Source: Clostridiales bacterium Firm_05
GTDB lineage: Bacteria > Bacillota > Clostridia > Oscillospirales > Ruminococcaceae
NCBI GenBank assembly: GCA_001604035.1
Contig: LVAK01000075.1
Span: 1-35,568, forward strand
DNA length: 35,568 bases
Direction: 5' to 3'
The notes below the pieces were generated by a model, which did not search any database, had not been told where the DNA came from, and saw only the letters and a program-made list of their open reading frames with translations. The translations under genes and the position numbers were made by a program. Positions 1 to 35,568 of this stretch are shown piece after piece (the stretch's first letter is position 1; the number at the start of each line of letters is the position of its first letter).

Positions 1-47
1 CCGGCACGGAGTATCGGCACATCGTCCACCAATAATATTTTTATCAT
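1..47 (-). CDS. Response regulator receiver, N-terminal fragment cut by the window edge
   Basis: Only the first 15 codons are inside the window. They read MIKILLVDDVPILRA, the typical first beta strand and acidic pair (VDD) of a CheY-like receiver domain. The ATG overlaps the stop of the preceding sensor kinase gene in an ATGA arrangement (44-47), so the two are almost certainly translationally coupled as a two-component pair. A GGGAGGT ribosome site lies just upstream, inside the kinase gene. By analogy with its NarL-type kinase partner the missing part probably carries a LuxR/NarL DNA-binding domain, but that is inference because it is not visible. Confidence 0.85.
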   Translation of the reverse strand, partial: MIKILLVDDVPILRA

Positions 48-1657
48 ATCTTTACCTCCCTGACAGGTATCTGTATACTTGTATGGAATCCCTCTCCGGC
101 CACTGACATGAATCGGACTGTTCCGCCAAGCTTTTCTGTGCGGCTGCGTATCCCACGCAGGCCGTTGTGCTCCTCGATGGCCTTGCAGCCGCAGCCGTTG
201 TCGAGGATATGGAGCTCTATCCTCTCCGGCAGGAATTTAAGGATGATATCGATCTTGTCAGCGTTGGAGTAACGCATGGCGTTGGTTATAGTTTCCCGGC
301 AGTTATCATACATTTCGCTTATGCAGAACTGATAGCGTTCATCTTCTTCGCCCTGTATGCAAAGCTCCGTCTCAATGCTGCGGACGGCAGTTATAACTGA
401 CTGGACGGCGTTTGTCACTGAGGACATGAAAGCCTGGTCACGGAGATTATTTATGGTGCAGCGCAGCTGTGTAACGCCGCTTCGTGAAAGGCCGTCTATC
501 TCGGACAGCTTGTCAAGCACTTCGGAGTTATCCTGGTTTTCTGTCCGCACATCCGATTGAAGCATTCTTGCCAGAGCACTTATCATGGTAAATGTATGTC
601 CGGCTGAATCGTGCATTTCCTGGGCGATGCGGTTGCGTTCCTGTTCGAGACTCAGTTTCTTTTCCGCCGCCATATATTCATGGTACTCTGTGACATTTGT
701 GATAGTGATGATACGTGCAACAGGATTTCCGCTGCTGTTTTCGATCTCATTTTGTTTAAGACTGTAGTATTCATTGCCGCATTTTATCTCTGAGGAAGAG
801 AATCCGGCAGGTATCTCATAGCCGGCCGCCTCAGAGACCGTGCGGATGAACTGCGGTACAGTTCTGATATCCTTCAGGAAAGTAAGCCCTTCGGTATATT
901 TGTTCTGGTAGGAGATATTCTGGTCTGCGTCGAAGATTATGACTCCGCTGTCGATATTATCGATAGTGTCACGCATAGCTATTGTGTTGATGTTCAGCAG
1001 CCCGTATCTGCCAAGTGCCAGCATCAGCAGCAGGCTGGACAGGCCGAAGATGAATGGAGTCAGCGGAAGGGGAGTATTGATGATACCGGTGATGAACAGC
1101 GTATTTACCGCCAGCGGTATTGCTGTGGAAAGGATAAGGAGCACGGATTGCTTGTTGATCCTTTCGTGTCTGCGCTTGTGTTTAAGGCCTATCATTATAA
1201 AGCCGGCTATGATGCAGACATAGTAAATGATCTGGAAGGTGTAGAACAGCGGGCCGTATTCTACCTTTCCTGCCTCAAATACCGAGTAGTAAAGATGATG
1301 CTTTTCGTTGGTGAAGATCACCAGTACCGAGGCCAGTGATATGAGCATTGTCAGATTAAGGCTGTTCCTTGTTTTCAGAGATGCTCCGGCATATTCGGCG
1401 GTTACCATTAGCCAGAGCGGCCCGAAGCAGCTGATGCCCACATTTCCTATGAGATAGCTGATCCAGTACTGGGGCTTTGTCTCGGAAAACTGTATGAGCA
1501 TTTCGGAAACTATCCAGAGAACAATGGAAGTCTGGCAGCTTATGAACAGGCGGGTAAGCCGGTTGCGGTTGCCACGGCTCAGCACCCATGCCAGTGAACC
1601 GATCATGCCGCAAAGTCCTGATGCAAGAAGGATCATAGAGATAATACTTATTTTCAA
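44..1657 (-). CDS. Membrane sensor histidine kinase, NarL/DegS type, with 7TM and PAS-like input
   Basis: This 537-residue protein autophosphorylates a histidine and should pass the phosphate to the regulator that overlaps its 3' end. Residues 1-222 hold about seven hydrophobic segments resembling the N-terminal 7TM domain of histidine kinases. Residues about 228-322 look like a PAS domain. Residues 338-400 form a HisKA_3 dimerisation helix with the H-box RIAQEMHDSAGH (His349). The ATPase domain follows, with an N-box around Asn459, a DNGCG box (486-490) and the GLRGIRSR box (499-506). The start is a TTG codon. It sits 8 nt after a run of AGGGGGG and about 24 nt downstream of a good promoter; an ATG at residue 8 is the alternative. 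The input signal is unknown. Confidence 0.9.
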   Translation of the reverse strand: MKISIISMILLASGLCGMIGSLAWVLSRGNRNRLTRLFISCQTSIVLWIVSEMLIQFSETKPQYWISYLIGNVGISCFGPLWLMVTAEYAGASLKTRNSLNLTMLISLASVLVIFTNEKHHLYYSVFEAGKVEYGPLFYTFQIIYYVCIIAGFIMIGLKHKRRHERINKQSVLLILSTAIPLAVNTLFITGIINTPLPLTPFIFGLSSLLLMLALGRYGLLNINTIAMRDTIDNIDSGVIIFDADQNISYQNKYTEGLTFLKDIRTVPQFIRTVSEAAGYEIPAGFSSSEIKCGNEYYSLKQNEIENSSGNPVARIITITNVTEYHEYMAAEKKLSLEQERNRIAQEMHDSAGHTFTMISALARMLQSDVRTENQDNSEVLDKLSEIDGLSRSGVTQLRCTINNLRDQAFMSSVTNAVQSVITAVRSIETELCIQGEEDERYQFCISEMYDNCRETITNAMRYSNADKIDIILKFLPERIELHILDNGCGCKAIEEHNGLRGIRSRTEKLGGTVRFMSVAGEGFHTSIQIPVREVKI

Positions 1658-1687
1658 ATTGCAGCCCCCCCTTGTGTGTATGTCATA

Positions 1688-1716
1688 ATCATAGCAGATA
1701 TGACGCAGAAAGTCAA
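1688..1716 (-). promoter_or_regulatory. Sigma-A type promoter of the kinase/regulator pair
   Basis: On the minus strand there is TTGACT (1716-1711), a 17-bp spacer and TATGAT (1693-1688). Transcription would begin near 1681 and leave a short leader before the TTG start at 1657. An inverted repeat, GTCATA at 1682-1687 and TATGAC at 1699-1704, overlaps the -10 box and could be an operator; this second point is only a suggestion. Confidence 0.65.
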
Positions 1717-1809
1717 GAAAGGGATGTGCTCATAGGCAGGGGCTACACTGCACAAATTTGTTCTGCGGGAATTGTGCGATATGCCGAGAAAAGAATAGCT
1801 GTCAACTAC

Positions 1810-1838
1810 TTGAAAAATGAGCGGCAATCGGTTATAAT
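1810..1838 (+). promoter_or_regulatory. Promoter of the flavoprotein gene
   Basis: TTGAAA (1810-1815) is separated by 17 bp from TATAAT (1833-1838). The position fits the downstream flavoprotein gene, with a leader of about 210 nt between the start of transcription and the ATG at 2056. The 398-bp gap 1658-2055 holds this promoter, the divergent kinase promoter and the leader hairpin, and no other gene that I can support. Confidence 0.7.
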
Positions 1839-1846
1839 AATATCAG

Positions 1847-1904
1847 GATAAGCACCCGAGAGGGGGCAGTCAAGCTGAAAACAGTTTCGGGAGGTGCTGT
1901 TATC
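1847..1904 (+). promoter_or_regulatory. Structured 5' leader of the flavoprotein mRNA
   Basis: Immediately after the predicted transcription start, GATAAGCACC (1847-1856) can pair with GGTGCTGTTATC (1893-1904), giving 10 base pairs with a two-base bulge. Inside it, CGA can pair with TCG, and AAGCTG/CAGTTT (1872-1887) closes a four-A loop. A multi-stem element at the very 5' end of an mRNA, 150 nt before the start codon, is what a riboswitch or protein-binding leader looks like. It does not match the FMN (RFN) consensus or any other riboswitch class I can recall, and no T run follows it. Confidence 0.35.
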
Positions 1905-2055
1905 TTCAAATAATAAATGACTATCGACACATGAAAAGGGAATATTCCGGGGAAAATGATCTCATACGATGAAACGATCCACAATAACTCACTACTTTTT
2001 TATCAGACGCAGTACAATCACACTATCACAAATAACAAAGAAAGCTGGAAATATT

Positions 2056-3426
2056 ATGAAAATATGTGTTCTAAACTGTTCACCGAAAAACGAACTATCA
2101 CTCACACTTCAGACTGTTTTATATTTGCAGAAGTGGTATCAGGAAAAGCTGGACGAAGACCGGTTCGATATCATCCCTGCATTCAGCGGCATGGTCACCG
2201 ATAAGATCGAGGAAGCAGTCAGAAAATCAGATCTTATCATCATGTCAGGAGCAGTTTTCCATTTTGATGTACACAGCAGCATGGGCGAATTGCTGGATAT
2301 GCTGACCGATAATTATTATGACCTTATAAAGGATAAGCCGGTCACATTTCTGTCTACCTCCGGAATGCTGGGAGATACTCTGGCTCATAACAGATTCGAG
2401 ATATGGGCAAAGAGAAATGATCTTAAGTACATCAACAGCCTGAGCCTTGAGAGCTCGGAGATACTTTCTCCCAAAGGCCGTGAAGAGCTGTTCTGCTGGT
2501 TCAAGTACGCAAAGGCAATGGCAGAATATTATAAGGAAAGACATATCCCAAAAGCAAAAAAACAAGGCCGTGTAGTTCTGCTGGATACCTGCGAGAATGA
2601 AACCTTCAGGATATCATCTGCAATAAAAACAGCAAAGCAAAGATTTGAAGACAGCGGTTTTGAGACCGAGATAATCACATTAAGAGATAATAACATCCGC
2701 CACTGTACAGGCTGCCAGTGCTGCTTCAGCAACAGGACCTGTATATTCAAGGATGACTGGGAAAAGACCTTTGAAAAAATGTATCTTGATACAGATATGA
2801 TAGTTTACTTCGGAGAACTGCATTACGGTTCTTTGGGCAACTGCTACAAGACTTTCCTTGAAAGACACGCCTGCCTGGGACGTTCAGGCATCGAGGATGA
2901 AGTTATCAAATCCTATTTCTTTATACTGGATGAGAAATCCGACAGAGAGGATATTGCGGCATTCAAGGTGAACTGTGAGACGTTTGACGGACTGAACTGT
3001 TCTTATCTCAGCGATGTCTGCGAGATCGGAAACAATGAGAAAATGCAGGAACTGTATGATAAGATGACCATCGCATATAATTCTGATATCATGCCGCAGA
3101 ATGGATTCCTGAAGAACGGTATCAGGAACGGATTTGCCAAGGTCGCAGCAGGCGTTAAGAACCGCTGTCCAGGTGATTACAGCTATTTCAAGAAGATAGG
3201 CTGCTATGATACTATTCCGGCAAGCCCTCATGTACAGTGGCTGGATAATGCTGAGGATGCCCGGAGGGATAGGGAAGCAAGACTTATACCCTATAAAATG
3301 ACGCTGCTCCACCTTGAAGGGATTCCGGCGATCACTGAAAGGCGAAAGAACAAAGGCATATCAGTTATAAAAAGACAGAAGGCAGCTGCAAGAGGTCTTG
3401 ATCTCACCAAGCCTGAGCTGTCGTAA
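2056..3426 (+). CDS. Two-lobed flavodoxin-fold / iron-sulfur flavoprotein-like oxidoreductase
   Basis: This 456-residue protein contains two flavodoxin-like lobes. The first begins MKICVLNCSPKNE, the FMN phosphate-binding strand-loop of NADPH-dependent FMN reductase-like proteins. The second begins at about residue 170 (GRVVLLDTCENE) and contains C-x2-C-x2-C-x5-C at Cys217, 220, 223 and 229. That spacing fits the compact motif of iron-sulfur flavoproteins (Isf family, C-x2-C-x2-C-x4-7-C). It is followed by the GELHYGSLGNCYKTFLER region typical of the family. The reading frame is open from an ATG at 1969, but the family-typical N-terminus starts at 2056, so I chose that start although its ribosome site (GGAA) is weak. 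It is a single-gene transcript with its own promoter and terminator. The substrate is unknown; a redox or stress role is inference. Confidence 0.75.
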   Translation: MKICVLNCSPKNELSLTLQTVLYLQKWYQEKLDEDRFDIIPAFSGMVTDKIEEAVRKSDLIIMSGAVFHFDVHSSMGELLDMLTDNYYDLIKDKPVTFLSTSGMLGDTLAHNRFEIWAKRNDLKYINSLSLESSEILSPKGREELFCWFKYAKAMAEYYKERHIPKAKKQGRVVLLDTCENETFRISSAIKTAKQRFEDSGFETEIITLRDNNIRHCTGCQCCFSNRTCIFKDDWEKTFEKMYLDTDMIVYFGELHYGSLGNCYKTFLERHACLGRSGIEDEVIKSYFFILDEKSDREDIAAFKVNCETFDGLNCSYLSDVCEIGNNEKMQELYDKMTIAYNSDIMPQNGFLKNGIRNGFAKVAAGVKNRCPGDYSYFKKIGCYDTIPASPHVQWLDNAEDARRDREARLIPYKMTLLHLEGIPAITERRKNKGISVIKRQKAAARGLDLTKPELS

Positions 3427-3455
3427 AAACAATATATAATAATATCAACGGATCG

Positions 3456-3488
3456 GCACCTGTACGTTTATCGTACAGGTGCTTTTTT
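3456..3488 (+). terminator. Rho-independent terminator of the flavoprotein gene
   Basis: An 11-bp perfect stem (GCACCTGTACG, 3456-3466, with its complement at 3472-3482) closes a five-base loop and is followed by six T residues. It lies 30 bp after the stop codon. Confidence 0.9.
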
Positions 3489-3562
3489 GGTGACATTTTT
3501 AAACTGACTTTTTGAAGGATAAAAGAGTGTGTAAAATGTAAGTTTTTTTGTGTGAAACGTTA

Positions 3563-3591
3563 TTGAACAAGCTTTAGCAATATGTTATTAT
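3563..3591 (+). promoter_or_regulatory. Orphan promoter upstream of a candidate small RNA
   Basis: TTGAAC (3563-3568), a 17-bp spacer and TATTAT (3586-3591) make a good sigma-A promoter. No open reading frame follows within the next 430 bp. The next structure is the long hairpin with a T run ending at 3711. Confidence 0.5.
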
Positions 3592-3597
3592 TTATAT

Positions 3598-3711
3598 GAA
3601 AAAACAACAACCTTAAAAAAGGCTCCTTAATTGCAGTATATGATCTTACAAGTTTTTTCAATGGACAGATATGTGCGATCTTATACTGCTTTTTACGCAA
3701 GGAGCCTTTTT
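3598..3711 (+). ncRNA. Candidate small non-coding RNA, long nested hairpin ending in a T run
   Basis: The region between the promoter at 3563-3591 and the T run at 3707-3711 can fold into one long hairpin. The outer arms are AAAAAGGCTCCTT (3616-3628) and AAGGAGCCTTTTT (3699-3711), which are perfect complements. Inner arms GCAGTATA (3633-3640) and TATACTGC (3682-3689) are also perfect, and GATC pairs with GATC just inside them. The outer stem followed by T residues would itself terminate transcription, so promoter, body and terminator define a transcript of about 114 nt with no start codon and ribosome site combination. It is shorter than a usual 6S RNA and I do not recognise the family. A decayed palindromic mobile repeat is the alternative. 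Confidence 0.4.
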
Positions 3712-3849
3712 GCTGTCCCAAAAAGCATGGATACTTTGCGAAAAATCACTGATCTTGATATATGATCTCAGAAGCGGTCATCAAAAAAATACCGGATCGG
3801 ATACAGGCCGGCCGGTAAAGACCGAATTCTGATCGCAATTAAAATGAAT

Positions 3850-3878
3850 TTTACTGATCGTAAATAACGTGTTATAGT
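3850..3878 (+). promoter_or_regulatory. Promoter of the GGDEF/solute-binding operon
   Basis: TTTACT (3850-3855), 17 bp, TATAGT (3873-3878). The leader to the ATG at 4026 is about 140 nt. It contains an 8-bp hairpin, GGAAGGAG (3953-3960) with CTCCTTCC (3970-3977), which has no T run and may mask the purine-rich stretch. I looked for a cyclic-di-GMP riboswitch in this leader and found no match to its conserved core. Confidence 0.5.
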
Positions 3879-4025
3879 ATACGCACGATAGTGCTATAAG
3901 TTTAATATTGTATGCAGCAGGTAAATGCTCATAAGAGTATGCCATAATTATAGGAAGGAGGAGGGAGGACTCCTTCCGGTATGGGCCTGTTCGTATTTAT
4001 ATATTAACAAAGGTGGGTAAGAGTT

Positions 4026-5219
4026 ATGAACAAAAAGAGCAATGTCATTACAAACATTGTCGTTATCCTTTTTATTGTGCTCGGAGCAATAGGCTTCACA
4101 CTTGTTATATCCGAGTATTCCGACGTTGTGGATAACGATATCGCTTCAAGGAATTATCTCCAGCAGAGCTCGATAAAAATGCATGAGCTGGAAACAGACC
4201 TGTGCATAGCTATTGATCTTGGCCGCAATGCAGATACGGCTGATAATACAGAGGCTATCGAGGATTATGTTGAAAAGATCAATTATTCCCTGGACGAATG
4301 CAAGGAGCTTATGAAAAAGTATGAGGATATCCCGAAGAACAGTGACGAGGACAAGCAGTATCATCTTGTTAAAACTGCTATGAACCAGTACAGTGAGATA
4401 GTCTCAAACGAGATCCTTGCACAGGTAAACGCCGGACATTTTGAAACTGCAAACTCCATTTACTTCGACCGTTTCATAAACAAGAGAAACGGCCTCGACA
4501 GCAGTCTGAACGAGCTTCTGACTGTTACGGATGATTCTATCGACAAGCGCTATGACAAGGCAGTATTCAACGCAAAGATACTCCGTGTCTTCTTTACCGG
4601 TTTTGGTGTGATCGTGCTCATCCTCCTCAATATCCTTGAAGCACGCAGAAAGAAGATCGCAAAGAATCTTGAAACAGCAGTTGATACTAACGAGAAAACT
4701 CAGGAATCCCTCAACAACGCAATGTTCAAGGATAATGTTACTTCTTCAAGCAACAGATTCTCCTTTGTTCTTGAATACGGCGAAGAGCCTGTGGTGATAC
4801 CTGAGGGCGAGGCAATGTACTTTATGATGTTTGACATCAAGGACTTCAGCGGAATCAATATCAGATACGGCAGCGATGCAGGAGATAGACTTCTTGTATC
4901 AACAGTTGATCGTATCAGCGATGTGTTTGAAGATGGGACTGTTTACAGGACCGGTTCTGATGAATTCATTGCAGTTGTCAAGGCTGATGATTCACAGGAT
5001 TCCTTCACAAAAATCGCAGGTCTCATTGAAAGAGCCTACAGGTCACTCACATCAGATCATGAGATCAATAACAGACGCATTGCAGTTGATTATGCGATTT
5101 CACTTGTCAGAAAAGCAAGCCCTGATACAGTTGATATGACAATACACGGTCAGCTGAAGCAGACTCTCACAGAGGGAAAAAGCTCTGCATCAGGCAACTG
5201 GCGCTATAAAGAAAATTAA
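4026..5219 (+). CDS. Membrane-anchored sensor with degenerate GGDEF (GSDEF) domain
   Basis: The 397-residue protein has a transmembrane segment at 9-30 and an external, mostly helical domain of about 150 residues that resembles a four-helix-bundle ligand or receptor-coupling domain. A second transmembrane segment lies at 183-205, a linker helix follows, and the cytoplasmic domain starts near 235. That domain follows the GGDEF pattern: DNVTSSSNRFSF, then FDIKDFSGINIRYGSDAGD (269-287), then RTGSDEF (308-314). The signature is GSDEF instead of GGDEF, the usual IND is INI and the usual GH is GS. Cyclase activity is therefore uncertain and the protein may only bind nucleotide. An AGGTGG site lies 9 nt before the start. 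A solute-binding lipoprotein follows after 25 bp, probably in the same transcript. Confidence 0.75.
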   Translation: MNKKSNVITNIVVILFIVLGAIGFTLVISEYSDVVDNDIASRNYLQQSSIKMHELETDLCIAIDLGRNADTADNTEAIEDYVEKINYSLDECKELMKKYEDIPKNSDEDKQYHLVKTAMNQYSEIVSNEILAQVNAGHFETANSIYFDRFINKRNGLDSSLNELLTVTDDSIDKRYDKAVFNAKILRVFFTGFGVIVLILLNILEARRKKIAKNLETAVDTNEKTQESLNNAMFKDNVTSSSNRFSFVLEYGEEPVVIPEGEAMYFMMFDIKDFSGINIRYGSDAGDRLLVSTVDRISDVFEDGTVYRTGSDEFIAVVKADDSQDSFTKIAGLIERAYRSLTSDHEINNRRIAVDYAISLVRKASPDTVDMTIHGQLKQTLTEGKSSASGNWRYKEN

Positions 5220-5244
5220 TGAATAGGATCAGGAGGAATCAATT

Positions 5245-6465
5245 ATGGATATCAAGAAGATGATAGCGGTTTCATGTTCAGCAGTCTGCCTTTTAACAAT
5301 GGCATCCTGCGGAAAAAAATCAAGCAAAAAGCGTGAAAAAGTAACGCTCAATGTGTGGAAAATGGAGGATGAGGCCTTGCTCCAGGAAATGGCAGATGAC
5401 TTCATTGAACATTATAAAGATGATGCAGATATTGAGATAATCCTCGGCAATAAGCCTGAGCATTCAATGACAGAGTATATACAGGAAAATCCTGATGATT
5501 CTGCGGATATACTGTATTTCGCCGACGACCAGCTCGATCAGCTCTACAATGCCGGATACCTTCTTCCGATCGAGAATAAAGATGAGATAATCGAAGCTAA
5601 CGGCGGAAGATATACAGAGGTAATATCGTGTGTTGTAAGAGAACTGAAGCTCTGTGCCTGTCCTATTACAGCAGGAAACGGCTACTTTCTCTATTACAAT
5701 GCAAAGTACCTGAACGAATCAGACGTTCAGTCAATGGATAAGATACTTGAGGTCGCTGAGAAGAACGGTAAGTATTTCGCTATGGACTGGTCATCAGGCT
5801 GGTATACATACTCCTTCTTCGGAGGAGCAGGCCTTAAGGCTGAGGCAAATCCTGGCGGCACATTCAATTACTGTGACTGGAATTCCACCGAGAACAAGTA
5901 CAAGGGCGTGGATGTTGCCGGGGCAATGCTGGATATCAGCAGCAGCAAGGGCTTCAAGAGCATTGACAGCTTCATCGACGGAGCTACAGACGACAGCATA
6001 ATCGCCTTCGTAGGCGGACAGTGGGATTATGAGAATCTTCTTGCGGTATGGGGAGATGATCTCCGTGCAACAAAGCTCCCCACATATACAGTAAACGGCG
6101 ATCAGGTCCAGATGTCGGGATTCATGGGATATAAGTATGTCGGAGTTTATTCCGGAACAGACTATCCTGACTGGGCAGTAAAGTTTGCTGAGTGGGTATC
6201 GAACTATGATAATCAGGTAAAGAGATTTGAGGTAACAGGCGAATGTCCTTCAAATGTTGATGCAATGAAGGCCGATGAAGTTCAGGCTTCACCTGCGGTG
6301 GTTGCTCTTGGAGAACAGTCCGCTTTCTCAGTACGCCAGAATGTAACAGATGCATACTGGACTCCGTCCTCACTCCTCGGAAGCACTCTTGCAGCAGGAA
6401 ATCCTGATAACAGAGATCTTCAGGAGCTGTTGGATGAGGTAACTGCTGAGATCAACGCAAAATAA
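5245..6465 (+). CDS. Extracellular solute-binding lipoprotein, sugar ABC-type family 1-like
   Basis: This 406-residue lipoprotein has a short signal peptide ending in the lipobox TMASC (Cys22). The mature start (VTLNVWKMEDEALLQEMADDF) resembles family 1 carbohydrate-binding proteins, as do the DILYFADDQLDQLYNAGYLLP segment and the hinge-like AMDWSSGWYTYSFFGG region. It should be tethered to the outer face of the membrane and bind a sugar or similar solute. No permease or ATPase gene is nearby. The gene instead follows the GSDEF membrane sensor by 25 bp with an AGGAGG site and shares its terminator, so a sensing role for that partner is more likely than transport. The ligand is unknown. Confidence 0.8.
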   Translation: MDIKKMIAVSCSAVCLLTMASCGKKSSKKREKVTLNVWKMEDEALLQEMADDFIEHYKDDADIEIILGNKPEHSMTEYIQENPDDSADILYFADDQLDQLYNAGYLLPIENKDEIIEANGGRYTEVISCVVRELKLCACPITAGNGYFLYYNAKYLNESDVQSMDKILEVAEKNGKYFAMDWSSGWYTYSFFGGAGLKAEANPGGTFNYCDWNSTENKYKGVDVAGAMLDISSSKGFKSIDSFIDGATDDSIIAFVGGQWDYENLLAVWGDDLRATKLPTYTVNGDQVQMSGFMGYKYVGVYSGTDYPDWAVKFAEWVSNYDNQVKRFEVTGECPSNVDAMKADEVQASPAVVALGEQSAFSVRQNVTDAYWTPSSLLGSTLAAGNPDNRDLQELLDEVTAEINAK

Positions 6466-6482
6466 CTCCTACCCACTTATGT

Positions 6483-6530
6483 AAAGACCTCCTATGGTAT
6501 AATTGAACCATAGGAGGTCTTTTGTTGTTG
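6483..6530 (+). terminator. Terminator of the GGDEF/solute-binding operon
   Basis: A 16-bp perfect stem pairs 6483-6498 (AAAGACCTCCTATGGT) with 6507-6522. It has an eight-base loop and runs into a T-rich tail. It begins 17 bp after the stop codon. Confidence 0.92.
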
Positions 6531-6556
6531 ATATTTGATATGAAAACTGGCCGGAG

Positions 6557-6666
6557 TAACCGTGGTACACATATAGAATGTTTACGGCAATCATTGAGGA
6601 AAACATTCCCTCAGAAAGGTTTTCCCCGATTAATCACCATATACTTTCATATGTGTATCACGGTTA
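6557..6666. repeat. 110-bp imperfect palindrome between convergent genes
   Basis: TAACCGTGGTACACATAT (6557-6574) is matched, with one G-T wobble position, by ATATGTGTATCACGGTTA (6649-6666). Inside lies a second pair, GGAAAAC (6598-6604) with GTTTTCC (6619-6625), and smaller pairings such as AATC with GATT. Both ends read TA, which would suit a miniature inverted-repeat element. It could equally act as a transcription barrier for the convergent lipoprotein gene, although no T run follows on the minus strand. Confidence 0.5.
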
Positions 6667-6678
6667 TACGTACTGTTT

Positions 6679-7584
6679 TTAGTCTGCCTTACGTGTTATT
6701 GCTTCTGAAGGATGTGCTTCATCATATAACACATTGACGGGGATATCATCGGTTGCCCTGAAACTCTTGTAAAGTGATCCGTCATCGGCGTAAAAATTAT
6801 ACCAGAGCTGTTTGCTGTCATTGTCTTCAAGGGTATATTCGAGTTTTACGTAGCCCTCTTTATTGCCGCCTTCAGTCTCAGCTATAAATCTGCCGTTAAG
6901 TCTGTCGCATCCAAATACACTAAATGCAAACTGACCTGTTATCCATTCGCCTTCAATATCGATAACGGCGATGGAGGCTGCACCCTCCCTCGGATCTTCT
7001 GTGTAAGGATAGAAGCCGTATTCATTTGCAGTATCCTCAGCTTTTGAAAAAGCTGCATCTCCGCTGGGAGTACGTGAGAACGAGAACTGCTCTTCTCCCT
7101 GTATTGATACAAGATGATCTTCTAATTCCTCGGAGCTGGCAGTGTTCTTCGGGAAGCTTGCATATAATTCACCCTCGTTCTGATAGAGGTTGTAGCATTC
7201 CTGTGTTGAGCCGTCAGTAGTCTCTGTGGATTCAAGCTTTACAGTTCCGAGTCTTGCTCCGCCGCCTCTGTAAGCGAGCTCAAAAGAGCCGTCACCGCTT
7301 ATAGTAAGAACACGGGGATCGAGAGCATTCTCCTCATACCATGTTCCGGCGATAGGCTTTATATCCTCTGAATTGCCGCTGTTTTTTTCATTTTCTGCAA
7401 TGATCGTAATCTGATCGTTCGCAGCAGTTGTATCGGCTGACTGTGTCTCTGTGCCGGCTTCTGTTGTTACGGCAGCTGCATCATAGCCGGATGCGGTTGA
7501 AGACTGGCCGGAGTCGGACTTTCCGCAGGAAGTAATTACAGCTAATGCTGCAAGTGCTGCGAGACAGGGGACTGATCTTTTCAT
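6679..7584 (-). CDS. Surface lipoprotein with two similar beta-rich domains
   Basis: I do not recognise the family. The 301-residue protein starts with a lipoprotein signal peptide (lipobox VITSC, Cys20), followed by a Ser/Thr/Ala-rich spacer to about residue 75. Two related domains follow. The first contains GTWYEENALDPRVLTI, RLGTVKLE, CYNLYQNEGELYASF; the second contains GEWITGQFAFSVF, KEGYVKLEYTLED, WYNFYADDGSLYKSF. The shared pattern (G-x-W, then G-x-V-K-L-E, then Y-N-x-Y-x-x-x-G-x-L-Y-x-S-F) indicates an internal duplication of a small lipocalin-like beta fold. AGGAG lies upstream of the start. It has its own promoter at 7638-7665 and is separated from the fibre operon by the terminator at 7705-7749. 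Confidence 0.75.
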   Translation of the reverse strand: MKRSVPCLAALAALAVITSCGKSDSGQSSTASGYDAAAVTTEAGTETQSADTTAANDQITIIAENEKNSGNSEDIKPIAGTWYEENALDPRVLTISGDGSFELAYRGGGARLGTVKLESTETTDGSTQECYNLYQNEGELYASFPKNTASSEELEDHLVSIQGEEQFSFSRTPSGDAAFSKAEDTANEYGFYPYTEDPREGAASIAVIDIEGEWITGQFAFSVFGCDRLNGRFIAETEGGNKEGYVKLEYTLEDNDSKQLWYNFYADDGSLYKSFRATDDIPVNVLYDEAHPSEAITRKAD

Positions 7585-7637
7585 ATTTATTCTCCTTTAA
7601 ATAGACAAATTAATTTTTTCTATTGCTTACAATAAAC

Positions 7638-7665
7638 ATTATATCACAAAAATCAGATTTGTAAA
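7638..7665 (-). promoter_or_regulatory. Promoter of the two-domain lipoprotein gene
   Basis: On the minus strand TTTACA (7665-7660) is followed after 16 bp by TATAAT (7643-7638). The leader to the ATG at 7584 is about 50 nt and includes an AGGAG ribosome site. Confidence 0.65.
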
Positions 7666-7704
7666 TGATAATTGCGAAACTGTAATCATTTTTTGTACGG
7701 TCGG

Positions 7705-7749
7705 TAAAAAAACAGCGGCATAGACGAGTATGACAGCCTGCCTATGCCG
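7705..7749 (-). terminator. Terminator at the end of the surface-fibre operon
   Basis: On the minus strand, CGGCATAG (7749-7742) pairs with CTATGCCG (7723-7716) around an 18-base loop. The run TTTTTTT (7712-7706) follows within four bases. It sits 10 bp past the stop of the last gene of the operon. Confidence 0.8.
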
Positions 7750-7758
7750 TTTGTTTAA

Positions 7759-8433
7759 TTATGTCTGATCGTCCCAGCGTGGAGCGGAGCTTTCTCCGTC
7801 TACGGTCTGGATAGCATCAGCAAGAACATCTACGTGCAGTTCGAGTCCTGCTGCTTTTGCCTTCTGGTATACATCCGGGGATAATTCCACCTTTTTCAGC
7901 AATTCCTTTTTGCTGTTGCCGGAGCTTATCGGCACCTTTGATTCAAAGATGCCTTCGCCCTTATAAGTCCAGTTATCACTCCAGTTTTCTGTTAAATACA
8001 GCGTTATAAGCGGAATACCGGAGCTGTTCCTGAACAGGAGCTTTTCTGCGTTTTCATCAGAGCTGTCGATAACAATAGTTTTAAAATCTGCAATATTTCC
8101 GTTTACTCCGGCACAGACTGCTCCGTCTTTGTACCACATAGGTACAAACCTTGCACGCAGATATTCGCCGTTTGGGTTTTCCTCCTCACTGATAGCTGCG
8201 GATTTTTCCACGCTGTAGTTACCGTTTGCGTCAGTGGTATCCGGGAATGTATAGGTCTGAGTCTGGGTATCATCGGAGTGCCCTTTTTCCTCGATCTGAA
8301 CATTTGCTTCAGCAGGGGAAAACTGGTTTCCTTTAGACTTGCTGTGGTACATTGCTGTAAATGCGATCAGAGGAGCGATGAACAAAACAGCAGCAATGCT
8401 GGCAATAACAGCGATTTTTTTCTTATTACCCAT
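7759..8433 (-). CDS. TasA-like (SipW-dependent type) small secreted subunit
   Basis: The 224-residue protein has an N-terminal hydrophobic segment (residues 7-27) ending in a SipW-type rather than a standard signal region (FTAMYHSKSKGNQFSP). The body shares landmarks with the 446-residue matrix protein of the same locus: VEKSAAISEEENPNGEYLRARFVPMW resembles its KDVSAVNTGNVDAFVRLGLL, NWSDNWTYK resembles DDWKENWTYK, and LHVDVLADAIQTVD resembles YDLTVVLDSVQVTPD. It is therefore probably the third TasA/BsaA-like component, perhaps a minor or terminal subunit. It starts 17 bp after the giant adhesin gene with a GGAGGAG site and is the last gene before the terminator. The assignment rests on these visual similarities only. 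Confidence 0.6.
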   Translation of the reverse strand: MGNKKKIAVIASIAAVLFIAPLIAFTAMYHSKSKGNQFSPAEANVQIEEKGHSDDTQTQTYTFPDTTDANGNYSVEKSAAISEEENPNGEYLRARFVPMWYKDGAVCAGVNGNIADFKTIVIDSSDENAEKLLFRNSSGIPLITLYLTENWSDNWTYKGEGIFESKVPISSGNSKKELLKKVELSPDVYQKAKAAGLELHVDVLADAIQTVDGESSAPRWDDQT

Positions 8434-8450
8434 TCAGCACTCCTCCTTTC

Positions 8451-11400
8451 TTATTGAAATCTTATGATATTTTTCGCCCATGCCTGTGAACTGAGGTAGG
8501 CAAATTCAGTTTCACTGTTTGTGAAGCTGGCTGTTGGACGGTACTGGCCCGAGAGATTATCCGTGTCATTTACGAATTGATTTGCCCTGACATCGGTCAC
8601 TGAAAAGATAACAGAGCCGTCATCCTGTCCCTGTGCGATAGGTGTGCCGTATCCCTTGTAGACGTTGGAGCCCGTCCAGAAGTCATAGTCTGTTCCTGAC
8701 CATTCTGTAACTTCTGTTACACGGTAAATGCCGTCCTTCTGAACATGAACAGTTTGTCTGCCGTTAAGTATACGGGCAGGCATCGGATAGGTCTCGGTTC
8801 GTCCGTTATTCTGATACGTTTTAGTGATTACAACATTGTCGCCGCTTCCGCTGAATGAAGAATACGGATAAGCGTCATTGTCGTCGCTGTGATAGAAGCT
8901 GTAGTTATAGTCTTCGCCGCCCACTGTAATGCTGCTGTCGTCGGTATATACCATCTGCTGGCCGCAGCTCAGTGTAACATAGAATGTATCTGTGGGAACA
9001 GAGGAGAAATCGGTGGTGCCCTCATTAAAACGATCCACCTTGAAGATGAAGCGCTGTTCCGTATCACTGCTGTGGATATTCTTGTCGACAAAGATTATCT
9101 TTTCGATATCGAAGAAGTAGTCTGTTTGTTCGAGAGTATTCGGAATGGATATCGTACAGGCGTATTCATCGCCGTTATTTTTTGTAAGCGTCACTCCGTC
9201 CTGGTTTGTGATAACGCCGTTTGCATCCGTTGCGGTGATACCGTAGATCTCTATATCGTCATTCCTGATCGTGAATACAACGTCCTCGGCTTTGCGGTAT
9301 CCGCCCTGGGACTGAGTTTCCTCAAGGAAATATTTTCCGGGAGGAAGACTTTGGTTTATCCTTGGGATGACACCATTTGCATCTGTTACAAGATCTTCAT
9401 ATCCGTCAAGCGGCTGATAATCCTTTACAATACCTCCGACACCGTTTACTCCACGGTACAGAGCGAAATGAACACCTTCCAGCTTCAGTGAGGCATCTCT
9501 TGAGTCGACTTTTAGAGCCTGAAGTGTGAAATTCTTGTTGTATACGTTGATATAGGCATTAAATTCGTCGTCTGGAAGTGCCGGGAGATCCCAGTCCTCC
9601 CAGTGGCTGTCGTTGCCGGATAATGTGACGGAATATATCGGCTCCTCATCAGTTCCTGTATTGTGGATCTGGAACGTTACCGGATTCGGCAGGCCGATAT
9701 AATGTGTCGGTGATGCTATTTCTGTCAGAACGTAATCTGTATCAAACACATAATCGTACAGGATAGTGATCTTTCCGTTAGCATCTGAAGTGAACAGTCC
9801 GATATCCGTATCTCCTCTTGTAAGCTTGAATTTGCCGTTTGCAAGGGGAAGTTCCTTTCTCTCCTTCATATCATAAAGTGATATGACCACACCGCCCGAG
9901 CGTGTATTAGTAACAGTATCTGTACGGGTGTTGTCCAACTGGCTTGAAGAGGAGGTCACTTCGCCCCTGGTGTAATTTACGGTGTAAGAGATCTGATCAG
10001 TGATATTGGTTTTAGAGGTAGCGCTGATAGTAGTTTTGTTTCCGTCGAACAGAGGAGTAAGGCTGTCATAGCTTGTTACATTGCCGTCTGCGTCCACAGT
10101 TGGATTGACGAGCTGCACCTCATATACAGCATAATTGTCAAGAGTACGGGCGTTGCCGAAGCTGTCTGTACCAAGGGATTTCATAAAGAATCTTGCAGAT
10201 GTCTGGTCGGCGCTGTCGATGCTGCCGCCTTTTATCTGTTTAATGAATCCGGGGACAAGCTGCGGATCGACATATTCTCCGTCGTTATTGCGGTCGTAAA
10301 CGTAGAGCGCCATATAGACCGAGTCGTGATACTTGGTAAAGTCCTTGTCTGTCCAGGATTTTATGGCTTCGATCTCAAAGCCCCTCTGGTTGATAACGTT
10401 CATCTGAGGGGAATCTTCCTTCTTGATCCAGCCGATGTTCTCCGACTCACTTGTATCTGTAATATACGAGCCCTCCACACGTTCGTATTCCACACAATCA
10501 TATCCGATCGGTCTTTCAGCGGAAGAATCTCTCTCCTCAACCTTGAATTTTGCGCCGACAGGAATATGCGGTACATGGACTGTATACCATGCCGGAATCT
10601 TGGATATCTGTCCGTTCATTGAGGATTCAAATGTGGGGATACTGTCAGTGATGACCTTCCTCTGGATGATCTTCTGCTGGTCGGTCAGTTCGGTATTGCT
10701 GTTGATAGCAGATATCTCGTCATCCAACTCGGATTTTAACAAATTTGTAGAAATGAACTTCTGCTGAGAAGCGTCCCATCTGCAATAATAGCCGTCAGGA
10801 TCTGTGACGTTGTATTCGTACATATTTGTCAGCTGAAGATCACCGGTAACACCGTCAGACAGATACAGACGGAATGAGAAAGTGGTCTGGTCATCTTCGG
10901 GCAGTATCTTATGGCTGTCTTCATATGCCTTCTGCTGCTCTTTCGGCAGGCTGTTCTTGTAGTCGATATCATAGGTGTCGTCGAAGAGCTTTTTCTGGAA
11001 TGACAGCGTTCTTAGCGAAGCCGGATCAACATGGTTGTCAAAGGTGACATTTGTTCTTTCCGATACCTGTATCCAGCCGGACTCTATAGTACTTCTGCCG
11101 GATTGGCCGATAGAATCCATTGACACAGCTGTGCCGTTGACGCTTACCTTATCGTAAACATCATTGCTGATTCCGCATTCGATGATCTGGTATTCTATAG
11201 TGTTTGCCGGGAAGTGTATCTCGGCGCTTCGCTGTGGATTGATAAAGAACACTGACGGATAGGATGTTTCACTGCCCGGCGGTGTATATGATTCCAGATA
11301 ATCCACCTTCTTTGTGGAATTCTGATAGGTTACATTGATATGCTGGTCGTCATTGGTCAACAGCTTAGGTTCGCCGTTAGTCTGGTCTTTATACCATATC

Positions 11401-14400
11401 TGGTAAGGGTATTCCAGCAGTTCAAAATCCAGATCCTCAGTACCTGAGATCTGCTTTGTCAGAATAACATGACCCGGAGTAACATAGCTGAGGTTGAAGC
11501 GCATATGGAGATTTGAAGCGCCTGCGCCTCGCTCCATGTAGAATATCTTCATGGTGTGGGAGGAATAATCGTCGAATATATTTTCAAAGGTACCGTCCGA
11601 AAGTTTGCCGAAATTCTTGGATTCCAGGAACTCATCGATCTCCTCCTGCGTAGCATCGGGATTTCTTGAGGTATAATTATCGATAAATACCTGCTTCAGT
11701 GTAGTTTCGTGGCCGTTTATGACAACCTTGCCGGTAGCGAAGTTGATACTTCCGCCAAGAGCTGAATGGATTCCTCCTAAGTCGATGACCAGCTCTCCGT
11801 CAACATAGAGCCAGAAGTCATCATCGCCGGTGAATTCAAATATGATATCGTGGTTCCAGTTGTCCTTGCCGCTCGGAGTCTGTACAAAGCTTGCTTCAAG
11901 CTCCATACCGTTATAGTAATTCGGACTTGTTCCTACAGTGAGTAGCCTTTCGTACTTACGGGGATCATCCTCAGGCAGAACACCTGCATTTGGATCATTT
12001 CTGTCTGCCAGGGCACTGTACAGATTGGAAGGGTTTCTTGTTGAATAATTACCGGCAGTGATAGTGTCGTATGGCAGGAACTGTCCGTGCTTCAAGGTGT
12101 AAGCACCGTCGCCGTCAGTGGTTCCCAGCTCCTTATATACTGTAAAGTCGCCGGTCGACCGGTTCAGTGATGCAAAATTCTGGCAGCTGTCATATTCAAA
12201 GTAACCGCTGGCTTCGTAAATACTGTCAACGAAAAGGTGGTTGACAGTAGTTGCCGAATCGCCGAACAGCTCTTCCAGCGAATGATCTCCGGCAGCATTT
12301 TTAGGGTAGGTATAAATAGTATTGCCGTTTTCATCCGTTGCTGTTTCAAGGTTAGTTGCCAGCAGTCCCGGCAATGCTGATCTGTTGTGAGAGCTTGTGT
12401 AATCATCCAGGACAACATCCTGGATATTATGTGCATTGTTGTCAGGGTAAAGGGAAGTATTCTTGGCCTTTGCCGGATAATCAATCATCTTCATTTTGAT
12501 GCCGTAGTCGTTATTATCGATAGTATCGACTACTGTCAGGTTTTTATCGGGATCGACAACAGTTGCAAAGTAGAATGTTTCCGCATTGGAACGGCGGCTG
12601 GCAACGATCCTGCTGTCCTCGATATTGCCGTCATGGTTTTCATCGATCAGCGGCTTGACACCTGCGTATGCATAGCTGGGATCGTCCCAGGCCAGGAGAT
12701 CGGTGTAATATTCGCCGCCTTTTCTTCCGGGAAGATTAAGGCCGATAGGGGCGCTATCGAGAATAGTACCCTGTGTATAGTCCGGAGCGATATACAGCCC
12801 GGAATACGAATTGTACAGATCGTAATAGTTGTTGGGGGTAGTAGTGTTTTCCCAGTAGTACTCTGAGAAGTCCCACATCATGGTGTTGATCCTTCCGCCT
12901 ACCCACATTATATCGTCTCCTCGTTCAAAGCAGGGGACAAGTGAGCCATCGCAGTCAATGGCATAAAAGTCATATCTTTCCTTTTCAGTGTTCCATACAC
13001 GAGTATATACGATAACGCTGTCACCGTTCTGTACCTCGGATACGCTTACCTTTTTTGCGGAATATGTGACCTGATCTTCATTTTCGATAGTGGATTTCTG
13101 TACGAAAGCCAGGTACGAGCCGGTGCCGGCTGTGAAAGAATCGCTGTTGTTATCATAGGTCAGGGATTTTCCGTTATCTGCGGTCAGTTTGATCCTGCCT
13201 GCATTATTGGGCTGGACAGTGATCTCCTGAGGGGTATCGCTGACAGTGACGCTGCTGTTTGAGATGTTCAGGTATTTCGGGGAGCCGTTTATCATCGTAT
13301 AGATGAAATACCGGTCTTCAGCTGCGTTCTGGAAGGTCCAGACCGTGGCATCGATATCCTCTGTAACATAGAGTGTATCTGTACCTCCGCCTTCTCTGCG
13401 GACTACCCATGAGAGCATTTCAACAGAATTATCATCGTTGGCCATCAGGCCCTCACCGAGGGTTCCGCCCTGATAGTTCATAAGGGCATAGGACTTGCCG
13501 TCGAGCTTATACGGGTCATCTTCACCCTCGAAGATCGTCAGCCAGGCTAAGTTGGCATCGCTGCTGTTTTTGTATGCTACGACGCTCTGGATATTGTTTT
13601 TATTATCAGCGACCCAATAATACTTTTCTGTCGTATTGTTTGGCCGCACGAGAGTTGCATAGATCTTGACCTGACCTGTTGATGTGATGGCATCTGTTTT
13701 GAAAACAGTTGCATCAGATTCATTATCAACGAGATATAATGCAGCTCTGTCAGTGTTTGAGCCGCCGTTGTTTCCATAGGTTCCGGTGACATCTGAGTAA
13801 AGGTATTTTTTTGTGCTGCCGTCCATGATGTAGATGTAGAAGTTATTGTCGCCTTCTGCCTTCTTGAAGTACAGTTTAACAGCACTTGCCTTATCATTTT
13901 TAGCTGTGAGCTTAAAGCCCTGTCTGCCGCCCTGATCGTCGATGACCATTGTGCTGCCGGAAAAATAATACGGACCTCGGGAACCGTTTGGCGGATCGAA
14001 GGTGACAAATGCATAAAAGCCCTCTTCGCCTCTTTCAGCAAGCTTGGTAAGGAAATCGCTCTGTTCATTGATAACATTATCCACGATCTCGTATACACTG
14101 AATCCGGTAGCAAAAAAGCTGATCCTGCCATTTTCTGCGGTGAAATCAAAGATCTGCTCTCTGGAGCCGTCATCGCAGATATGCCAGAGGGTGATGTTTT
14201 CTGTGATGACCGGGTCAACTATTTCGACCTTGATAGGATTTTCTGCGTCCGGCTGATATTCGTTTTCGCCGTTTGTGATAGTGATATCATAAGCCGCAAT
14301 ACCGCTGTGTTCATCGGAAACATCAACTGCTGAAGCCTCTGCGCCTTCAGGCATAAGTCCGTCCAGAGTAACGACCTTTTCGTCTGCATATTCGTCCGGA

Positions 14401-14600
14401 TAGAGCTCGAATATCTGATATGTAAGCTCAGCTTCCGTTTGAGTTGCCGCTTCTGTAGTCATTTCCTCTGTTGAAGCCTCTGTGACAGCAAAAGTTGGTT
14501 CTGTGGCAAGCTCTTCCGCATAGACCGACGTTATATTTGACGTTGTCAGGGCTGCCGCAAACAGCAGGCTGACTGTTCTTTTTACAATATTATCAAACAT
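8451..14600 (-). CDS. Giant fibro-slime / SpaA-type surface adhesin, 2049 residues
   Basis: This is the largest product of the fibre locus. A standard signal peptide (cleavage expected after SVYA, residue 28) is followed by an acidic N-terminal domain to about residue 185 and several beta-rich repeats. A fibro-slime domain lies around residues 900-1030, containing GDDDFWLYVDGELVIDLGG and HSALGGS. C-terminal to it are Cna_B/SpaA-like pilin domains. One lies near residue 1570 (GVVISLYDMKERKELPLANGKFKL). Another lies near 1690 (TLQALKVDSRDASLKLEGVHFAL), with the KVD lysine and a YFLEET glutamate expected for an intramolecular isopeptide bond. The C-terminus ends AWAKNIIRFQ with no LPXTG-like motif, membrane segment or basic tail, so its mode of attachment is unexplained. 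AAAGGAAG precedes the start. It lies between two TasA-like genes. Cell adhesion or biofilm function is inferred from domain types. Confidence 0.85.
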   Translation of the reverse strand: MFDNIVKRTVSLLFAAALTTSNITSVYAEELATEPTFAVTEASTEEMTTEAATQTEAELTYQIFELYPDEYADEKVVTLDGLMPEGAEASAVDVSDEHSGIAAYDITITNGENEYQPDAENPIKVEIVDPVITENITLWHICDDGSREQIFDFTAENGRISFFATGFSVYEIVDNVINEQSDFLTKLAERGEEGFYAFVTFDPPNGSRGPYYFSGSTMVIDDQGGRQGFKLTAKNDKASAVKLYFKKAEGDNNFYIYIMDGSTKKYLYSDVTGTYGNNGGSNTDRAALYLVDNESDATVFKTDAITSTGQVKIYATLVRPNNTTEKYYWVADNKNNIQSVVAYKNSSDANLAWLTIFEGEDDPYKLDGKSYALMNYQGGTLGEGLMANDDNSVEMLSWVVRREGGGTDTLYVTEDIDATVWTFQNAAEDRYFIYTMINGSPKYLNISNSSVTVSDTPQEITVQPNNAGRIKLTADNGKSLTYDNNSDSFTAGTGSYLAFVQKSTIENEDQVTYSAKKVSVSEVQNGDSVIVYTRVWNTEKERYDFYAIDCDGSLVPCFERGDDIMWVGGRINTMMWDFSEYYWENTTTPNNYYDLYNSYSGLYIAPDYTQGTILDSAPIGLNLPGRKGGEYYTDLLAWDDPSYAYAGVKPLIDENHDGNIEDSRIVASRRSNAETFYFATVVDPDKNLTVVDTIDNNDYGIKMKMIDYPAKAKNTSLYPDNNAHNIQDVVLDDYTSSHNRSALPGLLATNLETATDENGNTIYTYPKNAAGDHSLEELFGDSATTVNHLFVDSIYEASGYFEYDSCQNFASLNRSTGDFTVYKELGTTDGDGAYTLKHGQFLPYDTITAGNYSTRNPSNLYSALADRNDPNAGVLPEDDPRKYERLLTVGTSPNYYNGMELEASFVQTPSGKDNWNHDIIFEFTGDDDFWLYVDGELVIDLGGIHSALGGSINFATGKVVINGHETTLKQVFIDNYTSRNPDATQEEIDEFLESKNFGKLSDGTFENIFDDYSSHTMKIFYMERGAGASNLHMRFNLSYVTPGHVILTKQISGTEDLDFELLEYPYQIWYKDQTNGEPKLLTNDDQHINVTYQNSTKKVDYLESYTPPGSETSYPSVFFINPQRSAEIHFPANTIEYQIIECGISNDVYDKVSVNGTAVSMDSIGQSGRSTIESGWIQVSERTNVTFDNHVDPASLRTLSFQKKLFDDTYDIDYKNSLPKEQQKAYEDSHKILPEDDQTTFSFRLYLSDGVTGDLQLTNMYEYNVTDPDGYYCRWDASQQKFISTNLLKSELDDEISAINSNTELTDQQKIIQRKVITDSIPTFESSMNGQISKIPAWYTVHVPHIPVGAKFKVEERDSSAERPIGYDCVEYERVEGSYITDTSESENIGWIKKEDSPQMNVINQRGFEIEAIKSWTDKDFTKYHDSVYMALYVYDRNNDGEYVDPQLVPGFIKQIKGGSIDSADQTSARFFMKSLGTDSFGNARTLDNYAVYEVQLVNPTVDADGNVTSYDSLTPLFDGNKTTISATSKTNITDQISYTVNYTRGEVTSSSSQLDNTRTDTVTNTRSGGVVISLYDMKERKELPLANGKFKLTRGDTDIGLFTSDANGKITILYDYVFDTDYVLTEIASPTHYIGLPNPVTFQIHNTGTDEEPIYSVTLSGNDSHWEDWDLPALPDDEFNAYINVYNKNFTLQALKVDSRDASLKLEGVHFALYRGVNGVGGIVKDYQPLDGYEDLVTDANGVIPRINQSLPPGKYFLEETQSQGGYRKAEDVVFTIRNDDIEIYGITATDANGVITNQDGVTLTKNNGDEYACTISIPNTLEQTDYFFDIEKIIFVDKNIHSSDTEQRFIFKVDRFNEGTTDFSSVPTDTFYVTLSCGQQMVYTDDSSITVGGEDYNYSFYHSDDNDAYPYSSFSGSGDNVVITKTYQNNGRTETYPMPARILNGRQTVHVQKDGIYRVTEVTEWSGTDYDFWTGSNVYKGYGTPIAQGQDDGSVIFSVTDVRANQFVNDTDNLSGQYRPTASFTNSETEFAYLSSQAWAKNIIRFQ

Positions 14601-14643
14601 TACGTCATCTTCCTTTCATCAGATTCTGTTATGTAAAGAATTG

Positions 14644-15495
14644 TTACTCTTCAGCCTTGAAGGCGCTGACCGCACCCTGTGTTATCACATTATCTTCGGA
14701 ATCGGTTATGTCATGGACAGTGAGCCCGTTCGGATAATTCGAGGCAGGTATTCCCTGTGCTACAAGAGTTATGTCGTATTTCTGATCGAATACGCCGAGA
14801 TAATCTTTCTTGTAGATCGGTATGCTGATATAATCGAACAGCTTATCTGTGGGATCGCCGGGCGATACGATCTTCATATTCTCAGCATCTCCGCCGGTAA
14901 AATAGAAATCGTAGCAGACAGTCCCATCAGTATCTGTGACGATATCCAGTATATAATTTTCATTATTGCATTTTGTTATAGTCCATGTATGGGGCTCGCC
15001 GGTGGTATCCATATCAAACAGCGGCAGATCGTCATCTGTTGAAGGAGTTCCGTTGTTCATAGTTATGGAATCAAGGATAAGATTCAGCCTTCTTCCGGCA
15101 AGCTGGGGATCATTCGTGTCATCGTAATTGCTGTTGTAAGTGTCATTGCCCGGTACAAATGTCCTTGGAACGACAGTCATGCGCAGCCTGATATACTCAT
15201 CTACCTGACCGTTATTCATAGCGTAGGGATCCTTCGGGATCATCATGCCCGGCTCAGAGGCCTGAGCCATTGATTCGCCGGTGCGGTCCCACTCCGGCTC
15301 AAGGAGCAGGATGTCGCCGCTTTTGCCGTCCATTCTGTTTGTAGCGGAATCCTGGCTGTGAAAATATGAAAAGATGCCTGACAGGAGCAGGATATAAACA
15401 ATGAAAAATGCCGCAGCAGCAGTGATCTTCTGGCGCTTGCTGCCGTGAAATATCCTATGCAGGGCATTGTTTGCTTTCAGGTATATAGCATTCAC
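14644..15495 (-). CDS. TasA-like (SipW-dependent type) secreted or membrane subunit
   Basis: A basic N-terminus (NALHRIFHGSKRQK) precedes one hydrophobic segment (about residues 28-46). The extracellular part then begins with LLEPEWDRTGESMAQASEPG, then KDPYAMNNGQVDEYIRLRMTV. The pattern E-P-x-W, P-G, K-D-P, N-x-G-x-x-D-x-y-(V/I)-R is what SipW-dependent TasA/BsaA-like proteins show near their mature N-terminus. I place the start at the GTG at 15495, which follows AAAGGAG by 8 nt (283 residues). The upstream GTG at 15504 overlaps that ribosome site. The gene sits directly after a SipW-like peptidase and before the giant adhesin, so it is the likely substrate of that peptidase. Confidence 0.65.
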   Translation of the reverse strand: MNAIYLKANNALHRIFHGSKRQKITAAAAFFIVYILLLSGIFSYFHSQDSATNRMDGKSGDILLLEPEWDRTGESMAQASEPGMMIPKDPYAMNNGQVDEYIRLRMTVVPRTFVPGNDTYNSNYDDTNDPQLAGRRLNLILDSITMNNGTPSTDDDLPLFDMDTTGEPHTWTITKCNNENYILDIVTDTDGTVCYDFYFTGGDAENMKIVSPGDPTDKLFDYISIPIYKKDYLGVFDQKYDITLVAQGIPASNYPNGLTVHDITDSEDNVITQGAVSAFKAEE

Positions 15496-15533
15496 AGAGA
15501 TCACTCCTTTCCTTCAGACATTCTGGGATAAGC

Positions 15534-16031
15534 TTAATTGTCAGCGGTATCAGCTCCGCTGTTGTCTTTTTTCTTATACATCCTGCCCATTATAAACAAG
15601 AGGAGCAGTGCGGCCGCAATGGTGATCTTTCCGGCTGTCGTCTTGAAAAAACCGAACAGCTCACCGACCTTGGGCAGGGCAAAAACGGTCTTGCCGATGT
15701 AATTATTTTCCGTTACCACATCCGGGTCTTCGGTATTGTTTTCATCACCCTTGGTATGTATCCCTTCTGCTGTGACGCTGATCGCTCTGTGGGTGACGAA
15801 GGTATCGTCATCTACCTTGAAGGAGATGATATCACCGGTCTCTATATTGTCAAATTTACTGTATGTACTGACAAAGCAGACGCAGCCTACGGGGAGCTGA
15901 TCTCCCATTGAGCCTGATCTGACATGATAGAACCGTATCCCGCATAAATAGAGGACTATAAGGATGATACCAATGGTTATTACTATCGTTGATAGTATCT
16001 CATATATTGTATTAAATATCTTTCTCGCCAT
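15534..16031 (-). CDS. sipW: SipW-like signal peptidase I (ER-type, Ser/His), second copy
   Basis: This 165-residue membrane peptidase has a transmembrane segment at 10-30. The catalytic serine motif is HVRSGSMGD (Ser41), and VTHRAIS supplies His81 where bacterial-type enzymes have lysine. A TKGDENNTEDP box and a C-terminal transmembrane segment (about 132-147) follow. The Ser/His arrangement is that of archaeal/eukaryotic-like signal peptidases such as Bacillus SipW, which process TasA. It opens the second half of the locus, after a weak terminator, and is followed 38 bp later by a TasA-like gene. The ATG at 16031 has no adjacent ribosome site; an AAGGGAG sits 19 nt upstream with a small hairpin between them. 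Confidence 0.85.
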   Translation of the reverse strand: MARKIFNTIYEILSTIVITIGIILIVLYLCGIRFYHVRSGSMGDQLPVGCVCFVSTYSKFDNIETGDIISFKVDDDTFVTHRAISVTAEGIHTKGDENNTEDPDVVTENNYIGKTVFALPKVGELFGFFKTTAGKITIAAALLLLFIMGRMYKKKDNSGADTADN

Positions 16032-16037
16032 AATATC

Positions 16038-16057
16038 GCTGCATAAGCAGCTCCCTT
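16038..16057 (-). promoter_or_regulatory. Ribosome site separated from its start codon by a small hairpin
   Basis: On the minus strand AAGGGAG (16057-16051) is followed by GCTGC, a four-base TTAT loop, GCAGC (16051-16038) and then six bases to the ATG of the second SipW gene. If the hairpin forms, the effective spacing becomes normal. An ATG in the loop region (16044) opens an out-of-frame reading of ten codons that overlaps the true start, so translation coupling is an alternative. A TATAAT-like box lies at 16066-16061 without a convincing -35 box. Confidence 0.35.
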
Positions 16058-16238
16058 TTCATTATACTGCACATCATTATTTTACCAGATACTGTCATGG
16101 CTGACGGATGCATACATAAAAACGCACCCAATTCCCCATAAGAATCAAGTGCGGCTTCAGGGCGGAAGCATACTGACTTCATGCCCTTATCGTATCTGTT
16201 AATATATATGTGTGCAGATTAGATCTGTTATAATTATG

Positions 16239-16274
16239 AAAAAATCAGCAGAGTATCATGGGGGATAGACTCTG
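16239..16274 (-). terminator. Weak internal terminator between sortase and second SipW gene
   Basis: On the minus strand CAGAGT (16274-16269) pairs with ACTCTG (16254-16249) around a 14-base loop, and six T residues follow at 16244-16239. The stem is only six pairs, so partial read-through into the second half of the locus is likely. The rest of the 246-bp gap (16032-16277) holds no gene I can support. Confidence 0.5.
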
Positions 16275-16277
16275 TTA

Positions 16278-17021
16278 TTATATTTGATCGATAACTCCGA
16301 TAAGGATACCTCTTGCATCGGTAAATTCGTAGGTGCAGGTTGAGAGTAGCAGGAGATGAAGATCATCCCGTTCTTTAAGCTCATCGGAAGTGAAAGCTGC
16401 TGTATACTGTGCGTCCGAGAAGATATAGTCGATATATTCCTCTTTCTCGGACTTGCTCAGAAACACCGCATGATAAGCAGGAGCAGTGTTCGTTGTATTC
16501 ATATATGCGAAGAAACGGACGCTGTGTTCGCCGTCCTTCATAGTCAGCGTACCTGACGGATGAGACTGAAGGAAAGCTTTATCCTTGAATAAAGCGATAT
16601 CAGCAAACATCCGCTGCTGTGACATATGATGACCGTACACGATAGAATTGAAGCCGCTGAAATCATTCTCGCAGCGATAGTCGAGGAACGGACAGCCCAG
16701 CTCATTGTTAAGCTCTCCGTCAAAGCCGTGATGGAGGTAGAAATCGTTATCATCAGCCTGACAGATCGGGTAATCGATATGGGTACCGTCTATTGTTATC
16801 CATCCGACAACAGCCGGATTGACTTCTTCCGCTTTTTTCAGTGGATCGCTGCCGTCGGGATCATGTTCCGGTCTGACTTGACTGAACAGCTCCATCTGCT
16901 CACTGTTTGCATCATCGACAGCCTTCTCGGGAAGGATATCATCGTGATAGTACCTGTAGCCGCAGTATGCTCCGGCACATATCAAAATGATAATGATAAC
17001 AAATATCACCTTGCTCTTCAT
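16278..17021 (-). CDS. srtB: Class B sortase
   Basis: This 247-residue enzyme is a membrane-anchored transpeptidase (transmembrane segment 4-20) that cleaves sorting signals and links the protein to the envelope or to another subunit. The class B fold is shown by VVGWITIDGTHIDYPI, the YGHHM motif with the catalytic His131, the LLLSTCTYEF motif with Cys229, and Arg237 in TDARGILIG. Its ATG overlaps the stop of the preceding gene in ATGA form (17018-17021). That gene encodes a protein with a PPKTG sorting signal, which makes it the obvious substrate. Similarity to the sortase working with BsaA in Clostridium perfringens biofilm loci is from general knowledge. Confidence 0.92.
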   Translation of the reverse strand: MKSKVIFVIIIILICAGAYCGYRYYHDDILPEKAVDDANSEQMELFSQVRPEHDPDGSDPLKKAEEVNPAVVGWITIDGTHIDYPICQADDNDFYLHHGFDGELNNELGCPFLDYRCENDFSGFNSIVYGHHMSQQRMFADIALFKDKAFLQSHPSGTLTMKDGEHSVRFFAYMNTTNTAPAYHAVFLSKSEKEEYIDYIFSDAQYTAAFTSDELKERDDLHLLLLSTCTYEFTDARGILIGVIDQI

Positions 17022-17803
17022 GGCATTTCATCTTGCGGCTCATGCTTTTGTTTTTCACGCTTTTTGAAGAACAAAAGCAGTATCATTCCGCCGGTCATTA
17101 TTGCAAGGGCAGCAATTGCGTTTATCCAGAATTTATTACTTGTGGGGAAAAGTCCTGTTTTCGGAGGAATATATTCCTCATCGACAGCCGCATAGAATAT
17201 CCATTTGAATTCTATCTCGCCCTCCACATGGCCGGACTGAGCATTGCCGACCAGAACGTGTTCGCCGTTGATATCCACGAGCCTGTGACCGTTGTCCACT
17301 CCCACAAGAACGTTCAGGTCGTTCCACACTACTGAGCATTTCAGCGTATGGGAATCGCCGGGGGCATAAAGTCCGCAGTCAAGCACATTTTCAGTCAGGT
17401 CGATATAACCGTCATCGGGCTTGCCGGTAACTTTCCCCTTATAGACCTCCTGGCCGTCCAGCCAGAATGTGCAGTCACAGCCTTCTTCAAGGTCAATCTC
17501 GCCCTGCTTGAAGAGCGGTTCAACGTAGAAGTAGATGTGGTAGGACTTATCGTCACGCAGGTTCATGAGCTGCACATCTTTGGTGTAGGTCACGCCGTAG
17601 CTCATGTTTTCAACATGAAAGAAGTATTCGCCGGTATCTGAGCTGACAACATTGCCGTCAGAATCCATTGCGGTCAGCTTCTCCGGAAGTCCCTTCACCG
17701 CACCTTCTGGTAAAGCAACCTCCGCAAAAGCTGTCATCGATGTAACAGAATTAAGTAGGAGGAGGCTTGCGCTGAGTGCGGTAAACATTCGTTTAATACT
17801 CAT
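17018..17803 (-). CDS. PPKTG-anchored surface protein, probable sortase B substrate
   Basis: The 261-residue precursor has a signal peptide (cleavage after TAFA, residue 27), a beta-rich extracellular domain of about 180 residues with Cys110, 111, 143 and 156, and a complete sorting signal. That signal is PPKTG at 213-217, a hydrophobic segment at about 227-246 and the basic tail KKREKQKHEP. PPKTG-type signals are used by clostridial class B sortases, and the gene overlaps a sortase B gene by four bases. It could be the base anchor of the fibre or a fibre subunit. AAAGGAGGGAGG lies upstream of its ATG. The extracellular domain itself is not a family I recognise. Confidence 0.85.
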   Translation of the reverse strand: MSIKRMFTALSASLLLLNSVTSMTAFAEVALPEGAVKGLPEKLTAMDSDGNVVSSDTGEYFFHVENMSYGVTYTKDVQLMNLRDDKSYHIYFYVEPLFKQGEIDLEEGCDCTFWLDGQEVYKGKVTGKPDDGYIDLTENVLDCGLYAPGDSHTLKCSVVWNDLNVLVGVDNGHRLVDINGEHVLVGNAQSGHVEGEIEFKWIFYAAVDEEYIPPKTGLFPTSNKFWINAIAALAIMTGGMILLLFFKKREKQKHEPQDEMP

Positions 17804-17849
17804 TGCCAGCCTCCCTCCTTTAATTATGTTAATGATTTGATGTCATGTA

Positions 17850-19190
17850 TCATGTCCAGCTTACATCAGTACCATCATATGCTGCTGTAGCGCCCCATGA
17901 AGAATCATTTACGCCTGTGACCATGCTTTCGTTGGTCTTAGCCTCGTCAGGTGTTACCTGAACGCTGTCGAGAACAACAGTCAGATCATAAACGAGCTCC
18001 TTATAAGCGTCCTGTGTTACAGCCTTGTTAAGCGTAACACTGTCGACCAGCTTTTCAGTAGTAGCACCGGAAGCAAGGATCTTGTTGTAGAAGAAATATC
18101 CGATGTCGTTTGTGCCGTCGATCTTGTCGCTTGTAGCAGCCTTGTAAGTCCAGTTTTCTTTCCAGTCGTCAGCAAGGTTGATGTCGATGATTATATCATC
18201 GAGAGCCTTGTCAGCGGATGCATCATCGTCGCCCACATAAGTCAGACGGATGATCTTGGCATCGGACTTATTCGCAGCAGCTGCTGTGGTATCGTCCTTC
18301 ATCCATGCGATGCTGAATGCAGGAGTTGAACCGCTGTTTGAGATAGTAACAGCCTTTGTTGCAGCGAGCTTAACTGCCTCACCAACGGAAGCTGTAACCA
18401 CACCGTTAGCGTCTTCTGTTACTGTAACAGAACCGTCCGGCAGATAAACTGTGCCCGGCTGAGTCTCAAGAGCGTAGAATTTACCGTGGTCTGCATCATA
18501 GTAGTAACCGGAATACTTTGTAGCATTTCCGTCTGTCTCATAAATTGTACGCTGGAATATGTACACGCCGCTTCCGTACTTTTCTGCGTAGGTTTTTGTA
18601 GGATCCGACACAGTTTTTGTTACAGCGGGATCAAACTGGCCTGAGCCGGAGTAGTCCGGAGTAGCAGAATTCACGCCGTCATCACCGGAGCGGACATTCC
18701 AAGCATCAGACGGAGATACGGCCTGTCCGGCTGCAATGACGAGAGTACCGCCTGCCTGAAGCAGAGTAACTTCGTTTGCATTGTTGCTGACAGCATTGCC
18801 GCCTTCAGTGGTATTAGCTGTTGAAGCCTGTTTTTTAAGCTCAACGAGATCTGTGTTTGAAGCATCAAAAGCGGCAGGTGCAACACCTGTACCCTTTACC
18901 TTCATAGCTGCGTCGTTCAACAGTCCAAGGCGGACGAAAGCATCTACATTACCTGTATTAACAGCAGAAACATCCTTATTGATCTCCTGGCCCGGTGTCC
19001 AGTCTTCTGTAGGAGTGAAATCCTCGGTGATAGCTACGCCGTAGTCACTGGATGCAGAAAGGCGGTTAGTTACCTCATCCTTGCTGGTGAACCACGCAAA
19101 AGTTGATCCTCCGATCATTACTGCAGCGATGATCAGTGAAGCGATCAGCACTCGTTTTTCCTTTGAAGATCTTTCCTTCTTATTTGCCAT
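17850..19190 (-). CDS. TasA/BsaA-like SipW-dependent biofilm matrix protein (major subunit candidate)
   Basis: The 446-residue protein starts MANKKERSSKEKRVLIASLI and has a hydrophobic signal (residues 14-33) leading to GSTFAWFTSKDEVTNRL. This is the classic SipW substrate pattern in which a TFAWFTS-like sequence precedes the mature chain. EDFTPTEDWTPGQEINKDVSAVNTGNVDAFVRLGL (split here as EDFTP..DWTPGQ, KDVSAVNTGNVDA, FVRLGL) matches the family's conserved beta strands. The C-terminal half carries NLADDWKENWTYK and VYDLTVVLDSVQ. It follows a SipW-like peptidase by 10 bp with TAGGAGG and is the most regular member of the three TasA-like proteins. Polymerisation into fibres is established for TasA and for BsaA in C. 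perfringens, and is inferred here. Confidence 0.85.
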   Translation of the reverse strand: MANKKERSSKEKRVLIASLIIAAVMIGGSTFAWFTSKDEVTNRLSASSDYGVAITEDFTPTEDWTPGQEINKDVSAVNTGNVDAFVRLGLLNDAAMKVKGTGVAPAAFDASNTDLVELKKQASTANTTEGGNAVSNNANEVTLLQAGGTLVIAAGQAVSPSDAWNVRSGDDGVNSATPDYSGSGQFDPAVTKTVSDPTKTYAEKYGSGVYIFQRTIYETDGNATKYSGYYYDADHGKFYALETQPGTVYLPDGSVTVTEDANGVVTASVGEAVKLAATKAVTISNSGSTPAFSIAWMKDDTTAAAANKSDAKIIRLTYVGDDDASADKALDDIIIDINLADDWKENWTYKAATSDKIDGTNDIGYFFYNKILASGATTEKLVDSVTLNKAVTQDAYKELVYDLTVVLDSVQVTPDEAKTNESMVTGVNDSSWGATAAYDGTDVSWT

Positions 19191-19200
19191 AATAAACCTC

Positions 19201-19821
19201 CTAATCGTTTTTCTTTTCTTGCTCGGACTCTACATCCGGAGCTCCTTCCGCATCAGCGCTCCTGAGCTCAAAGTACCGCCGCATAAGTTCGAGGAAAACA
19301 AACAGCAGTACGATCATAGGCACGATGAAGTACCATCTGAGCTGAACAAAACGAAGAACGTAGCCGAATTTCGGCAGATGAAACTGTACAGTGCCGATAA
19401 CTCTGTCCTCGTCTATCACGAAAGGATCTTCTGAATCGTTGGCATCACCCTTTGTCCGAAAGCAGGTAACACCGGTGCCTTTATAGTCGGGGAGCTTTTC
19501 AACTACTCTGTGCGTCAGGTAAGCATCGCCTCCTGATGACGGGTTGAATGTGATAATGTCCCCTTTCTCGATTTTATCGGCTTTCTTGACCTTTACAAAG
19601 ACCATATCACCGCTTTTGAACTCCGGCGCCATTGAATCCGTCAGAACAGTATAATAGCGAAAGCCGAACAGCGATTTGCTTGAACTCTTGTCGGTTACAA
19701 AGAAAGCCGCTGCAATAACGATTACCAAAGCCAGCAGATAAATCAGGACTGTCCGCACAATCGAGAAAATGCGGTAACCCTTGCCCTGGACTGCAATGTG
19801 CTCTTTACTTGCTGTACTCAC
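19201..19821 (-). CDS. sipW: SipW-like signal peptidase I (ER-type, Ser/His), first copy
   Basis: This 206-residue protein has a transmembrane segment at about 20-42, the catalytic serine in TVLTDSMAPEF (Ser63) and the catalytic histidine in YLTHRVVE (His104). It also has a TKGDANDSEDP box and a second membrane segment near 155-175. It should cleave the signal region of the TasA-like protein encoded 10 bp downstream. An in-frame ATG exists at 19869, but it has no ribosome site. A strong AGGAGGAG lies inside that extension and points to the GTG at 19821 (10-12 nt spacing), which I chose as the start. It is the first gene after the fibre promoter and its long leader. Confidence 0.85.
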   Translation of the reverse strand: MSTASKEHIAVQGKGYRIFSIVRTVLIYLLALVIVIAAAFFVTDKSSSKSLFGFRYYTVLTDSMAPEFKSGDMVFVKVKKADKIEKGDIITFNPSSGGDAYLTHRVVEKLPDYKGTGVTCFRTKGDANDSEDPFVIDEDRVIGTVQFHLPKFGYVLRFVQLRWYFIVPMIVLLFVFLELMRRYFELRSADAEGAPDVESEQEKKND

Positions 19822-19933
19822 TCTTAGGCAACTCCTCCTCCATCCTTTTTTGCCTGAGTGGTTTATCACTCATATATCATATCAGCCAAAAACTGTTATG
19901 AACCTGTTAAGCTAATGCTGTGATAAGGCGGCA

Positions 19934-20058
19934 AAGCACGCTATAGGAGAATACTCGCCCATAGTATGTGCTTGTATCAGCGATGAGCTGATCGAAAGGG
20001 GAAAGCAGAACTGCTGTCTGCCGGATCACAGCGGATCCTTGCCGGTCTGTTACGGCAA
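19934..20058 (-). promoter_or_regulatory. Hairpin-rich 5' leader of the surface-fibre operon
   Basis: Between the promoter (start near 20134) and the GTG at 19821 there are about 313 nt of leader with no gene. Five hairpins lie in a row on the minus strand: TTGCCG/CGGCAA (20058-20039), GGATC/GATCC (20038-20023), AGCAG/CTGCT (20015-20004), ATCAGC/GCTGAT (19992-19976) and a two-part stem AAGCAC/GTGCTT with CTATGGG/CCTATAG inside (19973-19934). A near-direct repeat, GTGCTTTTGCCG (20063-20052) and GTGCTTTGCCG (19939-19928), offers alternative partners for the CCGGCAA strand. I could not match it to a named riboswitch or T-box. The rest of the gap 19822-20372 holds the promoter and the upstream gene's terminator. 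Confidence 0.45.
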
Positions 20059-20140
20059 AAGCACATGGATCATGTATGATTTTATTGAAGCCAAAAGTTA
20101 TAAATCCTATCCGGAAGATATGAATTTATTGTTTTTCTTT

Positions 20141-20169
20141 ATTATACCATTTTTTTGCTGTTGTGTCAA
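20141..20169 (-). promoter_or_regulatory. Consensus promoter of the surface-fibre operon
   Basis: TTGACA (20169-20164), exactly 17 bp, TATAAT (20146-20141): a perfect sigma-A promoter on the minus strand. It directs transcription toward the first SipW gene 320 bp away. Such a strong core promoter with a long leader suggests that expression is restrained afterwards, by a repressor or in the leader. Confidence 0.85.
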
Positions 20170-20294
20170 CTATTTTTCAACATTATAACGGCTGAATATC
20201 AGGCTTTTTTCTGAGGCAAACTTGTATGATCTTATAAAATTTTTTTGCAGAAAAAAGTGATGGATATTACCTTTTTCGGAAGCTGTCTGTTGAT

Positions 20295-20362
20295 AAAAAA
20301 GCCTGCAGACTGCGTGGCTCCAGCGAAAAAACGCTGTTAAGCTTAAAATGCAGAGTGCAGGC
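20295..20362 (-). terminator. Terminator of the HTH-dehydrogenase gene
   Basis: On the minus strand GCCTGCA (20362-20356) pairs with TGCAGGC (20307-20301), and six T residues follow (20300-20295). Between them CTGC pairs with GCAG and CAGCG with CGCTG, so the hairpin is long and branched. It starts about 10 bp after the stop codon. Confidence 0.8.
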
Positions 20363-20372
20363 GGTATAAACT

Positions 20373-21863
20373 TTAATCTCTTTGGAAAAGATCTCTTGTA
20401 TAGACCTTTTCTGATACGTCGTCAAGAATGGAGTCGTAGCGGTTTGCAACGATGCATCCGCACATTTTCTTGAACTTCTTCAGGTCATTGACGATGCGTG
20501 AGCCAAAGAAGGTGCTTCCGTTTTCGAGTGTCGGCTCATATATGACGATAGTTGCGCCCTTGGCCTTGATTCGCTTCATTACGCCCTGGATAGAGGACTG
20601 GCGGAAGTTGTCGCTGTTCGACTTCATAGTCAGGCGGTATATACCGACAACGACCTGCTTTTCCATGCCGCTGTCAAACTGATTATTGTTTGCATAGTTA
20701 TAGCAGCCTGCCATTTCAAGCACACGGTCGGCAATGAAGTCCTTTCTTGTTCTGTTGGACTCGACGATAGCGGTCATCATGTTCTGCGGAACGTCCTGAT
20801 AGTTAGCAAGGAGCTGTTTGGTATCCTTTGGCAGGCAGTATCCGCCGTAGCCGAAAGAGGGGTTGTTGTAGTAGTCGCCGACACGGGGATCAAGGCATAC
20901 GCCCTTGATTATGCTGGCGGTATTAAGATCCTTTACCTCTGCATATGTGTCCAGCTCATTGAAGTAGCTGACACGGAGGGCAAGATATGTGTTTACGAAG
21001 AGCTTTGTGGCCTCAGCTTCTGTAGTGGCCATGAACAGTATGGGGATATCTGTCTTGACAGCTCCCTGCTGAAGAAGTGCAGCGAAGGTCTTTGCAGCGT
21101 CAGTGTTTTTCTCGTCAGAACCGACGATTATGCGGCTGGGGTAGAGGTTATCGTAGAGCGCTTTGGATTCACGGAGGAACTCAGGGCTGAAAATGATGTT
21201 GTCCATGTCCAGCTTTTCACGCACCTGTGCGGTGTAACCGACAGGGATAGTTGACTTGATAACGATAGTTGGCTTATTCTTCTTTTTAGCAGTTACTTTT
21301 TTAATGAGCTCAAGCACTGATTCAACAGCAGAGCAGTCAAAGAAATTGGTCTTAGGATCGTAGTTCGTAGGAGCTGCAACGATAATGAAGTCAGCGTCCT
21401 TGTATGCGGACTCGCCGTCAGTTGTAGCCTTGAGAGAAAGCTTTCGTTCTTCATGCTCTGCAAGATATTTCTCGATGTAGTCATCCTGTATAGGAGAGAT
21501 CCAGTTGTTGAGCTTCTCGACCTTTTCGGGAACGATGTCAACAGCGGTCACATCGTTGTGCTGTGAGAGAAGAACTGCCAGGGACAGTCCGACATAGCCT
21601 GTACCGGCTACAGCGATCTTCTTGCGCTCGACTGAGGCTGTCTCAGCTTCATCGTCTTCAAACAGGTCTTTGCAGTCAAAATCAAGTACCTGGGACAGTG
21701 CAAGGAGCTGATCAACGGAAGGGCTGAAGTTTTGCTGTTCCAGTCTGGTGAACATGGTGCGGCTGATACCGGTCTTTTCAGCAAGGGCGTTCTGGGAGAG
21801 CCCCAGAGCCTTTCTTCTGCTGATGACAGTCTCTGCTAAAAGTTTAAGAGATAGATGTTTCAT
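20373..21863 (-). CDS. UDP-glucose 6-dehydrogenase-type enzyme fused to an N-terminal XRE helix-turn-helix
   Basis: Residues about 10-66 are a Cro/C1-type HTH ([20 protein letters not shown], then [21 protein letters not shown]). After a short acidic linker (67-80) comes a full-length nucleotide-sugar dehydrogenase of about 415 residues. It has a GTGYVG dinucleotide loop (87-92), SPEFLRE at 226-232, and [12 protein letters not shown] with the catalytic Cys343. The enzyme part should oxidise UDP-glucose (or a related UDP-sugar) with NAD to the uronate, feeding capsule or polysaccharide synthesis; the exact sugar is not certain. The ordinary enzyme has no HTH. AGGAGG precedes the ATG by 6 nt. 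A perfect promoter and a palindrome lie just upstream, so autoregulation by the HTH is likely. Confidence 0.88.
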
Positions 21864-21885
21864 ATTGACCCTCCTGATATATTTA

Positions 21886-21902
21886 TGTCACAAATTGTGA
21901 CA
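21886..21902. promoter_or_regulatory. Operator-like palindrome, TGTCA-N7-TGACA, copy 1
   Basis: TGTCACAAATTGTGACA is a perfect 8-1-8 palindrome. It lies in the leader of the HTH-dehydrogenase gene, roughly 20 to 36 bases after the predicted transcription start and before the ribosome site. It is a natural binding site for a dimeric XRE-type regulator, and the nearest candidate is the HTH of the gene itself. Confidence 0.65.
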
Positions 21903-21928
21903 ATTACAGTTTCATATGCGATATTTAC

Positions 21929-21957
21929 ATTATACCTTAGCAATAGCGCAATGTCAA
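21929..21957 (-). promoter_or_regulatory. Consensus promoter of the HTH-dehydrogenase gene
   Basis: TTGACA (21957-21952), exactly 17 bp, TATAAT (21934-21929) on the minus strand. Transcription should start near 21922, about 60 nt before the ATG. The two TGTCA-N7-TGACA palindromes lie on either side of it. Confidence 0.85.
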
Positions 21958-22016
21958 TAACTTTGCCGCAAATAGTTGCAGATTGGTGAAAATGACGGGG
22001 CATACAAGGAAGAGAT

Positions 22017-22033
22017 TGTCATTGATCATGACA
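22017..22033. promoter_or_regulatory. Operator-like palindrome, TGTCA-N7-TGACA, copy 2
   Basis: TGTCATTGATCATGACA repeats the TGTCA and TGACA half-sites of the site at 21886 with the same 7-bp spacing, although the centre differs. It lies about 100 bp upstream of the dehydrogenase transcription start and 126 bp before the -35 box of the divergent signalling operon. It could serve either promoter. The gap 21864-22220 contains these two sites and the two promoters, and no gene I can support. Confidence 0.55.
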
Positions 22034-22158
22034 TTGAATTTGGGGATAGGATACATAATGGCAGATAAAGCTGTTGGCGGAAAGTCTCTGCAAAAGCAGC
22101 GTATATTACATCACATCGACCAAACGAGCCAGGTCCGGAAGAAACCGCATAATGAGCA

Positions 22159-22187
22159 TTGACTATGACCGCTTTATATGTTAAAAT
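22159..22187 (+). promoter_or_regulatory. Promoter of the three-gene signalling operon
   Basis: TTGACT (22159-22164), 17 bp, TAAAAT (22182-22187). Transcription would start near 22194, giving a leader of about 27 nt to the ATG at 22221, with AGGGGGAG as ribosome site. Confidence 0.75.
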
Positions 22188-22220
22188 ATAATAAAATAAA
22201 AACAGCAAGGGGGAGAGCCT

Positions 22221-23819
22221 ATGCTTCATATGAGCAGGCTTGAGAGAAATTACTCCATCGCTTTTATAATAGCATTTTTTTTAATCGCTCTGGCAAATAT
22301 CCTCATGCATTTCTCTCCATACATTACCGGTTTGTCATCGATACTCTACTGCTTTTTTATCATTGCGTGGGCATCAACTGTTGCCTGGCGCATCGTTCAT
22401 AAAAAAATAAGGCGGAATATCATTGCTGTAGCAGTGTCTCTGTTAGTATTGTTCGTGATACGTTTTTGCAGATATGATCTGTTTATCAATTCTCCTTTGA
22501 TCTGCCGGTATCTTTGGTATTTCTACTATGTCCCGTACATAACGATGCCGATGATGAGTTTGAGTGCAGCTTATTATGTGGGGAAAGGCGAGAATGCCGG
22601 AATGTCGCCTGTTCTGAAAGCTGAATGGGGCATCTCAGGGTTCCTTATGCTTGGCGCACTTACAAATGACCTTCACCACTTTGTACTGAGTTTAGTGAAT
22701 GAGAATGATATAAACACCCGTGCTGTGTACAATTGGCTATACTATGTGATATTGATATGGTCGCTTGCTATGACAATAAACTCGTATATCATCCTCATAA
22801 AACGGTGCAGATTGTCACAGTGCCGGAAATACTGGTATATACCCATTGTTTTCTCAGCTATCGGTATCTTCTTTATGGTAGTTTTCTTTGCCTGCGGAGA
22901 GTCACCGACCGTATCAGGTGTCAAGTTATATAACATTCAGGAAGCATACGTCGTTCTTTTCATAGGACTTTGGGAGGGCTGCATAAAAATAGGGCTTATC
23001 CCCTCCAACACGGGATACAATGCCCTTTTTGAACGTTCCGGCATCAATGCTGTGCTGAAAAATGCAGGCGGTGAGGAAATCTGCCGCTCAAGCGAATACT
23101 CTGATACGGCTGACAAAGAAGATTACAGAATCAAGACATTCACAATAAAAGGCGGAAGTGTGATATGGAGCGAAAACGTCTCCGCTATCAACCGGATAAA
23201 CGGCGCAATAGAAGAGGCTACAGAACAGATTGAGGAGGAAAATGTCCTCATTGATGAGGAAAACCGTGTTGCTGCCGAAAAAGCAAGATATGAAACTCAG
23301 AACAGGCTGTACAATAATATTACCCTGCATACTTATCCTCAGCTTCTGGAAATAGATGAGGCGCTGAATGAGAATGATGAATTCGATCATAGGATGAAGA
23401 TCGGTCTGCTCCTCGGAACATATGTCAAGCGCTGCTCCAATCTTATGCTGATCGCAGACAACCGCCCTGATATCTCAACGGATGAACTGTACCTTTCCAT
23501 AAATGAGAGCTTTGAGTTTATGGGATTTCTCGGCATCGACTGTGAGCTGGTAAAAGGCGGTACGAAATTGCTGCCGTCAGATCAGGTAATAGCAGCATAT
23601 GATGTATTTGAAGCTGTTATCGAGTCATCTCTTGATAATGTAAGTGCCTTCTCGGTAACAATAATGCCCGCGGAAAATGTAATTATGTCTGTTGAATCTG
23701 ATGCTGTGAACTTAGCCGCTGACATCACAGTCCATTCTGCTGATCTGAAACTTACTTCATATGTAGAGGATGACATCCGGCACTTCACTCTTTCCATAGG
23801 GGGTGAAGACAATGAGTAG
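22221..23819 (+). CDS. Multi-pass membrane sensor, kinase-like but without a recognisable H-box
   Basis: The 532-residue protein has about seven hydrophobic segments in residues 10-260, arranged like a 7TM sensor domain. A small PAS-like stretch (265-320) and a charged coiled coil (about 322-362) follow. Where a histidine kinase would carry its H-box and ATP site, the sequence reads NRLYNNITLHTYPQLLEIDEAL and later SLDNVSAFSVTIMPAENVIMSVES. There is no H-D box and no DxGxG or GLxxxR box. It therefore looks like a catalytically dead kinase relative or a dedicated partner of the true kinase in the next gene, which overlaps it by 8 bp. A role as the sensory half of a heteromeric kinase is inference. 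Confidence 0.65.
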   Translation: MLHMSRLERNYSIAFIIAFFLIALANILMHFSPYITGLSSILYCFFIIAWASTVAWRIVHKKIRRNIIAVAVSLLVLFVIRFCRYDLFINSPLICRYLWYFYYVPYITMPMMSLSAAYYVGKGENAGMSPVLKAEWGISGFLMLGALTNDLHHFVLSLVNENDINTRAVYNWLYYVILIWSLAMTINSYIILIKRCRLSQCRKYWYIPIVFSAIGIFFMVVFFACGESPTVSGVKLYNIQEAYVVLFIGLWEGCIKIGLIPSNTGYNALFERSGINAVLKNAGGEEICRSSEYSDTADKEDYRIKTFTIKGGSVIWSENVSAINRINGAIEEATEQIEEENVLIDEENRVAAEKARYETQNRLYNNITLHTYPQLLEIDEALNENDEFDHRMKIGLLLGTYVKRCSNLMLIADNRPDISTDELYLSINESFEFMGFLGIDCELVKGGTKLLPSDQVIAAYDVFEAVIESSLDNVSAFSVTIMPAENVIMSVESDAVNLAADITVHSADLKLTSYVEDDIRHFTLSIGGEDNE

Positions 23820-25092
23820 TTTCATATCCCTTGGTGAAAGCCAGAGGAGTGTACTTATTCTATGGATGTTTCTGGTCGAGTGTGTATTCTTTCTTGATAT
23901 AATTCTGCATCTTGTCCTGGACAAAAAGCTGTATCGGATAATACTCTCATTATCGGAAACACTGCTCACGTTAATACTTATCCAGTCCTTTTTGTATCAG
24001 ATGAAAATGAAAAGCGGCTTTTTGCTTGAGCTTCCTGCGGCAGTTGTATTTCTGATAGATACTGTGCTGACCGCAGCTGCTGTTTATGAGTTTGTCGGCT
24101 CCATTAAGAAGAGATATCAAAACATCGACCTTATGTCCATAAAGGAGTGTATGGATCAGCTTCCTGTGGGGATATGCTTCTACTGGAACGGCGGACTGAC
24201 AAAGCTGGTGAACCTGAAAATGGACAGCATAGCACGAAAGCTTACAGGCAGCAATATCTCCGATGCAGAGAGCTTCTGGGAGAAAATTTCCAGCGGTGAG
24301 ACTCCATATAGTATAAAAGGCGGAGACGCTCCTGTTGTGTGTTTTGAGGACGGTTCGGCGTTCAGCTTTTCACTCCGCAAGACAGAACTTGACAATGAGC
24401 CCATAAATGAGCTTATGGCCTGCGACATAACAGAGGAATACCGCCTTACCGCTGAATTGAAAGAAAAACAAAAGAAGGCAGGCAGCATAAACGCACGTTT
24501 AAAGGCTCTAAACTCCACGATACAGTACATTATTATGGACAGGGAGACCTTGCAGATAAAAATACAGATCCATGACAGCTTCGGTAAAACTCTGCTCATG
24601 ACAAAACAGTACCTTATCTCGCCTGATAAAGTTGACAAACAGGAAATGCTTTTGCTCTGGCACAGAAATATTTCCCTGCTGAAAAACAAGGAGAGTGAGA
24701 AATGGCAGCATCCATACTTTGTCACCATGCAGCACGCAAAAAGTCTTGGTATAAATGTTGAACTGAACGGTGAGCTGCCTGTGAGCGATAAGCTGATCCC
24801 TATTGTGGATTCAGCTATAACCGTACACATTACTAATGTGCTCCGTCACGCCGAGGGTGATACCGCATATATCTCATCAGAGAAAATTCCGGAGGGATAC
24901 ATCCTTAGGTTCACCAATAACGGCAGACGTCCCGATGCGGATGCGAAAGAGAGCGGCGGTCTTGTAAATCTCAGGAAGAGTATCGAGAGCATAGGCGGAT
25001 CAATACAGATAAATTTCACACCGCAGTTTGAGATGGTACTGAAGATGCCTGAGCATATAGAGGAGGAACTGAAATGGCATATAGAATACTGA
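23812..25092 (+). CDS. Sensor histidine kinase, NarL/DegS type
   Basis: The 426-residue protein has three to four hydrophobic segments in residues 13-95 and a PAS-like domain from about 108 to 210. A coiled coil leads to the H-box QIKIQIHDSFGKTLL (His254). The ATPase domain has an N-box TNVLRHA (Asn342) and a GLVNLRKSIESIGG box (383-396). The usual aspartate of the DxG box is asparagine here (FTNNGRRPD, 367-375). I recall this variant from other kinases of this type in clostridia, so it need not abolish activity. The ATG at 23812 follows AGGGGG by 8 nt; a GTG at 23803 overlaps that ribosome site and is less likely. The stop overlaps the regulator gene by 19 bp. It should phosphorylate that regulator. 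Confidence 0.85.
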   Translation: MSSFISLGESQRSVLILWMFLVECVFFLDIILHLVLDKKLYRIILSLSETLLTLILIQSFLYQMKMKSGFLLELPAAVVFLIDTVLTAAAVYEFVGSIKKRYQNIDLMSIKECMDQLPVGICFYWNGGLTKLVNLKMDSIARKLTGSNISDAESFWEKISSGETPYSIKGGDAPVVCFEDGSAFSFSLRKTELDNEPINELMACDITEEYRLTAELKEKQKKAGSINARLKALNSTIQYIIMDRETLQIKIQIHDSFGKTLLMTKQYLISPDKVDKQEMLLLWHRNISLLKNKESEKWQHPYFVTMQHAKSLGINVELNGELPVSDKLIPIVDSAITVHITNVLRHAEGDTAYISSEKIPEGYILRFTNNGRRPDADAKESGGLVNLRKSIESIGGSIQINFTPQFEMVLKMPEHIEEELKWHIEY

Positions 25093-25709
25093 TAGCCGAT
25101 GACCAGAAAATGGTGCGGCAGATGTTTGAGGTGGCTGTGAGAGCCTCAGATAATTATGAGATAGCAGGAATGGCTGAAACTCCCGAGGAGGCTGTGGAGA
25201 TATGTCTCAGCACAAAGATAGACCTTGCTATCATGGATGTGGTGATGGGCAGCGGAAAGGACGGCCTTGACGCTGCTGAGGAGATAAAGAAGCATCGCTC
25301 CGATATAAAGATACTCCTTGTGACGTCAATGCCGGAGGTCTCATACATCGACAGGGCAAAAAAGATAGGCGTTGACAGCTTCTGGTACAAGGAGATACAG
25401 GAGCAGCCCCTGCTTGAGATAATGGACAGGACAATGGCGGGAGAATCTGTTTATCCAATGAGAGTCCCGGCAGTCAGATTCGGAAACATCGTCAGCACAG
25501 AGCTGACAGACTGCGAGATCGAGGTGCTGCGGGAACTGGTGACAGGCGCATCCAACAAGGAGATCGGCGAAAGGCTGTATATGTCTGCCAGCACAGTAAA
25601 AAGACATATCTCGGATATGCTTGTGAAAACCGGCTTCAAAAGCCGCTTACAGCTCGCTATAAGAGCAAGAAGCGGCGGCCTGGTCATAAACAACAAGGCT
25701 GATGAGTAA
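25074..25709 (+). CDS. LuxR/NarL-family response regulator
   Basis: The 211-residue regulator has a receiver domain with the acidic pair ADD (8-10), phosphoacceptor Asp55 (LAIMDVVM), a threonine/serine switch in LLVTSMPE and the conserved lysine in FWYKEI. A LuxR-type HTH follows (about 143-205: LTDCEIEVLRELVTGASNKE, then IGERLYMSASTVKRHISDML). It is the output of the signalling operon. Its ATG follows GAGGAGG and lies within the kinase gene, so translation is coupled. Targets are not shown by the sequence. The next gene downstream, the giant dockerin protein, and the divergent dehydrogenase are the nearest candidates. Confidence 0.92.
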   Translation: MAYRILIADDQKMVRQMFEVAVRASDNYEIAGMAETPEEAVEICLSTKIDLAIMDVVMGSGKDGLDAAEEIKKHRSDIKILLVTSMPEVSYIDRAKKIGVDSFWYKEIQEQPLLEIMDRTMAGESVYPMRVPAVRFGNIVSTELTDCEIEVLRELVTGASNKEIGERLYMSASTVKRHISDMLVKTGFKSRLQLAIRARSGGLVINNKADE

Positions 25710-25710
25710 T

Positions 25711-25774
25711 CGTGATGCTCATATAGAAGGTATATGTTAATTAACTGTCGTACACTTTCTGTATGAGCATCACG
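25711..25774 (+). terminator. Hairpin after the signalling operon, possible weak terminator
   Basis: CGTGATGCTCATA (25711-25723) and TATGAGCATCACG (25762-25774) are perfect 13-bp complements around a 38-base loop, starting two bases after the stop codon. Only a short, interrupted T stretch (CTGTTTTG) follows, so it may stabilise the mRNA end as much as terminate it. Confidence 0.5.
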
Positions 25775-25833
25775 CTTATCATTGCTGTTTTGTACAAAAA
25801 TGTTGAAAGAATTTTGGCACAAAAATGAGCCTT

Positions 25834-25861
25834 TTGGGTCATGTACCGTGTTATTTATTAT
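25834..25861 (+). promoter_or_regulatory. Weak promoter candidate upstream of the giant dockerin gene
   Basis: TTGGGT (25834-25839), 16 bp, TATTAT (25856-25861). A second weak option is TTGCGT (25885-25890), 16 bp, TAACAT (25907-25912). Neither is near consensus, which would suit a gene that needs an activator. The 480-bp stretch 25710-26189 otherwise holds only the hairpin at 25711-25774, so the mRNA leader would be 260 to 320 nt. Confidence 0.3.
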
Positions 25862-26189
25862 GATACTATTATGGTGACACTATCTTGCGTGTTCGGTTAA
25901 CAGATTTAACATAAAAATCAACTATGTGACTGAAAAAAGAAAAAACAGGCTGATACCGGATCACGAAATACCGATATGAAGTGTTATGTGGAAGAACAAC
26001 AGACAGGAGAAGAAAGGGATGGTGTAAATGAAATAGCTATGGAAAGGGAAAGGAACATTTATCGATTCACAGGACATGGATATGCGGCAGATCAAAGGAC
26101 GCCTTGTTATTCTGCCGGTGAAGAGATGAGAACGATGTGACCGAGATAACTCAGGTCTCCAAAAAACTATGAAAGCGAGGAATCAGAAG

Positions 26190-29100
26190 ATGAAACACAT
26201 ACTAAAGCAAAGTCTTTCTATGCTTACAGCGTGCATGATGTCTTTTTCGATGCTGTCTTATCTTCCGGAGCGTATCATTACGGCAACAGCCGCTTCCGCA
26301 GATGAAGATGTAACTGATCTTACTATTGATTTCGATCAGAGTGCGATCTCTGCCGAAGAAGCATTGAAGAATATGTACTTTGATAATATCCACACTGAAA
26401 CCTATGTACAGGATAATTACGACAGGATCAAATGGAAGCCGGTCTATTACTGGACCTGTAACAATAATCCGAACAAAGAGTCTTCTTCAGAAAGGATAGC
26501 TTCAAACTTATTCAACTTTACTAATATCAGAGTATGGGATGATGATTGGAGAACGGAATTCAAGAATTATATCTCTCCCTACTCTCTCAGGACCTGTCTT
26601 GAATCCACAGATGAGGATTACACCTATATTTCTCTTGCTGCGGATGATGACCATGATGAACGTAAGCGTGACCCATGGGAAACTATAAATATCACAACAG
26701 ACAAGGTGCTTGACCTGAATGGTCATACTATGAATATCCGTTTTGACCGAAACTGTGACAACAGCGATAAGCATTATCAGAACAATACTGATCTGGATAC
26801 GCATCATGCTGTAGCATTTAATATTTCAAACAACGCTACACTGACTATCGTAGACTCCTCTGCTTGGCGTGGAGAGGGTGTAGACGGTAAGGGTACAGGA
26901 AGGATCAATTTCACTGCATACATGATAGATCCATTTGAGTATGCGATCTACACATACACCACCCGTGACCTGTTCAATGTCAGCAACGGTAATCTCGTTA
27001 TCTACGGTGGAACCTTCCAGGCAGGAAGAAAAAAAGCACAGATGCCTGATAAGTTTTCATGGGATAAGCTTAAGACAGCTATTGGTAACACGGTGGAATT
27101 GGGCGTAAGCATTACAGAATATGCTACAGGACTCAATGTTGCCGTAGCAAAATATGAGGACATTGCAGAGAAGCTCAACCAACCAGTTGACAAATCTGTT
27201 ATCGAAGCGATGAAGTCAAATGGTAATGATGATTCGGGAGATGCTTCGGAGGTCATAAAGCGTGACGGCACAAATGGTGAGTTACATGAAGAGACCAAGG
27301 AAGGCGTGCCCGATAAAAAGCCGGAAGATAAACAGCGTAATCAGACTATAGGAGAAAAAGACGCTGCACAAAAGAAAGACGGTGACAGTACAAGCCAGGG
27401 CGATAATAAGGCTAACGAAAAGGGAAATGCCAAAGAAGAGAAAGGCAAGAATGAACAGCTTGCTGAAGCTCAGAATGTAATTATCAACAAGGCAACTGAC
27501 AAATCAGCAATAGGCTCTATCGTGGACAAAGCCTTCTCCCTTGGAGATAGCATCTATAATATGTTGGGAAAGGATCTTTCCAAAAAAGTGACGCAGACCA
27601 TTCAGGGAACTGTTGTCAAGGTTGGTAATCATGGTTCCTTTGTGTCATACGGCGGTACATACATCGGTTACGGCTCCACGCCGAACACCAGAAACGCCGT
27701 TATCGAGGTATACAACCAGCCTGAAGCAGGTCCTAAAAAAAATGATCTTACTAAGAACAAAGGCGGCGTTGCCTATATTTATGATGGCCTATTTGAGGCA
27801 TACAGCGGCGCCAACGTTTTCAACATGATACGTGATAATGAAAATCAGGTAGCATGGCAGTATACGTCAGACGGATATGGCGGACATGGTGCTGCGAAAA
27901 AGGTCAAACTGTCCACTGCTGAGACAGGCGGCGTAGAGGTTCTTTACTATCAGAATCAGAGCGCACTGACAGCAGGTACTGAAACCACACCTATCCCGAT
28001 CAATACAGCCAATGTTCAGGTACGTGGAGGTACGTTCCGCTGTCACTATGACCTGAGAAATGTAGCCATAAACGAGGAAAACACCGAAGGCAACCCAAAA
28101 GTAAGTGATGAAGACAAATTCCGTATATTCCCGGGTACATCAGGAAGTGTGAATTTAGGTCCTGAATCCTATAATGATAAACTGATCCAGGACGGAAGAA
28201 TACAGATCGAGGATCCATACGGCGCAGGTGCGCTTGTCCTCATGGATGAACGCAGTTCTGAGGAAGCAGGCGATGAAGGTCTGTATTACTATCGTCTCTT
28301 CTGCAGCGATACTGAGCTGCGCTATAAGACATATCTGCGTGTATATCCTAATAACGATCAGCAGATCAGAGCTTCACGCTCCATGCAGCTTTCCACATAC
28401 AAAACGCTCACGGATAACTCCGGTAAGGCCGAGAAGATATCGAGCAGTGTCTTCACCACTGATCCTCAGGAAAATGATATAGATAAGGACAACATCCGTG
28501 CTCCGTACCGACAGACGGAATACTATTTTGATTATCAATATGATGATACGGATGCAGAATCTTATTTCGTAATGCCAAATTTCTATAACAGCAAATCTGA
28601 CATGATGGATGTATACGGAAACGGACTTGGCAAAAACGAGATATGGTATTACCCTGAGCCCGCCAATGCTGATCTGAATCCCCTCCCTGATGTGGGATAC
28701 AGCGATTACTGTGTAAATTATCAGGACAAAGGCACAAGAGAAATGGTAGCTCTCCATGCTAAAGATGTGCAGAAAATGCATAATTATTCTACCATAGGCA
28801 ACGGCGACGGCTGGGGAGATCTCATCAATAGTCGTGCTGTTGAAGGAACAATTACATACAGACTTGATGAATATGATTCTATACGCAGAAATCTGAAGTA
28901 TTTTACCTACAAGGTATACCGTGTTGATCCTCTGACAAGAGAGAACATCAGCGAATCCTCAAAATATGGAGAGGATGATCCGCTTATCACGATCCATTAC
29001 GGTGCAAATACAGATTCACTGAAATGCAAGCTGCCGCTGAAGATGGTGGAGCGTGAGATCAAGAATCGCCGCCCCGAGCTGAACTGGCAGGGCTATCAGG

Positions 29101-32100
29101 ACGGTGAGATGTACCGTATCGTGCTGAGTGTAGATGAATACCTTGGCTACGGTTTCTGGCATAATGTTGATCTTCCTAAGGCATCTACAGAAACATCTAT
29201 CCTTTTCCGCTGCTATTCTGACAGAGGAGACTCCGACAATCATTACTTAGACGTAGCATTCACTCCGCTGAAATGGGATTACAATGCCTCAACACATAAG
29301 GTATCTGATTCCGATTTCACAAATATCGGCGGCAAGTCAGCTCTTGATACTCTCTTTGCAAGACTTGGTTATCTTGCTCAGTGTGATGCGATCGCCAGTG
29401 ACAGAGTTGCTCAGATAAGTATTCTCAACGGAAAAGCCGGAATGGTAGATTATACCGCTCAGAAGGTATTTGACATTTATTATCAGTGGTGGGAGGTCGA
29501 TGAAAAGGGTAATCCTATAAGGCTCCTGGCCGGCACTGATAATGTCTATGACAAATCCATGGGTGAACACTTTAAGCATAAACCTTCCATGTGGAAGGTC
29601 GGCAAGGATGGCCAGACATATGTAAACACTGTCGACCCTCTTGATCCTATGGCGAAAACCTATGATACAAACGGCCTGCCGAAGAATCCTAAGGAATGGA
29701 AGGATTCTCAGATACACCTGTATTCTGAGCAGACAATTGACAGAAATTTAAACGGACAGGAAGGTCTTACCGTACTTCACAAGGAAAGCGACAAAAATCT
29801 GTCCCTCGCAAACAACGATGTATTTGCAACAGGAACCGATAAGTGTTATATACCGCAGGATATGGCAGGCAAATACCTGGCTGTCAAAGTCATTGCACTT
29901 AACACAATATGGCCTCTTGCATATGACTCCAAGCAGACCTTCTGGTCTAAGACTGTAAAGGTCGTTGATTCACGCGGCGAGCTTGAAACAAAGGTCAAGA
30001 CAGAACTCTCTGATGATAAGGATTATGCAACATATGAGCATCCCGCTACACTTTCAGTGGACAGTATTAATACGAAAGCAGAATCCCTTGACCAGATGCT
30101 CAATACAAAGGGACTTGAGGACGGCGAGGTCATCAGCTCAGTTGAATATCGCATATTGAACGGTCTGGGCTCCTGCAAGGACGCTGTAGTATTTGATAAT
30201 CTCAAGATCACTGATCCTGCAAAGCTGCCTACTGCAAAGTATCCTGATGATTTCTATTCTTTTGAGGATGAAAGCAGAATGGCAAAGATCAAAGCTCATA
30301 AGGTATCTTATCGTGTTATCGTCAAGACAACCAGAGCAAACGCTGATTTCAGGACAAGCGTCTCCAACACGGAGGAATTCAACTACGAGATCGAAGCTAA
30401 GGAGCTTCATTCACGGTACGGTGACACAGCTAATTTCAATCTCTCCGATATCAAAAACGGAGAATACGATGGCGGTATCTGGGCATATTCATTCAGACCA
30501 CTGGGCGCATCTGTCGGATTCTGTAATTTCGCAGAGAGCGTCAGCACAGCACCAGATGTAGCAAGACTCGATGCAGAGGGCAAGCTCATCTTCGGCGGCG
30601 GCTACGGAAAAACCACAATTTCCTTCAAGGGAATGGATAACGAGGATATCTCACTGGATGTAATAGTCACCAACGATTATGATAAGTTTGAGATAAGCGG
30701 CATCAAGCAGCCTGTTATCGGAGAAAAGCTTGATTTCGATTCGATCTCTGTTCCTGAGGATGCACCTTATCACATTACTGATGTAAAATGGTATAAGGGC
30801 TACAACGAAGCAGACAGGGATTATACTGTTGAGTATTATAAGCCTTACAGGGTAGAGGTAACAGTTGAGTTAGATGAATACTGCAAGGCACCGGATTATG
30901 CTGATTATGTTATTACGGCTGAACAGGCAGACGGCACTGTTGATACCAGCACCGGACAAACATACAGAGAGTATGTGCCTGATCCCGAAGGCGGCGGACT
31001 GATACCGGGACAGGTATACATCATCACATACTCCTATCCTGCACTGACAGACCATGATGCAACAACTATTGACACAGTATATGTGGACTTCCCCACAGAG
31101 GTCAGAGAGGGAGACAACTTCCTCAAATGGCTGGAGGATGTGAATGTCTATACCAACGGCTATAACGAAGGCTTAAATATCGAGATCACTCCGCTTTACG
31201 GTGAAGATGCTATTGATATTGCAGGGGCTTATGGATACCCCATAAGTGTCCTCGGCAAACAGCTCAATTACTTTGTCAAGGGCGTACAGACAGGCGTCAA
31301 AGTTAAGATCGTGGTTCCTGATGAACTCACAAAACTTGGCGATGTCTTTGCAGACAAGGTAGCAGTATGCGTAAACGGTAAGGAAAGCACATATACAACA
31401 GGTCAGTATAACAAGAGTTCAATAGAGCTGCTTGAATCTGATACACTGACGGTACTTGACGGCGAAGCACCTCCTGTAATGCCTGATTATTACATGGACT
31501 CTGATGTTGAAGCTGTTGTAGGCGAGACTATCCGCCTTAAAGATCATATTCACTCAGATGATCCGAGAATGGATGTAGTTTTAAAAAGTGTTGCCGTTTC
31601 CGGTGAGGATGAAAAGGACTACTGTACTATGGACTATGATAACAGTACAGTAACACCGTCCAAGGAATACGGTTCAGGTAATTCAACTATTATGACAATA
31701 TATTATGATGTTGTTTTCGATGCGGACGGCGATGGCTATCCCGAGTGTCAGTTGGAAAACCATTATTCATTTGAAAAGATTTATGCAGACCGTTCTGATG
31801 TACCGGAAATAACTGTTACACCTCCACCTGAGCCCTACAAGGTAAACATTACACTTTTAGCACCTGACGGAAAGATAGCTTCTGAGGATGAATACTTATA
31901 CGACAAAAATACATTTGAGCTGCCGGCAATTGAAGACACCTTTGTTTTAGGTATCTATGATAAGGACGGCAAGCGTGTAAGCAAAACATCATTCAAGGAA
32001 GGTGAAAGCTACACAGTAAAGACTGTTTCACCGGACAGCATTGAGATAAACTGCGGAACGGATTCAGTCTATGCCTTCTTCAAGGATCAGGAAAGTAAGA

Positions 32101-34628
32101 GCGTTGATGATCTGCAAATATCCGTGGATAATTCTCATTTCACAAAGGCCGATCACATTAGCGGACTTAAACCTGATACAGAATATAGGCTTTATTACAA
32201 GGTAGGCGCTAACGGACAGCTTTATTCCAAGACATTCCGCACTGCAAAGCAGGAATACGGCTTATATATCGGACGTATGGCTGTTACAGATGACAATCTG
32301 GGCGACCTTGATAAGGACGGCTGGAATTACGATCCAGAGACCAAGACTCTTTCACTCAAGAATTTTGAGCTTAAAGATCCGGGAGTAAGGGCTTCAACAG
32401 ACGAACTGCTGGGCACCAAGTATTATACCTGTTCAACTATCTATTCTCCGGATGATCTTACTGTAAAACTCATCGGTGAAAATCTGATCGACATTCAGGG
32501 GGCTGGATTAGGAAATTCAGCGATCTGGTCCGATAAGGATCTGACTATTGAAGGAAACGGCAGCCTGACAATAACAGAACACGGAAAAGGATTGACAGAA
32601 TATGGCTTTAACAGCAAAAACGGCGACATCAATCTGAACGGTACAGGAACGCTCGAGTTCGATGAATTAGGCTATGCATTCAATGTAGATAACGGAAGCG
32701 TCAATTACAAAAACGGAACGATAGATATTAAGCCTGAACTCAGAGATATCAATGGAGACACATATACAATAGGCGGACATATTGTTCCCGACGCTCAGAA
32801 GGAGTCATTCAAGCTTTCAGAGGCAACACATGAGCTTGATCTCGACGTTTCTGCTAAGGGCGAGAGCTATGAGAAGACAGATGAAAATACTCTTGATCCT
32901 ACAACCTCACAGTTCCTGCGTATCACTCCAAAGCACCATGATGTTGAAAAGGTAGCTGATGTAGGTTATCATGAATCAGGAAGCTGCGACACAGGCTGTA
33001 CATATCATCTCTCATGCGACTGCGGTCATATCGGAGAAGAAACATTCTCATTGCCGCCGGAAGAACATTCACTGATAAAGCGTGCTGCAAAGCCTGCTAC
33101 CTGCGATAAAGCCGGTACTGCTGAATACTGGGAGTGCGAGCTCTGCGGCGAGAAATATGCAGATGCAGACGGAACAGAAGCTGTTACAGCAGATGATCTT
33201 GTTATACCTGCACTGGGACACGATCTTGTACATCACGAAGCAACAGAGGCGACCTGCACAGAGGGCGGAGTCGGTGAACACTGGGCCTGCAGCCGCTGCG
33301 GCAAACGTTTTGAGGACAAGAACGGTCTTATAGAAATAACTGATACAGCTACACCTGCATTCGGACATGAGTGGATACACTACTTAGAGAAGTATGCTAC
33401 TTGTACAAAGGACGGAACTATCGAACACTGGAAGTGTACACACTGCGGACAGTACAGTGCAGATGCATACGGCAATGTACTCCTGACTGCTGACGAGCTT
33501 AAAGTGAAAGCAACAGGTCACTCATGGAGCGAGTGGACAGTAACTAAGGAAGCAACAGAAACGACCGAAGGCGAAGAAACTCGTATTTGCAGCAGCTGCG
33601 GCGAGACTGAAACAAGGGCGATCCCTGTAAAGGAAAAGGTAACAACTACTTCAACTACCACAACTACAAGCAAAACAACCACAACCACAACATCAAACAA
33701 GACAACAACCACAACTTCAAGCAAGACAACCACTACAACATCAGGCAAGACAACCACTACAACTTCAAGCAAGACAACCACTACAACATCAGGCAAGACA
33801 ACTACCACAACATCAAGCAAGACAACCACAACAACATCAAGCAAGACAACAACCACAACATCAGGCAAGACAACCACCACAACTTCAAGCAAGACAACAA
33901 CTACAACATCAGGTAAAACAACCACAACAACTTCAAGCTCAACAACAACCACTACAACTTCGGGCACTACTACCACAACTACATCTGACGTATACAAGAA
34001 TACACTCAAATACGCTCCGGAGGAACCGATCAAGCATACTCCGAAGGATGAGAATGAAAGTGCATGGAGCTGTATAATAAAGGCTGATGTTGAGGTCGAG
34101 GGCGCAAAGGAACTTGATGAGAATGACAGCGAGGATGTTGAGATCATTAAGGCTATCAAGGAGTATCTGACAGCGGCTTTCAGTGAAGCTGTTAATAATA
34201 TCGGCGACAAGGATCAGCTTATTGAAAAAACAAATGAGTTGGCAGCAGAAGCCGGTAAGATCTTCAATGACGGCGATGCAGCTAAAAACACAGGATTCTC
34301 GATCACCCAAATAGCCATAGAAGATATCAGCATAGTTGACGGAGAAGATCCCGAATTGGAGTATGAACTCGGTGACGTAAACAATGACGGATCAGTTGAC
34401 GGATCAGACGCAACATGGGTTCTGAGAGAATTCGGCAGAGTGCTTGCAGGTAAGGGCGAAAGCTTTACACCTGAGCAATTTGCTGCCGGAGACGTTGACA
34501 AAAGCGGCGTTATCGACGGTTCTGATGCAACACTCATACTCAAATTCTTCGGCGAGGCCGGAAAGGACATAGAAGTTTCATACGGTGGTATGCAGCCGTG
34601 GATGGAGAAGAATTTCTGGAATCGCTAA
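26190..34628 (+). CDS. Giant secreted dockerin protein, 2812 residues, beta-helix-like and C-x-x-C modules
   Basis: A signal peptide (MKHILKQSLSMLTACMMSFS...) ends near TATAASA. Early segments such as DKVLDLNGHTMNIRF, ATLTIVDSSAW and NLVIYGGTFQAG resemble right-handed beta-helix coils. A highly charged spacer lies at 27280-27480, and more beta-helix-like coils follow at 27600-27830 and 32450-32770. The middle is beta-rich and unrecognised. Near 32985-33630 come C-x-x-C modules (CDTGC, CELCG, CSRCG, CTHCG, CSSCG), each near a GH-(D/E/S)-x-(V/I/W) element. A Thr-rich linker (33639-33989) follows, and an alpha-helical stretch leads to a C-terminal dockerin. Its two calcium loops read GDVNNDGSVDGSDAT and GDVDKSGVIDGSDAT (34371-34590). 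The dockerin should dock it onto a cohesin scaffold. No glycoside hydrolase motif was seen. An in-frame ATG exists at 26169; the ATG at 26190 has the better ribosome site (GAGG, 9 nt). Confidence 0.88.
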   Translation: MKHILKQSLSMLTACMMSFSMLSYLPERIITATAASADEDVTDLTIDFDQSAISAEEALKNMYFDNIHTETYVQDNYDRIKWKPVYYWTCNNNPNKESSSERIASNLFNFTNIRVWDDDWRTEFKNYISPYSLRTCLESTDEDYTYISLAADDDHDERKRDPWETINITTDKVLDLNGHTMNIRFDRNCDNSDKHYQNNTDLDTHHAVAFNISNNATLTIVDSSAWRGEGVDGKGTGRINFTAYMIDPFEYAIYTYTTRDLFNVSNGNLVIYGGTFQAGRKKAQMPDKFSWDKLKTAIGNTVELGVSITEYATGLNVAVAKYEDIAEKLNQPVDKSVIEAMKSNGNDDSGDASEVIKRDGTNGELHEETKEGVPDKKPEDKQRNQTIGEKDAAQKKDGDSTSQGDNKANEKGNAKEEKGKNEQLAEAQNVIINKATDKSAIGSIVDKAFSLGDSIYNMLGKDLSKKVTQTIQGTVVKVGNHGSFVSYGGTYIGYGSTPNTRNAVIEVYNQPEAGPKKNDLTKNKGGVAYIYDGLFEAYSGANVFNMIRDNENQVAWQYTSDGYGGHGAAKKVKLSTAETGGVEVLYYQNQSALTAGTETTPIPINTANVQVRGGTFRCHYDLRNVAINEENTEGNPKVSDEDKFRIFPGTSGSVNLGPESYNDKLIQDGRIQIEDPYGAGALVLMDERSSEEAGDEGLYYYRLFCSDTELRYKTYLRVYPNNDQQIRASRSMQLSTYKTLTDNSGKAEKISSSVFTTDPQENDIDKDNIRAPYRQTEYYFDYQYDDTDAESYFVMPNFYNSKSDMMDVYGNGLGKNEIWYYPEPANADLNPLPDVGYSDYCVNYQDKGTREMVALHAKDVQKMHNYSTIGNGDGWGDLINSRAVEGTITYRLDEYDSIRRNLKYFTYKVYRVDPLTRENISESSKYGEDDPLITIHYGANTDSLKCKLPLKMVEREIKNRRPELNWQGYQDGEMYRIVLSVDEYLGYGFWHNVDLPKASTETSILFRCYSDRGDSDNHYLDVAFTPLKWDYNASTHKVSDSDFTNIGGKSALDTLFARLGYLAQCDAIASDRVAQISILNGKAGMVDYTAQKVFDIYYQWWEVDEKGNPIRLLAGTDNVYDKSMGEHFKHKPSMWKVGKDGQTYVNTVDPLDPMAKTYDTNGLPKNPKEWKDSQIHLYSEQTIDRNLNGQEGLTVLHKESDKNLSLANNDVFATGTDKCYIPQDMAGKYLAVKVIALNTIWPLAYDSKQTFWSKTVKVVDSRGELETKVKTELSDDKDYATYEHPATLSVDSINTKAESLDQMLNTKGLEDGEVISSVEYRILNGLGSCKDAVVFDNLKITDPAKLPTAKYPDDFYSFEDESRMAKIKAHKVSYRVIVKTTRANADFRTSVSNTEEFNYEIEAKELHSRYGDTANFNLSDIKNGEYDGGIWAYSFRPLGASVGFCNFAESVSTAPDVARLDAEGKLIFGGGYGKTTISFKGMDNEDISLDVIVTNDYDKFEISGIKQPVIGEKLDFDSISVPEDAPYHITDVKWYKGYNEADRDYTVEYYKPYRVEVTVELDEYCKAPDYADYVITAEQADGTVDTSTGQTYREYVPDPEGGGLIPGQVYIITYSYPALTDHDATTIDTVYVDFPTEVREGDNFLKWLEDVNVYTNGYNEGLNIEITPLYGEDAIDIAGAYGYPISVLGKQLNYFVKGVQTGVKVKIVVPDELTKLGDVFADKVAVCVNGKESTYTTGQYNKSSIELLESDTLTVLDGEAPPVMPDYYMDSDVEAVVGETIRLKDHIHSDDPRMDVVLKSVAVSGEDEKDYCTMDYDNSTVTPSKEYGSGNSTIMTIYYDVVFDADGDGYPECQLENHYSFEKIYADRSDVPEITVTPPPEPYKVNITLLAPDGKIASEDEYLYDKNTFELPAIEDTFVLGIYDKDGKRVSKTSFKEGESYTVKTVSPDSIEINCGTDSVYAFFKDQESKSVDDLQISVDNSHFTKADHISGLKPDTEYRLYYKVGANGQLYSKTFRTAKQEYGLYIGRMAVTDDNLGDLDKDGWNYDPETKTLSLKNFELKDPGVRASTDELLGTKYYTCSTIYSPDDLTVKLIGENLIDIQGAGLGNSAIWSDKDLTIEGNGSLTITEHGKGLTEYGFNSKNGDINLNGTGTLEFDELGYAFNVDNGSVNYKNGTIDIKPELRDINGDTYTIGGHIVPDAQKESFKLSEATHELDLDVSAKGESYEKTDENTLDPTTSQFLRITPKHHDVEKVADVGYHESGSCDTGCTYHLSCDCGHIGEETFSLPPEEHSLIKRAAKPATCDKAGTAEYWECELCGEKYADADGTEAVTADDLVIPALGHDLVHHEATEATCTEGGVGEHWACSRCGKRFEDKNGLIEITDTATPAFGHEWIHYLEKYATCTKDGTIEHWKCTHCGQYSADAYGNVLLTADELKVKATGHSWSEWTVTKEATETTEGEETRICSSCGETETRAIPVKEKVTTTSTTTTTSKTTTTTTSNKTTTTTSSKTTTTTSGKTTTTTSSKTTTTTSGKTTTTTSSKTTTTTSSKTTTTTSGKTTTTTSSKTTTTTSGKTTTTTSSSTTTTTTSGTTTTTTSDVYKNTLKYAPEEPIKHTPKDENESAWSCIIKADVEVEGAKELDENDSEDVEIIKAIKEYLTAAFSEAVNNIGDKDQLIEKTNELAAEAGKIFNDGDAAKNTGFSITQIAIEDISIVDGEDPELEYELGDVNNDGSVDGSDATWVLREFGRVLAGKGESFTPEQFAAGDVDKSGVIDGSDATLILKFFGEAGKDIEVSYGGMQPWMEKNFWNR
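33693..33932 (+). repeat. 24-bp tandem repeat encoding (S-x-K-T5)10 linker
   Basis: Ten consecutive 24-bp units encode SNKTTTTT once, and SSKTTTTT and SGKTTTTT in mixed order nine times. Less regular Thr runs lie on both sides (33639-33692 and 33933-33989). Third-codon positions vary between ACA, ACT and ACC, so the copies are not identical at the DNA level. Thr-rich linkers before dockerins are common in ruminococcal secreted proteins and are often glycosylated. Unit number is likely to vary between strains. Confidence 0.9.
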
Positions 34629-34665
34629 AGGTTATTTTATATAAAATGTAACCGCATATAATTTT

Positions 34666-34695
34666 AAAAGGATACGCCTCGGCGTATCCTTTTTT
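34666..34695 (+). terminator. Terminator of the giant dockerin gene
   Basis: A 13-bp stem pairs 34666-34678 with 34681-34693; the core is GGATACGCC/GGCGTATCC with a CTCG turn. A run of six T residues (34690-34695) ends the element. It begins 38 bp after the stop codon. Confidence 0.9.
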
Positions 34696-34786
34696 GCAAA
34701 TATTAATATTTGTAACTGATGAACGGAATTTTTGATCGGGTATAATTGGCTATATTGTAATGTGAAACACTTTTACAATTGAATGG

Positions 34787-35568
34787 TTAAACGATTATTC
34801 CACATTTCTTTAGTTCATCGATATTATGTTTTTTTCGACGTTCCAACTCTTTAAATGCAGAAGAAAATAATTCTGGAACGAAACCATTTTTTCCTTTTAT
34901 TAAATTGTATTTTTTGAATATTTTCTCATAATCATCTTGTGTATAGAATTTCCCACGTTGAATATTATAATTAATACAGTCTAAATGTGATTCATAACCC
35001 TTTATTATTGCCTCTTGATTTCCTGTTGCTATATGTAAAAGTCCTTCATTACAAAAATTATTTGGATTATCATTTCCAAAGTTATCGAGTTCGTCATATA
35101 AACTTAGTAATGTAGAATGTGTTTTACTGAAATAATCTATACATAGGTCAATGCTGTTAATCTGGCTGATTACTGGCAAAATATATTTTTCTGCGATCAT
35201 TAATGCGTATTCAATACCATTTATTATAGATTCAGACTCGTCTTTTTTATATGAAATCCTATTTATAGAATTCCTTAGATCCTTATCTGGATATGCACGA
35301 TGATAAAAAGTTATTGTTGAATTCAACCAATTTAAGTTTTCTCTAGGAGATTTAGCCAGGTCAATTTTGTTTCTGTAAATTGTAGCAACGCCTCCATAAA
35401 GTTCAAACGCTCCATAATCAGGGAATCCAGCTGAAACACTACGAATGGTAATTACATGAAGTATTTCATCATTGATCACTCTTACAAAATACGGATACTT
35501 CCCTTTTGTAAGCTGAAATCCCAGCGGTTCAAGCGCCTGACCGAATACCTGCTTGAATGCCGCATTTA
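34787..35568 (-). CDS. Partial AT-rich hypothetical protein, possibly DUF4304-like; start outside the window
   Basis: The frame runs from the stop at 34787 to the right edge without interruption (260 codons), so the start lies outside. The upstream-most residues read NAAFKQVFGQALEPLGFQLT, then KGKYPYFVRVINDEILHVIT. An opening helix with 'LGF' followed by strands is how DUF4304-type proteins begin, but I hold this loosely. A GTG at 35479 could be mistaken for the start, yet the conserved-looking sequence continues above it. The rest is helical and charged, with no membrane segment. Codon use and base composition downstream of about 35480 are much more AT-rich than the neighbouring genes, which suggests a different origin. 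Function unknown. Confidence 0.65.
   Translation of the reverse strand, partial: NAAFKQVFGQALEPLGFQLTKGKYPYFVRVINDEILHVITIRSVSAGFPDYGAFELYGGVATIYRNKIDLAKSPRENLNWLNSTITFYHRAYPDKDLRNSINRISYKKDESESIINGIEYALMIAEKYILPVISQINSIDLCIDYFSKTHSTLLSLYDELDNFGNDNPNNFCNEGLLHIATGNQEAIIKGYESHLDCINYNIQRGKFYTQDDYEKIFKKYNLIKGKNGFVPELFSSAFKELERRKKHNIDELKKCGIIV

Follow-up and report, generated by a model that had tools for sequence, protein, structure and literature searches.

The window, i.e. the complete 35,568-nucleotide stretch of DNA that was analysed, holds on its minus strand a single 496-aa reading frame in which an XRE helix-turn-helix (HTH) is followed by a UDP-glucose-dehydrogenase-type enzyme whose active-site residues are intact (Table 1). 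The fusion had been proposed in a first-pass annotation of the sequence, together with a perfect promoter flanked by two 17-bp TGTCA-N7-TGACA sites. Both observations were confirmed: the two palindromes are exact, and the promoter between them matches the consensus at 12/12 positions.

Table 1 Coordinates of the fused gene, its parts and its upstream elements in the window
Feature	Position	Strand	Basis or remark
Fused gene, XRE HTH + UDP-glucose 6-dehydrogenase-type enzyme	20373..21863	-	496 aa, stop included in coordinates
HTH domain, residues 6–67	21663..21848	-	Pfam HTH_3; predicted helices; aligns with P22 C2 repressor
Recognition helix, residues 35–42 (R35, T36, F38, L41)	21738..21761	-	Helix prediction and half-site information ranking
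Linker, residues 71–80	21624..21653	-	Length varies among relatives; block pLDDT 72
UDP-glucose dehydrogenase part, residues 81–496; GxGxxG 87–92, K287, N291, C343, D347	20376..21623	-	Invariant residues, ~55% identity to 3pid/1dli
Ribosome-binding site AGGAGGG	21869..21875	-	Read from sequence; aligned in relatives
Near candidate operator TGTCA-N7-TGACA, centre +28 from predicted start	21886..21902	.	Exact palindrome
Promoter TTGACA (21957–21952), 17 bp, TATAAT (21934–21929), 12/12	21929..21957	-	Predicted start about 21922
Far candidate operator TGTCA-N7-TGACA, centre −103 from predicted start	22017..22033	.	Exact palindrome

In Pfam, the N-terminal part matches PF01381 (HTH_3, XRE/Cro-C1 HTH) at residues 16–63 with 33.5 bits, above the gathering cut-off of 23. 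Three UDPG_MGDP_dh domains follow at residues 81–256, 282–371 and 407–482, each above its cut-off, and a proline dehydrogenase domain is absent (10 Pfam families matched). The protein passed the curated NCBIfam cut-off for nucleotide sugar dehydrogenases (TIGR03026, 310.6 vs. 189.8 bits) and failed that of the UDP-glucose 6-dehydrogenase equivalog (PRK15057, 537.8 vs. 757 bits). With the latter cut-off missed, UDP-glucose is the presumable substrate as judged from relatives; the nearest solved structures of the enzyme part (3pid and 1dli, ~55% identity) are UDP-glucose dehydrogenases. The GxGxxG motif and residues K287, N291, C343 and D347, which we take to have catalytic or NAD-related roles, are unchanged in 106/106 fused proteins. 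Locus L036, in which the fused gene is broken into two ORFs of 171 and 304 aa, was excluded from this count. The predicted structural model (mean pLDDT 79.1, pTM 0.61) is confident for the HTH, with helices at residues 6–19, 24–31, 35–42, 50–60 and 64–67 and a block pLDDT of 84–94, and weak for the central enzyme part. In its own genome the fused gene is the sole match at E ≤ 1e-100 (all 12 candidates scored), which fits a working enzyme.

Transcription start sites were predicted throughout as lying 7 bases after the −10 box. The same promoter scan returned six promoter-like sites in the window, compared with a shuffle mean of 3.8. The initial estimate that TGTCA-N7-TGACA should occur about once per million positions was nearly right for exact sites: the 2.97-Mb genome contains 11, against 3 for a reversed control, and two of these fall within 150 bp at the fused promoter. 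With ≤1 mismatch the window contains five matches (shuffle mean 1.61), and as 4 of 100 shuffles reach this number the loose motif by itself is weak evidence. The strong support for the palindromes is their recurrence in relatives, not the motif count. A wider regulon in the same genome was also considered and is unsupported, as eight of the nine remaining exact sites lie within ORFs and one is intergenic.

A divergent three-gene set (22221–25709) encodes a NarL-type response regulator and two proteins without Pfam matches (532 and 429 aa), possibly an unusual sensor pair and its regulator. It had been suggested that the palindromes might also control this signalling operon. Among near relatives, the far site remains at a constant distance from the enzyme promoter regardless of which ORF lies upstream and in which orientation, leaving this part of the proposal unsupported. 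Positions 16278–19869 hold a signal-peptidase-type gene as well as a camelysin match and a sortase match, both below cut-off, perhaps a cluster for surface-fibre assembly. A second 12/12 promoter, with an extended −10 element, is located at 20169–20141 (minus strand), in the gap that separates the fused gene from the signal-peptidase-type gene. In the window, the fused gene lacks a close downstream partner, and the only epimerase of the genome is 32% identical. Elsewhere, a same-strand UDP-sugar-type epimerase starts ≤150 bp downstream in 31/106 fused loci; these neighbours are family matches, none of which reached an equivalog cut-off. An epimerase neighbour was rejected as a mark of the fusion, being found in 33/65 fused vs. 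19/30 unfused loci spanning ≥7 kb. In six loci (L010, L012, L021, L241, L246 and L252) the next gene 3′ of the fused one is another UDP-glucose dehydrogenase-type gene that lacks the fusion, ~60% identical where measured (L010, L012 and L021).

For comparison, 107 fused and 122 unfused genes were retained after removing copies. Upstream sequence of 260 bp or more was available for 105 and 118 of them, respectively (2/107 and 4/122 fell short and were dropped). Matches ending before query residue 480, and copies that did not differ within their first 300 residues, were excluded from the counts. Since the genes were chosen by likeness to the fused query, with one contributing search limited to the top 80 among 592 relatives, the set is uninformative on how frequent the fusion is. 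With the first residue of the match as the criterion, the fusion is present in 30/125 genomes of the genus and becomes rarer in wider draws: 6/297 genomes of the family, 5/391 of the class, and 1/299 of the phylum at E ≤ 1e-150, with the own genome counted in each. Another family of the same class carries the fusion in about 22/115 genomes. Named carriers among the best 80 of 592 include Ruminococcus, Lachnospiraceae, Mogibacterium, Selenomonas and Streptococcus suis; as metagenome bins account for many of the titles, some labels may be wrong. On plasmids, 4 of the 15 matches listed (168 records with a match) align from residue 1, and three fused plasmid genes, from Butyrivibrio fibrisolvens, Enterococcus hirae and Enterococcus faecalis, were examined. 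ORFs resembling serine recombinases by eye adjoin the fused gene in L206, L011, L222 and L236; together with the plasmid copies, these neighbours hint at movement with polysaccharide islands. HTH remnants were not seen in seven unfused relatives checked by eye.

The palindrome follows the fusion. An exact site was defined as TGT, two free but complementary bases, N7 and ACA within 260 bp upstream (TGT-xy-N7-y′x′-ACA), and was found in 60/105 fused vs. 2/118 unfused genes (Fisher 7e-23, not corrected for descent). In one of these two unfused genes, L244, the upstream spacer is also that of a divergently oriented fused gene. Allowing ≤1 mismatch, with pyrimidine–purine required on at least one arm, 89/105 fused genes carry a site (shuffle mean 4.3), unlike the unfused relatives, which stay near shuffle level (8/118, shuffle mean 3.8). 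The scan of homologues that the first-pass annotation had proposed as a check on its reading was thus favourable, with 16/105 fused genes lacking a site in the 260 bp upstream even at one mismatch. All of the nearest relatives have a site at this stringency (35/35), 20/35 have both the near and the far one, and the three plasmid genes hold two sites apiece with ≤1 mismatch in each. In a phylogeny of 193 enzyme parts, obtained after thinning, the starred branches record at least six changes of fusion state; of the 6 independent contrasts, 5.3 show site presence (≤1 mismatch) changing with the fusion and 0 show the reverse (p 0.03–0.125).

An alignment of 23 near relatives shows that the −35 and −10 boxes, the near palindrome and the ribosome site stand out from little conserved surroundings. 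The −10 box reads TATAAT in 23/23, and in 22/23 it is followed, ahead of the start codon, by the near site, centred at +27 to +29; in L210 and L201 a near site is recognized only at more than one mismatch. Where near relatives have both sites, these are 129–132 bp apart except in L221 (122 bp). Across the family, the spacing of neighbouring sites is mostly 25 to 162 bp, and a common helical phase of site pairs, which was considered, is not seen as spacings vary widely. Among 95 sites at predicted promoters scoring ≥10/12, 37 are centred at +20 to +30, 13 at +30 to +40 and 23 at −110 to −100. One clade (including L227, L242, L243, L246, L252, L254, L255 and L264; promoters 9–10 of 12) deviates in having a single site centred −59 or −60 from the predicted start, which does not fit the near/far layout and is possibly an activating one.

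The half-sites vary along with the HTH. Bases 4 and 5 read C/T followed by A/G in every one of 76 exact sites, though any complementary pair was permitted. The HTH columns most informative on these bases are 41, 36, 38, 37 and 39 of 71, ranked on a set thinned to 41 HTHs, and all five fall within recognition helix 35–42. Taken singly, residue 36 best tracks base 4 and residue 41 base 5, with columns outside the helix (34; 54 and 68) also listed. Among genes with exact sites, T36 goes with TGTCA (9/9, all R-T-M-F), A36 with TGTTA (14/15) and S36 with TGTTG (24/31) or TGTTA (7), and five G36 genes have mixed half-sites. No exact site was present in 9/18 T36, 25/56 S36 and 9/24 A36 genes. After correction for the tree, base 4 tracked the class of residue 36 in 4–5 of 5 contrasts with none opposite (p 0.06–0.125); a smaller tree built before it pointed the same way (p 0.125–0.5), and the corresponding test of A or S at residue 36 against base 5 showed nothing. 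For both the site–fusion and the half-site–helix link, the tree-corrected statistics are weak. Two plasmid members combine A36 with TGTTA-type sites as expected, whereas the third has T36 yet TGTTA rather than TGTCA, and L38 instead of F38. A one-letter code at residue 36 was rejected as too simple in view of this protein and the mixed G36 members.

R35 is present in 96% of the fused proteins, and R17, R35, E42 and Q52 are conserved at 96–100%. An exact site occurs in 0/3 fused proteins without R35, which is little informative given that 42/102 with R35 also have none. Residue 36 aligns with Val33 of the P22 C2 chain, a residue reported to be lodged in a pocket that four thymine methyls form (PMC3865217). 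Modelling of the 933W repressor places the start of the recognition helix in contact with the guanine at operator position 2 (PMC3317979). By analogy, such a contact would suit R35 and the fixed G2 of the fused family.

In the 125 genomes of the genus, the T-type pattern TGTCAYTNNNARTGACA gave 21 sites vs. 24 for the reversed control, hence no excess. Of these, 8 lie at fused promoters, 12 within other ORFs and 1 in another spacer; the site of L288 was counted as upstream by the aligned ATG, and an upstream in-frame GTG would place it inside the ORF. It should be noted that the window's own two sites do not match TGTCAYTNNNARTGACA, which is a tighter pattern. The S-type pattern gave six sites in ten genomes, four at fused promoters and two within ORFs; the ten include G221, a family genome that is not the source of locus L221. 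Three genomes (G699, G749 and G759) each hold a T36 and an S36 copy, with C as base 4 at the T36 sites and T at the S36 sites, several of the latter having mixed arms or TGTTA. L193 (T36) and L203 (S36) share 96% of the enzyme part and 69% of the HTH, as if HTH and operator had been swapped together. Such joint exchange would inflate the covariation without selection each time.

The combined data make self-regulation of the fused gene very likely, with repression as its likely direction, and we consider it highly probable that a bifunctional enzyme represses its own gene via a private operator pair. The sequences show the fusion, its conserved active-site residues, the site pair around the promoter, the recurrence of sites with the fusion and the fit of half-site to recognition helix. 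What we infer, namely catalysis, binding to DNA, repression, action as dimers, looping and tuning by ligands, would combine as follows. The fused protein would act as a UDP-glucose 6-dehydrogenase, converting UDP-glucose into UDP-glucuronate, while its N-terminal XRE domain reads the palindrome at its own promoter. A dimer at the near operator (~+28) would block RNA polymerase just past the start, and a second dimer at the far operator (~−103) may assist, with looping as a guess, so that the enzyme would limit its own supply. The cofactor, substrate or product state of the enzyme may tune repression. Many relatives probably use this promoter to express a UDP-sugar epimerase-type gene as well.

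Self-repression had been the model of the first-pass annotation. Regulation through the palindromes is strongly supported by the sequence comparisons, as sites accompany the fusion and half-sites track the helix; the direction is less uniform, as the clade with a single site would suit an activator. Class I activators sit around −60, the very position occupied in these loci, and in at least some clades the fused protein may bind its sites as an activator of its own promoter. As a general account this is unlikely, given that almost all near relatives have a near site after the −10 box and ahead of the start codon and that the promoter is already near consensus, which is a repressor layout.

The palindromes could alternatively be bound by a separate regulator, with the fused HTH acting elsewhere or persisting as a relic, and XRE-like matches do occur outside the fusion in many genomes of the family. 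Conversely, the sites track the fusion rather than the enzyme, their half-sites vary with the fused recognition helix, base 4 differs as C/T between T36 and S36 copies even within G699, G749 and G759, and R17, R35, E42 and Q52 are retained, which renders a separate regulator very improbable. An RNA hairpin in place of the near operator would account for complementary arms within the predicted 5′ leader. It leaves the far copy, upstream of the start site, unexplained, and bases 4 and 5, always pyrimidine then purine and tracking the HTH, are unlike those of a freely covarying stem; we regard this reading as scarcely credible. Self-repression through the operator pair remains the favoured account. 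A broader extension is offered tentatively, as plausible but somewhat short of probable: scattered, partly mobile, self-repressing UDP-glucose dehydrogenases in which recognition helix and operator co-evolve as a linked cassette, two paralogues within one genome therefore self-regulate via separate operators, and repression is gated by the cofactor or UDP-sugar state.

UDP-glucuronate supplies capsules and other polysaccharides, and its formation is seemingly self-regulated here without a separate regulator gene. The family moreover supplies a set of naturally varying recognition helices along with the operators that match them, which is of use in the study of XRE specificity, and offers a direct way to ask whether the ligand state of an enzyme controls its own promoter.

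The best sequence matches of the enzyme part are the stand-alone UDP-glucose 6-dehydrogenases 3PID/3PHL from Klebsiella and 1DLI. Unlike the fused protein these lack an HTH, as their match begins at query residue 79–82. The closest natural solved HTH by sequence is that of the P22 C2 repressor (2R1J, 1ADR), with the designed protein 8TAC ranking first; E-values are only about 2e-5, the P22 C2 operator differs from the fused-family palindrome, and the HTH is attached to an enzyme here but not in P22 C2. GalR has operators upstream and downstream of the start, flanking the gal promoters a little over 110 bp apart and joined by a loop. The fused gene is similar in having candidate operators on both sides of the start, whereas GalR is a LacI-type regulator and not an enzyme, and looping is a guess for the fused family. 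In open-licence literature, searched by title and the start of the abstract, no report of an XRE–UDP-glucose dehydrogenase fusion was found. PutA, BirA and NadR are described as fused trigger enzymes (PMC8249747). Like them, the fused protein unites a metabolic enzyme and a (predicted) transcription factor in one molecule: the enzyme is intact, as judged by its motifs, and the DNA-binding domain resides in the same chain. The fused protein would be a trigger enzyme of new make-up, with DNA binding as its candidate second function. PutA, according to the same paper, binds the putA–putP spacer only (PMC8249747). PutA is controlled by proline; the fused protein differs in being a UDP-sugar dehydrogenase with a Cro/C1-type HTH and candidate operators that flank its own promoter.
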